Origin: Bacillus sp. RO3
Lineage (GTDB): Bacteria > Bacillota > Bacilli > Bacillales > Bacillaceae_B
Length of the DNA: 64,000 bases
NCBI RefSeq assembly: GCF_012911895.1
Contig: NZ_JAAXCV010000034.1
Span: 372,001-436,000 of the forward strand
Direction: 5' to 3'
The translations under genes were made by a program, and so were the position numbers. This document shows positions 1-64,000 of the stretch, piece after piece. The notes beneath the pieces were generated by a model. It was not told the origin of the DNA. It was given only the letters and a program-made list of their open reading frames with translations, and did no database searches. How positions within the stretch are numbered: position 1 is the first letter of the stretch; each line of letters begins with the position of its first letter.

Positions 1-475
1 GTTGGAGCGTTAAGCTGTCAGGGGTCGTATTATGGCTTATTTGTAATTCATCCCCCACTTTTATGTGCAACGTCCCTATCATACCTGTCATGATCCCACA
101 GTTGGTAAATATCTGGTCAATCAGATGGGTGGTGGTGGTCTTACCATTTGTCCCTGTCACCCCAACCAATAAAAGCTGATGGGAGGGCTGCTTATAGAAG
201 TGGTCTGCAAGTATCGCCATTGATTTCTTCGTATCGGGAACGATTATGACAGGGACATTTGCCTCAATGCCCCTCTCAGCTAGAATGGCAGAAGCACCGC
301 TCTTTTCAGCCTCATTTGCCAGAGAGTGGCTATCGATTTCCAATCCGTTAATACAGATAAATAAGTCACCATTTTTTACTTTCTTATGGTGATTAGCTAT
401 GTTTGAGATAACCGGATCCCCTTCGCCCTGTACTGAGTAAAATGGTAGTACTTCCAGCAAAGTGTGCAATCTCAT
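1..475 (-). CDS. murE: UDP-N-acetylmuramoyl-tripeptide synthetase MurE (N-terminal part, cut by window edge)
   Basis: Cytoplasmic ligase that adds the third amino acid (meso-diaminopimelate in Bacillus) to UDP-MurNAc-L-Ala-D-Glu in peptidoglycan precursor synthesis. The first 158 codons are visible, read from an ATG at 473-475 with GAGGAG just upstream. The Mur-ligase ATP-binding P-loop GTNGKTTTT is plain near residue 110, followed by the substrate-binding NTTPDS motif near the window edge. It is the last dcw gene seen, downstream of spoVD on the same strand. The 215 bp between them hold a 7-bp inverted repeat (CAGGGCT/AGCCCTG) but no clear T-tract, so readthrough from upstream is possible. 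Confidence 0.95.
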   Translation of the reverse strand, partial: MRLHTLLEVLPFYSVQGEGDPVISNIANHHKKVKNGDLFICINGLEIDSHSLANEAEKSGASAILAERGIEANVPVIIVPDTKKSMAILADHFYKQPSHQLLLVGVTGTNGKTTTTHLIDQIFTNCGIMTGMIGTLHIKVGDELQISHNTTPDSLTLQ

Positions 476-690
476 CTTTTCAACTCCTCACAGGTAGAAA
501 GCAACCTTTTTATATTTTACAAAAAAATGCGAATGAAAGCTATCAACCTTTTATCTTAGTTGGTTAAAATTATCGATAACTCACAGACTGTCACATTTTC
601 CTATTTCAGGGCTCCCTTCGATCAAGAAGCCCTGGACATAAATATGAAGTATATCATGAATCATGACAATGTGAGTGGCTCAGTTGTAAG

Positions 691-2607
691 TTATTCGGAT
701 AGATATACCCTGACTTTTGATCCTTGCTTAATTTTCACGCCTGGATCCGGGGATTGACTCACCACTTTATCTCCATTCCCACTTATATCTAAGTCAAGAT
801 TAACGAGCTGCTCCTGTAACTCATTTTTAGTCAATCCGACTAAATCCGGGGTTTCAACCATGGGTGTATCCGTCCACGTCATCTTCTTTTCAATCTGATC
901 CTTCCTCTTAGGCACTCCCATCGCTTCCAAACTATCTCCAATGATACTCCCTGCAATTGGTGCGGCTACGACTCCACCAAATTGTACTGTACCTTTTGGA
1001 TTATCGACAGCTACATAGACGACAATTTCAGGATCATCTGCAGGAGCAACCCCCATAAATGAAACAATGTGATTGTTTTCCAAGTACTTGCCGTCCTTTG
1101 CCTTTTGAGCGGTCCCCGTTTTCCCGCCTACCCGGTATCCATCTACAAAGGCTTTCCCTCCTGTACCTTGTGCAACAACACTTTCTAACGCTTCGCGTAT
1201 TTGCTTTGATGTTTCTTCAGAGATGACCCTCTTCTTCATTTGAGGCGTTTTTCTCATTACCACTTCTCCACTGGAAGGGTCCACAAGTTCCTTTGCTATA
1301 TACGGTTGATACAAAATCCCCCCGTTGACGGCTGCCGATACAGCGGCTACCTGCTGAATCGGAGTCACGGCCACACCCTGACCGAAAGCCGTAGTTGCCT
1401 GCTCCACAGGTCCTACCCGATCAAGATTAAAGAGAATTCCCTTCCCCTCTCCTTGAAGGTCAATCCCTGTCTTTTGTCCAAATCCAAAATCATGGATATA
1501 ACTGAAGAGCTTTTCTTTCCCCAGCCTTTCCCCGAGCTCCACAAACCCTGGGTTACATGAATTTTGGACAACTTCAAGAAAGGTCTGGGTTCCATGTCCT
1601 CCCCTCTTCCAACAATGAAGGGTAGAACCGGCTACTTCTATATGACCGGGGTCATGGAATTTTTCCTTATGAAGGTCGACTTTATTCTCTTCAAGGGCTG
1701 CTGCAAGGGTAATGATTTTAAATGTAGACCCTGGTTCATAGGTGCTCCAGATTGGTAGATTACGGTTATAGATTTCCTGGGGAACGTTTCTGAAATTTGC
1801 CGGATCAAAAGTCGGCCGGCTTGACATGGCTAAGATTTCACCGGTTTTTGGATTCATGGCAATCGCGATGATCCCATCCGGGTTGTAGGTGGCTTGAGCA
1901 ATATCCAATTCACGCTCAATGATGGTTTGGACCTTTGTATCGATGGTTAGCTTTAAATCCAGTCCATTCGCCGGTTTCTCAAAGTCGTCTGCCATATCAG
2001 GCATCCTTTTTCCTTTTGCATCGGAGAAGAATTTCACATACCCTTTATCTCCACTAAGCTCTTCATCATATGAAAGTTCGAGTCCCATCAACCCCTGGTT
2101 ATCTATCCCTGCAAAGCCGAGAACATGGGATAGATAGCTTCCATATGGGTAATACCGCTTAGAATCTTCACCTAAGTAAACCCCTTTAAGGTTAAGGTCC
2201 CTGACTTCTTTCGCTTTGTCGTATGAGATTTTACGAGCTTCTTTAATCAAGACCATATTGGCACTCTGTGTTACATATTTATATGCAGCTTCTACTGAAA
2301 TATTAAGAACAGCCGCCAGTTTATCTGCGGTTCCCTGGGGATCGGTAATTTGTCTCGGGACGACAAATATCGTCGGGGCACTCTGATTCCCTGCAAGTTC
2401 CACCCCATTACGGTCCACGATCTTACCCCTCTCAGGTTGAAATGGAATATTCCGACTCCATGAGTCCTTTGCCAACCCCGTAAGCCAGTCCCCTTTAAAG
2501 AACTGAACATAACCAAGCCTTATGTCGATAATGGAGAATATCAGGACTCCTGCTACCAGTGCAGCTGCTAAACGCTTTCTTACTGTTACATTGGATACTC
2601 TTTTCAC
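691..2607 (-). CDS. spoVD: Stage V sporulation protein D, a class B penicillin-binding protein
   Basis: Membrane-anchored transpeptidase that makes spore cortex peptidoglycan. From the chosen GTG it is 638 aa: a membrane segment at about residues 10-30, a PBP dimerisation domain, then a transpeptidase with the active-site serine in STFK near 294, SCN near 350 and KTGTA near 496, and one C-terminal PASTA domain (last ~60 residues). Start choice: GGGGAGG lies 8 nt before GTG 2605-2607, giving the family N-terminus VSNVTVRKRL. An in-frame ATG at 2638-2640 lies inside a sigma-E-like -10 element and has no ribosome site. It sits behind pbpB but has its own putative sporulation promoter. Confidence 0.95.
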   Translation of the reverse strand: MKRVSNVTVRKRLAAALVAGVLIFSIIDIRLGYVQFFKGDWLTGLAKDSWSRNIPFQPERGKIVDRNGVELAGNQSAPTIFVVPRQITDPQGTADKLAAVLNISVEAAYKYVTQSANMVLIKEARKISYDKAKEVRDLNLKGVYLGEDSKRYYPYGSYLSHVLGFAGIDNQGLMGLELSYDEELSGDKGYVKFFSDAKGKRMPDMADDFEKPANGLDLKLTIDTKVQTIIERELDIAQATYNPDGIIAIAMNPKTGEILAMSSRPTFDPANFRNVPQEIYNRNLPIWSTYEPGSTFKIITLAAALEENKVDLHKEKFHDPGHIEVAGSTLHCWKRGGHGTQTFLEVVQNSCNPGFVELGERLGKEKLFSYIHDFGFGQKTGIDLQGEGKGILFNLDRVGPVEQATTAFGQGVAVTPIQQVAAVSAAVNGGILYQPYIAKELVDPSSGEVVMRKTPQMKKRVISEETSKQIREALESVVAQGTGGKAFVDGYRVGGKTGTAQKAKDGKYLENNHIVSFMGVAPADDPEIVVYVAVDNPKGTVQFGGVVAAPIAGSIIGDSLEAMGVPKRKDQIEKKMTWTDTPMVETPDLVGLTKNELQEQLVNLDLDISGNGDKVVSQSPDPGVKIKQGSKVRVYLSE

Positions 2608-2638
2608 AAATGGAACCTCCCCTTCTATGGCTCGTTCC

Positions 2639-2667
2639 ATTATATGCTTGGACCTATCGGGGTATGT
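2639..2667 (-). promoter_or_regulatory. Putative sigma-E promoter of spoVD
   Basis: On the minus strand CATATAAT (2639-2646) closely matches the sigma-E -10 consensus CATACAMT. A weaker -35 (ACATACC, 2661-2667) lies 14 bp upstream, the usual spacing. spoVD is sigma-E-dependent in B. subtilis, so location and family agree. The -35 match is only partial. Confidence 0.5.
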
Positions 2668-2831
2668 TTGAAATCAAAGAAAGGAGGAGTTTTGACCGAC
2701 TACCCTTCTTCATTCGATGAGGGAGACCATAAGAAAAAGGGCGACTTTCATGTAACCTTCCTCATCCATGAATCGTCTACATGGTAATCGATCCAGAGGA
2801 GCGGGTCACATATCCAAGTCAGCCCTTTCAC

Positions 2832-5033
2832 TTAATTAAGTGGACGTTCTTCAACTGCTTCTTCTTTATTTTTTTGTTCATGTTCATCAGGGGTATTAAA
2901 ATTCACCACGAGTGGCTCCTCCTGTTTCACAGGTACCCCAGGTTGAATATTTTGACTGACGGCATACCCGTTTCCGACCATATTGATCTTCAGTCCAGCT
3001 ACGTTCGCTACTTTGAATACATCTCGTACCGACCAACCCTTCATATCGGGGATAGTAGTGTCACCGTCCGTTTGAATGACCACTTTTTCACCCTGCAGGA
3101 TTTTACTTCCTGCCTGAGGCAATTGCTGTATCACTTTAGAACCGTTTCCAACGACCACAGGAGAAGCACCTGCTGCCTTTAAAGCTTTTTTTGCGTCATC
3201 GATGCTCATTTTTTGCGTATCAGGAACTGTCAATTCTTTTAAGCTCACTTTTTCCTGAGGCTTAATGTTTAAATATTTCAGGCTATTTTGCATCACTGGC
3301 CTAAATATGTCTGATACAGGGTCAGACCCTATTTCAGTCAACTCCAGTTCAGGCTGCTGCACACCTACATACACAATTAACTCAGGATCCTCAATAGGGG
3401 CCATGCCCATGAAAGAAAACAGGTAATTTTCTTTTCCACTCATATACTTACCTGTTTCCGGATCAGGTATCTGACCTGATCCGGATTTCCCGCCGACACG
3501 ATACCCTTCTATGGCAAATCTCGTTCCTGTCCCATTTTCTGAAGTGACCGTTGTTTCAAGGTACTCCCTTGTCTTTTCAGCCGTTTCTTTTGTAATGGGG
3601 GCTCCGGCAACTTCAGGCTTTGTTTCTTTCATTACTTTTTTCGAATTGGGATCGACTATTTTTGAGATCACATAAGGCTTCATCATTTTGCCATCATTTG
3701 CAATGGCTGATTGTGCCTGTATCATCTGAAGAGGTGTCACAGTCGTACCCTGACCAAAAATGGTTGTATATTTTTCAATTGGATAGTGGTATAAGATAGA
3801 TCCGGAAGCTTCATTTGGCAATCCTACACCGGTTGCCCTACCAAACCCAAAATCCTGTAAGTATTGTTCATACGTTTCAAACCCCATTTTATCCAGTAAA
3901 TTTGCAAATGCTACGTTGGAAGATCTTTGAACTCCTTCTAAATACGAAATCGTTCCCCACCCTTCTCCTCCATTATGGTCCCTGATGGGATTATGGACGT
4001 TTTCAACATAATATTTACCTGATTGATAAAGTTCATGGGGATTGAATTTCCCTTCATTCACGGCGGCTGCAAGGGAAAAGGACTTCATCGTTGACCCTGG
4101 CTCATACGTATCCTCGACGATGAAATTGGTCCAGTTGTCAAGCAAGCCTTCCCTTGAATCAGGGTGGAATGTAGGCCTCTGAGACATGGCTAGAATTTTC
4201 CCCGTTTTGGGGTCCGATACAATCGCAAACATCTTTTTAGGCTTATATTTTTTCTGGACTTCATTCATTGCTTCTTCAAGAAACGTCTGAATTTTTTTGT
4301 CAATGGTAAGATAGATGTCATCTCCATCCTGCGGGGCGGTTACATGCTCGTCAGCATTTGGCAGTAGATACCCCCACACATCACTCTTATATTCCACTGA
4401 ACCATCCTTCCCACTTAACACCTCATCAAAGCTTGCTTCCACACCCATTTTGCCAACGGTCTTAGATTCTCCGTTATCCGATGTGGACTTTTGGGCAAAC
4501 CCGATAAGGTGCGAGGCGAAGGAACCATTTGGATAGAAACGTTTTGCTTCTTTCCTAAATGTGATTCCAGGTATATTCTGTTCCCGGATCTCAAGCATTA
4601 ATTGATGAGACAGGTCTCTGCCTGAAGACCCAAATTCCACCTGATACCGCCCCTCTTGATTAAGGCGGTCATATATTTCACTCTCTTTCATGTCAAGGTA
4701 GGGTGCAAGGGCTTTTGCTGTTTCATGGGGATCTGTCACATGCTTTGGTTTTTCCGGATCACTCGTGATGCTGGGATCTAAAATGGCAACAAGTGTGTAG
4801 GCAGAAGTATCCTCGGCAATGACTTCTCCTTTCCCATCGAAAATCGTACCTCTATGAGCCTCTAAAATCTGACTTTTTATATATTTTTTTGCCGCTTGAG
4901 AAGCAAGTACTTTACCCTCTGCTTCTCCGGTGACCTGAATCGTGACAAAGCGGACCATTAATACAAAAAAGAGCAAGCCGAAAATCCCGAACAGGATGGC
5001 TGCCCCTATGTTCATGCTTGGTCTTTTTTTCAT
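2832..5033 (-). CDS. pbpB: Penicillin-binding protein 2B, septal transpeptidase
   Basis: Essential class B PBP of the divisome that cross-links septal peptidoglycan with FtsW. 733 aa, about 20 longer than B. subtilis PBP 2B. One membrane segment at about residues 12-30 follows a short basic cytoplasmic end; the transpeptidase has STMK near residue 313 and SSN near 373. The third motif reads KSGSG near 515 rather than the common KTGTA; KSG also occurs in other class B PBPs such as pneumococcal PBP2x, so activity is expected. Two PASTA domains follow, then an acidic/basic charged tail. The start codon overlaps the ftsL stop (TAATG), indicating translational coupling. Confidence 0.95.
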   Translation of the reverse strand: MKKRPSMNIGAAILFGIFGLLFFVLMVRFVTIQVTGEAEGKVLASQAAKKYIKSQILEAHRGTIFDGKGEVIAEDTSAYTLVAILDPSITSDPEKPKHVTDPHETAKALAPYLDMKESEIYDRLNQEGRYQVEFGSSGRDLSHQLMLEIREQNIPGITFRKEAKRFYPNGSFASHLIGFAQKSTSDNGESKTVGKMGVEASFDEVLSGKDGSVEYKSDVWGYLLPNADEHVTAPQDGDDIYLTIDKKIQTFLEEAMNEVQKKYKPKKMFAIVSDPKTGKILAMSQRPTFHPDSREGLLDNWTNFIVEDTYEPGSTMKSFSLAAAVNEGKFNPHELYQSGKYYVENVHNPIRDHNGGEGWGTISYLEGVQRSSNVAFANLLDKMGFETYEQYLQDFGFGRATGVGLPNEASGSILYHYPIEKYTTIFGQGTTVTPLQMIQAQSAIANDGKMMKPYVISKIVDPNSKKVMKETKPEVAGAPITKETAEKTREYLETTVTSENGTGTRFAIEGYRVGGKSGSGQIPDPETGKYMSGKENYLFSFMGMAPIEDPELIVYVGVQQPELELTEIGSDPVSDIFRPVMQNSLKYLNIKPQEKVSLKELTVPDTQKMSIDDAKKALKAAGASPVVVGNGSKVIQQLPQAGSKILQGEKVVIQTDGDTTIPDMKGWSVRDVFKVANVAGLKINMVGNGYAVSQNIQPGVPVKQEEPLVVNFNTPDEHEQKNKEEAVEERPLN

Positions 5034-5401
5034 TACTGTTCAACAACCTTAACATTCTTTTCTTTCAAGTTAAGGCCAAGCTCTTTCGCTTTTTCAAGAA
5101 TACGCTCATACGTACTGAGCTCACTTACTTGAAGTTTGAGGTCATTATTGGCCTTCTCTTGTTTATCGATGGTTGATTCAACGTGCTGGACTTCTTTATT
5201 CACATCGTAAATGGCCGCTTGAGTTGTCACAATCTGGACGGCTAAAAAGCAAAATACCATGGCAAAAATCCCTACAAGAATCTTTTCACCTGGTGTGATG
5301 ATGGATTTTCTATCTTCACTCAGACGTTTCGGCTTCGCTTGAACGGATTGATTCGTTTTCTCAACGTTTTGCTGCTCGAACTTTCTGGCTAAGTTACTCA
5401 A
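5033..5401 (-). CDS. ftsL: Cell division protein FtsL
   Basis: Bitopic divisome protein that pairs with DivIC through its extracellular coiled coil. 122 aa: a basic N-terminal cytoplasmic part (~45 residues), one membrane segment around residues 42-62, and a heptad-rich coiled coil rich in K, E, L and Q to the end. It lies between rsmH and pbpB, the standard dcw order, and overlaps the pbpB start by one base. Confidence 0.92.
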   Translation of the reverse strand: MSNLARKFEQQNVEKTNQSVQAKPKRLSEDRKSIITPGEKILVGIFAMVFCFLAVQIVTTQAAIYDVNKEVQHVESTIDKQEKANNDLKLQVSELSTYERILEKAKELGLNLKEKNVKVVEQ

Positions 5402-5428
5402 AATTCTCCCTCCCGTTTCCTTTTCTAT

Positions 5429-6364
5429 TTATATATTTTTTTGTGCAATTCTTAATTTAGCCGACCTGGCTCGATTGTTTTCCTCTAATTCTTCATCGCT
5501 TGGCAGAATCGGTTTTCTTGTAACAAGCTGCAGCTCCGCTTCATATCCTTCAGGAATAATCGGCAATCCAGGAGGCAGGTCAGGACCAGACGCCTTCTCT
5601 TTGAACATGGTTTTGCAAATGCGGTCCTCGAGGGAATGGAAAGTTATGACACTCACTCTTCCTCCCTTGTGAAGAAGGTCTATGGCTTGTTCCAGTGAAT
5701 CTTCAAAGGCTCCAAGTTCATCATTCACAGCAATTCGAATTGCTTGAAAGACTCTCTTGGCTGGGTGCCCACCTTTACGTCTTGCTGGTGCAGGAATCCC
5801 CTCCTTAATCAATTCAACAAGCTCACCAGTTGTTTCAATCGCCTTGACCTCTCGTGCCGCCTCGATTTTTCTTGCGATTTGCTTAGAGAATTTTTCTTCT
5901 CCATATCGGTAAAATATCCGAACCAAGTCTTCAAACGACCAATGATTTACTACATCATAAGCAGTTACCTCACCTTGCAAGTCCATTCTCATGTCGAGTG
6001 GAGCATCATGATGATAACTGAAACCTCTTTCTGGAGTATCCAGCTGAGGAGATGATACACCAAGGTCGTATAGAATCCCATCCACACTATGTACTCCAAG
6101 TTGTTCAAGTTTTTCCTTTAGATGACGGAAATTTGATTGAACGAACGTTACTCTATCCTGATAGGCTGAAAGCTTTTCTTTTGCATGGGCGATGGCCGTC
6201 TCATCCTGGTCGAAGCAGTACAGGTGCCCCTTCGATGATAGCTGGGTGACAAGATACTCACTATGTCCCGCTCCACCTAAAGTACAATCTACATATACTC
6301 CATCTTCCTTAATATTCAAGCCATCTACTGTTTCCTTTAGCAATACAGTTGTATGTTTAAACAT
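5429..6364 (-). CDS. rsmH: 16S rRNA (cytosine(1402)-N(4))-methyltransferase
   Basis: SAM-dependent methylation of C1402 in 16S rRNA. 311 aa, the same length as B. subtilis RsmH (MraW), beginning [13 protein letters not shown]. The SAM-binding motif [10 protein letters not shown] lies near residue 30, and the family motifs [12 protein letters not shown] and ITFHSLEDR are present. An earlier in-frame TTG at 6406 would add 14 residues, but AAGGTG sits 7 nt before the ATG at 6362-6364 and the family starts there. Second gene of the mraZ operon. Confidence 0.95.
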
Positions 6365-6402
6365 GTTGCATTCACCTTTCCAATCGAACGTTTTGTGGGG
6401 GA

Positions 6403-6834
6403 TCAAATATCGAACCCTACCATATTCTCTGCAAGTTCAGCAAATGAATCTTCGGACTGTGTGAAATAGTCTTCCCATAATGATTTACTCCAAATCTCAA
6501 TTCGATTGGAAACTCCTAAAATGATGCATTCTTTTTCCAAATGTGCATAATTCACAAGTGCAGCAGGAATATTCACCCTGCCTGTCTTATCTAATTCACT
6601 CTCAGTTGCTCCCGAGAAGAAGAATCGGGTAAAGGCACGGGCATCTTTCTTTGTCAGTGGCAGGGCTTTGAGCTTTTCTTCTAGTGCTCGCCATTCATCC
6701 ATGGGATAACCAAATAAGCATTGATCGAGTCCCCGGGTGACGACAAACGAATCTCCGAGGTGATCACGGAACTTGGCAGGTATGATTAAACGGCCTTTAT
6801 TATCAATGTTATGTTGATATTCGCCCATGAACAT
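6403..6834 (-). CDS. mraZ: Transcriptional regulator MraZ
   Basis: AbrB-fold DNA-binding protein that forms a ring and represses its own dcw operon by binding short direct repeats at the promoter. 143 aa from [15 protein letters not shown], exactly the B. subtilis length; two tandem MraZ domains each carry a D-K-GR-(L/V)-(I/N)-IPA type motif (near residues 10 and 85). An ATG five codons later than the longest frame is chosen because a G-rich ribosome site precedes it. First gene of the operon; four putative MraZ boxes lie immediately upstream. Confidence 0.95.
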
Positions 6835-6845
6835 ATGCACTGCCC

Positions 6846-6890
6846 CCACTTTCTATCACAAATGTACCACATCCCCCCACTTTTCTCCAC
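6846..6890 (-). promoter_or_regulatory. MraZ-binding direct repeats upstream of mraZ
   Basis: On the minus strand the motif GTGG recurs at 6887-6890, 6877-6880 and 6867-6870 with an exact 10-bp period (TGGAG, TGGGG, TGGTA), plus a fourth GTGGGG at 6846-6849, 21 bp further on. Known MraZ operators are TGGGN-type direct repeats separated by 5 nt. The repeats lie just upstream of the ribosome site of mraZ and overlap the likely core promoter, as expected for autorepression. Confidence 0.75.
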
Positions 6891-6997
6891 TCTTTTCTAA
6901 ATTCTTTCCCGGCAAAATATTCCCTCTATTTTTCATTAGTCTTTTTCTCTCTTTTCCAGACATTTTTCAAGGGTTGAAATTTGTCTTTAAACAACGG

Positions 6998-7043
6998 AAA
7001 AAGGACCTAATCCGCAATAATAAACGAATTAGGTCCTTTTTTT
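6998..7043 (-). terminator. Terminator after bshC
   Basis: Stem AAAAAGGACCTAAT pairs with ATTAGGTCC followed by a T-run, around a ~15-nt loop. It separates bshC from the mraZ promoter; A/T symmetry would let it work in both directions. Confidence 0.85.
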
Positions 7044-7057
7044 GAACGAAGTAGAGC

Positions 7058-8677
7058 TTACAGATAGACTACTTTATGAGTTCCGTCGAAAGCAAAATCT
7101 TGAAGGGTTAGATCTTTCACGAATTCTGGTCCGTATTTGTTAAGGAAATAAAGAATATTCCACGTTCTTTCCTGAGGTCCTTCATTTGGCCTTATGCTGT
7201 TTTCCACCTTCATGAATTGATGCAAAGTCAAGGAATGCTTATCTTTCAGTGCTTTATCCACTTTGCTGCGTAAATAATCGAACTGATTAAGGTGGAACTC
7301 AAGGTTCTTATCTATTATCTGATGTAATCCTCGATCGATGCTTACAGCCTCCTCCCGGATTCTTTCATACTTCCGTTGGAGTTCATCTTTGATTTGTTTC
7401 ATTTCCAACTCTAAACCTGGACGTTCCAGCGATTTCCAAAAGGCATCACGGGCTGTTGATACTCCTTCTGTAATCACTCCATGAAGAGTTAATTGCAAGT
7501 CAGTCATTCGTTTATCTATTTCACGTTCTAGAATGGTAATATTTAATCTCGGCACCACTGGAGGCATTTTCAAATCAACGAATTCAAAAGCTTTTTTCAG
7601 CTCTCCCCAATAGGCAATCTCACCAGGACCCGCGACAAAGGCCAGAGTGGGGAATAACCATTCCTGCATCAGGGGCCTCGTAACAACATTATTGCTGAAT
7701 GATTCAGGACTTTCCTCCAGAATGGATAGCAGTTCCACTTCAGAATATGATTTACTGCCATTCTTCTCAACAAACGTATTTCCTTCTCTCTCTAATAAGG
7801 CCCTTTCGTTCTGATATTGAATAAAGAGATTGGCTGCAGAAGGCGAGACATCCAATTGAGTACTAAATCCATTTCCCCTAATCATTTCTTGTTGCTCTAA
7901 CACTGCATTTGTAATGGATTGACTGTTCTTTAGTAAATAGTGAAAATGTGTTGATTCTAGCTTTCTTAATAAAGGATAGGCTGAATCGATGACCAGTAGG
8001 CCGAAATCTTTGAATAAGCTCATGACAAAGTGGGCAAAAAAGCGGACGATATCCTCCTCTTCATCAACCATTATCGTAAGGTCCTCTTTCAATTGTTTCG
8101 TATGCTCCGTTTCTCCCAAAAGCAGAAATATGTCATCAAGCCACTTTTTCATTACTGGCTTAGAGTATGTAATATGTGACGTCATTTTCTTTTCCACGAC
8201 GCGCTCAGGATAACCGACCTTTTCTAACTTGGACCCTTTTTCTATATATATATGATTTACTTCTTGATAATCATGATCTTCCCCGGCTATCCAAAAAACA
8301 GGAACGACAGGATGATTTAATTCTTCTTCCTGCTGCCTTGCTAATTGTATGACCGAAATGATCTTATGTATCGTGTAGAGCGGACCCGTCAATAGACCCG
8401 CCTGCTGCCCTGCGATGACAGTAACGGCATTGTTTCGCAATTTGACAAGGGATTCTTCTACCTTCGCAGATGTCGGAAGCGACTTCATATAGGAAGCAAT
8501 GCATTCAGCAAGCTCCATTCTGTGAAATTGTCGGGAACCTAAATCTTTCAACCGCTCAGAATAGACGGCAGGACTGTTAACGTTATAGTGGAAATAAGAA
8601 GTGACAGGCTCTTCTTGCTTTAAATACTGTGAGGCAAACCGATTTATTGCTGGAATGTTCAAGCTTTCCAATTCCAT
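7058..8677 (-). CDS. bshC: Bacillithiol biosynthesis cysteine-adding enzyme BshC
   Basis: Putative ligase that joins cysteine to glucosaminyl-malate in the last step of bacillithiol synthesis, the low-molecular-weight thiol of Bacillales. 539 aa, full family length (YllA in B. subtilis). Family sequences seen include VIAGQQAGLLTGPLYTIHK near residue 90, FWIAGEDHDYQEVNH near 135 and a long coiled-coil stretch around 390-470. Located just upstream of mraZ as in B. subtilis; likely cotranscribed with the DUF3397 gene and panE. Confidence 0.93.
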   Translation of the reverse strand: MELESLNIPAINRFASQYLKQEEPVTSYFHYNVNSPAVYSERLKDLGSRQFHRMELAECIASYMKSLPTSAKVEESLVKLRNNAVTVIAGQQAGLLTGPLYTIHKIISVIQLARQQEEELNHPVVPVFWIAGEDHDYQEVNHIYIEKGSKLEKVGYPERVVEKKMTSHITYSKPVMKKWLDDIFLLLGETEHTKQLKEDLTIMVDEEEDIVRFFAHFVMSLFKDFGLLVIDSAYPLLRKLESTHFHYLLKNSQSITNAVLEQQEMIRGNGFSTQLDVSPSAANLFIQYQNERALLEREGNTFVEKNGSKSYSEVELLSILEESPESFSNNVVTRPLMQEWLFPTLAFVAGPGEIAYWGELKKAFEFVDLKMPPVVPRLNITILEREIDKRMTDLQLTLHGVITEGVSTARDAFWKSLERPGLELEMKQIKDELQRKYERIREEAVSIDRGLHQIIDKNLEFHLNQFDYLRSKVDKALKDKHSLTLHQFMKVENSIRPNEGPQERTWNILYFLNKYGPEFVKDLTLQDFAFDGTHKVVYL

Positions 8678-8765
8678 TTGAATTACTCCTTTTCTAGCTC
8701 TTTATATCCTAACGATGAGTATATCATTCCACAATGAGAAAAGGAAAAAACTTGCCTGTTGCCAT

Positions 8766-9152
8766 TTAATACAAATCAAGGATCCGTAGTATCAGTCCTG
8801 TTATCATCAACGTTATATAAGCAGCAAAGAACAATAGGAAATTCACACGCCAGAACCCCCTGAATACCTTGGGATAGTGAACCTCGCCCTTAATCTTCCA
8901 ATACATAGTGGCAAAGAGTATCCCGATAGAGCAAATAATAAGAAAAATAAGCCACAGATAGGAGGTTTGCCAAATGGCAATCACAATGAAGTGAACGGAC
9001 ACGATTAAAAGAAATGTTGTGATGTCTAAGGCAAAATGAACGGCTTTTCTGTGGTTCTTCATAATCTCTTTCGCAACGATGAAGCAGATGAAATATCCCA
9101 AAAATGGGATCAAAACGAATATGGCAATGATGGTCGAAAAAATCGAAGCCAT
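8766..9152 (-). CDS. DUF3397 family membrane protein
   Basis: 128 aa, almost entirely four hydrophobic helices (about residues 2-26, 35-60, 62-84, 100-125) with short basic loops. I recall DUF3397 proteins next to panE and bshC in Bacillaceae. No function is known to me. Its ATG starts one base after the panE stop, so it is in one operon with panE and probably bshC (88 bp downstream). Confidence 0.8.
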   Translation of the reverse strand: MASIFSTIIAIFVLIPFLGYFICFIVAKEIMKNHRKAVHFALDITTFLLIVSVHFIVIAIWQTSYLWLIFLIICSIGILFATMYWKIKGEVHYPKVFRGFWRVNFLLFFAAYITLMITGLILRILDLY

Positions 9153-9153
9153 T

Positions 9154-10050
9154 TTATCCCCCCATTCCTTCTCTTTCTATGCCTTTCACTAATCTGTATA
9201 TTACCTTCATGATGGGTACAAAATGGTGATCTTTATCTGCTTTCGCCAGGAGAATACCTAAGATGGATTCCAATTCTGTTTTCTTTCCAGATTCAACATC
9301 TTTCAACATGGAAGATCTGTTTTGATATGTGTTCATGCAAATACGTTCCACTCCCTCAAAGGAAATGACCCCTTTCATGTGAGGGAAGAGTAGAAGCAAT
9401 TCTTGGAAAAGTTCCCTTTGTATTTGATGAAAGTGGGGATTTTCAACCAGGCGCCCATTTGGTACACGGGCTATAGCCGTTAGGGGGTTAATCAGTACAT
9501 TGGCGAATAATTTCGTAAGGAGCATTTCTTCGAAGTCTTGTTTAAACGAGAAAGGAAAAGCTGGGATGCTCAGTGAAAATAATGTTTCCACTAAACCCCA
9601 CTCTCCTTTGATTATGGCAAGGTTCGTCTTCCCCTCGCCTATATGATGGAGGGTGTGGTCATTTTCTTTCAGTGCTCCATGTTCAACCGACCCTGCAAAT
9701 ACATTGTGGTGGGGAAGTGATCTACACCACTCAAGATGTCCGATACCATTTTGGAGAAATATCAGTGGTATTTGGGGATCTATGAGCTCTAACATACTCT
9801 CCAAGGGCTTTAAATCATATTCCTTCACTGCCACAATCATAAGGTCACATTCCAATGGACTTTCCATCACTAACTCAGAGTGGATTTTTGTTGTGAAAGA
9901 AGAGTTCCCTCTATGGATTGTTACACCTTTCAATGAGAGGTTCTCTACCTGTGACTTTCTTCTAACCCAAAGAGTCACATCGAACGTTTGCCCCAACCAC
10001 CCTGCAAACAAAAGCCCGATTGCTCCTCCCCCGACAATTCCTATTTTCAT
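9154..10050 (-). CDS. panE: 2-dehydropantoate 2-reductase (ketopantoate reductase)
   Basis: NADPH-dependent reduction of ketopantoate to pantoate in pantothenate/CoA synthesis. 298 aa (YlbQ). An N-terminal Rossmann fold begins KIGIVGGGAIGLLFAG, the conserved asparagine loop LIFLQNGIGH is near residue 100, and the catalytic-lysine segment LLTKLFANVLINPLTA is near 175. The start has ribosome site AAGGAG. A terminator at 10135-10164 isolates it from the upstream carboxylase operon. Confidence 0.9.
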   Translation of the reverse strand: MKIGIVGGGAIGLLFAGWLGQTFDVTLWVRRKSQVENLSLKGVTIHRGNSSFTTKIHSELVMESPLECDLMIVAVKEYDLKPLESMLELIDPQIPLIFLQNGIGHLEWCRSLPHHNVFAGSVEHGALKENDHTLHHIGEGKTNLAIIKGEWGLVETLFSLSIPAFPFSFKQDFEEMLLTKLFANVLINPLTAIARVPNGRLVENPHFHQIQRELFQELLLLFPHMKGVISFEGVERICMNTYQNRSSMLKDVESGKKTELESILGILLAKADKDHHFVPIMKVIYRLVKGIEREGMGG

Positions 10051-10134
10051 AACGTCTCCTTAACAAACAAGTTTTAAGAATAGTTTACCAAATTTTCTGT
10101 AACTAGGATAGGCTAAAAGGTTCATTCTATCTAT

Positions 10135-10164
10135 ATAAAAATGACCCGTCCCACGGAACGGGTC
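10135..10164 (-). terminator. Terminator of the acyl-CoA carboxylase operon
   Basis: Perfect stem GACCCGT/ACGGGTC with inner TCC/GGA pairs, followed on the minus strand by ATTTTTAT. It lies 15 bp after the carboxyltransferase stop. Confidence 0.85.
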
Positions 10165-10178
10165 TTACTTGTTCAGGA

Positions 10179-11720
10179 TTAAACAGGATATACGGGATGC
10201 TTTCTTTCACTAAATTGAACATCTTTCGTTTCGTAAAGCTCATAACGTTGAATCAATACAGAACGCAATTCATTTGGTGCTGTTATTTCATCCACGATCA
10301 GTTCAGATGCCAATTTATAAATGTCAATATGCTCTTTATATTCCTTCTGTTTTTCTTGTACATATTGTATTCTCTCTTTCGGATCTTCGATTGCTTGTAT
10401 CTTATTTGAATATACAGCATTTACTGCGGCTTCCGGTCCCATCACGGCAATTTGGGCTGTCGGAAGAGCTATGCAGACATCGGGATCAAACGCCGGACCT
10501 GCCATGGCATATAACCCTGCACCGTAAGCTTTTCTTACAATGACAGATATCTTCGTAACCGTTGCGGAGCTCATGGCAGCGATCAGCTTTGCTCCATGTC
10601 GAATGATCCCTGCCCTCTCCACTTTTGTTCCAATCATAAACCCAGGAACATCAGCCAGGAATAATAATGGAATATGGAAAGCGTCACATAACTGGATGAA
10701 TTTAGCACCCTTGTCTGCAGAATCGTGAAAAAGGACTCCTCCCTTTACCTTTGGTTGATTGGCAATGATACCGACAACTTTCCCATCCATGCGGGCAAAC
10801 CCCGTGATCAATTCAGGAGCGAAAAGTTTTTTCATTTCAAAGAAGCTTCCTTCATCAATCAATGCATCGATGCAGTCATACATGTTAAAAGGGGCATTTT
10901 GATGTTCCGGGATGATATCTTCTAGGAGTTTCTCATGCCTAGGTGCCAATCCTTCCCTGACTGCGGGCTTGTGCTTATAATTGGCAGGGAAATAACTTAA
11001 ATATCTCTTCGCTTCTTCAATGGCTTCCTCTTCAGAAGCTGCCAGGAGATCACCACACCCACTGACAGTGCAGTGCATTCTTGCACCGCCCATTTCTTCA
11101 AGGGTTACTTTTTCACCGATTACTTTCTCCGCCATACGTGGAGAACCAAGATACATGGATGCATTTCCATCAACCATGATAACGATGTCACAGAACGCCG
11201 GGATATACGCCCCTCCAGCAGCTGAAGGCCCAAAGAGTACACAAACCTGAGGAACCATCCCTGACATTTTCACTTGGTTGTGAAAAATCTTACCTGCGCC
11301 ACGCCGGTTTGGAAACATATCCAACTGATCGGTAATCCGGGCTCCGGCTGAATCCACTAAATATAAAATAGGGACTTTAAGATTCAAGGCAGTCTCTTGG
11401 ATTCGGATGATCTTCTCAACTGTTCTCGCTCCCCATGAACCCGCTTTGACTGTAGAGTCATTGGCCATTACACAAACCGTCTGGCCACCGATCTTCCCAA
11501 TTGCCGTCACTACCCCATCCGCTGGTAAATCCTCTGACTTATTGTTTGCAAACATACCATCTTCTTGATAATCCCCGTTATCAAATAACTGTTGAAGTCG
11601 ATCACGAACAAACATCTTTTTCTGTTCCTTCAGTTTCTCATGATATTTCGGCTGACCGCCTGAAGTAATCTTTTCTCTAGTCTGTTCAAGAGTGTTGATG
11701 ATAGTTTTAGATGTCGACAT
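10179..11720 (-). CDS. Acyl-CoA carboxylase carboxyltransferase subunit
   Basis: Transfers carboxyl from biotin to an acyl-CoA (propionyl-, methylcrotonyl- or similar). 513 aa with the two crotonase-like halves of the PccB/MmdA family: the first carries GPSAAGGAYIPAF near residue 163, the second ADVPGFMIGTKVERAGIIRHGAK near 365. With the biotin carrier and biotin carboxylase upstream it makes a complete three-subunit carboxylase, resembling the B. subtilis YngE/YngHB/YngH set. No decarboxylase membrane subunit is nearby, so a carboxylase rather than a Na+-pumping decarboxylase is inferred. The substrate cannot be decided from sequence. Confidence 0.88.
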   Translation of the reverse strand: MSTSKTIINTLEQTREKITSGGQPKYHEKLKEQKKMFVRDRLQQLFDNGDYQEDGMFANNKSEDLPADGVVTAIGKIGGQTVCVMANDSTVKAGSWGARTVEKIIRIQETALNLKVPILYLVDSAGARITDQLDMFPNRRGAGKIFHNQVKMSGMVPQVCVLFGPSAAGGAYIPAFCDIVIMVDGNASMYLGSPRMAEKVIGEKVTLEEMGGARMHCTVSGCGDLLAASEEEAIEEAKRYLSYFPANYKHKPAVREGLAPRHEKLLEDIIPEHQNAPFNMYDCIDALIDEGSFFEMKKLFAPELITGFARMDGKVVGIIANQPKVKGGVLFHDSADKGAKFIQLCDAFHIPLLFLADVPGFMIGTKVERAGIIRHGAKLIAAMSSATVTKISVIVRKAYGAGLYAMAGPAFDPDVCIALPTAQIAVMGPEAAVNAVYSNKIQAIEDPKERIQYVQEKQKEYKEHIDIYKLASELIVDEITAPNELRSVLIQRYELYETKDVQFSERKHPVYPV

Positions 11721-11754
11721 AATATCCCCTCCGTCGGTTTATGTAAATACGTAA

Positions 11755-11789
11755 TCAAGTCAGAGAAATGAATTACCTCCCTGACTTGA
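11755..11789 (-). other. Intercistronic stem-loop in the carboxylase operon
   Basis: Perfect 9-bp inverted repeat TCAAGTCAG/CTGACTTGA with a 17-nt loop, 12 nt after the biotin-carrier stop and about 34 bp before the carboxyltransferase start. No T-run follows, so it is more likely an mRNA stability or processing structure than a terminator. Confidence 0.6.
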
Positions 11790-11801
11790 CATTTCGATCA
11801 T

Positions 11802-12017
11802 TCATCCCTCAATAACGAGTAACACGTCGCCTTCGTTAACAAAATCCCCGACACTCACTTTAATTTCTGCAACTTTCCCTTCGGTTTCTGCTTCTACAGG
11901 GATTTCCATTTTCATTGATTCAAGCATCAGGACAGTATCCCCAACCGATACCTCTCCCCCCTGTTCCACCAGTACATTTAAAACCGTTCCTGCCATTGAT
12001 GATGTAACTTCTTTCAT
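11802..12017 (-). CDS. Biotin carboxyl carrier protein (biotinyl/lipoyl attachment domain)
   Basis: 71 aa, only the attachment domain, like the small BCCP YngHB of B. subtilis. The biotin acceptor lysine is in ESMKMEI near residue 35. Two beta-hammerhead halves are visible, with GGEVSVGD and VGDFVNEGD repeats. The ATG at 12015-12017 is chosen because GGAGG precedes it; the open frame extends 58 codons further upstream into the biotin carboxylase gene but lacks a ribosome site. It carries carboxyl groups between the flanking enzymes. Confidence 0.92.
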   Translation of the reverse strand: MKEVTSSMAGTVLNVLVEQGGEVSVGDTVLMLESMKMEIPVEAETEGKVAEIKVSVGDFVNEGDVLLVIEG

Positions 12018-12090
12018 GATTGATTCCTCCTGTTTGTTCTCTATTTGATGGGTTGTACGTAAATAGCACCATATTCCCCAAACTTCTTGA

Positions 12091-13440
12091 TTACGGACGC
12101 GTTGCTGAGAGAAAGTCCTGCAGCCACTTTGTGGTATAAGCCCCTTCGATAAAGCCCCTGTCTTCAATGATATCCCTGAATAGAGTGACATTCGTCTTTA
12201 CCCCTTCAATGGTTACCCCTTCAAAGAATAACTTGGCTTTATGTACTGCATCACTGCGGTCGTTACCTTTTATAATACATTTTGAGATCATCGGATCGTA
12301 GAAAGGAGTGACTTTGTTTCCTTCTTCGTAACCGCTATCGATTCGAACTCCTTCCCCTTCACCCCATTGCAAGGTCGTTAACAGACCAGGGGAAGGGTAA
12401 AAGGTTTTCGGGTCCTCGGCATATACTCTAAACTCGATAGCATGACCATTCCTCGATATTTCCTCCTGCTTACATAAGGGCAAGGGTTCACCGGAAGCAA
12501 CTAAAAGCTGCCATTTGACAAGATCCAATCCCGTGATGGCTTCTGTGACCGGATGTTCTACTTGAAGTCGTGTATTCATTTCGAGAAAATAAAAATTTTC
12601 TTCTTCATCCACTATAAATTCCACTGTTCCGGCATTGGTGTAGTTGACTGCCTTACCTGCCTGGATAGCAGAAGCAAACATTTTTTCCTTCGCTGCTTCT
12701 GAAAGAACAGGAGAAGGCGATTCTTCTATCACTTTTTGGTTACGTCTTTGAACAGAACAATTCCGCTCGAACAGATGAACGACATTCCCATGATGATCCC
12801 CAAAGATCTGCACTTCCACATGCCTTGCATGCTCAATGCATTTCTCAAGAAAGACTTCCTCTTTCCCAAAATAGGCTTTAGCGCGGTTTTTAGTAGAATC
12901 AAAGCTTTGAACGAGCGCTTGCTCATTTTCACAGCGAATCATACCAATGCCTCCGCCCCCGCCACTGGCTTTTAACATGATGGGATAGCCAATTCCCTTT
13001 GCCACCTGCTTGGCGTCCTCTATGGATTCCACCCCGCCTTCACTTCCAGGTACGACAGGAACCGAAGCTTGTTGCATGACCTTTCTTGCCTCCACTTTGT
13101 CACCCATCTTTTCAATAATCTCGCTGGAAGGCCCTATAAAGGTGATGCCTTCTTCTGTCACTCTCTTTGCAAAGTCTGCATTTTCGGATAGGAGCCCATA
13201 GCCTGGATGAATGCCATCCACTTTTTCCTTTTTGGCTACATCCAGTATATGATCCACTACTAAGTATGAGCGATTCACTTGTGCTTCACCAATTCGGTGC
13301 GAAATATCCGCTTCCTTCACAAAGGGCATATCCTTATCTGCATCAGAATAAACAGCCACTGTTTGAATGTTTAATTGTTTACAGGTTTTAATAATTCGTG
13401 AAGCAATTTCTCCCCTATTTGCAATTAGAATCTTCTGCAC
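12091..13440 (-). CDS. Acyl-CoA carboxylase biotin carboxylase subunit
   Basis: ATP-dependent carboxylation of the biotin carrier. 449 aa: an N-terminal preATP-grasp domain starting KILIANRGEIASRIIKTC, a glycine-rich ATP loop KASGGGGGIGMIRC near residue 160, and the active-site signatures FLEMNTRLQVEHPVTE near 290 and AIEFRVYAEDP near 335. Compared with AccC it is a degradative or secondary paralogue, judged by its operon partners. First gene of the operon; a cre site lies 79 bp upstream. Confidence 0.92.
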   Translation of the reverse strand: MQKILIANRGEIASRIIKTCKQLNIQTVAVYSDADKDMPFVKEADISHRIGEAQVNRSYLVVDHILDVAKKEKVDGIHPGYGLLSENADFAKRVTEEGITFIGPSSEIIEKMGDKVEARKVMQQASVPVVPGSEGGVESIEDAKQVAKGIGYPIMLKASGGGGGIGMIRCENEQALVQSFDSTKNRAKAYFGKEEVFLEKCIEHARHVEVQIFGDHHGNVVHLFERNCSVQRRNQKVIEESPSPVLSEAAKEKMFASAIQAGKAVNYTNAGTVEFIVDEEENFYFLEMNTRLQVEHPVTEAITGLDLVKWQLLVASGEPLPLCKQEEISRNGHAIEFRVYAEDPKTFYPSPGLLTTLQWGEGEGVRIDSGYEEGNKVTPFYDPMISKCIIKGNDRSDAVHKAKLFFEGVTIEGVKTNVTLFRDIIEDRGFIEGAYTTKWLQDFLSATRP

Positions 13441-13518
13441 AATCTCTCCCCTTTCTCAATAGAACACAGTTGTTCATATTACGAATTCTACAAAAATCGT
13501 CGAATTCCTTCTTCTTTA

Positions 13519-13533
13519 TTGTAAACGTTTTCT
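13519..13533 (-). promoter_or_regulatory. cre site (CcpA operator) upstream of the acyl-CoA carboxylase operon
   Basis: TTGTAAACGTTTTCT fits the cre consensus WTGNAANCGNWNNCW at every defined position. It lies 79 bp upstream of the biotin carboxylase start and also ~140 bp upstream of divergent ylbP. CcpA repression of a degradative carboxylase under glucose is the natural reading (inference). Confidence 0.7.
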
Positions 13534-13671
13534 TAATTAAGTGCAGAATTTTTTGTTTATTTGTTATATAATAATAGTAAATCCTTGCATGATCTTTGAT
13601 CAGTTGCAAACGGAAACAAGATCATCTTGTTTTCCCGGATATACTTTTTAGCATTTTTAGGAGGTCATAGG

Positions 13672-14148
13672 ATGGCAGTGAAAGTGGAGAAATTAAAAGT
13701 AAACTACAAAACTCTTGAAGAGTTTAAGAAATTTAAAGAATATGGTGTACAGGAATTATCCATGTTGGAAGACTTACAAGCAAATATTATTGAAAATGAT
13801 AGCGAATCACCTTTTTATGGGATTTATTTTGGAGATACTCTGGTTGCAAGAATGAGCTTGTACCAGCGGAATGCACGCTTTGATCAATACTTTGACCCTC
13901 CTCAAAATTATTTGGAACTATGGAAGCTTGAAGTATTGCCCAAATATCAAAACAAAAACTATGGAAAAATGCTCGTAGAATTCGCCAAAAGCTTCGGTTT
14001 ACCCATCAAAACAAATTCACGCATTAAATCCCAGGGATTCTGGGAGAAGATGGGCTTCGAAGCGGTAACCTATGAAGTGGAAAGAGATTTAGGCGAGAAT
14101 CCATACGTATGGTTTCCAGAAGGCGTTAAAGAACAAAAAATGAGTTAA
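13672..14148 (+). CDS. ylbP: GNAT family N-acetyltransferase YlbP
   Basis: 158 aa, GNAT fold with the acetyl-CoA pyrophosphate loop in the segment LPKYQNKNYGKMLVEFAKS near residue 105. Very close to B. subtilis YlbP as I recall it; its substrate is unknown. ATG 13672 is chosen since AGGAGG lies 8 nt upstream; an in-frame ATG at 13627 has no such site. It is divergent from the carboxylase operon. A TATAAT at 13567-13572 could be its -10, though no good -35 is seen. A copy of the 124-bp repeat family follows its stop. Confidence 0.85.
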   Translation: MAVKVEKLKVNYKTLEEFKKFKEYGVQELSMLEDLQANIIENDSESPFYGIYFGDTLVARMSLYQRNARFDQYFDPPQNYLELWKLEVLPKYQNKNYGKMLVEFAKSFGLPIKTNSRIKSQGFWEKMGFEAVTYEVERDLGENPYVWFPEGVKEQKMS

Positions 14149-14155
14149 CTATTTA

Positions 14156-14320
14156 AGCTGAGTCGGCTCTACCTGAGGCGATCTGCATAAGACGACCCTG
14201 CTGGAAAGGCGCACTTTGCCTTTTTGGCAGGGTTGCCTTATGACCTCGGAGACTCTATCCGCCGGAGCCTGACTATTCAAAAGCGGAGGGAGGCTCAATC
14301 AGAGACTGCATGCTTCCCAA
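14156..14320 (+). repeat. 124-bp-family palindromic repeat, locus A (one degenerate unit plus a fragment)
   Basis: A long hairpin: outer CATAAG/CTTATG, middle arm ACCCTGC/GCAGGGT, and apical AAAGGC-gcactt-GCCTTT. The apical and outer parts match the copies at 25.65 kb and 35.28 kb, while the middle arm is a different but still complementary sequence. From about 14276 a second truncated unit starts (AAAAGCGGAGG..., GCTCAATCAGAG). It lies between ylbP and its terminator, so it would be transcribed in the ylbP 3' region. Confidence 0.75.
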
Positions 14321-14326
14321 AGAATA

Positions 14327-14370
14327 AAAATAGGCCGGCTAATTGATATTTGCCGGCCTATTGTTCTTTT
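14327..14370. terminator. Bidirectional terminator between ylbP and gerR
   Basis: Perfect stem ATAGGCCGGC/GCCGGCCTAT with a 12-nt loop, flanked by AATAAAAA on one side and TGTTCTTTT on the other. It serves two convergent genes. Confidence 0.85.
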
Positions 14371-14990
14371 CATTTATTCAGCCTTTGAAGATTACCATTT
14401 TTATCCATCTGGAATTTCACTTTGTCTTCATTCCCCTGCAACAGGGCCATCTTCCTTGCTTTTTCAAAAATAGCTAATAATGATTTATGGTCTTCTTCAA
14501 GGAGATTGAATTTTGCCTCGCACTCTTTAAGCTCTGCCTCTGTCCCTTGAAGCTTTTCTTTTAAATAAGAGATTTCTTCATGTAGCTGGGCATTTTCACT
14601 CTTAACCTTTTCCCCATTGCGTACAGCTTCTTCTGCCTTTTGGAGGTAATTAATCATACTCCCCATTGAAAACACCTCGGAAGCCGCCTCAGCTGGAGGA
14701 CTGTCTACATGTGATGGCAGTTCTTGCGCTTCCGCCTTGACCTTACTGATCGGTGAATGTTTCTTTGATTGCTTTCTCTGTTTTTTTGCCAATTCGATTC
14801 CAGATTTATATTGTTTCCGTACAAATGAGTTCCAACGGAAGCCGCAAGCAGCTGATGTACGGGACAGTTTTTTCCCTACTTCCTCAAATGCCTGCAGCTG
14901 AGTACCGCCTTCCCGTATATGGCGCAATACCACTTCTGCTAACAACACATCTTCATCTTGACTCCATGCATCCTGTCTATTCGAAGACAT
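14370..14990 (-). CDS. gerR: RsfA-family sporulation regulator GerR (YlbO)
   Basis: 206 aa. The N-terminal SANT/Myb-like domain reads [27 protein letters not shown] (given in part), followed by [16 protein letters not shown], the hallmark of the RsfA family. The C-terminal half is a long coiled coil (residues ~125-190). By synteny between ylbP and rpmF it is YlbO, the sigma-E-controlled mother-cell regulator GerR. The ATG at 14988-14990 is chosen because GGGGGG lies 6 nt upstream; two earlier in-frame ATGs are worse placed. Confidence 0.85.
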
Positions 14991-15079
14991 ATCCATCCCC
15001 CCTGTAAGATCCGGTTTATCCATACATATGCTCTTACTAGAGAAGATAGAATCTTCACCACTATTTTTTTAAGGGATGC

Positions 15080-15111
15080 AAAAAGAAACAGGATATCCAT
15101 TTTCCTGTTTC
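15080..15111 (-). terminator. Terminator after the enoyl-CoA hydratase gene
   Basis: Stem GAAACAGGA/TCCTGTTTC with a 9-nt loop, followed by TTTTTG on the minus strand, 17 bp after the stop. Confidence 0.8.
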
Positions 15112-15127
15112 TTTCATCACTTGTTTC

Positions 15128-15886
15128 CTATTGATTAAAGAATTTGTCCACTGCCTTATGATGCTCCTCTTTTGCCCAAAGTTTAGAACATTGCCTTATT
15201 TCATTGAGTATATTTTCTTCTATTCTCTTTTTATCCCATTTTTCAAGAAGCTGCTTTTTATAGGCCCTTAATACAGCTTCCGATTTTAATGAAATCATTT
15301 TAATAAACGGGATATCATGGATAGGCACAATATCATCAACCAATTCATCGATAAATCCTATTCGGTGTAGGTATTCTGCCTCTTCCACCCTGGCAGTCAT
15401 TAGAAGGGACAACGCATTCGACACAGTCAGCCTTTCATGAAGCAACGTCCCTCCTCCCCATCCTGTGGTAATGGCAAGGTTCCCTTGAACAAACCCCATT
15501 TTTGCGTTCCTCTTGGCAATCCTGAAATCACAGGCAGTAGCAATCTCACATCCTCCCCCTATTGCGATTCCATTGATAAATGCAATAGTAGGTTTTGGTA
15601 GAAAGGCCAGTCTCGTAATGAGCGTTCCCATTTTACTGAGCATTCCATAACTTTCACTCTCTGTTTTAAGGTTATGGAATTGAGATAAATCTCCTCCTGA
15701 ACAAAAAGCTCGATCCCCACTTCCCGTTATGAGGAACGCTTTGACGTGATCATTTTGAATACACTCATCTAACGCTTTTTCCAGACCGTGCATGATTTCA
15801 TAGCTCACTGCATTCCGCTTCTCAGGTCGATTGATGATAAACTGCAGGATACCATCTTCATTCATATGTAACACATATTCTTCCAT
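15128..15886 (-). CDS. Enoyl-CoA hydratase/isomerase family protein
   Basis: 252 aa crotonase-fold protein. The oxyanion-hole segments AFCSGGDLSQF (near residue 60) and GIAIGGGCEIATACDFRIA (near 105) are intact, including the glutamate in GGGCE equivalent to E144 of rat hydratase. The second catalytic glutamate (E164, usual PEINLG) appears as glutamine in VQGNLAITTG, so simple hydratase activity is doubtful and decarboxylase, isomerase or hydrolase roles are open. The start has GGAGG 9 nt upstream. It is flanked by terminators, hence likely monocistronic. No such gene is at this spot in B. subtilis as I recall. Confidence 0.82.
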   Translation of the reverse strand: MEEYVLHMNEDGILQFIINRPEKRNAVSYEIMHGLEKALDECIQNDHVKAFLITGSGDRAFCSGGDLSQFHNLKTESESYGMLSKMGTLITRLAFLPKPTIAFINGIAIGGGCEIATACDFRIAKRNAKMGFVQGNLAITTGWGGGTLLHERLTVSNALSLLMTARVEEAEYLHRIGFIDELVDDIVPIHDIPFIKMISLKSEAVLRAYKKQLLEKWDKKRIEENILNEIRQCSKLWAKEEHHKAVDKFFNQ

Positions 15887-15961
15887 TTCTGTCTCCCTCC
15901 TATCATATATAGTGTATGGCTTTCCATTTGGGATGAACAGACCTTTCTTTTTCATGGCAAT

Positions 15962-16001
15962 AAAAAAAGCGCGAAGAGCCATGGCCTCTTTCGCGCTTTT
16001 T
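15962..16001 (-). terminator. Terminator after rpmF
   Basis: On the minus strand AAAAAGCGCGAA, GAGGC, loop CATG, GCCTC region and TTCGCGCTTTTTTT form a long stem ending in seven Ts, 14 bp after the L32 stop. Confidence 0.9.
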
Positions 16002-16014
16002 CCGATGCAAACAA

Positions 16015-16188
16015 TTATTTGTTTACAACTTCTTTTCCTTTATACGTTCCGCACTCTTTACAAACACGGTGTGCTAGTTTCATTTCACCACAGTTTGGGC
16101 ATGCTACCATACCAGGCACACGTAGTTTGAAGTGTGTACGGCGTTGTCTTTTTGCTGTTTTAGAAGTTCTTCTAAAAGGTACTGCCAT
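16015..16188 (-). CDS. rpmF: 50S ribosomal protein L32
   Basis: 57 aa, [19 protein letters not shown], the standard L32 start, with a zinc ribbon of four cysteines (CPNC and CKEC). The ATG at 16186-16188 follows GGAGG; an ATG three codons earlier is not the family start. It pairs with ylbN upstream, the common ylbN(yceD)-rpmF operon, driven by the consensus promoter at 16823-16851. Confidence 0.97.
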
Positions 16189-16252
16189 TCTTCCCACCTC
16201 CTTAAAAGAGATTCATACTCATTATGAAGCCAGTCGAACTGGTACTTCGCTT

Positions 16253-16795
16253 TTAAGATTTCTTGTTTTGATCAAGAAGTTTTGCTAAGTCAGCGAGACG
16301 AGGATCAACTTTCTTTTCTTCCTCCTGCTCGACTTGATAAGCCTGTTCTTCTGTCAGAACTTCCCAGTTCTTTCCAGAAGGCATCTCATCTTGTTCTCTC
16401 GCTTCATCACTTATTACTTGCATCGGAATCTCAAGTAACAGCAATTCTCTTATAGCAGGTTTTAAATCAATCACATCACCTTGAACACGATGTACCTCTT
16501 CTTCCTCGTACTGTTCATATTCCGTTTCACTTAGAAGATAGGTTTCAATCGTTTTAATGTCAACAGGTAAATCAACATCCACAAGGGTTCTTGAGCAAGG
16601 TAATACCAACTTTCCTTCTATATGAAGATGGAAGGTGACCCGTTTTGATGCGATGTCCGCCTTTCCAGACACTCGAATAGGTGAGACTTCTATAATTTGG
16701 GGATCGATTTCTTTCAATTCATCCAAATTAATTGTTTCGTCAATGGAAAGTCCCTTGTCTCTAAATTTTTGTAATTGTATTATTGACCATTTCAA
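16253..16795 (-). CDS. ylbN: YceD/DUF177 family protein YlbN
   Basis: About 180 aa acidic protein of the YceD family, linked to 23S rRNA accumulation in other organisms and widely coupled to rpmF. It contains the family motif LPCSRTLVDVDLPVD near residue 75, with highly acidic segments. A TTG start (16793-16795), giving MKWSIIQLQKF like its relatives, is preferred since AGAGG lies 8 nt ahead; ATGs at 16804 and 16801 are too close to the ribosome site. Confidence 0.85.
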   Translation of the reverse strand: MKWSIIQLQKFRDKGLSIDETINLDELKEIDPQIIEVSPIRVSGKADIASKRVTFHLHIEGKLVLPCSRTLVDVDLPVDIKTIETYLLSETEYEQYEEEEVHRVQGDVIDLKPAIRELLLLEIPMQVISDEAREQDEMPSGKNWEVLTEEQAYQVEQEEEKKVDPRLADLAKLLDQNKKS

Positions 16796-16822
16796 TGTCA
16801 TCACCTCTAGGCAACAAAGGTA

Positions 16823-16851
16823 ATTATAGCTTTCATAATACCGTTTGTCAA
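16823..16851 (-). promoter_or_regulatory. Consensus sigma-A promoter of ylbN-rpmF
   Basis: TTGACA (16846-16851), a 17-bp spacer, then TATAAT (16823-16828): a perfect match to the vegetative consensus, fitting a ribosomal protein operon. Confidence 0.92.
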
Positions 16852-16870
16852 TATTTTTTCTTTACACTCT

Positions 16871-16890
16871 TTACAACCATAGTGTTGTAA
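16871..16890 (+). promoter_or_regulatory. Palindrome TTACAAC-N6-GTTGTAA, possible operator
   Basis: A perfect 7-bp inverted repeat with 6-bp spacer between the divergent ylbN and tmcAL promoters. It fills the space between a candidate tmcAL -35 (TTTACA, 16870-16875) and -10 (TATAAC, 16892-16897), so a bound protein would block tmcAL. The regulator is unknown. Confidence 0.5.
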
Positions 16891-17033
16891 TTATAACGTT
16901 TAAATATAAGGTCTTTCAAATATTTTATAATATTCGTTATGATTATTTCTAAAAAGGAGAGAATCTATCTTATTTCCATATATAATGAATTACATCATTC
17001 ATAGTTCAGGATTAGAAAGGATGCGAAGAATTC

Positions 17034-18245
17034 ATGAAAGCGACAGGAGTAGTAGTAGAGTACAATCCCTTTCACAACGGTCATCTGCACCATCTAAATG
17101 AAACGAAGAGAGCATCGGGTGCCGATGTTGTTGTGGCGGTGATGAGCGGACATTTTCTGCAGAGGGGTGAGCCGGCACTGATGTCTAAATGGTCCAGGAC
17201 CAGAATGGCGTTAGAAGCAGGTGTTGACGTTGTAATTGAACTTCCTTATAGTTTTGCCACACAGCATGCTGAAATTTTTTCACGGGGAGCTATTTCACTC
17301 CTCGATGCAATAGGCTGTGAAAGTTTTTGTTTTGGAAGTGAAGATGGAGATATCGATACGTTTGAGAATACTGTGCAATTCATCGAAACAAATCGGGAGC
17401 GTTACGATGAATTTATCAATGATTATATACAGGAAGGAATGAGCTATCCCTCTGCTTTGGCTAAATCGTTTCAATCGTTAAGGGGCGGGCACTCCGTAAT
17501 CGACTTAAGTAAACCGAATAATATACTGGGATATCATTATATAGAAGCAAGAAACCAGCTGAACTCATCATTAAAAGCATACACGATTTCAAGAGAATCA
17601 GCGGGATACCATGATGAACATTTCTCTTCCCCTTCGATTGCAAGTGCTACAAGCATCAGGAAACATATTTTCAGCAGATCGGGTGAGGGACGAATTGCCT
17701 CGTATCTCCCAGCTTCTTCTCTTGAACAGTTAGAACAATACCAAAATGAATTCGGAGGATTTCATCGTTGGGAAAATTATTGGCTTCTTTTGCAGTATAA
17801 GCTACTTTCTTCGTCCAAAGACCAATTGAAAGAGATTTATGAAATCGAAGAAGGGATAGAGAATCGAATCACAGAATGTGTGAAATCTTCGGCTTCCTTT
17901 GAAGAATTGATGGTGAAGCTCAAAACGAAACGCTATACATGGACACGACTTCAACGTATGCTCCTACATATCTTAACCAATACTCGAAAAGACGAGATGA
18001 GAGAGAGAGACTCATCTCCACGTTATATCCGCCTGCTTGGAATGAATGATATGGGAAGAACGTTTATCCATTCGAGAAAAAAAGAACTGCCTTTGCCACT
18101 CATCAGCAAGCTTTCAAGCGCTGATCCGTTTGATGTAGCATTGGATGTCAGAGCGGCTGAAGTTTATTCACTCGGGTTGACACATGCCTCACACAGAAAG
18201 AAATTACTTTTTCAAGAATGGACACAGCCCCCTGTCATGATATAA
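17034..18245 (+). CDS. tmcAL: tRNA(Met) cytidine acetate ligase TmcAL (YlbM)
   Basis: ATP-dependent ligase that uses acetate to make N4-acetylcytidine at the wobble position of elongator tRNA-Met. 403 aa. The nucleotidyltransferase-type N-terminus is MKATGVVVEYNPFHNGHLHHL (first 20 residues carry the family motif EYNPFHNGH), followed by VMSGHFLQRGEPA and LPYSFATQHAE. Divergent from ylbN-rpmF. It converges on ylbL with a shared terminator. Confidence 0.93.
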   Translation: MKATGVVVEYNPFHNGHLHHLNETKRASGADVVVAVMSGHFLQRGEPALMSKWSRTRMALEAGVDVVIELPYSFATQHAEIFSRGAISLLDAIGCESFCFGSEDGDIDTFENTVQFIETNRERYDEFINDYIQEGMSYPSALAKSFQSLRGGHSVIDLSKPNNILGYHYIEARNQLNSSLKAYTISRESAGYHDEHFSSPSIASATSIRKHIFSRSGEGRIASYLPASSLEQLEQYQNEFGGFHRWENYWLLLQYKLLSSSKDQLKEIYEIEEGIENRITECVKSSASFEELMVKLKTKRYTWTRLQRMLLHILTNTRKDEMRERDSSPRYIRLLGMNDMGRTFIHSRKKELPLPLISKLSSADPFDVALDVRAAEVYSLGLTHASHRKKLLFQEWTQPPVMI

Positions 18246-18273
18246 AAAAAGAGGCTGACATAGCAGCCTCTTT
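18244..18273. terminator. Bidirectional terminator between tmcAL and ylbL
   Basis: Stem AAAGAGGCTG/CAGCCTCTTT with a 6-nt loop and flanking A and T runs, just after the tmcAL stop. Confidence 0.85.
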
Positions 18274-18275
18274 GA

Positions 18276-19319
18276 CTATTCACCCAGTTTCTGTAAAAAC
18301 ACCAACGCTTCATCAAATGTTTTCACAGGTATCACTTTCATATCCGTACCAATATCTTCAGCGGTTCTTTTGGCTGCTGTATAGTTGGATACAAGGTCGG
18401 GATATTTTTCTTTCATTTCCTTTGAAACGGTTTCATGAGGAGCAAGAAAATACTCCGCCCCCGCTTTGTCAGCTGCGATGACCTTTTGTTCGATGCCTCC
18501 GATCCGCCCAACTTCCCCCTTTTCGGAAATGGTTCCCGTTCCGGCTATAGAATACCCTTTCGTAAGATCATCCTCCGTTAATTGATTGTAAATCTCTAAG
18601 CTAAACATCAAACCAGCAGAAGGTCCTCCTATTTCTTCGGTGTTCAGTTCGACGGGAGGATCGGTTTTGATCTCTTTATCATCACTTAGTGTGATCCCAA
18701 GACCAACCTTATCCGGCATATCGGGGAAAGATTTCAGCGGGATCTTATCAACCAGTTCTTCACCATTCCGTACGTAGGTAATCTCCACCTTATCCCCGCT
18801 TTTTTTCTCACTGACATAGCCAATGAATTCCTCTGATGACTGAAAGGCTTTACCATCAACAGCCGTTATCCGATCACCAGGATTTAACACATCCTCTGCA
18901 GGCATGGATGGATAAATGTTCAGGACATAGATCCCTTTATAAGTGTATTCGTAGGGTTTTCCTGCTTTTTTGAAGGCCACTTCAATGGCATGGTTCTGAG
19001 AGTCGGCCATTAAATGGAGTTGCCTGAGGTTATATTCTTCATCGCTTTCGTGAGGGCTCCTGATTTCTTCTACTGGAAAGATATACTCGTATTTTTTCAC
19101 GGTGGCAATCAGATAGGCATAGATATTGGCCCGCCCCATCCTCACAGTTGTAAGCATCAATTCTCCCTCGTCTTCATACCCATCCTTTACCTTCACAATC
19201 GGATCCAATTCATGGGCACCACCCGGTTTCGTCACATAGAAGGGGAGATAATAAAAGGATGTGGCAACCATAATGACGGTCATGATGACCAATGTCCTGA
19301 TTAATGTTTTCGTTTTCAT
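18276..19319 (-). CDS. ylbL: PDZ-Lon-like (S16) membrane protease YlbL
   Basis: 347 aa. An N-terminal membrane segment (residues ~7-28), a PDZ domain (about 115-200), then a Lon-type proteolytic domain with the Ser/Lys dyad in GGPSAGLMFSLE (near 235) and GGIEQKVIAADKAGAE (near 280). In B. subtilis YlbL and CtpA degrade YneA to end the DNA-damage division checkpoint. AAGGAG sits 8 nt before the ATG at 19317-19319, so six further upstream codons are dropped. It follows ylbK by 5 bp in one operon. Confidence 0.9.
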   Translation of the reverse strand: MKTKTLIRTLVIMTVIMVATSFYYLPFYVTKPGGAHELDPIVKVKDGYEDEGELMLTTVRMGRANIYAYLIATVKKYEYIFPVEEIRSPHESDEEYNLRQLHLMADSQNHAIEVAFKKAGKPYEYTYKGIYVLNIYPSMPAEDVLNPGDRITAVDGKAFQSSEEFIGYVSEKKSGDKVEITYVRNGEELVDKIPLKSFPDMPDKVGLGITLSDDKEIKTDPPVELNTEEIGGPSAGLMFSLEIYNQLTEDDLTKGYSIAGTGTISEKGEVGRIGGIEQKVIAADKAGAEYFLAPHETVSKEMKEKYPDLVSNYTAAKRTAEDIGTDMKVIPVKTFDEALVFLQKLGE

Positions 19320-19324
19320 GCATT

Positions 19325-20104
19325 TTACTCCTTCCAATTATCTAAAGCATCTTGAATTGAAGGAATAACCTTCTTCGCCTCTTCTTCCCCCATTGCGATA
19401 ATTTCTTCGATATTCTTGAACGCTCTTGTACTATACATCTCTACATGGGGCCTGATCATAAAGTCTGAAGCGAATTCCCGGTGTGCGACGATTTCTAATT
19501 GAAGGATATCTATGCTTTGCATGATAACATCATAAATCGTTGTGATTTCCGCATTCCGTTTCACGTGGGATACATCGACTCCGATGACGAGGTCAGCACC
19601 CATCTCTTTCACCACCGAAACGGGTACCCTGTCAATAACGCCACCATCCACCAGTAAGCGGCCGTTTATTCTTTCCGGTACAAATATACCGGGAATCGCA
19701 ATGCTTGCACGGACCGCACTTGAAATAGGGCCCGTTGTGAATACGACTTTTTCACCGTTGGTAATATCAGTGGCCACCACGCTTACGGGGATGTTCAAAT
19801 CTTCAATATTTTTATTGTGGGTGAAAAGCTGAATGAATTCTTTTATTCTCTTACCTGAAATAAATCCCATCTTAGGGACGGTGAAGTCAAGATAATACTT
19901 TCTTCTGAAGGTCGTGGAAAGCTTGTAAAGGTCTTCCATTTTATGGCCCACTCCATAAAAGCAGCCCACAAGAGCTCCCATACTGCTTCCTGCAATCATA
20001 TCAATCGGTATCTTTGCTTCGTCAAATGCCTTTAGCACACCTAAATGTGCAAATCCTCTTGCGCCACCCGAGCCAAGGGCTAACCCAATCTTCGGTCTTT
20101 TCAT
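19325..20104 (-). CDS. ylbK: Patatin-like phospholipase family protein YlbK
   Basis: 259 aa patatin fold: glycine-rich oxyanion loop GSGGARGFAHLGVL near residue 10, nucleophile GSSMG near 40, and the aspartate of the dyad in VDGGVIDRVPV near 155. Probably a cytoplasmic or membrane-associated lipid acyl hydrolase; the substrate is not known. The ATG at 20102-20104 follows GGGGGAAGG; the open frame upstream has no ribosome site. Operon with ylbL. Confidence 0.87.
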   Translation of the reverse strand: MKRPKIGLALGSGGARGFAHLGVLKAFDEAKIPIDMIAGSSMGALVGCFYGVGHKMEDLYKLSTTFRRKYYLDFTVPKMGFISGKRIKEFIQLFTHNKNIEDLNIPVSVVATDITNGEKVVFTTGPISSAVRASIAIPGIFVPERINGRLLVDGGVIDRVPVSVVKEMGADLVIGVDVSHVKRNAEITTIYDVIMQSIDILQLEIVAHREFASDFMIRPHVEMYSTRAFKNIEEIIAMGEEEAKKVIPSIQDALDNWKE

Positions 20105-20282
20105 GCCCTTCCCCCTTTTCCCCGAGTTTTCGGTACAATTCATCATATGGTCTATTTCATTTATGTATGAGTATATTGAATAATATGAGGACAAGTTGAA
20201 TTAATCTCATTTTATCATTCTTTTCCCATATCACAAGGAATTGATATAGCAGGAACTTAATTCATAAGAGGGGGAAGTCCGG

Positions 20283-21503
20283 TTGCTCAAAGCGAAAATC
20301 AAAACCTTGGCTTTATCCGTAAGCGTGACTGTATTTGCAGGATCTCTCATTATGATGCCTGGAGAATCTCTGGAGGCATCCATAAGGGGATTAGATATGT
20401 GGTGGGAAATCGTCTTTCCTTCATTACTTCCATTTTTCATCGTGTCCGAGATGCTGATTGGTTTTGGGGTTGTCAGATTTATCGGAGTTATGCTGGAACC
20501 TCTCATGAGGCCACTTTTCCGTGTACCTGGGGTAGGAGGATTCGTGTGGGCAATGGGAATGGCTTCAGGATTTCCGTCAGGAGCTAAACTGACGGCCCGT
20601 TTGAGACAAGAAGATCAAATCACGAAATTGGAAGCGGAGCGCCTTGTTTCCTTTACGAACTCTTCCAATCCTTTATTTATTTTTGGTGCTGTGTCGGTTG
20701 GTTTTTTCCAAAATGCCACCCTTGGCATCGTACTGGCTGCCGCTCATTATATTGGAAACATATGTGTAGGAGTCGTTATGAGATTTTATGGAGGGAAGGA
20801 AGTGGAAGAACCGAAACGACATATTTACAGGAAGAGAGGATTTATCCTCAGGGAAGCCTTTGCTGCGCTTCATCATACGAGGATGAAGGATAAACGACCT
20901 ATCGGGAAACTACTAGGGGACGCTGTCACCTCCTCCATTCAAACTTTATTGATGATAGGCGGGTTTATCATCTTGTTTTCCGTCATAAATAAAATGCTTT
21001 ACCACCTGCACATCACGACGTTTATAGCGGATGCTTTTTCTACTCTATTTATTCTGCTTCAACTACCGGAACTCTTAAGCATTCCATTTATTTCAGGCTT
21101 GTTTGAAATTACATTAGGCTCGAAACTGACAAGCGGGGTAAATGAAGCCACTCTTCTTCAGCAAGCCATTATTACAAGCTTTATACTGGGGTTCAGCGGA
21201 TTCAGCGTTCAAGCACAGGTCGCAAGCATCTTAGCTGAAACCGATATACGGTTCAAACCTTTTTTCTATGCCAGATGCCTCCACGGTATTGCCGCATCGA
21301 TCACCACCATTTTTATCTGGAAACCAATATATGAAAGGTTCTCTGATGAACAACTCTCGAATGCTGTACCTGTATTCGCCGTGAAAAATAGCGCCTTCTG
21401 GACTGACATGCTATATTGGTTTAAGACCGCAGGGCCAATCATCACCATCTTCAGCCTGATACTTTATATTTTCCTTTATGTAAAAAGACAAGAATATGAA
21501 TAA
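20283..21503 (+). CDS. ylbJ: Sporulation integral membrane protein YlbJ
   Basis: 406 aa with about eight to ten membrane helices, nucleoside-recognition (Gate)-domain type, with MGMASGFPSGAKLTARL near residue 100 and FTNSSNPLFIFGAVSVGF near 128. YlbJ is sigma-E-dependent and needed for proper spores in B. subtilis. The TTG start at 20283 is supported by AGAGGGGG 8 nt upstream. It is divergent from ylbK and convergent with coaD. Confidence 0.9.
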   Translation: MLKAKIKTLALSVSVTVFAGSLIMMPGESLEASIRGLDMWWEIVFPSLLPFFIVSEMLIGFGVVRFIGVMLEPLMRPLFRVPGVGGFVWAMGMASGFPSGAKLTARLRQEDQITKLEAERLVSFTNSSNPLFIFGAVSVGFFQNATLGIVLAAAHYIGNICVGVVMRFYGGKEVEEPKRHIYRKRGFILREAFAALHHTRMKDKRPIGKLLGDAVTSSIQTLLMIGGFIILFSVINKMLYHLHITTFIADAFSTLFILLQLPELLSIPFISGLFEITLGSKLTSGVNEATLLQQAIITSFILGFSGFSVQAQVASILAETDIRFKPFFYARCLHGIAASITTIFIWKPIYERFSDEQLSNAVPVFAVKNSAFWTDMLYWFKTAGPIITIFSLILYIFLYVKRQEYE

Positions 21504-21586
21504 GAAACGGGTTGATCCATGTGTCTGACGTATCACTCTTCATGGATAAAGTGAACATTCATGCACTTGGACCAACCCTTCAGCCT

Positions 21587-22671
<1,085 letters not shown>

Positions 22672-22702
22672 AATCATCCACCATATATGTATTTTTTCTT
22701 CA

Positions 22703-22846
22703 CTATCCTACCATATCTCGACAGATATCGCTACATACTGAAATTGTTACAAAAATGTATAAAATCATGTTGATAGGTGATAATGGAAGTAACAGCATCC
22801 TAACTGATGTTGTTGCCAACCGCGGAGAAGACTTACGATTCCCCAT
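22703..22846 (-). CDS. Possible 47-aa membrane peptide upstream of rsmD
   Basis: An ATG at 22844-22846 has GGAGG 8 nt ahead and reads 47 codons with one hydrophobic stretch (residues ~15-38, MLLLPLSPINMILYIFVTIS). The ribosome site and start codon lie in an imperfect hairpin (22819-22862). I know no relative, and codon evidence is thin; it could be chance. Confidence 0.25.
   Translation of the reverse strand: MGNRKSSPRLATTSVRMLLLPLSPINMILYIFVTISVCSDICRDMVG
22713..22728. other. Palindrome ATATCT-N4-AGATAT upstream of rsmD
   Basis: Perfect 6-bp arms with a 4-bp centre, about 45 bp upstream of the rsmD start. It could be an operator or chance in AT-rich DNA. Confidence 0.35.
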
Positions 22847-22907
22847 AAGTTCTTCCTCCGGTTTCTCCTCTCCCTTTGCCTTCTTTCCAGAAATGGATAT
22901 AGAAGGA

Positions 22908-22936
22908 CCCTGCAGAAGATTCTGCAGGGCTTTTTT
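22908..22936 (+). terminator. Hairpin CCCTGCAGA/TCTGCAGGG with plus-strand T-run
   Basis: A perfect 9-bp stem with a 4-nt loop, followed by CTTTTTT on the plus strand. The nearest minus-strand gene (22935-24332) ends at it, and on that strand only TCCTTCT follows. It may serve the minus-strand gene weakly, or an unrecognised plus-strand transcript. Confidence 0.7.
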
Positions 22937-24332
22937 ACATTTCTATGGAAGCTTCATCCTTATCTACCTTTCCCTTGAACAACTTCTCAAACCAATGCAC
23001 GTCCATATAAATGGAGTTGCCGACCGTTTGGACTGGATTCATTAATAAGCCGTAATTTTCTTCATTATAAATGAAATAATCTTCATTCACATAAAACCTA
23101 AATGTATTCCCATTCATTGTGGTGTAAAATACATTCGGTTGGAGTTCATTTACACTGAGGCCCAATGCTTCGACGGCTTGGGGAAATTGAATGAACTCTC
23201 TACGTTTGTAAGAAATATATGAAAGGTGATGAGGTTTGCCGTTGATGTTCACTGGATGACTGGTCGTTAAAATCAGAGGGACATTTTCATTTTCTCCAGT
23301 ACTTTCAGAGAAAAAGGTTGAGTCAAAGCCGGTTGCATCTCCTAACAACTCATCTAATTTTTTGGCATTCATGTTTTTTTCCTTATGGTCTACCATGCTA
23401 TCCCTAAATGCCCCCAACTGAGAAGAAGATAATCCTTCCACAAATTCTTTGTAGACCCGTGCTGATTGTGGGTCGTTAGGCTTTCTCTTCATGAGGACGC
23501 CGACGATAAACTCTTTTAGATACCCTTCATCATCGGGAAAAGTATACTGTTGAGAAAGGAGAGCTGCATGAAGTTCTTCGATTCTTTCCTCTTCTTCCGT
23601 GTTTCCAACAATCAGATATGGAGAATAAAAGGGTTCTAATGTACTGGTCATGATGACGGTCACAAATCCCTTTAAGGAGCTTAAGGAAGTAGTATCTATA
23701 TTGCTTATATCATCCGGGTCGTAAAACAACCTTATATTAGCAGACTCCTTTTCCAACAATTGTTCTTCTGTCCAATATAAAGGGGACGGACCCCCATTAC
23801 CATTAAAGGAGAAATAATCTATATAATCCATTTTTTTATGGCTGGCAGATTGATAACCTGCTATCCATTTACCTGTCCGGAAGCTCTTTTCTATAATGTG
23901 AATATCCGTATTCAATGTAGTAATCGATGAAAGAACTGGGTGCCAATCTTTCAAAAGCATTGCACCTGAATGTTTAGGCTGCTCGATTGTATAGCTGATC
24001 CTTATCTCCATGAGATCATCATGAAGGTTATGAACAAGAAATTCGCCATTTTCTTTCGTTAAGCATTCTTCCTCCCTGTCATTTAAACATAATAAATCCT
24101 TTGCACCACTTGGCCATTGAATCGTTATGTTCTCAGGAATCTCTGATAAGAAATGGATGGTTTGAGTGACGTGAAATTGATTCCCTTTATGAATAATGGA
24201 GTAAGACTGATTCACCTCAGCTCTGCCGGATTCTTCTGCACTTTCCGTCGTAAACCCCATCCATTGAAAGAAAAGAAGGCTGGAACTAACCAGGATCATA
24301 AGAAGACCAAATGTGATTAATAAGCGTTTCAT
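22935..24332 (-). CDS. Membrane-anchored exported protein of unknown function
   Basis: 465 aa, unrecognised. One N-terminal membrane segment or uncleaved signal (residues ~4-24), then an extracytoplasmic part of mostly beta character. The last ~70 residues (NVFYTTMNGNTFRFYVNEDYFIYNEE..., IYMDVHWFEKLF) resemble the copper-amine-oxidase N-terminal-like stalk domain found on Bacillus exported proteins; that resemblance is from memory. ATG 24330-24332 has GGAG 6 nt upstream. Followed by the structured gap before rsmD. No counterpart here in B. subtilis as I recall. Confidence 0.75.
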   Translation of the reverse strand: MKRLLITFGLLMILVSSSLLFFQWMGFTTESAEESGRAEVNQSYSIIHKGNQFHVTQTIHFLSEIPENITIQWPSGAKDLLCLNDREEECLTKENGEFLVHNLHDDLMEIRISYTIEQPKHSGAMLLKDWHPVLSSITTLNTDIHIIEKSFRTGKWIAGYQSASHKKMDYIDYFSFNGNGGPSPLYWTEEQLLEKESANIRLFYDPDDISNIDTTSLSSLKGFVTVIMTSTLEPFYSPYLIVGNTEEEERIEELHAALLSQQYTFPDDEGYLKEFIVGVLMKRKPNDPQSARVYKEFVEGLSSSQLGAFRDSMVDHKEKNMNAKKLDELLGDATGFDSTFFSESTGENENVPLILTTSHPVNINGKPHHLSYISYKRREFIQFPQAVEALGLSVNELQPNVFYTTMNGNTFRFYVNEDYFIYNEENYGLLMNPVQTVGNSIYMDVHWFEKLFKGKVDKDEASIEM

Positions 24333-24425
24333 ACCATTCTCCTTCACTACTCTGCTACATAAAGAATAGCAGATTCCCTAAGGGAATGGTGTACAATTTT
24401 CATGATTTCATATAGGTACATGTAT

Positions 24426-24749
24426 TCATCCAAGATCAATGTCGTTATAATCAGAAAGAATAGGTGAATCGTTTAAATGTTCAGTCAGTAAATGTTCCCA
24501 TCCAGCTTTGTCCACCAATCCATTTCCAATCAAGGTATCCTGCAAGTCCTCTAGAGTAGCGTTTTGCAGTTCATTTTCTTCCATGAGTGACAAGATCCCG
24601 TGAGCTGCCAAAGTAGACAATATCGCCGTAACAATAAAGGATTCGCTATTTTTTATCTTTATGTCATGTTGGTGATGCCCTCCCCCCATGACATACGAAC
24701 ATGATAACCCGAGGACGATAAAAAGGAACAACCAAACCACCGTCATCAC
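24426..24749 (-). CDS. Small membrane protein of unknown function
   Basis: About 107 aa. First ~18 residues are hydrophobic (signal or membrane helix), then GGGHHQHD, a second hydrophobic segment (~36-55) and an acidic C-terminus. The start is uncertain: GTG/ATG at 24744-24749 or a GTG a few codons on, all after AGAGGGG. It lies 94 bp before the 465-aa exported protein and may be cotranscribed with it. Confidence 0.6.
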   Translation of the reverse strand: MMTVVWLFLFIVLGLSCSYVMGGGHHQHDIKIKNSESFIVTAILSTLAAHGILSLMEENELQNATLEDLQDTLIGNGLVDKAGWEHLLTEHLNDSPILSDYNDIDLG

Positions 24750-24841
24750 CCCTCTATGTGTATTTTAGAATCTTTACTTATGACTATATGTCTGAAATAA
24801 TAAGGAATTGATAAAATCAGAAAGAAAAGGAGATTAAATGA

Positions 24842-25231
24842 ATGATTCAACGTTTTATTGAATTAGGAGAAGGATATTCCGATATTTATGAACTAATGGA
24901 ACTAGCAAAGGGGAATAAAGAACGTCTGCAGCATATGATGGCATTTCATACTGTTGTGAAGAATCGGGCAGTATCATCCCTCGCTCTTGTGATGAAACCG
25001 ACGGAACAAGGGAAATTTCAAGCAATCTATGTGTGCAGGGAAGGTATACCAAATCCCAACATCACACCGAACCAGCGCTACTCTTTATTTGAGGATACCG
25101 CTGAAAGTTTGGATAAAGTCATCATCCAAATGGATGTAAAACCATCCACTCTTTACCCTGAAAAAGCATTATATTATCAGCATCTCATTGCGATTCTGCG
25201 ATTAAATCATTATATACAGCCCTTACAATAA
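24842..25231 (+). CDS. Conserved Bacillaceae protein of unknown function
   Basis: 129 aa, soluble, mixed alpha/beta (MIQRFIELGEGYSDIYELMELAK). I recall similar proteins near ylbG-ylbF in Bacillaceae, some misnamed methylthioribose kinase and grouped as DUF7147; I am not sure. No kinase motif is visible. Ribosome site AGGAG 9 nt upstream. Divergent from the small membrane protein, convergent with ylbG. Confidence 0.7.
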   Translation: MIQRFIELGEGYSDIYELMELAKGNKERLQHMMAFHTVVKNRAVSSLALVMKPTEQGKFQAIYVCREGIPNPNITPNQRYSLFEDTAESLDKVIIQMDVKPSTLYPEKALYYQHLIAILRLNHYIQPLQ

Positions 25232-25278
25232 AGAGTGGCAATCGTGCAGCTTTTGGGAGAGGGTTTTTCTACCCTAAG

Positions 25279-25311
25279 AAAAAAGCTGCCAAATCAAAAC
25301 TCTTTGGCAGC
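25279..25311 (-). terminator. Terminator after ylbG
   Basis: Stem GCTGCCAAA/TTTGGCAGC, 9-nt loop, TTTTTTCTT downstream on the minus strand. A second nested repeat (GCAGCTTTT/AAAAGCTGC) overlaps for the plus direction. Confidence 0.85.
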
Positions 25312-25316
25312 GAATG

Positions 25317-25592
25317 TTAAAATCCCATCTTGTAATCATATTCCTTCGCCTTATCAGGTCGGGAATTTTCAAAAACGGACTTAATGAATGGCTTGAATGA
25401 AGGATCCACTTTTTTCACATATGAATAAGCAGCAATCCGCTCCATGACCGATTCGATATCTTCCTGATTACAATAAAGTACAACATATTTCATTTTCTTC
25501 GATACATAGTGAACATTCCCAAATCGCCTCAGGGACTTGGCATGCTTCAAACTATGTAACCAAACAACTAAACCTTGTCTTTCAGTTAACAT
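25317..25592 (-). CDS. ylbG: DUF2129 protein YlbG
   Basis: 91 aa, close to B. subtilis YlbG: starts [32 protein letters not shown] in part, with [13 protein letters not shown] near 35. Cytoplasmic, function unknown; UPF0298/DUF2129. Ribosome site GAGGGG. In B. subtilis ylbF-ylbG are adjacent; here a repeat block and a 104-aa gene stand between them. Confidence 0.88.
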
Positions 25593-25651
25593 ATAGTTTC
25601 CCCTCTAGGAATCACTTTTTTATAAGTCTAGCATAAAAATATGGGAATTAG

Positions 25652-25875
25652 CAACACGAAATGCGGAGGCGGCTTGGTCAGGCCCGACAAGCACAACTGG
25701 GAAGTCCCAAAAGGCGCACTTTGCCTTATGGGACTTTCCAGTTGTGACCTCGAGGGCCTAGCCGCCGGAGCTGGACAACACGAAATGCGGAGGCGGCTTG
25801 ATCAGAGGCGACATGCATAAGACGAGTTAACATAAAAGACGTTTACTGCCTTTTGGGTTAGGACCATTACTGCCC
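25652..25875 (+). repeat. 124-bp-family palindromic repeat, locus B (one full unit and one decayed unit)
   Basis: Unit 1 starts at 25652 and unit 2 at 25776, exactly 124 bp apart. Unit 1 folds as outer GGCGGCT/AGCCGCC, GGCCC/GGGCC, a 17-bp arm CACAACTGGGAAGTCCC/GGGACTTTCCAGTTGTG with one G-T wobble, and apical AAGGC/GCCTT. Unit 2 is damaged in its right half. This block explains the 394 bp without a gene between ylbG and the 104-aa gene. Confidence 0.85.
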
Positions 25876-25986
25876 CCTCCCCTATGTCTACAGATAATTA
25901 ACATGTTGAATGCCAATTTCTGAAAATGTTTATCAATTGATGGGAAGTGAATACTATATACTAACGTTTAGAATGGAGGGACCCCC

Positions 25987-26301
25987 ATGGATTTAAACGT
26001 GATTTGGGATTTTTTTATCGATCACCTCCGGAAAGAGGATGGAATTGACGATGCATATGTGAAATCAAGAGCAGGCATACCGTTTATCTATATACGTTCA
26101 ACGAAAGATAAAAAGGAGATTGAGTATTCCATCAAAATATGGTCGGCTAAAGCGATGCGGGGAAAGAGATTACATTCTGATACGATTTTTTTCAGAGAGG
26201 ACCATTCATTATATGTTTACAGACACAGGTTCTATGTACCTCAGGAGAAAATGTTTTGCTGCGGGAATCTGTGTGTTGATTGTGTCCGGTTAAAGCAATA
26301 G
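25987..26301 (+). CDS. 104-aa cysteine-tailed protein of unknown function
   Basis: Unrecognised. Soluble, basic, with beta-rich middle (IPFIYIRSTKDKKEIEYSIKIW) and a C-terminal cysteine cluster MFCCGNLCVDCVRLKQ, a possible metal or Fe-S site. Ribosome site GGAGGG precedes the ATG. It is convergent with ricF, whose product also ends in clustered cysteines; any link is speculative. Confidence 0.7.
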   Translation: MDLNVIWDFFIDHLRKEDGIDDAYVKSRAGIPFIYIRSTKDKKEIEYSIKIWSAKAMRGKRLHSDTIFFREDHSLYVYRHRFYVPQEKMFCCGNLCVDCVRLKQ

Positions 26302-26320
26302 GCAATCATTGTTTTAACCG

Positions 26321-26357
26321 AAAAAGAAGAGCAGACATATCGTCTGCTCTTCTTTAG
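26321..26357. terminator. Bidirectional terminator between the 104-aa gene and ricF
   Basis: Perfect 14-bp stem AAAGAAGAGCAGAC/GTCTGCTCTTCTTT with a 5-nt loop. Confidence 0.88.
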
Positions 26358-26361
26358 TTCC

Positions 26362-26808
26362 TTAAGCTGAACACCCGCAGCTTCCACCTGAGCCACAGCC
26401 CCCACCGCATGAGCCCCCACTTGAAAAGAAGGGATTCCCGGAAGGCACTTTGACATTTTTAGATACAGAATGGCCAATCAGCAGGCTTACCTGATCAAGT
26501 AGATCTTGCAGTTCGTTTTCGGCCCTCCGGAATTCTGCTACATTTTCATCCATATCCATTTCTCTTTTTACTTCACGGATTTCTTTCATGATGGTTTTGT
26601 AGTCCGGATGATACCTGCCGAAGCGTTGAACTTCTTCGTAGCTTTCCTTCATTCGTGAAAAAGTTTGAACTTTTCGTTGAGTTTCGGAATTGTTGCGAAG
26701 TTTATATAAAGACTTACGATAATTTTCTGCCACATCAGATTCTACTATCCACTGAGATAATTCGTCGGCTGAATCCAATATTTCCATTCTTTCTATAGTA
26801 GCAAGCAT
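26362..26808 (-). CDS. ricF: RicF (YlbF), regulator of sporulation, competence and RNA maturation
   Basis: 148 aa. Part of the RicA-RicF-RicT (Y) complex that directs RNase Y processing and affects biofilm, competence and sporulation; the complex carries Fe-S clusters. Helical DUF964 body with EEVQRFGRYHPDYKTIMKEIREVKRE in part near residue 55, and a tail SCGGGCGSGGSCGCSA rich in cysteine and glycine. ATG 26806-26808 with GGAGG 8 nt upstream matches the family N-terminus. Confidence 0.93.
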   Translation of the reverse strand: MLATIERMEILDSADELSQWIVESDVAENYRKSLYKLRNNSETQRKVQTFSRMKESYEEVQRFGRYHPDYKTIMKEIREVKREMDMDENVAEFRRAENELQDLLDQVSLLIGHSVSKNVKVPSGNPFFSSGGSCGGGCGSGGSCGCSA

Positions 26809-26912
26809 AACGCCCACCTCCGTAACGCCATTTTAACACGTTTTTTGAAAGGAAGCGAATTTGCTAAAAAATGGTCAATTCCTTTATTGAATTTGTTCAT
26901 ACCTGCATATAA

Positions 26913-26948
26913 ATAAATACACCGCCAGATAGTGATCTGTCGGTGTAT
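26913..26948 (-). terminator. Terminator after the 130-aa lipoprotein gene
   Basis: Stem ATACACCG/CGGTGTAT with inner CAGAT/ATCTG pairs, followed by TTATTTATAT on the minus strand. Confidence 0.75.
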
Positions 26949-26959
26949 GAGAATGCTGA

Positions 26960-27352
26960 CTATTGAATCGTCACATAAAACTGTTTTTTCATTCCTAAAG
27001 ATTTATTATTCATCCCCACTATTTCCACGTTGAGGAGATGCACACCTTTTGGTAAACCCCTTACCACAAATGCTGCAGTATGATATTCCTTATAGAGATT
27101 TCCCGTACTTGACCTTACGACGATCTTCCCTTTTTTTGCCCCTTTTTGTTTAGAGGTGAATGTCACATCAGGAACGATACATTCAATATAGACCTGACTT
27201 CCTTGTACCATATGCTTGATGGAAAGTGATTTCTTTTCCTCATTTGCTGCTTCAACCTTTTTAATAAATGTAAAGCTTTCTGGCTCAGGCATCTTTTCCT
27301 TACAGCCGCTCACAAAAAGAACTGCAATGAACAGAAATATGATCTTTTTCAT
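26960..27352 (-). CDS. Lipoprotein of unknown function
   Basis: 130 aa. Signal peptide MKKIIFLFIAVLFVSGC with lipobox VSGC (cysteine ~17), then a single beta-sandwich-like domain ending in LPKGVHLLNVEIVGMNNKSLG, reminiscent of FixH/YtkA-type or intracellular-inhibitor folds but not assignable. GGAG lies 10 nt before ATG 27350-27352; the longer frame has no signal logic. A perfect 12-bp palindrome TCAATATATTGA sits at 27403-27414 upstream. Confidence 0.75.
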   Translation of the reverse strand: MKKIIFLFIAVLFVSGCKEKMPEPESFTFIKKVEAANEEKKSLSIKHMVQGSQVYIECIVPDVTFTSKQKGAKKGKIVVRSSTGNLYKEYHTAAFVVRGLPKGVHLLNVEIVGMNNKSLGMKKQFYVTIQ

Positions 27353-27501
27353 CGTTTTACCACTCCTTACTATTAGCCTTGCCCAATCAAAAATGATTTT
27401 ACTCAATATATTGAACTACATTTGGCTGAAGAAGGAGTAAAGATCCGGGTGATTTCCATGAAAATGCTTAATATGATAAGGAAAGACACTTCAACATAAA
27501 A

Positions 27502-27525
27502 ATAGTGCCTTAACTTTCGGCACTG
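27502..27525 (-). terminator. Terminator overlapping the ylbE stop
   Basis: Stem AGTGCC/GGCACT with the stop codon in the loop, then ATTTTTATG. Confidence 0.65.
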
Positions 27526-27752
27526 TTCATTGATTGAAACATACTGACCATCATAGAAGCCATTTGGACTCCATTTGAAAATTTTTCTACACGATGAGGG
27601 ATCGTCTTTTGAAAATGATTGAGGGAAGCAATTTCAAATTTCTCTAACTCATGGGGGTTCCTTGATAATGTACGATACCACTGAGGCTGATCTCTTAAGA
27701 ATAATTTCAGGTCTTCTTTTGTATAAATATAGTCCATAATATCTGAACGCAT
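27510..27752 (-). CDS. ylbE: YlbE-like protein
   Basis: 80 aa, family YlbE-like: RDQPQWYRTLSRNPHEL near residue 20 and TIPHRVEKFSNGVQMASMM near 50, closely as in B. subtilis YlbE. Cytoplasmic, unknown role. Start GAGGGAG before ATG 27752. Fourteen bp after ylbD, one operon. Confidence 0.88.
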   Translation of the reverse strand: MRSDIMDYIYTKEDLKLFLRDQPQWYRTLSRNPHELEKFEIASLNHFQKTIPHRVEKFSNGVQMASMMVSMFQSMNSAES

Positions 27753-27766
27753 TTTCGAACTCCCTC

Positions 27767-28183
27767 CTAATCTTTTCGGAATGAAAATGGATGGGTAGGT
27801 TTAGTTCTTGAGTCTGTTTTAGTTGCGGTTCCAGATCCCGTGCTGCCCTTTGAAGAAAATTGACTAAGTACTCCCTGCACAGCCCCAACGGCTTCACTTA
27901 AGCTGTTGATGTGTTGCTGCAATTGATTTGCGTCCATTTTTTTCACCATTTCCCCAACTTGATCCATCCAACCGTTTTTACTCCCTTGGTTGTCTGTATT
28001 GGAATCCTTAACATTTTCATCTTTATACTTACTCCACCTAGTATCATCTTCTCCCAGCAAGTACCAGTCTTCAAAGAGATCTTGCCAATTGGCACCACCA
28101 TTACGCACATCTTTCACAATTTTCGGGTGCTTTTTCACAAATTCTTTAAATTCTTTTACTTTAGGGTGTAGTGATTTACCCAT
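27767..28183 (-). CDS. ylbD: Spore coat-associated protein YlbD
   Basis: 138 aa, YlbD family (putative coat protein). N-terminus MGKSLHPKVKEFKEFVKKHP, a W-rich core NWQDLFEDWYLLGEDD and a glycine/serine/lysine-rich tail. It precedes ylbE as in B. subtilis. The 149-bp gap to the divergent thioesterase gene holds both promoters; none is clear. Confidence 0.87.
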   Translation of the reverse strand: MGKSLHPKVKEFKEFVKKHPKIVKDVRNGGANWQDLFEDWYLLGEDDTRWSKYKDENVKDSNTDNQGSKNGWMDQVGEMVKKMDANQLQQHINSLSEAVGAVQGVLSQFSSKGSTGSGTATKTDSRTKPTHPFSFRKD

Positions 28184-28332
28184 TATATGAACACCTCCAT
28201 TACAGGCATCTACCTACTACACTTTATGATGGATTGAAAAGAATGGTGATACATTCCTTTTTATAGTAGTATTTACATGTATACTAACGGTGATGTCACT
28301 TCCAAAGGTTGCCGGTTTAAAGAAAAGGATGT

Positions 28333-28827
28333 ATGACGATGAAAGAACAGCTGCAACGGTTATTTGATGAATGTCTTTCGGAAGCAACGGATGAGGAAGT
28401 TCTCATCATGAAACAGCTTCTCGAAGGTGTAAAACGGAAGAGAGAGAATGAGAATGGATCAATCATCGGCGGAATTTTTGCCATGGACCGTGAAGTCAGG
28501 GACGGGCAATTCGAGATAAGTATTCCTATATCGCCGGTTACCCATAATTCACTGCAAATCGTTCATGGAGGAGTAACCGCCACATTAGTTGATACCGCAA
28601 TGGGTACATTAGCCAATATGCTGCTACCGGAAGGATATGGAGCAGTAACGACGAATCTAAACGTGCACTATCTCGCACCAGGAAAAGGAGATCGTCTAAC
28701 TGCTCATGCGAATGTGATCCATCAAGGAAGCAAGACGATAGTAGTTGACGGGAAAGTTGTCAGTTCAAATGGAAAGGTCGTTGCTCACTCTACTGGTTCC
28801 TTTTTTATTTTCAAAAAGACACAATAG
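28333..28827 (+). CDS. PaaI-type hotdog thioesterase
   Basis: 164 aa (162 if the second ATG at 28339 is used). A C-terminal hotdog domain with the family motif VHGGVTATLVDTAMG near residue 78 (catalytic Asp/Asn region) and TTNLNVHYLAPGK near 105, preceded by an unusual ~40-residue helical N-terminal extension. Likely hydrolyses acyl- or phenylacetyl-type CoA esters; substrate unknown. Convergent with ylbC. Confidence 0.85.
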   Translation: MTMKEQLQRLFDECLSEATDEEVLIMKQLLEGVKRKRENENGSIIGGIFAMDREVRDGQFEISIPISPVTHNSLQIVHGGVTATLVDTAMGTLANMLLPEGYGAVTTNLNVHYLAPGKGDRLTAHANVIHQGSKTIVVDGKVVSSNGKVVAHSTGSFFIFKKTQ

Positions 28828-28845
28828 ATTGGCTATCGCTCAAAA

Positions 28846-28882
28846 AAAGGTTGATCCCCAGACGTATCGGGGATCAACCTTC
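28846..28882. terminator. Bidirectional terminator between thioesterase and ylbC
   Basis: Stem AAAGGTTGATCCCC/GGGGATCAACCTT with a 9-nt loop; it overlaps the ylbC stop codon. Confidence 0.88.
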
Positions 28883-29944
28883 CTCTTCTTCTTCAATTTT
28901 CTCAATAAAGTTTTGTGTGTAGTACCTTTTATATACCCCGACCCCAAGATGTGTAAATTGCTTCTCCAGTAGTATCTTGCGATGGCCTTCAGAATTCAGC
29001 CAGCCGTGGACGGCTTCCGGAGCGTCCGTATACTGGGAAGCGATGTTTTCCCCTGCTGTCTTGAACATGACATTTTCACTTTCCAGACGTTCCGATAAAT
29101 TCCCCAGGGTAGGTGACTCGTGGGAGAAGTATTCCTCTTCAAACATTTCTTGACTATGTCCTCTTGCTACCTGTGCGGTATCTTCATCCCATTTCAGGGT
29201 GTCTTCTTCGAATTGGACTCTGATTACATTGGTAATGTCAAAAATTTGTTGTTCGCTGGCACTGTTCACTTTATCCCATTGATCATCAGTTGGCACCTGT
29301 TCCTGTGCCAATTCTCCCCTGTACATCATTTCATACGGATGCATTTCAATTAACGTCTCACTGTCCAGGAATCGGATGCTCGTAAGCTTACCTGTGAATT
29401 TATCTAAATAAAGCTGGGCATAAATGTCGCCAAGTGGGACGAGCAACCTCGTATTCAAGTCTTCTTCATTTAATTCAAATTGATACGCTCCTGAATCATC
29501 GTTTACAACGATTTCGGAGTCCACAATCGTAAATCGGTAAATATCTTCTAAACGCTGCCCCAACTTATAAGGTGCTACATCGACTTGATTGCCAATTGCA
29601 TACAATGTAACGACCTTATTCTTGTTAATGCCCATTTGTATGTACTGTTTGTGTGAAATAGGGTAAATCCACCATTCATATTCATAAGGGCTTGGCTCAA
29701 CCCTATCAGGTTGACCCAATGCGTCTATTACTTTATTCGAATCTTTTCCAATCCATGTTGATAAACCGGTCATAGGCCGTTCACCCGGGGTCTCAACCGG
29801 TTGATTTAATTGATTTTCGTTGTCTTCTTTTAGAGTTTGGGTCTCTGGACCTTTAAGAGGCTCATTTTCCTGTTTTTGATCCTGATAAATACTTATTAAT
29901 AATATAACGACAAGCATGATCAAAATACGTAAAACTGTTCTCAG
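28874..29944 (-). CDS. ylbC: CAP-domain exported protein YlbC
   Basis: About 356 aa from a proposed CTG start. N-terminal membrane/signal segment VLRILIMLVVILLISIY, a CAP-associated N-terminal domain (WIGKDSNKVIDALGQPDRVEPSPYEYEWW region), and a C-terminal CAP/SCP domain with HSQEMFEEEYFSHESP and GENIASQYTDAPEAVHGWLNSEGHRKILL motifs (quoted in part). The nearest ATG is 120 bp upstream and has no ribosome site, while GGAGGGG lies 6 nt before CTG 29942-29944, matching the B. subtilis N-terminus. CTG starts are rare; a frame error or upstream start remains possible. Confidence 0.82.
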   Translation of the reverse strand: MRTVLRILIMLVVILLISIYQDQKQENEPLKGPETQTLKEDNENQLNQPVETPGERPMTGLSTWIGKDSNKVIDALGQPDRVEPSPYEYEWWIYPISHKQYIQMGINKNKVVTLYAIGNQVDVAPYKLGQRLEDIYRFTIVDSEIVVNDDSGAYQFELNEEDLNTRLLVPLGDIYAQLYLDKFTGKLTSIRFLDSETLIEMHPYEMMYRGELAQEQVPTDDQWDKVNSASEQQIFDITNVIRVQFEEDTLKWDEDTAQVARGHSQEMFEEEYFSHESPTLGNLSERLESENVMFKTAGENIASQYTDAPEAVHGWLNSEGHRKILLEKQFTHLGVGVYKRYYTQNFIEKIEEEEEG

Positions 29945-30103
29945 AAATCTCCCCTCCTCTCTACTGTCTCTATGAAGATATGCGATAAATACTAGAATTA
30001 TTATAGCATGGTTATAGGTATAAAAATTGCGTCTACTTTCAAGGATAGCATATTTTTCTTCCATCTAAAACAAATGAATCTCTATAGGGAAAGGTTCCGG
30101 ACA

Positions 30104-30136
30104 AATAAAAAAGAGATGATCATGTCCGATCATCTC
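30104..30136 (-). terminator. Terminator after ylbB
   Basis: Stem GAGATGATC/GATCATCTC, 6-nt loop, TTTTTTATT. Confidence 0.87.
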
Positions 30137-30143
30137 CATACAA

Positions 30144-30581
30144 TTAAAATGGTTTGTTTCTAAAGTTTGATTCAGATATATTTTCTAAGGCTATGTAGGC
30201 TTGTTTCCCCAACGATTCTCTGATAGCAAAGTCACCCAATGAAATCATTCCGACCAATTTTCCCCTTTCCACCACAGGAAGCCTCCTTATCTGATTTTCA
30301 GCCATGATATGTGCGGCTTCGCCTGCATCAGTCTCAGGTCCTACAGTGATTAAGTGTTTACTCATAATATCCTCTACCTTTGATGAAGCAGGGTGTTTTT
30401 CAGCTATACACCTCAAAACGATATCCCGGTCTGTCATCATCCCTACAATCTTTTCACCATCCACAATGGGAATAGACCCTATATCGTGTTCTTTCATTTT
30501 AAGAGCAACTTCATACACATTGTCCAACAACGAACAGGTTTCCACTTCTCTTGTCATCATCTCTCTGATTAATGTCATCAT
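30144..30581 (-). CDS. ylbB: Twin CBS-domain protein YlbB
   Basis: 145 aa made of two CBS repeats, each with a GSIPIVD/IRRLPVVE core and GMMTDRDI/GMISLGDFA end. CBS pairs bind adenosyl nucleotides and act as sensors; no partner domain is fused here. Ribosome site GGAGGAGG. Synteny matches ylbB between ylbA and ylbC. Confidence 0.87.
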   Translation of the reverse strand: MMTLIREMMTREVETCSLLDNVYEVALKMKEHDIGSIPIVDGEKIVGMMTDRDIVLRCIAEKHPASSKVEDIMSKHLITVGPETDAGEAAHIMAENQIRRLPVVERGKLVGMISLGDFAIRESLGKQAYIALENISESNFRNKPF

Positions 30582-30715
30582 GATCCTCCTCCATTCCTGT
30601 CAAATACTTACCTTTATTCTCCGCTTTCTTTCAAAGGATATGCACCCTTAATAAAATTTGACCTATTCATATGATTGAAGACATTGCAAGATAAAGGTTT
30701 TTCCACTATTATTAA

Positions 30716-30747
30716 GAATGAGAAATACTGCATTTAGTATCATTCTA
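30716..30747. other. Interrupted inverted repeat upstream of ylbA
   Basis: AGAATG...ATACT pairs with AGTAT-CATTCT around gcattt. It lies in the 250-bp ylbB/ylbA divergent gap and could be an operator. Confidence 0.35.
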
Positions 30748-30831
30748 CATAAAGGGATATGAATGCTTCTATCATACGAACAGCATCAGGACCGGGAGTC
30801 CTCATGCCACACAATATAGGAGGGAATTATT

Positions 30832-31191
30832 ATGCGTTTTGAAGGAACAGAATTTGAAAGCTTAAAAGTGGATTTAAATCGATTAGACGAGATTATGGAA
30901 TCTCATGGGCTTGTTCGTGCAGGGCAGTGGGATTACGAAAGAGTGACCTATGATCGAAAGTTCGAAATCAGAGAAGGGATCTTCTATTTACGAATTCAAG
31001 GTCTGGCTGTTGAAGGAGATATCGGCAAGCATGAAGCCGTTATTCAACTAATGACTCCGTTACTTGGTAAACACTACTACCCACACGGCGTGGAGTACGG
31101 TGAAGGTGAAGAGTTCCCTAAACACCTGGTTACTTCTTGCGAAAAGCTTCTGGCAGATGTGAAGAAAGAAGCGACCCATTTCGCATGGTAA
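30832..31191 (+). CDS. ylbA: YugN-like family protein YlbA
   Basis: 119 aa, YugN-like. MRFEGTEFESLKVDLNRLDEIMESHG is the start (first 20 residues diagnostic), followed by GQWDYERVTYDRKFEI and HYYPHGVEYGEGEEFP. Cytoplasmic, unknown role. AGGAGG 8 nt upstream. Divergent from ylbB. Confidence 0.85.
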   Translation: MRFEGTEFESLKVDLNRLDEIMESHGLVRAGQWDYERVTYDRKFEIREGIFYLRIQGLAVEGDIGKHEAVIQLMTPLLGKHYYPHGVEYGEGEEFPKHLVTSCEKLLADVKKEATHFAW

Positions 31192-31203
31192 ATATCTGAT
31201 AGT

Positions 31204-31238
31204 AAAAAGACTGTCTTTCACAAGACAGTCTTTTTACA
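31204..31238 (+). terminator. Terminator after ylbA
   Basis: AAAAAGACTGTCTT, 3-6-nt loop, AAGACAGTCTTTTT. Confidence 0.88.
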
Positions 31239-31380
31239 TCCTCCCGAAAGACGGCACCCAGACTAAGGGAGCATCTATTTACAGGTAAATTTCAATTTAT
31301 TCCTACTGTTCATTCTTCTCATTCTCTCATATAATAATAGTAAAGAAAGTATTAGGTTTTTGTTAGAGAGGGGTACACAA

Positions 31381-32439
31381 TTGTCCAAGTTTTTCACGAA
31401 AAAAGTGTTAATGATCTCGTTGATCATTTTAATGCTAGCAATAATAACTTTTTTTATTTTACCTGTTTCAGTACCCTTAATTACTGCAATTATCACAGCT
31501 CTTTTACTGGAGCCCGCCGTTGGCTTCATTCAAAAGCGTTTCTCGGCAAAACGCCGGATTGCAGTACTTTCTGTGTTCATACTGTTTTTGCTTCTTATTA
31601 GTATTTCCTCCTTCTTTATCACGACGAAGGTCGTTGGCGAAGGAATTCAGCTGATAGAAGATGCACCTAAATATGTAAACCAATTAAGCGATATTTGGCT
31701 GGATTATGAGGATAGACTTTTGAATGCCACCGAGGACCTGCCTGATGAGTTAGTGAGGAGTTTCAGTGAAGACGTGCAGAACTTCCTGAATAATGGAAAG
31801 ACGAAAATCCTTGACTCTCTCAATATAGAAAAGATTAGCGTATTTTTATCTTATATTCCCAATTACTTAGTCAGCTTTCTCGTTTATTTAATTGCTCTCT
31901 TTCTTTTCATGCTCGATCTTCCACGCATGAAGAAGTCTATCTACGGACATTTTACCGAGAGGACGGCAGAAAAAGTAACGTTCATGACTTCCCGACTCAC
32001 CTATGTTATTTTTGGATTTTTCAAAGCACAGTTCCTCGTGAGTATTATCATCTTTATCGTTTCACTCATCGGACTTTTGTTTATTGCTCCAGAAGTTGCA
32101 ATCGTTATGTCGATTATCATATGGGTGATTGATTTCATACCTTTGATAGGCTCAATCGTTGTTTTAGGACCATGGGCGATATTCCATCTGCTGACAGGCA
32201 ATATAGCCTTAGGGACTCAATTGGCAGTGTTGGCGGCCATACTTCTCATTATTAGAAGAACCGTAGAACCTAAAGTGATGGGGACACACATTGGGTTATC
32301 TCCACTTTCTACATTGATTGCCATGTATCTTGGCCTTAAACTTTTTGGAGTATTAGGCTTTATCATCGGACCAATCATCTTGATCGTGTTTAACTCGGCT
32401 AAAGAGGCAGGAATCATAAAGACAAACTTCAAGCTATGA
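31381..32439 (+). CDS. AI-2E family transporter/permease
   Basis: 352 aa with the AI-2E permease pattern: two N-terminal helix pairs, an extracytoplasmic loop (~85-155), then a C-terminal block with five helices carrying VIWVIDFIPLIGSIVVLGPWA and GLSPLSTLIAMYLGLKLFG. Family members export small molecules or work as Na+/H+ antiporters; B. subtilis has several paralogues (YtvI, YueF, YrrI). TTG 31381 has AGAGGGG 7 nt upstream, preferred to TTG 31360. Confidence 0.82.
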   Translation: MSKFFTKKVLMISLIILMLAIITFFILPVSVPLITAIITALLLEPAVGFIQKRFSAKRRIAVLSVFILFLLLISISSFFITTKVVGEGIQLIEDAPKYVNQLSDIWLDYEDRLLNATEDLPDELVRSFSEDVQNFLNNGKTKILDSLNIEKISVFLSYIPNYLVSFLVYLIALFLFMLDLPRMKKSIYGHFTERTAEKVTFMTSRLTYVIFGFFKAQFLVSIIIFIVSLIGLLFIAPEVAIVMSIIIWVIDFIPLIGSIVVLGPWAIFHLLTGNIALGTQLAVLAAILLIIRRTVEPKVMGTHIGLSPLSTLIAMYLGLKLFGVLGFIIGPIILIVFNSAKEAGIIKTNFKL

Positions 32440-32442
32440 ATG

Positions 32443-32487
32443 AAATAGACCCGATCCCAGCAAACGGATCGGGTCTATTTGGTCTTT
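32443..32487. terminator. Bidirectional terminator
   Basis: AAATAGACCCGATCC, 8-nt loop, GGATCGGGTCTATTT, then GGTCTTTT. Shared by the permease and the convergent acetyltransferase gene. Confidence 0.85.
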
Positions 32488-32495
32488 TAGTTCCT

Positions 32496-33638
32496 TTAAA
32501 AAAAATCATAAAAGAATGGGTGGTTGCCTTTGGATAAATCCATAAGCTTATCCAAAACACCTTCTCCTCCCTTTATTCTCCCCATTTGCACTAGTTCATC
32601 TGGGGTAAGAACACCAAAAATGAATGCAGTAAAAGCAGTGATGTCCATAGAGATATGACTTTCTTCTCCGCCCATCACCACTTCACCTTCCTTAATAGTG
32701 AATGTGTTGTTGTTCCAGGGTACGGTCGAATCTGTGATCGACAATGTTATCTCATGAGTAAAGTCAATTTCTCTTACGTACCTCTTAAGAAAATTTTCAA
32801 CATCAACGATTCTTGCCATAAAGTAAGGAGCCTTCTCCATTTTCACATTAGGATCCTTCAACATAAATGGTAGCACCTCATAAGGACTTAAGATCAGTTC
32901 GGCTTCTTTTACCATGGAATCATGCTGACAAATATAATTCCACAATCCAATCCTTGCTTCAGCAGTGATTGGGACAAATTCTTCAACCTTTATCTTTTCT
33001 TTTTTCACTTCATATGTAATATACCCAGATGCTTCTCCTAGTCCGTTATAATAGACGGCTATCCAAAGATCCCCGATGCTCCTGTCCCTCCACCATTCGT
33101 TAGAGCGGACGAGCATTCCATTATGCTGTTTGGAATAGCGATGATAGAGGGATTCTAATTCTTTAGGATACGAGTCTTTTGTAAATCTTCTAACTTGTCC
33201 AAGTTGAGGCTTTAATGGAATAAGATCCTTTGTATCAAGGTATAGCTTGTGGAAGGAAGCGAGTACTTCCCACCCGAAACGGCGATAAAAATCAATATAA
33301 AATGGGTGAAGCATGGATAATACCTGCCCTGCCTCCTTCATTTTTTCAAGAGAGTGAATCATTAATTGGCGCACATACCCTCTTCTGCGAAATTCCGGAT
33401 AAGTCGCAACCCCGGCAATTCCACCCATGGGGTAAACATGCTTCCCCATCTGTACTTCTAAGGGAATCAGGTGAAGCTTCGCTGCTAATTGTTCATTTTC
33501 ATAAATTCCATACACTTCATGGTCTTTCAATTGATGAAAACGTCTCTCCCTGTCTTCAAGGGGAACAACATATTGAAACGCATATTCCGATAATTGTAAC
33601 GACTCTTCATACTGTTTGTGGTTTAACTTTCTTATCAT
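32496..33638 (-). CDS. Eis-like GNAT N-acetyltransferase
   Basis: 380 aa, three-part Eis family: an N-terminal GNAT domain with GIAGVATYPEFRRRGYVRQLM near residue 75, a second GNAT-like domain (~150-280), and a C-terminal SCP2/sterol-carrier-like domain with DITAFTAFIFGVLTPDEL near 345. Eis proteins acetylate amines such as aminoglycosides or lysines; the native substrate is unknown. ATG 33636-33638 has GGAGG 7 nt before it. Confidence 0.83.
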   Translation of the reverse strand: MIRKLNHKQYEESLQLSEYAFQYVVPLEDRERRFHQLKDHEVYGIYENEQLAAKLHLIPLEVQMGKHVYPMGGIAGVATYPEFRRRGYVRQLMIHSLEKMKEAGQVLSMLHPFYIDFYRRFGWEVLASFHKLYLDTKDLIPLKPQLGQVRRFTKDSYPKELESLYHRYSKQHNGMLVRSNEWWRDRSIGDLWIAVYYNGLGEASGYITYEVKKEKIKVEEFVPITAEARIGLWNYICQHDSMVKEAELILSPYEVLPFMLKDPNVKMEKAPYFMARIVDVENFLKRYVREIDFTHEITLSITDSTVPWNNNTFTIKEGEVVMGGEESHISMDITAFTAFIFGVLTPDELVQMGRIKGGEGVLDKLMDLSKGNHPFFYDFF

Positions 33639-33704
33639 GGGCAATCCTCCTTTATCCTCTTTGCTACATTCGACGGAAAGGCTTCATACCCTTTTACGTT
33701 TAGA

Positions 33705-33745
33705 CAAAAATAAAACCCATTATGCTAAGAATGCATAATAGGTTA
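33705..33745 (-). terminator. Terminator after ctaM
   Basis: AACC-ATTATGC/GCATAAT-GGTT stem, 7-nt loop, TTATTTTTG on the minus strand. Confidence 0.78.
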
Positions 33746-33750
33746 TAAAT

Positions 33751-34212
33751 TTAGTAGCCTAATATTGCCCTGAAGACAGATGTAGTTTCTCCACCGTGAT
33801 AAAATACGTATAAAAGCAGGTACACTGCAACACCCGTAATCGCAGTGAAGAACCAGATGAGGCTTGTAATCGGACCAAGTTTCCTGTGTTTTGCCAACCG
33901 GTCCTTGTACCCTGTCCATAAGCTCATTAGACCAAAGACTGCACCAGTTGTAGCCAATGCAATATGGAATACAAGGAATATTGTATAGTAAATCTTGATA
34001 TTGTCCGGACCTCCAAAGGAAGTGTTTCCAACAAATATCGTTCTACTCATATAAATAATGAAGAAAATTAGAGCAAAGATCCCTGCAAGTGTCATCGTTT
34101 TCTGATGCTGCTCAATCTTTTTCTGTTTAATCTGCCACCAGCCAATCGCTACCGTGACGGCACTTAACACGATAAAGGTGGTACTAATGGTAGGTAAAAT
34201 AGGTAAAGCCAT
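33751..34212 (-). CDS. ctaM: DUF420 membrane protein, CtaM-like oxidase assembly factor
   Basis: 153 aa with four or five helices. The DUF420 family includes B. subtilis YozB and S. aureus CtaM, needed for maturation of haem A-containing oxidases. Conserved histidines occur in HQKTMTLAG, VFHIALATTG and KHRKLG. Here it follows ctaG in the cta locus, supporting the role. ATG 34210-34212 with GAGGG 6 nt upstream. Confidence 0.83.
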   Translation of the reverse strand: MALPILPTISTTFIVLSAVTVAIGWWQIKQKKIEQHQKTMTLAGIFALIFFIIYMSRTIFVGNTSFGGPDNIKIYYTIFLVFHIALATTGAVFGLMSLWTGYKDRLAKHRKLGPITSLIWFFTAITGVAVYLLLYVFYHGGETTSVFRAILGY

Positions 34213-34284
34213 CTGTGACCCTCTCTTTTCTATGGATATTATACTATGTAACAAGAGGAATGACCTAAATCATTCCATGACTCA

Positions 34285-35190
34285 TCACTGTTCTGTCAAT
34301 TTAGGATCAATTGGATCATAAGAGAGCTTTTCTTGTTTCTCCTGATCTTTTCGATACCATTGGAAAAATAAATTGAACAGCATCACTCCGAATACAATCT
34401 CTTGGATAATCTTCATGATTACCCCACCAAGCTGCTGATCATTTTGTGTGGACATGTCAGTAAATAACTCAGGTCCTGTCAGTGTCAACCCTTCAAGAGT
34501 GTTAACAGGTACACATAATGCTAACGCTTTAAGAAATTCTTCAGGATCGTAATAAGGTGCATATAAAGGATTCTCTGCAAAGATAATCAACCCGCACGCC
34601 GGGGTTAACAAGACAGCACTTCCCAGTATATACCCAATCCGCTTTAGTCCGATTAAATCAATATCATCCTCAACGCGGTTAAGTAAAGGCCACCACATAA
34701 ATAAGGATAATAAAAATAAAATAACCGTCGCTAAACCGTGAAGTGTAGCATCCGTTCTGACATTATCGAATACTAAAGGGATATGATAGATCGAAAAGAT
34801 AATATTGAAAGATAATAAAGCAATAAGTGGTCTCGTCATGAACTTAAAAATCGGCTTGACTACAGGCAGATCAAGCAGTGCTTTCCATACCCAGTCAGGA
34901 ATTCCCAGCACAAGGAGAGGAGTTACGACTAAATATAATAACGCCATTTGAGACATATGTGCTGAAAATAATATGGTACTCATTATTTCAACTGGTGATC
35001 CTTTTATTGCATAAAGCAGGACCATGGCAAGGATAAAATAGATAGCCTCTTTGCCGCTCAGTTTTCTACTTTCTTTAAAGCTGTCTCTCCATTTGACAGT
35101 GATCAAAAAATAAAGGACTGTAATAAAGATCAAAGCCAGGATAAAAAATGGACTCCATAAAGCCATAAAACCAAAGATACCTAAAGGCAT
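34285..35190 (-). CDS. ctaG: Cytochrome c oxidase assembly factor CtaG
   Basis: 301 aa, seven-helix caa3_CtaG membrane protein needed for caa3 oxidase assembly in B. subtilis. The family histidines are seen in SAHMSQMALLYLVVTPLLVLG (first part) near residue 75 and HGLATVILFLLSLFMWWPL near 148. GAGGTG precedes the ATG. Separated from ctaF by tandem repeats and a terminator, so it has at least partly separate expression. Confidence 0.9.
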   Translation of the reverse strand: MPLGIFGFMALWSPFFILALIFITVLYFLITVKWRDSFKESRKLSGKEAIYFILAMVLLYAIKGSPVEIMSTILFSAHMSQMALLYLVVTPLLVLGIPDWVWKALLDLPVVKPIFKFMTRPLIALLSFNIIFSIYHIPLVFDNVRTDATLHGLATVILFLLSLFMWWPLLNRVEDDIDLIGLKRIGYILGSAVLLTPACGLIIFAENPLYAPYYDPEEFLKALALCVPVNTLEGLTLTGPELFTDMSTQNDQQLGGVIMKIIQEIVFGVMLFNLFFQWYRKDQEKQEKLSYDPIDPKLTEQ

Positions 35191-35283
35191 TTGCTCACCT
35201 CATTTCACATTTAACACCTATATCCATTATACTGACAACCCACCCCCACTTCAATGTAAGGTAATGACAAGTTCTTGACAATT

Positions 35284-35563
35284 CGAAAAGCGGAAGCGGC
35301 TTGATCAGACCCGACAAGCATAAGGCGAAGCAACCGGAAAGGCGTTTTCTGCCTTTTGGGTTGCTTTGACTTATGACTCGAGGGGCTAGCCGCTAGAGCC
35401 AGACACTCGAAAAGCGGAAGCGGCTTGGTCAGACACGACAAGCATAAGGCGAAGCAACCGGAAAGGCGTTTTCTGCCTTTTGGGTTGCTTTGACTTATGA
35501 CTCGAGGGGCTAGCCGCTGGAGCCGGACACTCGAAAAGCGGAAGCGGCTTGGTCAGACCCGAC
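35284..35563 (+). repeat. 124-bp-family palindromic repeat, locus C (two full tandem units and a fragment)
   Basis: Units begin at 35284, 35408 and 35532, exactly 124 bp apart; the two full units differ at only a few positions. Each folds as AGCGGCT/AGCCGCT, CATAAG/CTTATG, AAGCAACC/GGGTTGCTT and AAAGGC/GCCTTT. The third unit stops after 32 bp. This fills the 427-bp gap between ctaF and ctaG. Any open frame seen across it is repeat-derived. Confidence 0.9.
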
Positions 35564-35583
35564 CTTCAAGATATCCCAGTACA

Positions 35584-35616
35584 ACAAAAAAGCCAGCCAA
35601 CCGGCTGACTTTTTTC
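35584..35616 (-). terminator. Terminator after ctaF
   Basis: AAAAAAGTCAGCC, GGTT loop, GGCTGGCTTTTTT on the minus strand, directly after the ctaF stop. Confidence 0.88.
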
Positions 35617-35617
35617 T

Positions 35618-35950
35618 TTAAATCCAAACAATCGTTACAAATGCTAATACTGTGATAAATGCAACAAGTGCACCAGAGTACAAAAATAATGCAGGTGCTT
35701 CATGACCTTTATGACTCATGTGCATGAAGTAGTAAAGTTGAAAAATCAGCTGAACGACTGCAAGTAACAGAATGAACGGTACGACAAAATACTTATCAAA
35801 ATCTCCCGCTACTGCAATAAACGCCACCAATGTTAAGAAAATCATCAACATGAAAGATGTAACCTGCATTCTCATGTCTTCTGCATTTTTCTTACGACGA
35901 TATTCGTAATCTACACTTGGGTTACCTGAATTTGATTGTTGATTCGCCAT
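35618..35950 (-). CDS. ctaF: Cytochrome c oxidase subunit IVB
   Basis: 110 aa with three membrane helices; caa3 oxidase small subunit. VDYEYRRKKNAEDMRMQVTSF precedes helix 1 (first part shown) and IFQLYYFMHMSHKGHEAP lies between helices 2 and 3. Follows ctaE by 4 bp; last gene before the terminator. Confidence 0.93.
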   Translation of the reverse strand: MANQQSNSGNPSVDYEYRRKKNAEDMRMQVTSFMLMIFLTLVAFIAVAGDFDKYFVVPFILLLAVVQLIFQLYYFMHMSHKGHEAPALFLYSGALVAFITVLAFVTIVWI

Positions 35951-35954
35951 CAGT

Positions 35955-36584
35955 TTATCCCACCATTCCCATTAAGTATACTACTGTAAAGATAAATACC
36001 CATACAACGTCGATAAAGTGCCAATATAGAGAAGCTAAATAGAACTTTGGAGCGTTATAAAGGTTTAATCCACGTTTAGCATTACGAAGCATCAAACTAA
36101 CGATCCATAGAAGACCGAAAGCTACGTGTGCACCATGGAATCCGACAAGTGTGTAAAAAGCAGAACCAAATGCACTACTAGTAAAAGTATGCCCGTATTC
36201 ATGAACATAATGATTAAACTCATAGATCTCTAATCCAAGGAACGCTGCTCCTAGAAGAACTGTGACTAATAACCACGCCTGCATCCGCTGGAAATTATAG
36301 TTCTTCATATGATACATAGCATAAACACTCGTAAGAGAACTTGTTAATAACAGCATTGTAGCAATAAATGCCAGTGGTAAATCAAATATGTCAGCTGCAA
36401 GTGCATGACTGTCACTAGGAACTTTGTCTTTAAGCGCCAGGTAAGTCGCAAAAAGAGATCCGAAAAGAACCGTTTCTCCACCAAGGAAAAACCAGAAGCC
36501 CATAAACTTATTTTTCCCCTCAAGGGTTGCTTTTTCAGGGGAGGCTGGCCACGTCTTTGGCGTGAATTTTTCTTCAGCGTGCAT
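35955..36584 (-). CDS. ctaE: Cytochrome c oxidase subunit III
   Basis: 209 aa with five helices; begins MHAEEKFTPKTWPASPEKATLEGKN (first residues), then GFWFFLGGETVLFGSLFATYLAL, GFHGAHVAFGLLWI and ASLYWHFIDVVWVFIFTVVY. Its ATG overlaps the ctaD stop (TAATG). Confidence 0.95.
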   Translation of the reverse strand: MHAEEKFTPKTWPASPEKATLEGKNKFMGFWFFLGGETVLFGSLFATYLALKDKVPSDSHALAADIFDLPLAFIATMLLLTSSLTSVYAMYHMKNYNFQRMQAWLLVTVLLGAAFLGLEIYEFNHYVHEYGHTFTSSAFGSAFYTLVGFHGAHVAFGLLWIVSLMLRNAKRGLNLYNAPKFYLASLYWHFIDVVWVFIFTVVYLMGMVG

Positions 36585-38455
36585 TATGCCTTACCCCCTT
36601 TATCATCATCCATTAAATCTTCTTTGTGAACATGATATCCGTGATCATCAATCACTGAACGGAAGAACATTGCGCCTAATGTGATCAGCATACCAATTAC
36701 AAGAACAGGGATCGCCCATGCTTTATCTCCATCCGGATGATACATCGCACCAAATGCTGCAATGAATAATCCAAGAGAAATGATTACCGGTATGATAGAG
36801 TTATTCGGCATATGGATGTCTCCAATTGGTTCTGCCGGAGTTAAGTCTTTTTTACCTTCCATTTTCTCTAACCAGTAAGCGTCTAATCCCCGGATAAGAG
36901 GTGTTTGCTTAAAGTTATAGAATGGAGGTGGTGATGGAATCGCCCATTCGATGGTACGGCCATCTCCCCATGGGTCATTAGAAACCTTAACACCTTTGAC
37001 TTGGGTCATGATGACGTTAACAAGAAGAACAATAACCGCTACTCCCATGAAGCCTGCTCCAATGGAAGAAATTAAGTTTCCTGTTTCTAATCCTTGACCA
37101 GGCAAGAACTTCCATATACGACGTGGCATACCCATCAAACCAAGGAAATGCTGGATAAAGAATGTTAAGTGGAAGCCGATAAAGAATAACCAGAAAGCGA
37201 TTTTCCCTAAGAATTCATTTAACATTGTACCGAACATTTTTGGCCAGTAATAGTGAGTCCCTGCCAATAAGGCAAATACTACCCCACCTACGATAACGTA
37301 GTGGAAATGGGCAACAACGAAATAAGTATCATGGAACTGATAGTCTGCTGTTGCCGCTGCGTTCATGATCCCAGTCACCCCTCCAGCTACGAAAGTAGGG
37401 ATGAACGCTACTGCGTAAAGCATAGGAGTCGTGAAGCTGATGCTTCCCCCCCACATGGTAAGGAGCCAGTTGAATATCTTGATACCTGTTGGAACAGCAA
37501 TGGCCATTGTGGCTACAGCGAAAATAGCATTTGCAATTGGGCCAAGGCCAACTGTGAACATATGGTGAGCCCAAACCATGAAACCTAAGAAACCGATAAG
37601 AACGGTTGCAAATACCATGGATGAGTAACCAAATAAACGTTTTCTTGAGAAGTGTGGGATGATCTCAGAGAAAATCCCGAAAGCAGGTAACACAAGGATG
37701 TATACCTCTGGGTGACCGAAGATCCAGAAGAAGTGCTCCCAAATAATCGTGTTACCGCCATTTGCTACATCAAAGAAATTTGATCCGAACATACGATCAA
37801 ATAACATTAAGAATAATCCTACTGTCAAGGCAGGAAATGCGAATAAAATAAGTGCAGAAGTAACAAATACTGTCCAGGTGAATAGAGGCATACGCATGTA
37901 TGTCATGCCTGGAGCACGCATATTAATGATGGTTACAAGGAAGTTGATACCACCTATTAATGTACCTGCACCCGAAATCTGTAAACCTAGTACATAGAAA
38001 TCAATTCCATGTCCTTTGGATGCCATTGAGAGTGAAGCGTATGAAGTCCACCCGGCATCCGGTGCTCCTCCTAAGAACCATGAAAGGTTTAAGAAGACTC
38101 CACCTGCGAAGAATAACCAAAATCCCAATGAATTCAGGAAAGGAAATGCAACGTCACGAGCACCGATTTGTAAAGGTACAACCGCATTCATAAATGCAAA
38201 TATCAACGGCATGGCCGCTAAGAAAATCATCGTTGTACCGTGCATTGTTAATACTTCGTTGTATAAGCCTGCACTAACAAAGTCATTGTTAGGAACAGCC
38301 AGCTGTATACGAATGATAAGAGCTTCCAATCCACCGACTAAGAAGAAGAATCCTCCAGCCATAAGGTAAAGGATGGCGATCTTTTTGTGGTCTACTGTCG
38401 TTAAATAGTCCCAAACAGTCGCGCCGAAGCCTTTTTTCTGTGCATAGCTACTCAC
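36584..38455 (-). CDS. ctaD: Cytochrome c oxidase subunit I (caa3)
   Basis: Catalytic haem a-a3/CuB subunit of the caa3 oxidase, reducing O2 and pumping protons. 623 aa, about 14 helices. The cross-linked His-Tyr site is in FGHPEVYILVLPAFG near residue 255, CuB/haem ligands in VWAHHMFTVG and HDTYFVVAHFHYVI. Middle of ctaBCDEF. Confidence 0.97.
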   Translation of the reverse strand: MSSYAQKKGFGATVWDYLTTVDHKKIAILYLMAGGFFFLVGGLEALIIRIQLAVPNNDFVSAGLYNEVLTMHGTTMIFLAAMPLIFAFMNAVVPLQIGARDVAFPFLNSLGFWLFFAGGVFLNLSWFLGGAPDAGWTSYASLSMASKGHGIDFYVLGLQISGAGTLIGGINFLVTIINMRAPGMTYMRMPLFTWTVFVTSALILFAFPALTVGLFLMLFDRMFGSNFFDVANGGNTIIWEHFFWIFGHPEVYILVLPAFGIFSEIIPHFSRKRLFGYSSMVFATVLIGFLGFMVWAHHMFTVGLGPIANAIFAVATMAIAVPTGIKIFNWLLTMWGGSISFTTPMLYAVAFIPTFVAGGVTGIMNAAATADYQFHDTYFVVAHFHYVIVGGVVFALLAGTHYYWPKMFGTMLNEFLGKIAFWLFFIGFHLTFFIQHFLGLMGMPRRIWKFLPGQGLETGNLISSIGAGFMGVAVIVLLVNVIMTQVKGVKVSNDPWGDGRTIEWAIPSPPPFYNFKQTPLIRGLDAYWLEKMEGKKDLTPAEPIGDIHMPNNSIIPVIISLGLFIAAFGAMYHPDGDKAWAIPVLVIGMLITLGAMFFRSVIDDHGYHVHKEDLMDDDKGGKA

Positions 38456-38484
38456 GATTAAACCTCCCTTTAACTAATCCCCAA

Positions 38485-39561
38485 TTAATCTTGAACTTTT
38501 AATCCCATCAGATATTCTGCAAGAGCATCAAGTTCGTCTTCCTTCAGGTTACCATATGTACCTGTCATCTTATTTCCTGGCTTATATTGCTCAGGGTCAA
38601 CTAACCAGTTTTTCAACTCTTCTTCGTTGTGATCTAAGATCCCTGCGATTCTTGTACGCTCACCAAAGTTTGCCAAGTTCGGAGCTAAACGGGCTGTTTC
38701 CGGACGGCCATCCTGTGGTGATACTGCGTGACAGCTTAAGCATTTTTGGTTGAAGATTTCTTGTCCTTGTTGTGCTAAATCAGAAGAAGGTTTAGGCTCT
38801 CCTGCATTTTTCATATCTTCTACCCATGCTGTAAACTCGTCTTTAGGAAGCGCTTTTACTTTAAAGTCCATTAAAGCATGAGAAGGTCCACATAGCTCTG
38901 CACATTTTCCGTAGAATAAACCGCCTGCTTCTTCAGACTTTTCTCCATCAAACTCAAGGAAGAACGTGTTTACGTTATCGACGTTGGTGTCAATCTTACC
39001 ACCCGCTGCTGGAATCCAGAAGGAGTGCTTTACGTCAGAAGCCGTAACGTTGAAGTAAACTCTTTGATCCGTTGGAACCACTAAATCCTGTGAAGTGATG
39101 ATTTTTTCATCCTCATATTCAAATTCCCACCAGTAAAGGTTCGCACGAACGTTTACCACTAATGCCTCACGATTACCATCTGCATCTTTTTTATCCATAG
39201 CTTTTGTATCAGCTAATTCAAAAGTGGATGTCACGGTTGGGACGGCAAGGATGAGAAGAAGGATGATTGGGATCACAGTCCACACGATTTCAAGTGTGTG
39301 ACTTCCTTCAACTTGTTTCGGGATAGTAGTATCTCCCTTTTTTCTACGGAAACGAATAATCGCAACCATATAGACGATGACTACTACAATGATTACTAAT
39401 ACCATAATTAATGTAGACAGTATCATTAAATCATATTGTGTCTGTGCTACTTCACCAGCTGGCTGCAAGGTGGAGAGAAATGGCTCTCCACAACCAGAAA
39501 GAACTAGCGCTAACATTGCTACAATTGAGAATAAGCGCCACTTAGATAGCCTTGCTTTCAT
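38485..39561 (-). CDS. ctaC: Cytochrome c oxidase subunit II with fused cytochrome c domain
   Basis: 358 aa lipoprotein (lipobox LVLSGC, cysteine ~24) with two membrane helices, a cupredoxin domain with the CuA site CAELCGPSHALM near residue 215, and a C-terminal cytochrome c domain with CLSCH near 270 and a distal methionine in the GNKMTGTYGNL segment. The fusion defines a caa3 rather than aa3 enzyme: it accepts electrons from membrane cytochrome c. Confidence 0.96.
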   Translation of the reverse strand: MKARLSKWRLFSIVAMLALVLSGCGEPFLSTLQPAGEVAQTQYDLMILSTLIMVLVIIVVVIVYMVAIIRFRRKKGDTTIPKQVEGSHTLEIVWTVIPIILLLILAVPTVTSTFELADTKAMDKKDADGNREALVVNVRANLYWWEFEYEDEKIITSQDLVVPTDQRVYFNVTASDVKHSFWIPAAGGKIDTNVDNVNTFFLEFDGEKSEEAGGLFYGKCAELCGPSHALMDFKVKALPKDEFTAWVEDMKNAGEPKPSSDLAQQGQEIFNQKCLSCHAVSPQDGRPETARLAPNLANFGERTRIAGILDHNEEELKNWLVDPEQYKPGNKMTGTYGNLKEDELDALAEYLMGLKVQD

Positions 39562-39664
39562 AGCTTAATCAAACCCCTCTTTCATGTAATGTACTTTTGA
39601 ATAAAACAAGGACTCATAAAAAATATCTATTTGGATTTCTTATCAGAAAGAATTCCCACTAATC

Positions 39665-40579
39665 TTATAGTACGGTAACGATGACCATCGCTACGAACAA
39701 GATAGTTAAATAATTCAGTGAATAGACAAACATAAGCTTTGACCACTTAATATCGTCATTCATTTTGTATCCGGCTAATCCAAGTGCCAGCCAGCCAATA
39801 TTAAAAGCTGTTGCCAGGACGAAGAAGAACATACCCAGATCCATTAAGAAGAATGGCAGAGGCAGTAATGCGGCAACCCATGCAACGATATGATGTTTCG
39901 TGGTAGCAAAACCTTTCACTACAGGTAGCATCGGTATATTAGCTGCTCTATATTCTTCTACTCTCTTCATTGCCAATGCATAAAAGTGAGGAGGTTGCCA
40001 GATAAACATCATGAGGAAAAGTACCCAAGCAATCACATCAAGGTTTGCATCTACAGCTGCCCATCCGATAAGCGGTGGAACCGCACCTGATATACTCCCA
40101 ACAATCGTGTTGCTCACATATTTCCTCTTTGACCACATTGTATATAATACAACATAACTAAATACCCCGATAATCCCTATGACACCTGCTGTGACAGTGG
40201 TCATGAATAGCATGATGATCCCTGCAGCAATCATGATCAATCCCAGGGACAATGCCTTAGGCCCATTAATCTTTCCTGTGACAGTCGGACGTCCCTTCGT
40301 ACGTTCCATCAGATGATCGATGTCTCGGTCATACACATTATTTATCGTGCAGGAACCCGCGATTATAAGGGAAGATCCTATCAATGTAAGGAACATTATA
40401 TCAAGAGAATTTAGAAAGTGTGTATTCGTAAAGTAAAAAGCTAACCACATACCTGTAAAGGTTGTAATTAAATTTGAATTAACGATACCAATTTTGATTA
40501 GTGATAAAAAATCCTTCCAAGCAGTTGAAGTTGTCAGATCTGCATCTTCAACGTTTGTCATCATTCGAGTGTTAGTCAT
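39665..40579 (-). CDS. ctaB: Protohaem IX farnesyltransferase (haem O synthase)
   Basis: 304 aa, UbiA-type prenyltransferase with about nine helices. The two Asp-rich motifs are [19 protein letters not shown] near residue 90 and, later, the YKMNDDIKW segment. ATG 40577-40579 with AGGAGG upstream; the 23 extra upstream codons are not family-like. Makes haem O, the substrate for CtaA encoded divergently. Confidence 0.94.
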
Positions 40580-40759
40580 TTTCTTCCTCCTCTCTATAAA
40601 AAGCCAGAGGCCAGTTACCACCTCTATACTATATAGGAAATGTTCCACTATTTCTATATGCTTATGTTAATTCATGCACAGATAAGAAACAGTATATATG
40701 CTATCAATATTATATTAAACCATATATTTTTTCCTTTTTGGGGGAGAATTAGACAATAA

Positions 40760-40778
40760 TGTGAAGAAATTGTGAAGA
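40760..40778 (+). promoter_or_regulatory. Tandem TGTGAAGA repeats, candidate ResD sites
   Basis: TGTGAAGA occurs at 40760 and 40771, an 11-bp period, resembling the ResD consensus TTTGTGAAT. ResD activates ctaA and ctaB in B. subtilis; assignment here is inference. Confidence 0.4.
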
Positions 40779-40844
40779 TCATAAGACGTACATGTTTCTT
40801 CAATTTTCAACAAACATTTTAAACCCATCATACCACAAAATGAA

Positions 40845-40859
40845 GCTAAGCGCTTACAG
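40845..40859. promoter_or_regulatory. cre-like palindrome in the ctaA/ctaB gap
   Basis: GCTAAGCGCTTACAG: the core TAAGCGCTTA is fully palindromic as in strong cre sites, but the outer bases deviate from the consensus. CcpA control of caa3 genes is known in B. subtilis. Confidence 0.5.
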
Positions 40860-41061
40860 AATTTGTTTTTCTGAAAAATAGTCATTAACTACTAATACTT
40901 ATTCTCTTCATATAGACAATTATCATGCTCATAATTCTGTAACATTTTATCGGTTGAGTTTTATCAGCCTTTTATGTATTATCTTAGGGGCATATATATT
41001 TTTCTACTAGATTTATATAATAGAAAGTGTGTAGAGTCTATTAATTAAGAAGGTGAATAGA

Positions 41062-41979
41062 TTGCATAAAGATGTCCACAAAGGATTGAAATGGCTCGCC
41101 GTTCTCACGACTCTTGGTATGTTATTTGTTCTATTAGGGGGAGCACTCGTTACGAAGACTGAGTCCGGAATGGGCTGCGGCCGATCCTGGCCACTATGTA
41201 ACGGACAATTGATCCCAAGTGATATAACGATTGAACTTATTATAGAATTAGCACACCGGGTAGTTTCGGGTGGAGTCGGTTTATTAGTACTTGCCCTGTC
41301 AATTTGGTCCTGGAGAGCCATCGGGTATAAACGGGAAACGAAATTTCTTGCAGCATTATCTTTCTTTTTCTTAGTATTACAAGGCCTAATCGGAGCTGCA
41401 GCGGTCCTATGGGGCCAATCTGATTTCGTATTGGCATTGCATTTTGGAATCTCTCTTATTTCATTTGCATCCATCTTATTATTGACTTTCCTGATATTTG
41501 AAGTGGATCAGAAATTTGACGCCAACTCTTTGGTCATTAACAAGAGGATGAGATTCCATACAATAGGAGTCACATTATATAGTTATATTGTTGTTTATAC
41601 AGGAGCTTTGGTCAGACATACAGATTCGAGTTTAGTTTGTAAGGACTGGCCGTTATGCGTAAACTCTTCCCCTGGATTGCCATCCAATATGTATGAATGG
41701 ATCCAGATGGGACATCGAGCGGCAGCTGGACTCATTTTCTTATGGATTGCATATATCACTTATATTGCGATTAAAGAACATAAACATCAGAAGGTTATTT
41801 ATTGGGGATGGATCATTGCATTTACGCTGGTATCCCTTCAAGTCATGTCGGGGGCACTCGTTGTGTTCACAAGGTTGAACCTTGGGATCGCTTTATTACA
41901 CGCATTGATCATCTCTTGTTTATTTGGCTTACTGTGCTACTTCATTTTACTCGCTTCAAGAAGTAAACTTAAAGAATAG
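41062..41979 (+). CDS. ctaA: Haem A synthase
   Basis: Oxidises the C8 methyl of haem O to make haem A. 305 aa, eight helices in two four-helix halves. Family landmarks: [21 protein letters not shown] near residue 30 (cysteine pair), HRVVSGG histidine near 70, [13 protein letters not shown] near 195 (second cysteine pair) and MGHRAAAG near 215. TTG 41062 is taken because AAGGTG lies 6 nt ahead; GTG 41053 overlaps that ribosome site. Confidence 0.93.
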
Positions 41980-41980
41980 A

Positions 41981-42015
41981 AAAAAGGATTCCGGACTTAT
42001 CCGGAATCCTTTTCT
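41981..42015. terminator. Bidirectional terminator between ctaA and pycA
   Basis: AAAGGATTCCGGA, 4-nt loop, TCCGGAATCCTTT with A and T runs; the space between the two stops is just this hairpin. Confidence 0.9.
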
Positions 42016-45000
42016 TTATGCTTTTTGAACTTCAATCAATAAATCTCCGGGACTAATGGCATCTCCGTTTTGTACATAAATGTCTTTCACTACCCCGGCG
42101 TATGGAGCTTGAACCGTCGTTTCCATCTTCATGGCTTCCGTTATCATTAGATGATCACCTTTTTCAACCGTTTCTCCTTTTTCTGCAATAACCCTAATGA
42201 CAGTTCCAGGCATGGACGCACCTATATGACTTTCATTTTTAGCGTCGGCCTTCACCTTGGCTGCCACGGTCGATTTTATGCTCTCATCTTTAATTACGAT
42301 TTCACGTGGTTGACCATTCAATTCAAAATAGACAATCCGTGTGCCGTCCGCCTGGGCCTGGCCAATCGAAACGAGCTTAACAATCAGCGTTTTACCTGTT
42401 TCAATCTCTACTTCAATTTCTTCACCCAGTCTCATTCCAAAGAGGAATGTTGGCGTATCCAGCACGGAGATGTCACCAAATTGATCCAATGTATGTGCGT
42501 ATTCCGTAAACACTTTAGGATAAAGGGCATAACCTAGAGCATCGAAACTGGTGACAGGGCGTTGCAGCTCTTCAAAGAGTTTTTCTTTTAGTGCTGTAAA
42601 GTCTACATCATCAAGGAGCTCTCCAGGACGGACGGTCAATGGAGTGCGCCCTTTCAGAATCACATTTTGTAAGTCTTTCGGGAATCCGCCATGGGGTTGC
42701 CCAAGATACCCTTCGAATAATTCAATCACAGAGTCAGGGAAATCGATCTTATCCCCTTTTTCGATGACATCTTCTTCCGATAAATCATTTTGAACCATGA
42801 ATAACGCCATATCACCCACGACTTTAGATGAAGGAGTAACCTTGACAATATCCCCAAAGAGGTGGTTCACCCTTGCATACATTTCTTTAACTTCTTCCCA
42901 GCGGTGCCCAAGCCCGACTCCTTTCGCCTGCTGCTGCAGATTACTGTACTGTCCGCCAGGCATTTCGTGCTTGTAAACTTCTGAATGTGGAGACATCATA
43001 CCACTCTCGAAGTCTGTATAATACTTCCGAATATCTTCCCAGTAATGAGACAGCGTCTCCAGTGAGTCGATTTCCACGTTGGGCTGCCTTTCGGTTCCTT
43101 TTAAAGCATAGTACAGCGTATTTGCACTTGGTTGCGATGTTAATCCCGACATAGTGCTCAGAGCTGTATCGACTATATCCACGCCTGCTTCAACGGCTCT
43201 TGCGTATGTGTAGATTCCGTTTCCGCTTGTATCGTGGGTGTGTAAGTGAATTGGAAGGTCAACCGTTTCCTTCAGCTCTGAAATAAGCCTGTAGGCAGCC
43301 TGCGGCTTTAAGAGTCCTGCCATATCTTTGATGGCTAAAATATGTGCTCCGCTTGCTTCCAACTCTTTTGCCATATTCTTATAGTAGTCAATGCTATATT
43401 TTGTTCTTGTCGGATCATCGATATCACCTGTATAGCAAATGGCAGCCTCCGCTATTTTCCCGCTTTGTCTTACAGCGTCTATAGCTACTTCCATTCCTTT
43501 CACCCAGTTCAGGCTGTCAAAAATCCTGAAAACATCAATTCCTGCGTATGCTGATTTTTCGACAAATTCTCGAATGACATTGTCAGGATAGTTCTTATAT
43601 CCAACGGCATTGGAAGCTCTCAGGAGCATTTGGAATAATACATTTGGTATGCGCTCTCTCATAGTTAATAACCGGTTCCAAGGATCTTCCTTCAAGAAAC
43701 GGTAGGCTACATCAAACGTCGCCCCTCCCCACATTTCAAAGGAGAACATATCAGGAAGTAAATGGGATGTAGGCCCTGCAATCTGCTTCAGGTCATTTGT
43801 TCTGACACGGGTAGCAAGCAGAGATTGGTGAGCGTCGCGGAACGTGGTATCTGTCAACAGAACTGAGTTTTGTTCTTTTACCCAGTTAACCAGCCCTTCT
43901 GCTCCATGCTGGTCAAGGATCTGCTTAGTTCCCGGTCTGAACTCCTGTTTCAGGTCAAGTGATGGAACCCTCGGCTTGGTGAACACAGGCTTCTTTTTCC
44001 TCTCAATTCCGGGGAAACCATTCACGGTTACGTTACCGATATAAGAAAGCATTTTCGTACCACGGTCTTTCCGTTTAGGGAAAATAAACAGTTCAGGAGT
44101 GGTATCGATGAAAGATGTATCGTATTTACCAGATATAAAATTTTCATGCTTAACGACATTTTCCAAGAATGGGATATTTGTCTTAATGCCCCGAATTCTA
44201 AATTCTTGAAGATTTCTGACCATTTTCGATGCAGCCTGTTCAAATGTCAGTGCCCAAGTAGACAACTTCACGAGAAGAGAATCATAATATGGTGTTATGA
44301 CAGCTCCCTGGAACCCGTTCCCTGCATCCAATCGAACCCCGAAACCACCACCTGAGCGGTACGCCATTATCTTTCCGGTGTCAGGCATGAAGTTATTCAA
44401 TGGATCCTCAGTTGTTACACGTGACTGTATAGCAAAACCATTTGTTCTTATTTCCTCTTGTACAGGAATCCCTACTTTATCGCTATGTAAAGCATGGCCT
44501 TCAGCGATCATAATCTGTGATTGAACGATATCCACACCCGTTACCATTTCTGTGATCGTATGTTCAACCTGAACACGTGGGTTTACTTCTATAAAGTAAA
44601 ATTGATCATTTGCTACCAGGAATTCTACAGTACCTGCATTTACATATTTCACATTATCCATCAACCGCACGGCTGCATCGCAGATTTCCTCCCTAAGGTG
44701 ATCTGTAAGGGACACGGATGGTGCAATTTCCACAACCTTTTGGTGACGCCTCTGGATGGAACAATCACGTTCGTACAAGTGAATGATATTGCCTTCATCA
44801 TCCCCAAGAATTTGAACCTCTATGTGCTTAGGGTTTTCAACAAATTTCTCAACATAAATTTCATCATTGCCAAAAGCTGCTTTCGCTTCCGATTTGGCAC
44901 GGTCGTAAGCTTCCCTTAGACTCTCAAGGTTACGGACAATACGCATTCCGCGTCCCCCACCCCCAAGTGAAGCTTTAATGATGATCGGGAAACCATGCTC

Positions 45001-45456
45001 CTTCCCGAAGCTGATGACCTCTTCCAACGTTCCAACCGGCCCATCTGTACCAGGGATTACAGGGATATTAGCCAATTGAGCCTGATGACGCGCCTTGACT
45101 TTGTCCCCGAACATATTCAGGTGCTCTGAATGAGGTCCTATAAAGGTAATGCCTTCTTCTTCACATCGTCTGGCAAAATGGATGTTTTCTGAAAGGAAGC
45201 CATATCCAGGATGGATGGCATCGACATCCGCGTTCTTTGCAATCCGAATGATTCCCTCTATATCCAAGTAAGCATCTATGGGTTTCATTCCCTCGCCTGT
45301 CAGGTAAGCTTCATCAGCTTTGTAGCGGTGGTATGCCCCAGAGTCTTCCTTACTGTAAATGGCAACAGTTCTAATATTTAGTTCCGTACATGCACGAAAC
45401 ACACGGATGGCAATTTCTCCGCGATTTGCTACTAGTACTTTTTTAATTTTCTTCAA
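42016..45456 (-). CDS. pycA: Pyruvate carboxylase
   Basis: Carboxylates pyruvate to oxaloacetate (anaplerosis). 1146 aa: biotin carboxylase domain (1-455) with ASLGGGGRGMRIV, carboxyltransferase domain (about 525-800) starting LLTDTTFRDAHQSLLATR, the PYC/OADA tetramerisation region, and a biotinyl domain with TEAMKMETT near 1110. TTG 45454-45456 is preferred over an ATG nine codons earlier because AAAGGAG lies 8 nt upstream. Follows ftsW but a terminator-like hairpin intervenes. Confidence 0.97.
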   Translation of the reverse strand: MKKIKKVLVANRGEIAIRVFRACTELNIRTVAIYSKEDSGAYHRYKADEAYLTGEGMKPIDAYLDIEGIIRIAKNADVDAIHPGYGFLSENIHFARRCEEEGITFIGPHSEHLNMFGDKVKARHQAQLANIPVIPGTDGPVGTLEEVISFGKEHGFPIIIKASLGGGGRGMRIVRNLESLREAYDRAKSEAKAAFGNDEIYVEKFVENPKHIEVQILGDDEGNIIHLYERDCSIQRRHQKVVEIAPSVSLTDHLREEICDAAVRLMDNVKYVNAGTVEFLVANDQFYFIEVNPRVQVEHTITEMVTGVDIVQSQIMIAEGHALHSDKVGIPVQEEIRTNGFAIQSRVTTEDPLNNFMPDTGKIMAYRSGGGFGVRLDAGNGFQGAVITPYYDSLLVKLSTWALTFEQAASKMVRNLQEFRIRGIKTNIPFLENVVKHENFISGKYDTSFIDTTPELFIFPKRKDRGTKMLSYIGNVTVNGFPGIERKKKPVFTKPRVPSLDLKQEFRPGTKQILDQHGAEGLVNWVKEQNSVLLTDTTFRDAHQSLLATRVRTNDLKQIAGPTSHLLPDMFSFEMWGGATFDVAYRFLKEDPWNRLLTMRERIPNVLFQMLLRASNAVGYKNYPDNVIREFVEKSAYAGIDVFRIFDSLNWVKGMEVAIDAVRQSGKIAEAAICYTGDIDDPTRTKYSIDYYKNMAKELEASGAHILAIKDMAGLLKPQAAYRLISELKETVDLPIHLHTHDTSGNGIYTYARAVEAGVDIVDTALSTMSGLTSQPSANTLYYALKGTERQPNVEIDSLETLSHYWEDIRKYYTDFESGMMSPHSEVYKHEMPGGQYSNLQQQAKGVGLGHRWEEVKEMYARVNHLFGDIVKVTPSSKVVGDMALFMVQNDLSEEDVIEKGDKIDFPDSVIELFEGYLGQPHGGFPKDLQNVILKGRTPLTVRPGELLDDVDFTALKEKLFEELQRPVTSFDALGYALYPKVFTEYAHTLDQFGDISVLDTPTFLFGMRLGEEIEVEIETGKTLIVKLVSIGQAQADGTRIVYFELNGQPREIVIKDESIKSTVAAKVKADAKNESHIGASMPGTVIRVIAEKGETVEKGDHLMITEAMKMETTVQAPYAGVVKDIYVQNGDAISPGDLLIEVQKA

Positions 45457-45512
45457 TACACTCTCTCCTTTTAAGCTGTTCATGATTGAAAAACCTTCAT
45501 TATGCAGTCTAT

Positions 45513-45567
45513 GAAAAAAGGGCTGACCCGAAAGATAATAAAGAAGTATCTTAGGGGGCAGACCCTA
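45513..45567 (-). terminator. Probable terminator after ftsW
   Basis: GGGTCTGCCCC...TATCTT pairs imperfectly with AAGATA...GGGTCAGCCC and is followed by TTTTTTC on the minus strand. Confidence 0.6.
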
Positions 45568-45600
45568 GACTTAGAGTTATAGATACTCTATCAAAGCGAC

Positions 45601-46818
45601 CTACATTTTCACACCATATATTTTGCTGCTATTAGTCATATTCTCCGAAGGATAGCCATTTTCCTTCTTTGTTTTATATTTTTCTTCATATTTTACAAAC
45701 ATCGACACGTTTACGAGGACACCCATCGACAGAGACAGAACTAATAATGAAGATCCACCGTAGCTGATAAAGGGAAGTGGAACACCTGTAATCGGTATTA
45801 ATCCCGAAACCCCACCTAAATTGATAAAGGCTTGAATTCCGATCATACTCGATATTCCGATGGCAAGCATCGTTCCAAACGGATCCTGGCATTTGACTCC
45901 TGTATAGATCCCTCTAAGAACAATATAGGATAGACCGAGAATCACAAAGCTTACACCGAATACACCCAATTCTTCTGCAATGACTGCCATGATGAAATCC
46001 GTTTGGGGTTCCGGTAGATATCCCAGTTTCTGAACACTCTGCCCTAATCCGAGTCCTTTAACCCCGCCTGAACCGATGGCTAGATAGGAGTTGACTAAAT
46101 GATAGCCCTCCCCTTGAGCATATTTAAACGGTGATAAATACGCTTCAATCCTGCTTAATCTTTCTCTTGTAAAGATAAAGCCCCTTGCCAGATAAATGGC
46201 AGGTGACAGGACAACCAACATACCTGCAGCTAAACCGGCCAGCTTGAAGAATGTTTTATAACTGATTCCAGAACATGAAATCACAATTGCTCCGATGGCA
46301 AATATGATAGCAGCAGTACCAAAATCAGGCTCTAAAAACACCAGAAAACAGATAAAGCCCAAAAAAAGCAGTGGAGGGGCCAGGCCCTTATTGAAATCAT
46401 CTATGTATGCTTGTTTCTTGGAGTAAACAGAGCCAAGATAAATAATGACTGCAAGCTTGGCGAACTCAGACGGCTGAATGGGCATGAATCCTAAATTAAT
46501 CCAGCTTTTTGCATTGTTTACTTCAAAACCGAATATGTGTACCCCGAACAAAAGACCAATAATGATAAACATGAGGCTCTTAATGATCTTGCCCACTTGG
46601 AAAGCTTTATAAGGAAACCAGGCTGCCAGTGTGAATGCAATGAATCCGATGATAATATTCACCATCTGCCTTTTATAGAAATGGTCACTTTCCCAGCCGA
46701 AACGCTCCACAGCCATGACCATACTCGCACTGTAGATCATGACCAGACCGAACAGACAAAGAAATACATATACAGCGATTAAAGAATAATCATAGGACTT
46801 CGCTATTTTTTTAATCAT
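45601..46818 (-). CDS. ftsW: Cell division glycosyltransferase FtsW (YlaO)
   Basis: 405 aa SEDS protein with ten helices: septal peptidoglycan polymerase partner of PBP 2B. Motifs: MIYSASMVMA in helix 1, INLGFMPIQPSEFAKLAVI near residue 110, LVFLEPDFGTAAI near 160 and the long loop LPEPQTDFIMAVIAEELG near 270, ending GVPLPFISYGGSSL. Located between ylaN and pycA as ftsW/ylaO in B. subtilis. Ribosome site AAAGGA about 10 nt ahead. Confidence 0.93.
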   Translation of the reverse strand: MIKKIAKSYDYSLIAVYVFLCLFGLVMIYSASMVMAVERFGWESDHFYKRQMVNIIIGFIAFTLAAWFPYKAFQVGKIIKSLMFIIIGLLFGVHIFGFEVNNAKSWINLGFMPIQPSEFAKLAVIIYLGSVYSKKQAYIDDFNKGLAPPLLFLGFICFLVFLEPDFGTAAIIFAIGAIVISCSGISYKTFFKLAGLAAGMLVVLSPAIYLARGFIFTRERLSRIEAYLSPFKYAQGEGYHLVNSYLAIGSGGVKGLGLGQSVQKLGYLPEPQTDFIMAVIAEELGVFGVSFVILGLSYIVLRGIYTGVKCQDPFGTMLAIGISSMIGIQAFINLGGVSGLIPITGVPLPFISYGGSSLLVLSLSMGVLVNVSMFVKYEEKYKTKKENGYPSENMTNSSKIYGVKM

Positions 46819-46872
46819 GACAATTCAATCCTTTTTCTCATTTAAATCATCCCTGTCAATTACTATCATTAA

Positions 46873-46912
46873 CAAAAAAACTCAAACAACAGATTTATGC
46901 ATTGTTTGAGTT
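46873..46912 (-). terminator. Terminator after ylaN
   Basis: ACTCAAACAA/TTGTTTGAGT stem followed by TTTTTTTG on the minus strand. Confidence 0.88.
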
Positions 46913-46924
46913 GTCATGACTATT

Positions 46925-47206
46925 TTACTTTTTTGTAGATGCTTCATGAAGGGCAGAAAGTTGTCTTTCCAAAGAATCAATCAGTTCTTTGCCATCTTGA
47001 TCATCCACCAGCCCTAAACGGACTGCAAATTCTATTTCACGAGATAATCCGAACATTTGGGTATCCAATACTTCCTCATAAAGAGGACATTGGGGCATCG
47101 TTAAATTATCCATTTGTACTTTAATAAGCTGTAAAATCTTCTCTGCGTCTGCCTTTAATAACTCATAGGCTTTTTCCCGATGATTAATTGTCATTTCTGA
47201 CGCCAC
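46925..47206 (-). CDS. ylaN: YlaN, iron-homeostasis (Fur-linked) small protein
   Basis: 93 aa, same length as B. subtilis YlaN, with the signature [29 protein letters not shown] (in part). Reported to bind iron and act with Fur. GTG 47204-47206 ([13 protein letters not shown]) has GGGGGG 6 nt upstream; the earlier in-frame codons lie in the leader. Good sigma-A promoter upstream. Confidence 0.93.
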
Positions 47207-47248
47207 AGTGATCCCCCCATTCCGAACAAATAGCATTCCTGTCTTAAA

Positions 47249-47277
47249 ATTCTATCGTTAAATCAGAGAAATTGCAA
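47249..47277 (-). promoter_or_regulatory. Sigma-A promoter of ylaN
   Basis: TTGCAA (47272-47277), 17-bp spacer, TAGAAT (47249-47254). Confidence 0.75.
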
Positions 47278-47416
47278 GAAAAATAAGTGTATTCCCCGGG
47301 ATTCAATGACAGAATTTCGAATTATCTTGCTGAGGGCTCTGAATGGAATATGGGGACTTGATGTTCTTCAGAAGAATGACTACGTGGACTCCTGATGTGA
47401 GAATGGAAGCCAGCTG

Positions 47417-48340
47417 TTAAAAGATGCTCCAGGAGTATTCATCACTAAGCATTTCAAGGAGCTTCAGTCCTGCAATGCTATTACCCACATGGTCCAATGC
47501 GGGACCAAAGATCCCGATCCCGCACTTACCCGGGACAGCCCCCATGATCCCACCCGAGACTCCGCTCTTTGCAGGGATCCCTACTTTAATGGCAAATTCG
47601 CCAGAAGAGTTGTACATTCCGCAAGTTACCATGAACGTTTTACATATCCTTGCGACATCTCTTGTAATGATTTCCCGTCCACTTTCTGCATCAATCCCGT
47701 CATTGGCAAAAACAGCCCCCATCTTAGCAAGATCGACACAATTCATCTCCACTGAACATTGTTTCGTATAAAGGACTAGTAAATCTTCTACATTACCAGT
47801 GATTACACCGTGCTGCTTCATAAAGTAACAAAGGGACCTATTCAAATTGGCTGTCTGCAGTTCTGAATAGGCAATATCTTCGTTATACGTTACAGTCTCG
47901 CCGGTCATATGATTAATGAATTCAATTAACCGTTCCCACTTCTCCACTCCTGTGTCCCCTTTAATCATATTTGTCACTGCAAGTGCACCGGCATTGATCA
48001 TGGGATTGAGGGGTTTGGAAGGCTTATGTGTTTCAAGTTTCGCAATTGAATTAAATGGATCACCTGTCGGCTCCATCCCGACCTTAGAGAAAACATATTC
48101 CTCCCCATAATCCATTAATACAAGGGCAAGTGTTATGACCTTGGATACACTTTGAAGTGTAAACTTCTTCAAATGATCTCCTGCATAACAAGAATGATTG
48201 TCCAACGTATAGATACTGATAGCCAAGTCACCCGGATTTTGATCACTAAGTGCAGGTATATAATCGGCCACTTTGCCCCCAGCCGAATATGGTCTTGCCT
48301 TTTGAATGAGTTCTTCCAACAGCTCCTGTGTTCTTATCAC
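47417..48340 (-). CDS. glsA: Glutaminase A
   Basis: Hydrolyses glutamine to glutamate and ammonia. 307 aa, beta-lactamase-like fold with the active-site pair in [13 protein letters not shown] near residue 64 and [13 protein letters not shown] near 110; [11 protein letters not shown] and [18 protein letters not shown] follow. By position it is YlaM of B. subtilis. GTG start with AAAGGAG upstream. No terminator is seen in the 210 bp before ylaN. A cre-like site lies ~50 bp upstream. Confidence 0.93.
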
Positions 48341-48390
48341 GTTAGTATCAGCTCCTTTAGTTCTACCTATAGTTTCCCTACTTTCTTGGA

Positions 48391-48405
48391 ATGAAAACGT
48401 TGAAA
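48391..48405 (-). promoter_or_regulatory. cre-like site upstream of glsA
   Basis: ATGAAAACGTTGAAA matches the cre consensus except for the C near the end. It lies between divergent glsA and ylaL. Confidence 0.4.
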
Positions 48406-48421
48406 ATGCTTACATACCTAT

Positions 48422-48450
48422 GTGACAAACCTTGAAATAACAGATATACT
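48422..48450 (+). promoter_or_regulatory. Sigma-A promoter of ylaL
   Basis: GTGACA (48422-48427), 17-bp spacer, TATACT (48445-48450), about 30 bp before the GTG start. Confidence 0.65.
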
Positions 48451-48479
48451 GATAATAACAGCGAGAGGAGGAATCTGAA

Positions 48480-48977
48480 GTGGAAAATATAGTGCCGATA
48501 AAGGGCAAAGTGAAGTTTACGATTACATTGGATCCGGGTGTATGGATATTCGATGATCGAAAAGTGGATTTAACTACATATTTTGATGAAACAGCGGAAG
48601 TCGTTGATGAATTGGAAGAATATACAAAAGCGGTATCGAAGCATTGGTCAAGGGAAATCCAAGAAGGTGCTACGTACCCTCCAACATTGAAAACAGAGAA
48701 AAAGTATGAAAAGGAAAAGATTTTGAACGGCACATTCGCTATTCCGTTCACACCCTTCCTTACAAATGCCGAACCTCTTGAAGGTGCAGCCACTCTTGTG
48801 ATTGAAACGAAATCAGCCGACCATCGGATTGATCTTGCTCAGGCAGACAGACTGCTAATGGGATTCTCAAAGCACGGTAAACCCCTACGGGAAAATGGGC
48901 CCGTTCACATCTATTTCCGTGACGGATCAAATAAAGAAGAGCCCATCACTGATGTTAGAGCATTCACAGTAGAGTGA
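48480..48977 (+). CDS. ylaL: YlaL-like conserved protein
   Basis: 165 aa, cytoplasmic. Begins VENIVPIKGKVKFTITLDPGVW with a predicted beta-sandwich and a C-terminal part ending DGSNKEEPITDVRAFTVE. I recall YlaL at this position in B. subtilis; some databases call it peptidyl-prolyl isomerase without support I can see. GTG with GGAGG 8 nt upstream. Confidence 0.78.
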   Translation: MENIVPIKGKVKFTITLDPGVWIFDDRKVDLTTYFDETAEVVDELEEYTKAVSKHWSREIQEGATYPPTLKTEKKYEKEKILNGTFAIPFTPFLTNAEPLEGAATLVIETKSADHRIDLAQADRLLMGFSKHGKPLRENGPVHIYFRDGSNKEEPITDVRAFTVE

Positions 48978-49008
48978 CCCCACTCGAAAAGCTCTTCCCC
49001 ACAAAAAT

Positions 49009-49046
49009 TAAAAACCGGTTCAGGAACGTCTGAACCGGTTTTTTCA
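49009..49046. terminator. Bidirectional terminator between ylaL and ylaK
   Basis: AAAACCGGTTCA, 8-nt loop, TGAACCGGTTTTTT. Confidence 0.9.
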
Positions 49047-49078
49047 TATGCTATCATCGTGGCCGGAATTCGGCCGTA

Positions 49079-50407
49079 TTATAGAAGATCTGCCGCAAGT
49101 TGAGCAAGACCTGATCTCTCGCCTTTCATAAGCTTTACATGTCCGGCCAGTTTTTGATCTTTGAATTTCTCAACTACATAGGTTAAGCCATTATTATACT
49201 CATCCAGGTATGGATGATCGATTTGGCCAGGGTCTCCCATTAATACAATTTTGCTTCGTTCCCCTACCCTGGTTAGAATGGTTTTCACCTCATGCTTTGT
49301 TAAGTTTTGGGCTTCATCAATGATGATATATTGATCAGGAATGCTTCTTCCCCTGATATAGGTTAAAGCTTCAACTTCAATCGATCCCATACCCGCCAGG
49401 ATATCATCAAGCTCACCGGGCTTTTTTGTATTGAACAAGTATTCCAAATTATCATATATAGGCTGCATCCACGGTCTTAGCTTTTCTTGTTTTTCTCCTG
49501 GAAGATAACCGATGTCTTTCCCAACGGGGACTATCGGTCTTGCAACGAGTAACTTATTGAATTTATTAAAGTCCTCAGTCTGTAGCAATCCGGCAGCCAA
49601 TGCAAGCAATGTTTTACCCGTCCCTGCCTTCCCTACCATTGTGACTAACGAAATATCGTCTCTCAGTAACAGTTCAGTAGCCATTGTTTGCTGAACATTG
49701 CGGGCCTTGATCCCCCACATATGTTCCTGATCGTATACCAGCTTTTTCACTTTCAGTCCGGAAGCATCCACCATCCCTAATGCAGAAGCTGAACTTCCAA
49801 GTGCGTCTTTCATGATGAGGAACTGATGGGAATAAAATCGTTGTTTCGTTATATCAGTAAGGGTAAGTTCCCCTTTATCATAAAACTTATCGAGCGTTTC
49901 CCTTTCGGTATATAATTCAATAAACCCAGTATAAATATCGTTTACTTCCACGACCCGGTCACTCAGGAAATCCTCTGCCTGCAAACCTAATGCATCAGCC
50001 TTTACCCGTACCAAAGTGTCTTTACTGACAAGTATGACCGATTTCCCCTCTTCTTTAGCTTCTTCTTCAAGGGACAGGTTTTTTGCGACAGCAATAATTC
50101 TGTTATCATTTGTTTTTTCTACAAAAATTTCTTGCAGCTGCTGAAATGAGCGGTGATTTAGTTCAATCCTCAAAGATCCTCCTGTATAGAGGGGGATCTT
50201 TTCATGGAGCTTTCCTTCTTGCCGTAAATTATCTATCAGCTTCGATACATGTCTTGCGTTTCTACCGATTTCATCCATATAACGCTTCTTGGAATCCACT
50301 TCTTCTAAAACGACTGCAGGTATAACCACCTCATTATCCTGAAAAGAAAAGATGGCTTGTGGATCTTGTAATAAGACATTGGTATCTAATACATAAATTT
50401 TATTCAA
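49079..50407 (-). CDS. ylaK: PIN-PhoH family ATPase YlaK
   Basis: 442 aa, the exact length I recall for B. subtilis YlaK. N-terminal PIN nuclease domain (IYVLDTNVLLQDPQAIF; acidic residues at ~6, ~43 and in the DNRIIAVA segment), then a PhoH-type helicase/ATPase with Walker A VGKAGTGKTLLALAAG near residue 270 and Walker B YIIIDEAQNLTKHEVK near 360. A toxin-like RNase or RNA-processing role is inferred from the PIN-PhoH family. TTG 50405-50407 follows AGGAGG by 7 nt; the earlier ATG adds a non-family 16-residue stretch. Confidence 0.9.
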   Translation of the reverse strand: MNKIYVLDTNVLLQDPQAIFSFQDNEVVIPAVVLEEVDSKKRYMDEIGRNARHVSKLIDNLRQEGKLHEKIPLYTGGSLRIELNHRSFQQLQEIFVEKTNDNRIIAVAKNLSLEEEAKEEGKSVILVSKDTLVRVKADALGLQAEDFLSDRVVEVNDIYTGFIELYTERETLDKFYDKGELTLTDITKQRFYSHQFLIMKDALGSSASALGMVDASGLKVKKLVYDQEHMWGIKARNVQQTMATELLLRDDISLVTMVGKAGTGKTLLALAAGLLQTEDFNKFNKLLVARPIVPVGKDIGYLPGEKQEKLRPWMQPIYDNLEYLFNTKKPGELDDILAGMGSIEVEALTYIRGRSIPDQYIIIDEAQNLTKHEVKTILTRVGERSKIVLMGDPGQIDHPYLDEYNNGLTYVVEKFKDQKLAGHVKLMKGERSGLAQLAADLL

Positions 50408-50585
50408 ATCGATGCCTCCTGCTCCTGATTTCTTATTACTATTGTATGTAGCCAATGTTGATCCGGTTATTCCCAGCTACTCAAATAGGACGGCCCGTTT
50501 CTTAAAATATATGAATAAACGTATAAAGATAGAAGAAAATTACACAATAAGAAAAGATATTGATTCTAAATCGGGAGGTATTGAC

Positions 50586-51188
50586 ATGAATAAACTCATC
50601 TCTCTACTCATGGTAACCATCATTCTTGGAGCTTGCACGAACAAGGATGAGGTCGGGTATAAAAATGATCCGGAAAGCAAGAATAATAAACCGATTACTG
50701 TTGAGGATAGTAATATCCAGCATGTTGAACGAAAATCAGGGCAACAAATCTCCAAGCATTTAGTTGATCTCACCACAAGTGTACCTGATGTTAAAGACGC
50801 GACAGCAGTGGTCTTCGGGAAGTATGCATTTGTTGGAATTGATATCGATGCAGATATTGAGCGCTCTCAAGTAGGTTCCATTAAATATTCTGTAGCAGAA
50901 GCTCTGCAGCAAGACCCATATGGTGCAGAGGCCATTGTGATTGCAGACCCTGATCTTTATGCCCGTCTGAATGAAATCAGCAAAGATATCCAAAGGGGTG
51001 AACCCGTGCAGGGAATCATGAATGAATTAGCTGACATCTCCGGCAGGCTGATGCCTGAAATTCCACGATCCTTAAAACAAACGGATCCAGAAAATGCACC
51101 GAATGAACCAAATAAGAAGATGAATAACAAGAAAGAGAAAGACCTCCAGCAAAAACAGGAAAATCAAACCTACGATAAAATTGAATAG
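50586..51188 (+). CDS. ylaJ: Sporulation lipoprotein YlaJ (YhcN/YlaJ family)
   Basis: 200 aa. Signal peptide MNKLISLLMVTIILGAC with lipobox LGAC; then a YhcN/YlaJ domain with DVKDATAVVFGKYAFVGIDIDAD near residue 75 and an acidic/lysine/glutamine tail. Family members are forespore lipoproteins affecting germination. ATG 50586 follows GGGAGG; the longer frame upstream overlaps the ylaK start. Confidence 0.88.
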   Translation: MNKLISLLMVTIILGACTNKDEVGYKNDPESKNNKPITVEDSNIQHVERKSGQQISKHLVDLTTSVPDVKDATAVVFGKYAFVGIDIDADIERSQVGSIKYSVAEALQQDPYGAEAIVIADPDLYARLNEISKDIQRGEPVQGIMNELADISGRLMPEIPRSLKQTDPENAPNEPNKKMNNKKEKDLQQKQENQTYDKIE

Positions 51189-51203
51189 TGCACAGAATGT
51201 TAA

Positions 51204-51246
51204 AAGCCATGAAAAAGCTTAGGCTCCTAAGCTTTTTTCATGGCTT
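51204..51246. terminator. Very long bidirectional terminator after ylaJ
   Basis: About 20-bp stem AAGCCATGAAAAAGCTTAGG/CTAAGCTTTTTTCATGGCTT with a 3-nt loop. The stem's right arm is also the last codons and stop of the convergent gene, so coding and terminator functions share sequence. Confidence 0.88.
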
Positions 51247-51682
51247 CTATTACTTGACGGTCCAAACGATCTGCAGCCGTCTTATCATATGTTTTCTCAT
51301 AGGCAGGTTCAGTGGAAATTCTTGATCCATAGAACATGACATCACGTACTTCTTCAATAGCAAGTTTAACAAGCGTCAGCTTTAAAGGGACTCCTTCCAA
51401 TTTTTCAAAGCAAATCCCTGCTGTTCCGCTAATGGAGTAGGTCGATTCATTTGCAATTACATTCACAACAGCAAGAGGGTTGTTCTTAATATTCTCGACA
51501 ATCCTTGAGCGTTGATCCACAGCAAATAACAACGTGTGCTCATCTTTAGCATATACCCAGGAAATCGCACTCACATTAGGCCCATGCGTTTGATGATCAA
51601 TGGTTGCGAGCGTAACAAACCGTTCTGACTGCAATTTTTCAAATAATGCAGGAATTAAGCTGGGTTCTACCTGATTAGCCAT
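51227..51682 (-). CDS. Pyridoxamine 5'-phosphate oxidase-like split-barrel protein
   Basis: 151 aa, FMN-binding split-barrel fold: RFVTLATIDHQTHGPNVSAISWVYAKDEHTLLFAVDQRSRIVENIKNNPLAVV (in part) shows the typical strand order. Probably a flavin reductase or haem/flavin-binding protein; substrate unknown. ATG 51680-51682 with GGGGGG 5 nt upstream. I do not recall it between ylaJ and ylaI in B. subtilis. Confidence 0.8.
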   Translation of the reverse strand: MANQVEPSLIPALFEKLQSERFVTLATIDHQTHGPNVSAISWVYAKDEHTLLFAVDQRSRIVENIKNNPLAVVNVIANESTYSISGTAGICFEKLEGVPLKLTLVKLAIEEVRDVMFYGSRISTEPAYEKTYDKTAADRLDRQVIEAMKKA

Positions 51683-51866
51683 ACAATCCCCCCTTAGGCC
51701 TTCTGTTTGCTGTAAGAAATCCATTTCATTTGAGGTCCTTCTTGACTATACTATACCAAAATTCGATGCTAAAAGCATACAGGAAAGTTAAATAAAGCAT
51801 TTGCCTATACTACATGATATACTAAACAGACTAGGCTTATGATTAGAACAGAGTGAGGTGTGAAGT

Positions 51867-52067
51867 ATGAGAGTTAAATGTGCTTTATGTGAAGTGATAG
51901 AAAATATTGATGACTATTCATTAGAAGCGAAGAAATTACGAAACCGCCCTATTCATACGTATATGTGTGGTAAATGCCACCACCGGATAAAGGAGAAGAC
52001 GGAGGAACGAGTGTCGACTGGAAATTTCAGATTTTATCGTTCTCCCCAAGTAGAAGATGACTTTTAA
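51867..52067 (+). CDS. ylaI: Zinc-ribbon-like protein YlaI (DUF2197)
   Basis: 66 aa with four cysteines in CALC and CGKC spaced as a zinc knuckle, followed by a basic HHRIKEKTEER stretch. Ribosome site GAGGTGTG. The last 11 bases overlap the next gene's start. Confidence 0.85.
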   Translation: MRVKCALCEVIENIDDYSLEAKKLRNRPIHTYMCGKCHHRIKEKTEERVSTGNFRFYRSPQVEDDF

Positions 52068-52500
52068 ACAACTAGGCTCAGGCACGGTTATCGGGCTTGT
52101 CTCAGGTACATTGTTAGGATTATTCCTAAAAGGGATGCAGTCAATCACCGGTATCCTCGTATACGTCCTGTTATTGAATGTGGATTTCATCCCTGTCATC
52201 GGAGATATCGACTGGTCCGAATGGATGGAGTTTGTGTTCCATTTGTCCATCTCTTGCATAATCGGGATCGGATTTGCAGTTCTAATGGATAGGATGAAGA
52301 TATCAAGAAGCGGAGCCTGGCTGCTTTCATTTTTGCTGACAGCCCCGACCGTCCTCCTTTACTTTCCCCTTTCTTATCTTGCAATCAAAGACGTTCCAGG
52401 ATTATGGGATAGAGAGGCAATTATGCTTTGGACAGCGGGACATATTCTATACGCATTTTCCTTACCCCCACTATACAGACTTACCGCTTCAATGAGGTAG
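52057..52500 (+). CDS. Four-helix membrane protein of unknown function
   Basis: 147 aa, unrecognised. Hydrophobic segments at about 10-30, 55-75, 85-110 and 118-140; W, G and acidic residues in DIDWSEWMEF between the first two. The start lies in the ylaI C-terminus (ATGACTTTTAA), suggesting translational coupling; the ribosome site is weak. Not recalled at this place in B. subtilis. Confidence 0.7.
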   Translation: MTFKQLGSGTVIGLVSGTLLGLFLKGMQSITGILVYVLLLNVDFIPVIGDIDWSEWMEFVFHLSISCIIGIGFAVLMDRMKISRSGAWLLSFLLTAPTVLLYFPLSYLAIKDVPGLWDREAIMLWTAGHILYAFSLPPLYRLTASMR

Positions 52501-52611
52501 TTCTCTAATAAACAGGCTCTTTCCAGAAAATTAGCCGCCCTTCATAACTTACTGGTTTAACTTGATTTCACCCAGGCTTGCGGATAGGTTTCGGCATGCC
52601 TCTGATGCAGA

Positions 52612-52662
52612 TCAACAAAAACAAGCTGCAGTTCCTTAGAAATGGAACTGCAGCTTGTTTGT
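52612..52662. terminator. Terminator after ylaH (both directions possible)
   Basis: AACAAGCTGCAGTTCC/GGAACTGCAGCTTGTT stem with an 8-nt loop, TTTTTG on the minus side. The 160 bp between the two convergent genes hold nothing else I can name. Confidence 0.88.
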
Positions 52663-52971
52663 TTAAAAAGTACCTTTTTTCTTTTCGCTCGTCAGACGAA
52701 CCTTATAAATGATTAAGATCAGAGCTGCAACGACCAACCCTTCTGCAACCGGTAAAAAAATACCCAGAAAGGTTAAAACGGTACATCCCAGTATGAGAAA
52801 AGTATAGATCAAAATCGATTTCATGAGTGGCAGTTTCTTGGCAAAACCAAGCTTATAAACTAAGATCGAGAGCCCAACAATGGTTAAATAAAGCAACCAC
52901 ATACCCATTTCCGCGTTTTGGTCAACACGGTAAAGGGATGCGAAAAAGGACAAACGCTCAGTTACATCCAT
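52663..52971 (-). CDS. ylaH: YlaH-like membrane protein
   Basis: 102 aa, three helices (about 22-40, 50-68, 72-92), YlaH family: [27 protein letters not shown]. Unknown function. GGGGGA ribosome site. Downstream of typA as in B. subtilis. Confidence 0.83.
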
Positions 52972-52994
52972 TTCCCAGTCCCCCTTCTCTTCGT

Positions 52995-54833
52995 TTATTG
53001 AGTAACCTTATTTTTCTTTTCTGCTCTTTCACGCTCATTCTTATCAAGGATTTTCTTACGAAGACGGATCGATTCAGGAGTTACTTCACAATACTCGTCA
53101 TCGTTCAGATACTCAAGGGATTCCTCAAGGGTCATGATTCTTGCCTTCTTGATCGTTACCGTCTGATCTTTATTGGCAGAACGGACGTTTGTCGCCTGCT
53201 TCAGCTTCGTGATATTGACAGTGATATCATTTTCTCTCGTATGTTCCCCGACGATCATACCGCCGTAAATTTCTGTACCAGCTTCCACGAAGATGATTCC
53301 GCGGTCTTCAACTTGCATGATTCCATATTGAGATGCTTTTCCTGTTTCCATTGAAACAAGGACACCTTGGCGACGTCCGCCAACGCGGCCTTTTTGAAGC
53401 GGCTGATAACTGTCAAATGTATGGTTGATGATTCCATAACCACGTGTAAGCGTCATGAATTCAGTTGAGTATCCGATTAAGCCACGTGCTGGTACCATGA
53501 ATATAAGACGAACTTGGCCGTTACCGTTGTTCACCATATCCAGCATTTCACCTTTACGTTGACCAAGGGACTCGATTACGCCACCCATATATTCTTCAGG
53601 AATATCGATTTGGACACGCTCTACAGGCTCACTTTGCACGCCGTCGATTTCTTTGATGATAACCTGAGGCTTGGAAACTTGCAGCTCATATCCTTCACGG
53701 CGCATGTTTTCGATCAGGATGGAAAGGTGAAGCTCCCCGCGTCCTGAAACTGTCCATGCATCGGGAGAATCCGTTTCTTCAACACGTAAGCTTACATCTG
53801 TTTGAAGTTGAGCCATAAGGCGCTCTTCGATTTTTCTCGAAGTAACGAATTTACCTTCTCTACCGGCAAATGGACTGTTATTTACCAAGAACGTCATTTG
53901 CAGAGTTGGTTCGTCAATGCGAAGAACCGGAAGCTGATCCTGGTGTTCAACCGGACAAACTGTTTCACCTACGTTAATGTCTTCCATTCCTGATACCGCG
54001 ATTAAGTCTCCTGCTTTCGCTTCTTGAATCTCTTCACGCTTTAATCCGAAGAAACCGAAGATCTTTGTTACACGGAATTGTTTAATCGAGCCATCAAGCT
54101 TCATCAGAACAACCTGTTGACCAACCTTCATCGTCCCTCTGAATACACGGCCGATTCCGATACGTCCAACATAATCATTGTAATCAAGAAGGGCTACCTG
54201 GAATTGAAGTGGATCATCAGAATTGTCTACTGGTGCAGGAATGTGTTCGATGATTGAATCATACAGACACTGCATGTTTTCATCTTGCTTTGCCGGATCC
54301 GGATCAGTACTTGCAGTTCCGTTGATAGCAGAAGCGTACACTACAGGGAATTCAAGCTGCTCATCATTAGCATCCAGTTCAATGAATAGTTCAAGTACTT
54401 CATCGATTACTTCTTCCGGGCGAGCTGATGGCTTATCAATTTTATTTACAACCACGATCGGTGTAAGGTTTTGTTCCAATGCTTTCTTAAGAACGAATCG
54501 TGTTTGAGGCATACATCCTTCATACGCATCAACCACCAGTAATACACCATCTACCATTTTCATGATACGTTCTACTTCTCCACCGAAATCAGCATGTCCT
54601 GGTGTATCTAGAATGTTGATACGAGAGTCTTTATATTGAATCGCCGTATTCTTCGCTAAGATCGTGATACCGCGTTCTCTTTCTAAGTCATTTGAATCCA
54701 TCGCACGTTCTGAAACTGTTTCGTTCTCGCGGAAGATTCCGGATTGCTTTAAAAGCTCATCTACCAATGTTGTTTTACCATGGTCAACGTGAGCAATGAT
54801 GGCAATATTTCTAAGGTCGTTTCTTAATTTCAT
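52995..54833 (-). CDS. typA: Ribosome-associated GTPase TypA/BipA
   Basis: 612 aa translational GTPase with EF-G-like domains, involved in 50S assembly and stress adaptation. G1 [13 protein letters not shown] near residue 14, G3 [10 protein letters not shown] near 75, G4 [10 protein letters not shown] near 130; C-terminal BipA-specific domain with [19 protein letters not shown] near 460. Ribosome site AGGAGTGG. YlaG in B. subtilis. Confidence 0.97.
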
Positions 54834-54900
54834 ATTTCCACTCCTGAATATTGGATTTCTTTATAGTGTTAAAGATAATATAGTTCAGTTCAACTAGACC

Positions 54901-54909
54901 ATTATATCA
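54901..54909 (-). promoter_or_regulatory. Extended -10 promoter element of typA
   Basis: TGATATAAT, an extended -10 (TGnTATAAT) with no good -35, about 68 bp before the typA start. Confidence 0.6.
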
Positions 54910-55074
54910 CAGCATCTAGAAAAGCCCTAATAATTATTTAAAATTGCCCTTTCTCACTCCTACTATATTCTAATGGTGCCCTTCCTGCTCTTTGTCCACT
55001 CTACCCATTGCACATTCTCACGTAGATAGGTAAAATTTAATCGGCGGGTTTCTTGCATCATTTGATATTGATCA

Positions 55075-55096
55075 AAGAGGAAAGCGATTTCCTCTT
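55075..55096 (+). other. Stem-loop just before the ylaF ribosome site
   Basis: AGAGGAAA, loop gcga, TTTCCTCT: an 8-bp perfect hairpin ending 8 nt before GGAGG. It could modulate ylaF translation or be chance. Confidence 0.45.
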
Positions 55097-55114
55097 AAAC
55101 TTGGAGGTATAAGC

Positions 55115-55300
55115 GTGGGGAATATTAAATGGATCTTTGTTTTATTTTCAATATTGGCAGCTGTTTCTTTAATGGGTATCGCTATTGCAATCAGTCTACA
55201 AAGTATTCTGCTTGCTGTTATCAGTATCGTTGGCCTATTTGTTGTGATGGGGTACGGTTTCAAGACAAAAAAGAAATATCGTGAAGAAGGGCGTTTATAG
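55115..55300 (+). CDS. ylaF: YlaF-like small membrane protein (DUF5325)
   Basis: 61 aa with two helices (about 5-24, 28-48) and a basic tail KTKKKYREEGRL. GTG start with GGAGG 7 nt upstream. Synteny with ylaF next to typA. Confidence 0.78.
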   Translation: MGNIKWIFVLFSILAAVSLMGIAIAISLQSILLAVISIVGLFVVMGYGFKTKKKYREEGRL

Positions 55301-55304
55301 ACAA

Positions 55305-55347
55305 GAAAAAGGAGACTCGGCAATGGATGTGCCGGTCCCTTTTTTTT
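55305..55347. terminator. Bidirectional terminator between ylaF and suhB
   Basis: AAAAAGG-GAC-CGGCA/TGCCG-GTC-CCTTTTT stem with small bulges, 7-nt loop. Confidence 0.8.
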
Positions 55348-56143
55348 ATTTATTCTGTTCAAGATATTCACTTAAAACCGTTTGATGCAGACCCGGTTTC
55401 GCTACAAAGACTGAACTTTTATTTAATGGATTCAAGGAAGCCCCGTTCAGGTCGGTCACAACTCCCCCAACCTCTTCGATTAAGATCTTTCCTGCAGCAA
55501 AATCCCATGGCGCCAAACGCATGGTTAAATAAGCATCCAATCTACCTGAGGCTACATAAGCCAGTTCAATGGCAGCGGATCCGTAGGAACGTGTCCCTCT
55601 AACATCCTTTACGAGAGGGGCAAGGATTGTTGGGTCAATCCGTTTATTCTCAGTGACCCAAAGTGCATTTAAAGCCACAATGGCGTCTTGTACATTTACA
55701 GGGGCCAGTTCCGGAAGCTTCACATCATTCATATATGCCCCCTGTCCTTTACCTGCAAAATACAACTCATCATGAACCACATCATATATGTATCCAAGCT
55801 TCCCTTCTTCCCCATCATAAATACCGATGGAAATGGCAAAGTTTCGTTGCTGATGAACAAAATTCATCGTTCCATCAATCGGATCGATAATCCATGTGAC
55901 TCCCGATAGCTCCGTAAAGTCATCTCCATAGCCTTCTTCACCTAGGATTTGATGTTCCGGATAGGTTTGACGGATGTTTTCAGAAAAAAATCGCTCTGTA
56001 GCTTCATCCATATCCGTCACCAGGTCATTGCGGTTTGATTTGGTCTTGATGTTCAACTCTGTCTTGAATGATTGACGAATCGTCTCACCAGCTTCGTGTA
56101 TCCATTTTCTAACATTTCGATCTAATTCAGTCCAATTTGTCAT
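55346..56143 (-). CDS. suhB: Inositol-phosphate phosphatase family protein (YktC/SuhB)
   Basis: 265 aa Mg/Li-sensitive phosphatase fold. Metal ligands in ILGEEG (~70), WIIDPIDGTMNFVHQ (~88) and APWDFAAGKILIEEVGG (~212). Substrate may be inositol phosphate or NADP(H)-type; not decidable. GGAGG 10 nt before the ATG. YktC position next to the ykzI/yktB group. Confidence 0.9.
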   Translation of the reverse strand: MTNWTELDRNVRKWIHEAGETIRQSFKTELNIKTKSNRNDLVTDMDEATERFFSENIRQTYPEHQILGEEGYGDDFTELSGVTWIIDPIDGTMNFVHQQRNFAISIGIYDGEEGKLGYIYDVVHDELYFAGKGQGAYMNDVKLPELAPVNVQDAIVALNALWVTENKRIDPTILAPLVKDVRGTRSYGSAAIELAYVASGRLDAYLTMRLAPWDFAAGKILIEEVGGVVTDLNGASLNPLNKSSVFVAKPGLHQTVLSEYLEQNK

Positions 56144-56350
56144 TGATTATCAGCCTCCAATATCCGTTGCGAAGATCTTTCATTCAAATGAGGGGTTCTA
56201 TACATCCGACTCCAAACAGCCGGATGCACCAATTCACGAATACTCCTATAAATAGATAGCTTAATGGAAAGAAGAGGCTGTTTCAAGTCATTCACCCTGC
56301 GATTGACTGAGCATTCTTCCACATAAGAGTTTCAGAAGATAAAATATCAC

Positions 56351-56384
56351 AAAAAAGCGAACTCACGTTCAACTTATGAGCTCG
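56351..56384 (-). terminator. Terminator after the ykzI-like gene
   Basis: GCGA-CTCA/TGAG-TCGC stem followed by TTTTTTG on the minus strand. Confidence 0.75.
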
Positions 56385-56439
56385 CCGTTCTACAGTCGAA
56401 TTCTACATATGCTCTATACCCATGGAAAGGATTAAAGCT

Positions 56440-56640
56440 TTATAAGGCCTTCATTTTCATTAATTCTTCCCGGATACTCATGAGTTTCTGTTTGGACTTG
56501 GTTTCGGTTTCTTTATTCTTTGTTTGAATCGCTTCGAACAATACAGCTAACTCATAATCCATTTCAAGTCTTAATACATTCATTCTCTGCTGCTGGACAT
56601 CGCGTTTTTTAGAAGTGTTCATTACTTGTTTCATGGCCAT
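56440..56640 (-). CDS. ykzI: Small conserved YkzI-like protein
   Basis: 66 aa, fully helical and highly charged (VMNTSKKRDVQQQRMNVLRLEMDYELAVL, in part). I recall ykzI between yktC and yktB in B. subtilis. The start may be this ATG or the ATG two codons on; AAGGGG precedes both. No function known. Confidence 0.7.
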   Translation of the reverse strand: MAMKQVMNTSKKRDVQQQRMNVLRLEMDYELAVLFEAIQTKNKETETKSKQKLMSIREELMKMKAL

Positions 56641-56814
56641 ACACCCCTTCCGAGTTTTCGATTTATCTGATTGTTCTGATAATATTTATTACATATTATG
56701 AAATACCCACTCATCTTGTAACAAAAATGTGCAGTCACCCATGGATAAATCTATTCACTACAACCCTGTAACCCATTATGTTAAGATACTATTGGTAAAT
56801 AAGGAGGTTCCTAC

Positions 56815-57435
56815 ATGAAATTTAATGGATTTACACAAGATGATTTTAACGTTTTTGAAATCGATGGTTTAGAGGATAGAATGACAGCCATCCAAGAGCA
56901 GGTCAGACCCAAGCTTGAATCTTTAGGGAATCATTTCGCTCCCACTCTAAGCACAATGACCGGGGAAGAAATGTTTTACCATGTGGCTAAACATGCACGT
57001 CGCTCAGTTAATCCTCCTGATGATACCTGGGTTGCGTTTGCCAGTAATAAACGAGGTTATAAGAAACATCCTCATTTTCAGATCGGTATATGGGGAACCC
57101 ACGTATTTATCTGGTTTGCAATGATTTATGAAGCCCCGGGTAAAGTTGAATTCGGTAGGAATATGGAAAAAAATGCTGATGAGATCAGATCATTGATTCC
57201 CGGTCACTTTGTTTGGTCTGGAGATCACACGAAACCAGATGCTGTACCTTTTTCATCCCTGTCTCAAAATGAATTCATCACTTTAATCGAAAGAGTTCAA
57301 CATGTAAAAAAAGCAGAACTTCTATGCGGACTACAGCTTGACCGCGAAACAGCCATACATCTTAGTGGAGATGAATTCATCAGGGAAGTTGAAAGTGCCT
57401 TTGAAACACTTTTACCCCTTTATAAAATGAACTAA
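56815..57435 (+). CDS. yktB: DUF1054 protein YktB
   Basis: 206 aa, soluble. Family motifs [23 protein letters not shown] (in part) and [22 protein letters not shown] near 83; UPF0637. Unknown function. AGGAGG 8 nt upstream. Confidence 0.9.
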
Positions 57436-57462
57436 ACCATATAACTGTAGGGAAAAAACTCA

Positions 57463-57500
57463 GAAAAGAACGACTGCCTAAAGGGGCAGTCGTTCTTTTA
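57463..57500. terminator. Bidirectional terminator between yktB and yktA
   Basis: AAAAGAACGACTGCC, 5-6-nt loop, GGCAGTCGTTCTTTT. Confidence 0.9.
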
Positions 57501-57770
57501 ATTCATTGAAATGGTGTCAGTGTCTTGATTATCTTTCATTTTTTTCACTACGCGATAAGATGAATAGCCGCTGGATTCTTCAAATTCATTGCATATCCTC
57601 TTCTCCTCAGCTTTTCCAGGAACGATTTCTTTGAATCGCTTATACCTGTTCATCAGGACTTCTCTTGAAACACCCTTTTCATAAGCCTTCTCAATTGCTT
57701 CAAAAAAGGCGATGACATCGATGACTTCTTCCGTTGACCAGTCCATGTCAAATGGATACTGATATTCCAT
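57498..57770 (-). CDS. yktA: UPF0223 protein YktA
   Basis: 90 aa. [31 protein letters not shown] (in part) and [28 protein letters not shown] are diagnostic of YktA/UPF0223. Function unknown. The ATG at 57768-57770 is the family start; GGGAG is somewhat far (12 nt). Directly downstream of the flavoprotein gene. Confidence 0.87.
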
Positions 57771-57797
57771 TACACACAACAACTCCCTGAATATGTA

Positions 57798-58754
57798 TTA
57801 ATTCCACTTCTTTCGAATGGCTTCCCCCTGTGAAATCATTCGCTGAATGAGGTCTTCAACAGAGGGGATATCCTGAATCAATCCCATAACTTGTCCGGCC
57901 CACGCAAATCCTCCGTCCACATCCCCATCGTAAATATAACGTTTATTTGCTTCCCCGCTTATGAATGATTTTAACCCTTCATAACCGGTATTCGATGTTT
58001 CGGCATGTAATATCTTCTGGGTCCAGGAGTTGGAAATGGCCCTTGCCGGTGAACCTAAAGATCGTTTAATGACTACTGTACCACTCTCATCTCCTTCAAT
58101 CAAGGTACGTTTATATCCTTCTGATGCATGTACACACTCCTTCGTAGCAATAAACCTTGTACCCATTTCAACTCCTTCGGCACCAAAGCTAAGGGCAGCC
58201 ATTAAACCTCTGCCATCTCCGACACCTCCTGAAGCAATGACTGGGATGGACACAGCGTCAACTACTCTCGGAATAAGGACGAATGTGCCGATATCATCCT
58301 TACCTAAGTGACCTCCGCCCTCCTGCCCTACCACCATTACAGCATCCGCACCGATTTCTTCCGCTTTTATCGCCTGTCTTTTCGAGGCGACTAATACAAG
58401 CTTTACGATTTTCTTTCCTTCCAATTGTTGAAATAATGGTGTAGGGTTTCCACCTGTTACCGAAACAACCGGAACATTTTCTTCCATGGCAACATCAACA
58501 AACTCAGTGAACGGCCTTCCATGTTGACCGATCGCAAAATTCACACCAAATGGTTTATCTGTTAATGACCTTACCTTTACGATTTCTTCCCGAAGTTGTT
58601 CAGGATTATCCAGTGACATGGCCGTGATCTGTCCCAGGCCACCTGCATTTGATACTGCAGCAGCCAGATCAGCATAAGCGAGATGGGCTAACCCTCCCTG
58701 GATTATTGGATACTGTATGTTTAATAGCTCCGTTACTCTGGTTTTCCATTTCAA
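57798..58754 (-). CDS. Nitronate monooxygenase family flavoprotein
   Basis: 318 aa TIM-barrel FMN enzyme of the NPD/enoyl-ACP-reductase-II type: QYPIIQGGLAHLAYADLAAAVSNAGGLG near the start (in part), VVGQEGGGHLG near 150 with the catalytic-histidine region, and VIASGGVGDGRGLMAALSFGAEGVEMGTRF (in part) for phosphate binding. Substrate may be nitronate or another small acid. TTG 58752-58754 follows GGAGG by 7 nt and gives the family start MKWKTRV; earlier ATG unsupported. Confidence 0.87.
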   Translation of the reverse strand: MKWKTRVTELLNIQYPIIQGGLAHLAYADLAAAVSNAGGLGQITAMSLDNPEQLREEIVKVRSLTDKPFGVNFAIGQHGRPFTEFVDVAMEENVPVVSVTGGNPTPLFQQLEGKKIVKLVLVASKRQAIKAEEIGADAVMVVGQEGGGHLGKDDIGTFVLIPRVVDAVSIPVIASGGVGDGRGLMAALSFGAEGVEMGTRFIATKECVHASEGYKRTLIEGDESGTVVIKRSLGSPARAISNSWTQKILHAETSNTGYEGLKSFISGEANKRYIYDGDVDGGFAWAGQVMGLIQDIPSVEDLIQRMISQGEAIRKKWN

Positions 58755-59110
58755 TTGAATCCCTCCATTTCCTGAACTATTCTCGATGTAGTGTGAAAAA
58801 TCCTTTTTCCGTTGGTGTGAATAATAAAAGAACTTATATCCCAACGAACGACATTGACTTGAGTGCGTGAAGAAGCGAATGAGTATTTGGCGAGTACGGT
58901 GAAAGATAGCAACTTATATTTTCCCATGTGATTCAATAAACGAAGGTTTAGGCCAATGCCACTATGCAAAGATTTTCTTAAGTGCTATAATTCATTTGTT
59001 TGTTAAGAATAAATGATGAAAAGTTATGAATCCGAAGCAAAATCCTATATAATAATGACTTTAGCATGGTTGTTTGATGCTACCAAGAATATAAAGAGGT
59101 GTTGAATGCA
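58755..59110. other. Divergent gap between the flavoprotein gene and speA
   Basis: 356 bp, no gene. It holds the speA promoter candidate (59024-59053). Two further AT-rich patches could host the opposite promoter, none convincing. No hairpin terminator is seen. Confidence 0.5.
59024..59053 (+). promoter_or_regulatory. Candidate speA promoter
   Basis: TTATGA (59024-59029), 18-bp spacer, TATAAT (59048-59053), about 57 bp before the start. Confidence 0.45.
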
Positions 59111-60580
59111 TTGTCTCAAAATGAAACGCCGTTATTTACCGGCTTAATTGAACATAGTAAAAAAAATCCCGTCCAATTTCATATTCCGGGACATAAAAAA
59201 GGGGCCGGGATGGATCCTGAATTTAAGGACTTCATCGGAGAAAAGGCCCTTTCCATCGATTTGATAAATATCGGGCCTTTAGATGATTTACACCAGCCAA
59301 AGGGCATGATTAAAAAGGCTCAGGACCTTGCTGCTGAAGCGTTCGGTGCCGACCATACGTTCTTCTCAGTACAGGGGACCAGTGGAGCCATCATGACCAT
59401 GGTCATGAGTGTATGCGGACCTGGGGACAAAATCATCGTCCCCCGAAACGTCCATAAATCTGTCATGTCTGCCATTGTATTCTCAGGTGCCACTCCTATC
59501 TTTATTCATCCCGATATTGATGAAGACCTTGGTATATCCCACGGAATTACGACAGATGCCGTAGCTAAAGCACTTGAACAGAACCCTGATGCTAAAGGGG
59601 TACTTGTGATCAACCCGACCTATTTCGGAATTTCTGCAGATTTAAAAAAGATTGTTGAAATCGCTCATTCCTACAGCGTCCCAGTTCTTGTGGATGAAGC
59701 CCACGGTGTTCATATTCACTTCCATGATGAGCTTCCACTTTCAGCCATGCAGGCAGGAGCGGACCTGGCGGCGACCAGTGTTCACAAACTTGGTGGGTCA
59801 ATGACTCAGAGTTCTGTCCTGAATATGAAAGAAGGCCTTGTATCAGCCAAGCGTGTTCAAACCATCTTAAGCATGTTAACAACAACTTCAACTTCCTACT
59901 TACTTCTTGCTTCCCTTGACGTAGCCAGAAAGCGTTTAGCCACAGAAGGAAGGGAACTGATCACCAGGACGATAGAACTTTCACAGAAAATCAGAAATCA
60001 GATTAACGGAATTGACGGTCTATACTGTGTTGGGGAAGAGATCCTGGGAACGAAGGCAACTTATGCATATGATCCCACTAAGCTGATTGTCTCTGTTAAA
60101 GACCTGGGGATCAGTGGATTCGATGCTGAGAAGTGGTTAAGAGAAACACATAATATCGAGGTGGAGATGTCAGATCTTTACAACATCCTTTGCATCATTA
60201 CTCCCGGTGATACTGAAGCAGAAGGCAATCAACTGGTCATGGCCCTGAAAGAATTGGTCATAAGTCTTAAGAAGCATGGAGAGATGACGCCAGTGAAGGT
60301 TATGCTCCCTGACATCCCCGTCCTTTCTATTACTCCGAGGGATGCTTTCTATGCTGATACCGAGGTCATCCCCATTGATGAATCGGTAGGTAGGACCATT
60401 GCTGAATTCATTATGGTTTATCCACCTGGAATCCCTATTTTCATCCCTGGTGAAATCATTACAAAGGAAAACATCGATTATATTAAAACCAATATGGAAG
60501 CAGGCCTTCCCGTTCAAGGTCCTGAAGATTATGATTTACGTCATCTTAGAGTCATCAAAGAGCATCGGGCAATCCGATAA
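59111..60580 (+). CDS. speA: Arginine decarboxylase SpeA
   Basis: PLP enzyme of fold type I, first step of polyamine synthesis via agmatine. 489 aa (B. subtilis 490). HIPGHKKGAGMDPEF near residue 25, FFSVQGTSGAIMT near 80, VDEAHGVHIHF near 195, PLP lysine in SVHKLGGSMTQSS near 222, and the C-terminal Orn/Lys/Arg decarboxylase domain. TTG 59111 (LSQNETPLFTGL) matches the B. subtilis N-terminus; GAGGTG lies 9 nt upstream. A lysine-decarboxylase activity cannot be excluded. Confidence 0.92.
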   Translation: MSQNETPLFTGLIEHSKKNPVQFHIPGHKKGAGMDPEFKDFIGEKALSIDLINIGPLDDLHQPKGMIKKAQDLAAEAFGADHTFFSVQGTSGAIMTMVMSVCGPGDKIIVPRNVHKSVMSAIVFSGATPIFIHPDIDEDLGISHGITTDAVAKALEQNPDAKGVLVINPTYFGISADLKKIVEIAHSYSVPVLVDEAHGVHIHFHDELPLSAMQAGADLAATSVHKLGGSMTQSSVLNMKEGLVSAKRVQTILSMLTTTSTSYLLLASLDVARKRLATEGRELITRTIELSQKIRNQINGIDGLYCVGEEILGTKATYAYDPTKLIVSVKDLGISGFDAEKWLRETHNIEVEMSDLYNILCIITPGDTEAEGNQLVMALKELVISLKKHGEMTPVKVMLPDIPVLSITPRDAFYADTEVIPIDESVGRTIAEFIMVYPPGIPIFIPGEIITKENIDYIKTNMEAGLPVQGPEDYDLRHLRVIKEHRAIR

Positions 60581-60583
60581 ACC

Positions 60584-60622
60584 AAAAAGGATGAAGAAGG
60601 CCAGTTCCTTCTTCATCCTTTT
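60584..60622. terminator. Bidirectional terminator of speA and SR1
   Basis: AAAAAGGATGAAGAAGG, 6-nt loop, CCTTCTTCATCCTTTT. Confidence 0.92.
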
Positions 60623-60675
60623 ATTTATTAAAACCCCTTTATACTACATTAAATCCCCGCTCCCCTTAGCAGGTA

Positions 60676-60795
60676 TTAATCGTCTAATTCTTTATCGTCG
60701 TTGCAATCACAGCAGTTAGAGAATAAAACAGAAACCTTCTCATCCTCATAATGATCGATCGTGCCAAGACATGATTGACATACAATTGTTCCCAT
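60676..60795 (-). CDS. sr1P: GapA-binding peptide SR1P
   Basis: 39 aa starting MGTIVCQSCLGTIDHYEDEK, then VSVLFSNCC, DC and an acidic end. Like B. subtilis SR1P as I recall it: MGTIVCQ start, HYEDEKV core, and paired cysteines, here six in all (two in CQSC, two adjacent, one following). SR1P binds GapA and promotes its link with RNase J1. ATG 60793-60795 with AAGGAGAGG upstream. Too small for common gene finders. Confidence 0.88.
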   Translation of the reverse strand: MGTIVCQSCLGTIDHYEDEKVSVLFSNCCDCNDDKELDD

Positions 60796-60821
60796 CTTTT
60801 TTCCTCTCCTTCACATGTTTA

Positions 60822-60836
60822 TTGTAAACGCTTTAT
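60822..60836 (-). promoter_or_regulatory. cre-like site in the SR1 leader
   Basis: TTGTAAACGCTTTAT (plus strand) matches the core TGTAAACGCTTT of cre; only the penultimate C is missing. Just downstream of the predicted transcription start, a roadblock position. SR1 is weakly CcpA-controlled in B. subtilis. Confidence 0.55.
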
Positions 60837-60849
60837 CTTATCTGTTTCT

Positions 60850-60878
60850 ATAATAATATAACACATTTAAAATATCAA
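60850..60878 (-). promoter_or_regulatory. Sigma-A promoter of SR1
   Basis: TTGATA (60873-60878), 17-bp spacer, TATTAT (60850-60855). Confidence 0.8.
60855..60865 (-). promoter_or_regulatory. CcpN box 2 (overlaps the -10)
   Basis: TGTGTTATATT fits the CcpN consensus TRTGHYATAYW at every position. It touches the -10 hexamer. The partner box lies 32 bp (about three helical turns) upstream. Confidence 0.72.
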
Positions 60879-60886
60879 GCCTAAAT

Positions 60887-60897
60887 TGTATAACATA
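60887..60897 (-). promoter_or_regulatory. CcpN box 1 (upstream of the -35)
   Basis: TATGTTATACA fits TRTGHYATAYW at every position, 9 bp upstream of the -35. Confidence 0.72.
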
Positions 60898-61014
60898 TTT
60901 AGCTTTTTTATCTGTTAATCAATCATACTCTTCCATTATATGAAAGTGCCTTCATAAAAATGTAATAAATTCATTCTGGTTGCCCATACTTCATAACTGA
61001 TCCTTTAAGTGAAC

Positions 61015-61051
61015 ACAAAAAAACTGCATGAAAAATTTATTTCATGCAGTT
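61015..61051 (-). terminator. Terminator after the deacetylase gene
   Basis: AACTGCATGAAA/TTTCATGCAGTT stem, then TTTTTTTG on the minus strand. Confidence 0.9.
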
Positions 61052-61058
61052 CTAACCA

Positions 61059-61895
61059 TTATTCAACTGTTTGAATTCTGTTTGGATCCAGGGTTTCAAA
61101 TCCTTTATCCCTTAATCCTTTCACAATGTCTGATAGTCCTTCACTCGTCCATGATCGATCATGCATGAGCAAGTTTGCACCATCGTTCAGGAAAGGACTG
61201 TTTATCATAATATCCGTAATCGCTTCTTTATTCTGATATTGCTTTTCCCAATCATATCCATATGTCCAGTTCATTAATGACATCTTTTCTTCAGATGCAA
61301 TTTGCCGGGTGTAGTCAGTATTTTGACCAAATGGAGCCCTGAAAAATTTCGGCCTTTCACCTATGATCGATTCGATCAGATCATTTAGGGACACAATTTC
61401 CTCTTTTTGCTTTTCAGGTGAAAGTTCTTTCAGGCTGGTGTGAGTATATGTATGATTCCCGATTGCAAATCCCATTTCATGAATTTCTCTTAACATCTCT
61501 TGTTCCTCGGGCGTATCAAGAAAATGACCATTCACAAAGAAGATTGCAGGGGCATTCAATTCCTTTAAATCTTTAGCCATTTGCAATGCATGTCGATCAG
61601 GTGCGTCGTCGATGGTCAGGAGAACCACTTTGGGATCCGCATCACCTACTGGAATGATGCTCCAGTTATTTTCGTTGATTACATAGTCTTTTGTTTGGAC
61701 CACATTCTCAGCGGACTCATCCATCTTTTCCTCTTGATTCTCTTCTACGGTTAAATCTTCTTCACCCGTCTCACTAGGCTCTTTTTCCACATCAGATTGA
61801 TGAGGCTTCCCCTCTTCCTCATTAATGGTTGACGGTTCACTGGTGCAGGCTGTTAATAGCAGCAGGCTTAATCCGGATGCTAAAATCTTTTTCAT
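61059..61895 (-). CDS. Polysaccharide deacetylase family lipoprotein
   Basis: 278 aa. Lipobox LLTAC (cysteine ~17), an acidic linker rich in E (residues 20-70), then a NodB domain: VVLLTIDDAPDRHAL near 90 (Asp pair), GNHTYTHTSLKEL near 147 (His-x3-His metal site) and FRAPFGQNT near 187. Such enzymes de-N-acetylate peptidoglycan or chitin-like glycans. ATG 61893-61895 with AAAGGTG 7 nt upstream. Confidence 0.86.
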   Translation of the reverse strand: MKKILASGLSLLLLTACTSEPSTINEEEGKPHQSDVEKEPSETGEEDLTVEENQEEKMDESAENVVQTKDYVINENNWSIIPVGDADPKVVLLTIDDAPDRHALQMAKDLKELNAPAIFFVNGHFLDTPEEQEMLREIHEMGFAIGNHTYTHTSLKELSPEKQKEEIVSLNDLIESIIGERPKFFRAPFGQNTDYTRQIASEEKMSLMNWTYGYDWEKQYQNKEAITDIMINSPFLNDGANLLMHDRSWTSEGLSDIVKGLRDKGFETLDPNRIQTVE

Positions 61896-61960
61896 TTCTC
61901 TCACCTTTCCGTATTCACTTTGAATATTTTAACATATTCTCAGATGAAACTGGGAAAGAA

Positions 61961-62209
61961 TTAAAAGATTTCCATAATATTTTCAAATACGAGCTTAAAG
62001 GCAAAGAAGCACATTAAACTAAATGATGTAATGAAAAATGTCAGTTTCTTTGATTGAACAATTTTCTTCGCAGCAATAAAAGCTAAGTAAAAAAATATAA
62101 TAAACATTATCCACTTATATTCCAAATGGTCTTTATCGGACAACCATTCTGCTATATAGAAAACACTCCATAAAATCATTTGAACTAAAAAAGCAAGATA
62201 CGATTTCAT
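61961..62209 (-). CDS. Small three-helix membrane protein, unknown
   Basis: 82 aa: MKSYLAFLVQMILWSVFYIAEWL, a second helix WIMFIIFFYLAFIAAKKIV and a third LTFFITSFSLMCFFAFKLVF. Unrecognised. The ATG at 62207-62209 has AAGGA about 10 nt upstream; an upstream ATG in the same frame gives a charged lead without logic. Confidence 0.6.
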   Translation of the reverse strand: MKSYLAFLVQMILWSVFYIAEWLSDKDHLEYKWIMFIIFFYLAFIAAKKIVQSKKLTFFITSFSLMCFFAFKLVFENIMEIF

Positions 62210-62376
62210 GTTTATTACATCCTTTAAATAATATATTTTAACCGCCTTCTTTTTATTTACCCGTATTTTAGCAGTCAAACCTGTACATAGTCTTCAGTCA
62301 TCGTATTAACATAGTATATTCTTTTAAGATTACTTTCATTATGAATGTCTTTTCAATTATGTAACATTTTAATGAC

Positions 62377-62404
62377 TTGACCCTATTGTATTTTTTCCTA
62401 TGAT
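62377..62404 (+). promoter_or_regulatory. Sigma-A promoter of the 130-aa lipoprotein gene
   Basis: TTGACC (62377-62382), 16-bp spacer, TATGAT (62399-62404), about 80 bp before the start. Confidence 0.6.
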
Positions 62405-62487
62405 AAAATGTGACTTAAGATCAGTACGAAAGTCATTTATTTACAAATATATCGTTCATTGCATCGTTTAAGAAAAGAGGATGATGA

Positions 62488-62880
62488 ATGAAACACATAT
62501 TCACTTTACCAATGCTACTCATCTCCACGATGTTGCTCCTGACTTCATGTGATTATATTTCTTCCAACAAAGTAGTATTAGCAGAAGATCAATTTATTAA
62601 AAAGCAGGTTATCTTTTTCACGGATGAACGAAATCTTTCTAAAGAAATTCCCTATTACGATGCAATTATTGAGTTGAAGAAAAAATACCCTGATAGCCTT
62701 AAACATTTAAAGGTGGTAAGCCTCAATACGGAAGAACCGAACACTATTACAGATTCTCCACCCACCTCTCCTGCTATCGTTGTGGTTGAAAATAATCAGG
62801 TCATATGTAAAGTAGAAGGCCATAACGTGAAGGAAGACATTATAAAACCGGTCTCATCTGCCATTCAAAAATGGGATTAA
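62488..62880 (+). CDS. Thioredoxin-like-fold lipoprotein without a CXXC pair
   Basis: 130 aa. Signal peptide with lipobox LLTSC (cysteine ~21). The mature part looks like a small thioredoxin-type fold (KQVIFFTDERNL, SPAIVVVENNQVICKVEGHNVKEDII), with a cis-proline-like P before AIVVV but no redox cysteine pair. Unrecognised. AGAGGATG ribosome site. Confidence 0.7.
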   Translation: MKHIFTLPMLLISTMLLLTSCDYISSNKVVLAEDQFIKKQVIFFTDERNLSKEIPYYDAIIELKKKYPDSLKHLKVVSLNTEEPNTITDSPPTSPAIVVVENNQVICKVEGHNVKEDIIKPVSSAIQKWD

Positions 62881-62895
62881 CAAATTGTTTAATCA

Positions 62896-62936
62896 AAAAA
62901 GGGGATTGAAGCTACTTATGTGCTTCAATCCCCTTT
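62896..62936 (+). terminator. Terminator after the lipoprotein gene
   Basis: AAAGGGGATTGAAGC, 9-nt loop, GCTTCAATCCCCTTT. Confidence 0.9.
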
Positions 62937-62953
62937 CTCCAGTGAAAAAGCAT

Positions 62954-62991
62954 AAAAAGGATGATTCCAATATTCTGGAATCATCCTTTTA
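62954..62991 (-). terminator. Terminator after pdhD
   Basis: AAAAGGATGATTCCA, 6-nt loop, TGGAATCATCCTTTT, right before the pdhD stop. Confidence 0.9.
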
Positions 62992-62999
62992 AAATCTAA

Positions 63000-64000
63000 T
63001 TATTTCACAATATGGATAGGGCTTCCCATAGCAACTTCTGCTGCTTCCATGGAAATCTCACCTAATGTAGGGTGGGCATGAATCGTCATTGCAACGTCTT
63101 CAGCCGTCATACCAGATTCAATCGCCAGTCCTAACTCAGCAATCATATCTGATGCCCCGGAACCTACGATTTGAGCTCCGATAATTAAACCGTCTTCTTT
63201 ACGGGTAACAAGCTTCATGAAGCCATCACTGGCATTTAGGGCCAATGCACGACCATTAGCAGCGAATGGGAATTTAGCAGCAATCACGTCAATTCCTTCT
63301 TCTTTAGCTTGTGCTTCAGAGTATCCTACTGTTGCTAATTCAGGATCTGTGAAACAAACAGCCGGAATACCAAGATAGTCAATTTCCGCCGGCTCACCTG
63401 AGATAACCTCGGCAGCGATTTTACCTTCATAAGATGCTTTATGAGCAAGTGGCGGTCCATCTACGATATCACCGATTGCGAAGATGTTAGGGATGTTCGT
63501 ACGGCACTGCTTATCAATTTTGATAACACCGCGGTCCGACATCTCGATTCCGACTTCTTCAAGACCGATTTCATCCGTGTTGGGGCGACGTCCAACTGTT
63601 ACGAGAACATAATCAGCCTCAACCGTTTTTTCTTCACCTTTTACTTCATATTTAACAACCACGCCGCTGTCGCTTTCTTCGACACCTTTAGCCATGGCTT
63701 TTGTTACTACCTCAACGCCTTTTTTCTTAAGACCTTTTTTCACAACCGTAGTCATTTGCTTTTCGAACCCGCTAAGGATATCGTCTGCACCTTCTAAGAT
63801 CGTTACTTGAGATCCAAGGTTTGCGTAAGCAGTACCAAGTTCAGTACCGATGTAGCCTCCACCGATTACCACAAGTTTCTCTGGAATTTCAGTAAGGGCA
63901 AGGGCACCTGTTGAGTCGATGACGCGCTTTGAGAACTTGAAGCTAGGGATTTCAATTGGACGTGAACCTGTAGCAAGAATCAAGTTCTTGAACTTGTAAG
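63000..64000 (-). CDS. pdhD: Dihydrolipoyl dehydrogenase PdhD (C-terminal part, cut by window edge)
   Basis: E3 subunit of the pyruvate (and 2-oxo acid) dehydrogenase complex. The visible 333 codons begin [17 protein letters not shown]-binding motif [23 protein letters not shown] motif [22 protein letters not shown], and the active-site His-Glu pair in [15 protein letters not shown] at the C-terminus. The redox cysteine pair lies outside the window. Neighbour of speA/SR1 as in B. subtilis. Confidence 0.95.

Follow-up and report, generated by a model that had tools for sequence, protein, structure and literature searches.

The tandem array at positions 35283-35563 of the window, by which the whole stretch of 64,000 nt analysed here is meant (Bacillus sp. 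RO3, contig NZ_JAAXCV010000034.1, positions 372,001 to 436,000 of the forward strand), raises the question of what kind of element it is built from and how its units came to be there. It was the only array detected by TRF in the whole window (period 124, 2.3 copies, 96% matches) and, by the same program, held two complete units followed by 32 nt of a third, all on the plus strand. Unit 1 of this locus C (35284..35407, with the body at 35287-35402 followed by a junction) scored 116.6 bits with the covariance model (CM) described below and showed a fold z of -6.3, and unit 2 (35408..35531, body 35411-35526 and junction) scored 116.4 bits. The third unit, truncated at its 3' end (35532..35563), was delimited by TRF and by strain comparison; in the near-identical strain G024 only the 32-nt remnant is present at site C. 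A terminator-like A-run, hairpin and T-run, read from the sequence on the minus strand (35586..35616), lies on the 3' side of the array and adjoins the stop of ORF 35618-35950, which is encoded on the minus strand.

The earlier note had placed units at three loci of the window, which is confirmed, locus A carrying one decayed unit and a truncated one. Locus B, on the plus strand, starts with a unit with the variant arm CACAACTGGGAAGTCCC (25657..25780; CM 117.8 bits, fold z -7.3), followed by a truncated and decayed second unit (25781..25862; two matches in the profile interval 25660-25862), and no stable fold beyond that of shuffles was obtained for this second copy (25781-25880, z -0.19). The decayed unit of locus A (14154..14271, plus strand, CM 87.6 bits) starts 5 nt past the stop of the plus-strand ORF 13627-14148, and a truncated second unit (14279..14314, plus strand) and, on the 3' side of the array, a terminator-like A-run with a TAGGCCGGC..GCCGGCCTA hairpin (14326..14361, no strand assigned) were read from the sequence. 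The CM matches had E-values of 1e-20 for A (14154-14271), 6e-29 for B (25660-25774) and 1e-28 for C (35287-35402 and 35411-35526), the units of B and C being inside the model's own alignment and that of A outside it. For a single unit from each of the three loci, folding was more stable than in shuffles by 6.1 to 7.3 sd. Elsewhere in the window, Rfam matches were obtained for the ylbH leader and the SR1 small RNA, at 22820-22939 (-) and 60586-60846 (-).

Across 72 loci the unit body measured about 117 nt and was followed by 6-10 nt before the next unit, so that array periods vary by a few nt and the exact unit length of 124 bp given in the earlier note is not a trait of the family. In the alignment of own units described below, the unit is 115-118 nt long, with the ends AAAGCG and GAGCTGG. 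The body folds into an imperfect hairpin composed of an outer helix, a second helix, and a long arm whose AAGGC/GCCTT tip is constant. The second helix occurs in discrete swapped versions (AGAGGC/GCCTCT versus AGCCCC/GGGGCT, and others), and several asymmetric features are conserved, namely a GGA/GGA loop, unequal internal loops, and three pairs dominated by G·T. The CM was built from 51 units of the own genome, 48 found by regular expression together with three window units, a set which favours well-formed units because of the way in which they were picked; about 11 less regular units, that of locus A among them, lie outside this alignment. A profile gave 62 full units in 38 own-genome loci and the window.

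RNAalifold of the 51 units showed 38 pairs, in 22 of which both sides change with pairing kept, in agreement with the compensatory change first noticed in one stem. Pairing was found in 96.2% of the 1930 cells as compared with 83.7% after shuffling, and the covariation score of 0.352 was not reached in any of 500 shuffles (0.124) and fell to at most 0.103 when the partner was slid; as an example, column pair 26-106 is G-C in 29 units and C-G in 20. The covariation, proposed in the earlier note as a check, is thus strong in the own units, and the result was repeated on 85 matches from 49 named-contig loci, aligned with the model and hence fitted to the structure, with three minus-strand matches inside (94.4% of cells paired, both sides changing in 33 of the 38 pairs, score 0.509 versus 0.172 shuffled, 0/500 as high). 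Since the shuffles keep the kinship among copies, these scores are strong evidence of covariation and carry no formal probability. The middle arm, said in the earlier note always to pair, differs and pairs at A, B and C, but some copies break it: arms that do not pair, which the note had set against its own proposal, make up a small share (3-7% of the cells in the long arm are unpaired), and genome G022 has at locus C a single unit, a hybrid of two unit types, in which the middle arm is broken.

The strand which folds can be read from the mismatches. On the plus strand, the 51 units contained 152 G·T cells as compared with 12 A·C cells, and the 85 matches 207 as compared with 21; when the pairs in which G·T is the rule were excluded, the counts were 32 to 11 and 93 to 15, respectively. 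Therefore, the plus strand is the folded strand. Such a bias is expected from plus-strand RNA or from single-stranded plus-strand DNA, and not from a constraint on duplex DNA or minus-strand RNA.

Further copies had been asked for, and many, apparently intergenic, were found in the own genome and in other Bacillales. BLAST with the array found 52 matches in the own genome (34 contigs, 4.22 Mb), and the CM found 81 at E ≤ 1e-4 among the best 102 candidates scored; because the unit is near-palindromic, some of these CM matches may be a unit counted again on its other strand. At the same threshold, 35 of the 36 genomes searched in the own family, all from a single genus and the own among them, carried the repeat, with at least 101-102 CM matches in each of 11 of the 36; the single congener without a match, G014, does carry matches to RAYT (REP-associated tyrosine transposase) and to group II RT. 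Within the order, 173 of 249 genomes and 73 of the 105 genera sampled contained the repeat (best 14 candidates per genome scored), and within the class 22 of 200 genomes, 11 from the own order and 11 from one other family. Among the named records with a match, the 80 listed of at least 115 cover Rossellomorea, Cytobacillus, Neobacillus, Metabacillus, Peribacillus, Sutcliffiella, Siminovitchia, Jeotgalibacillus, Litchfieldia, Bacillus siamensis and others named Bacillus. A search with a single own array gave one match among 72,556 plasmid records (a 690-kb record of Cytobacillus spongiae) and none among 50,697 phage records, a search which distant variants could escape; carriage by phages or plasmids thus finds no support.

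Units stand head-to-tail, and the arrays show one fixed and one ragged end. The number of full units in 239 distinct arrays with a 5' flank was 0 (23 arrays), 1 (133), 2 (55), 3 (11), 4 (10), 5 (5) or 6 (2). After the last full unit, a match to a further unit or the start motif was found in 29/34 own arrays, 31/53 arrays of the search-found loci L051-L102, 51/114 named-contig arrays and 14/14 others; 12.5% of random stretches contain the start motif by chance alone. Arrays of the own genome thus regularly end in a truncated unit, and elsewhere about half of the arrays do so.

Comparison with G024 (99.4-99.9% identity in the aligned stretches) showed whole-unit differences at 3 of 7 arrays, the own genome exceeding G024 by 248 bp at C and 123 bp at C28:357.7 kb, and G024 exceeding the own genome by 251 bp at C28:316.5 kb. 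No newly occupied site was seen between these strains of one species in the approximately 78 kb compared. At C, genomes G004, G007 and G029 carry three unit types that differ in order and number, and matching units at this site are 93-97% alike across species, as compared with 68-78% for unlike neighbours within an array. For units of the own multi-unit arrays, the most similar unit elsewhere in the own genome belonged to the same array in 22 cases and to another locus in 17. Taken together, the comparisons of strains, of site C and of nearest units indicate that copying, loss and re-ordering affect whole units.

Array A was present in 5 of 8 genomes and absent in 3, and array B present in 3 of 9 and absent in 6, where absence may reflect a decayed remnant and not a never-used site. 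Array C was present in 14 of 19 genomes, G024 with its remnant among them, and since this site stays occupied down to about 80% DNA identity in a core gene, movement must be slow. The array-less sites at C read ATGAACATTA (G013), ATGAACATTG (G012) and ATGAACAATAG (G014), close to the unit junction, and those at the corresponding position of G033 and G034 (ATGACATTTGCC and ATGACATTTCCC) are less like it; where the array is present, TTGACAATTAG or TTGAACATTAG stands upstream, and junctions are of the type TGGACAATTAG. Over 72 loci the 5' flank shared with the junction a matched suffix of 3.1 nt versus 1.36 nt in shuffled pairs, with agreement over about 5 nt. MITEs have terminal inverted repeats and a target-site duplication; here the whole unit is one imperfect palindrome, and no clean target duplication was seen at the part of the single-unit insertions inspected. 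A simple target duplication of 5-7 bp was dropped, as the leader before AAAAGC in G033 and G034 can belong to the unit and the array-less C sites are already junction-like in host sequence; for these two reasons, the target is read as a sequence resembling the junction. Single units are also nested inside a second palindromic repeat at 12 loci (L020, L045, L136, L150, L152, L158, L172, L179, L191, L193, L090 and L092). This second repeat, of about 130 nt in related genomes, has the order GTTGATT..CTCGACTCCTGCGGGA..GGACAGGTGAGACC..GGCTCACCGCC..GCGGAAATCAAC, and it was found as well in L255 near 9180-9540.

Neighbouring genes were called with a simple ORF finder, arrays masked, and the position of the arrays relative to them was polar. 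The strands of the left and right neighbours of 209 arrays were (-,-) in 101, (+,-) in 51, (+,+) in 36 and (-,+) in 21. Where the left neighbour was on the plus strand (87 arrays), 54 arrays start 0-7 nt past its stop and the next one at 23 nt; in the own loci alone, 9 of 13 such neighbours were stop-adjacent. The stop of an ORF of at least 60 codons lay no more than 10 nt upstream of 71/233 arrays as compared with 2/224 on the mirror side, and these 71 arrays follow 51 distinct genes, told apart by their last 20 residues; in about one third of the arrays a stop codon precedes the 5' end by 0-8 nt. A terminator-like A-run with hairpin occurred on the 3' side of 61/218 arrays and on the 5' side of 6/218, and a hairpin with T-run on the 3' side of 41 and on the 5' side of 4. 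At two sites where the own genome has no array, its position relative to the native stop can be read in G033 and G034. At site 1, AAAAGC begins 7 nt past the native stop in G033 and 6 nt in G034, the 7 nt in G033 being identical to the leader found at its unit junctions; at site 2, AAAAGC lies 4 nt past the stop in G033, and older repeat sequence lies upstream in G034. For the GATC-leader variant (loci of G033, G034 and G020), 6 of 8 first units had a stop 0-5 nt before the leader, two of the 10 first-unit rows having been dropped for a unit end upstream.

In other genera and in G033 and G034 the single or last unit runs into a conserved tail of about 50-60 nt, in the order TTATCCAC(A), in some elements after GTGGATAA as a hairpin, then TTTTATAATTTCCTARAC, usually followed by an A-run and hairpin. 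In 2.1 Mb of loci chosen for the repeat, the ending ATTTCCTARAC stood at 15 distinct places, in 12 cases attached to the repeat, and RNAalifold of 12 longer-form elements showed the unit paired and the tail unpaired. The motif TTATCCACA, identical to the DnaA-box consensus, is found in the tail, in most cases together with TTTTATAATTTCCTARAC, in L126, L138, L140, L147, L186, L187, L204, L217, L260 (with TTATCAAC instead), L284 and L297. In L284 (1496-1707; AGTCCGTTCC..GGTACGGACC) and L289 the unit carries an additional hairpin arm, inserted between its two 3' arms, and Rfam places a SAM riboswitch (L297, 1665-1765, minus strand) about 60 nt past the 3' end of a longer-form element.

An enzyme for the repeat was sought among known partners of such elements. 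The own genome (G000) contains three Y1_Tnp genes (C25:4631, C16:25245 and C4:15542), all matching the RAYT model, one over the cut-off and one with an internal stop; no repeat was found within about 1.5 kb of these three RAYT-like genes, nor at the locus of the RT named below. RAYT is weakly associated with the repeat, being present in 121/173 repeat-bearing versus 32/76 repeat-free genomes (OR 3.2, kinship uncorrected), and as the sole partner it was rejected, since 29 of 113 repeat-rich genomes are without it. The own genome also carries a group II intron RT, and this candidate was rejected as well (78/173 repeat-bearing versus 35/76 repeat-free genomes, OR 0.96).

No Rfam family reached its gathering cut-off over the repeat in the window or in five longer-form loci, in agreement with the earlier note, to whose author no described family was known. 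At E ≤ 1 the loci L012, L013 and L021 gave six rows, all below gathering; three of these lie over units of the repeat in L013 and belong to Phe_leader and to two eukaryotic miRNA families, with a best E of 0.009. The literature searched, mostly without subscription papers including the bcr originals, contained no description of the hairpin family. The bcr1 repeat is reportedly specific to the B. cereus group according to the 2004 paper on it. In another account, bcr1-bcr18 of this group are intergenic, some MITE-like, some with conserved structure and many in UTRs (PMC3446304). Set beside them by description only, the present repeat resembles the bcr families as a structured intergenic repeat of Bacillaceae; the passages on bcr make no mention of head-to-tail arrays or of stop-codon docking, both of which are features here (PMC3446304). 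REPs are described in part of another source as 20-40 bp long, with a GTAG or CGTC tag, RAYT transposases, sometimes tandem arrangement and presumed mobilisation in trans (PMC3733652). The likeness to REPs and BIMEs, as far as that part goes, lies in dispersed and sometimes tandem hairpins and in the presence of RAYT-like genes; the differences are a unit of about 117 nt, the lack of RAYT in part of the repeat-rich genomes, and the tag, neither GTAG nor CGTC being present at the unit ends as read from the 51-unit alignment.

Integron attC sites are usually found after stop codons and are bounded by a 7-bp core GTTRRRY and an inverse core RYYYAAC, and the V. cholerae repeat (VCR) measures about 124 bp. 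They are characterised, in the portion of the source used, as long imperfect inverted repeats, variable in sequence and conserved in structure (PMC8876359). On that description they share with the present units a long imperfect inverted repeat and oriented arrays at gene 3' ends, and differ in that here the repeat is dispersed and no genes lie between units; neither attC core was seen by eye at the ends of the 51 aligned units. BOX elements of the pneumococcus are modular structured repeats with a variable number of an inner tandem module, comparable by description with the present family in modular structure and variable unit number, in a different organism. The stem-loop families Bhal-1 and Bhal-2 of Bacillus halodurans, with models of 74-76 bp in the passages describing them (PMC2267715), are likewise repeated stem-loops in Bacillales and, compared by description only, differ in size. 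We place the repeat among small structured intergenic repeats; in its workings it is like REP/BIME, bcr or attC elements, the comparison with bcr being by description only.

With a probability of about one half, the repeat is a non-autonomous hairpin element, mobilised in trans and recognised by structure, whose arrays turn over by recombination. Mobility is deduced from three observations, the scattered copies, the sites that carry the array in some genomes and not in others, and the nesting in a second repeat. The plus strand would fold as single-stranded DNA, or be copied from folded plus-strand RNA, and an enzyme supplied in trans would recognise the hairpin through its structure. The element would enter sites resembling its own unit junction (TGGACAATAG before the boundary and AAAAGC after it), existing copies would thus be good targets and give rise to tandem arrays, and these would expand and contract by recombination between direct repeats of about 120 nt; copies would survive mainly at gene 3' ends, where harm is least. 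This mobile element is consistent with the dispersed copies, the covariation, the whole-unit strain differences, the present and absent sites, the agreement of 5' flank and junction, the shuffled unit types at C, the nesting and the stop-codon polarity. It is weakened by the lack of a partner enzyme among RAYT and group II RT over the 249 genomes of the order, by the long occupation of site C and the absence of a new site in the approximately 78 kb shared with G024, by the want of a clean target duplication at the single-unit insertions inspected, by the decayed remnant that may lie behind absence at B, by the less junction-like C sites of G033 and G034, and by G014 without a match. A bolder version, which we regard as doubtful, is a cassette-like system of Bacillales, in which geneless single-stranded hairpins of about 125 nt would dock by structure-guided recombination at stops and transcription ends and be stacked and re-ordered, like integron cassettes, by a recombinase not yet known for such action.

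The main rival, to which a tentative place is given, is a module of mRNA 3' ends, in which plus-strand hairpins, lying past the stop codon and ahead of the terminator once transcribed, would shield the upstream mRNA or form its 3' end, with selection maintaining both pairing and location. The sense orientation directly past the stops of 51 distinct upstream genes, the terminator-like hairpins on the 3' side, the excess of G·T over A·C on the plus strand and the 36/209 arrays between two plus-strand ORFs all favour it, but 122/209 arrays have a minus-strand left neighbour, so that their plus strand does not follow a plus-strand neighbour, and presence at A and B varies among related species. 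Module and mobile element may both be true. Retroposition of a small RNA, SINE-like and reverse-transcribed, with the incomplete last laps of the arrays reflecting a circular template, would account for the fixed and the ragged end and for the longer form with its conserved tail, and a group II intron RT is at hand in the own genome; it is nevertheless improbable, because neighbouring units of an array differ by up to 32%, unlike the product of simple lap copying, and because group II RTs, the only ones compared over the order, show no association (OR 0.96). Least probable of all is that the pairing is kept by mutation alone, template switching in the quasi-palindrome copying one arm onto the other: several neighbouring pairs do swap at once in the second helix and hybrid units exist, but this process would erase the conserved asymmetric features (the GGA/GGA loop, the unequal loops and the G·T-dominated pairs), and it is further weakened by the G·T bias.

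The observation from which this work started is confirmed, and was understated; its interpretation is supported, the mobile hairpin element being the best fit among the roles which had been listed and the position at the ends of transcription units being newly added. The family is abundant and widespread, yet without a name in the literature searched. The differences in unit number between near-identical strains suggest that the arrays may serve as typing markers. Docking at stop codons together with the strand polarity makes it testable how small hairpin elements reach the 3' ends of genes, and whether such elements alter the messages that they join.
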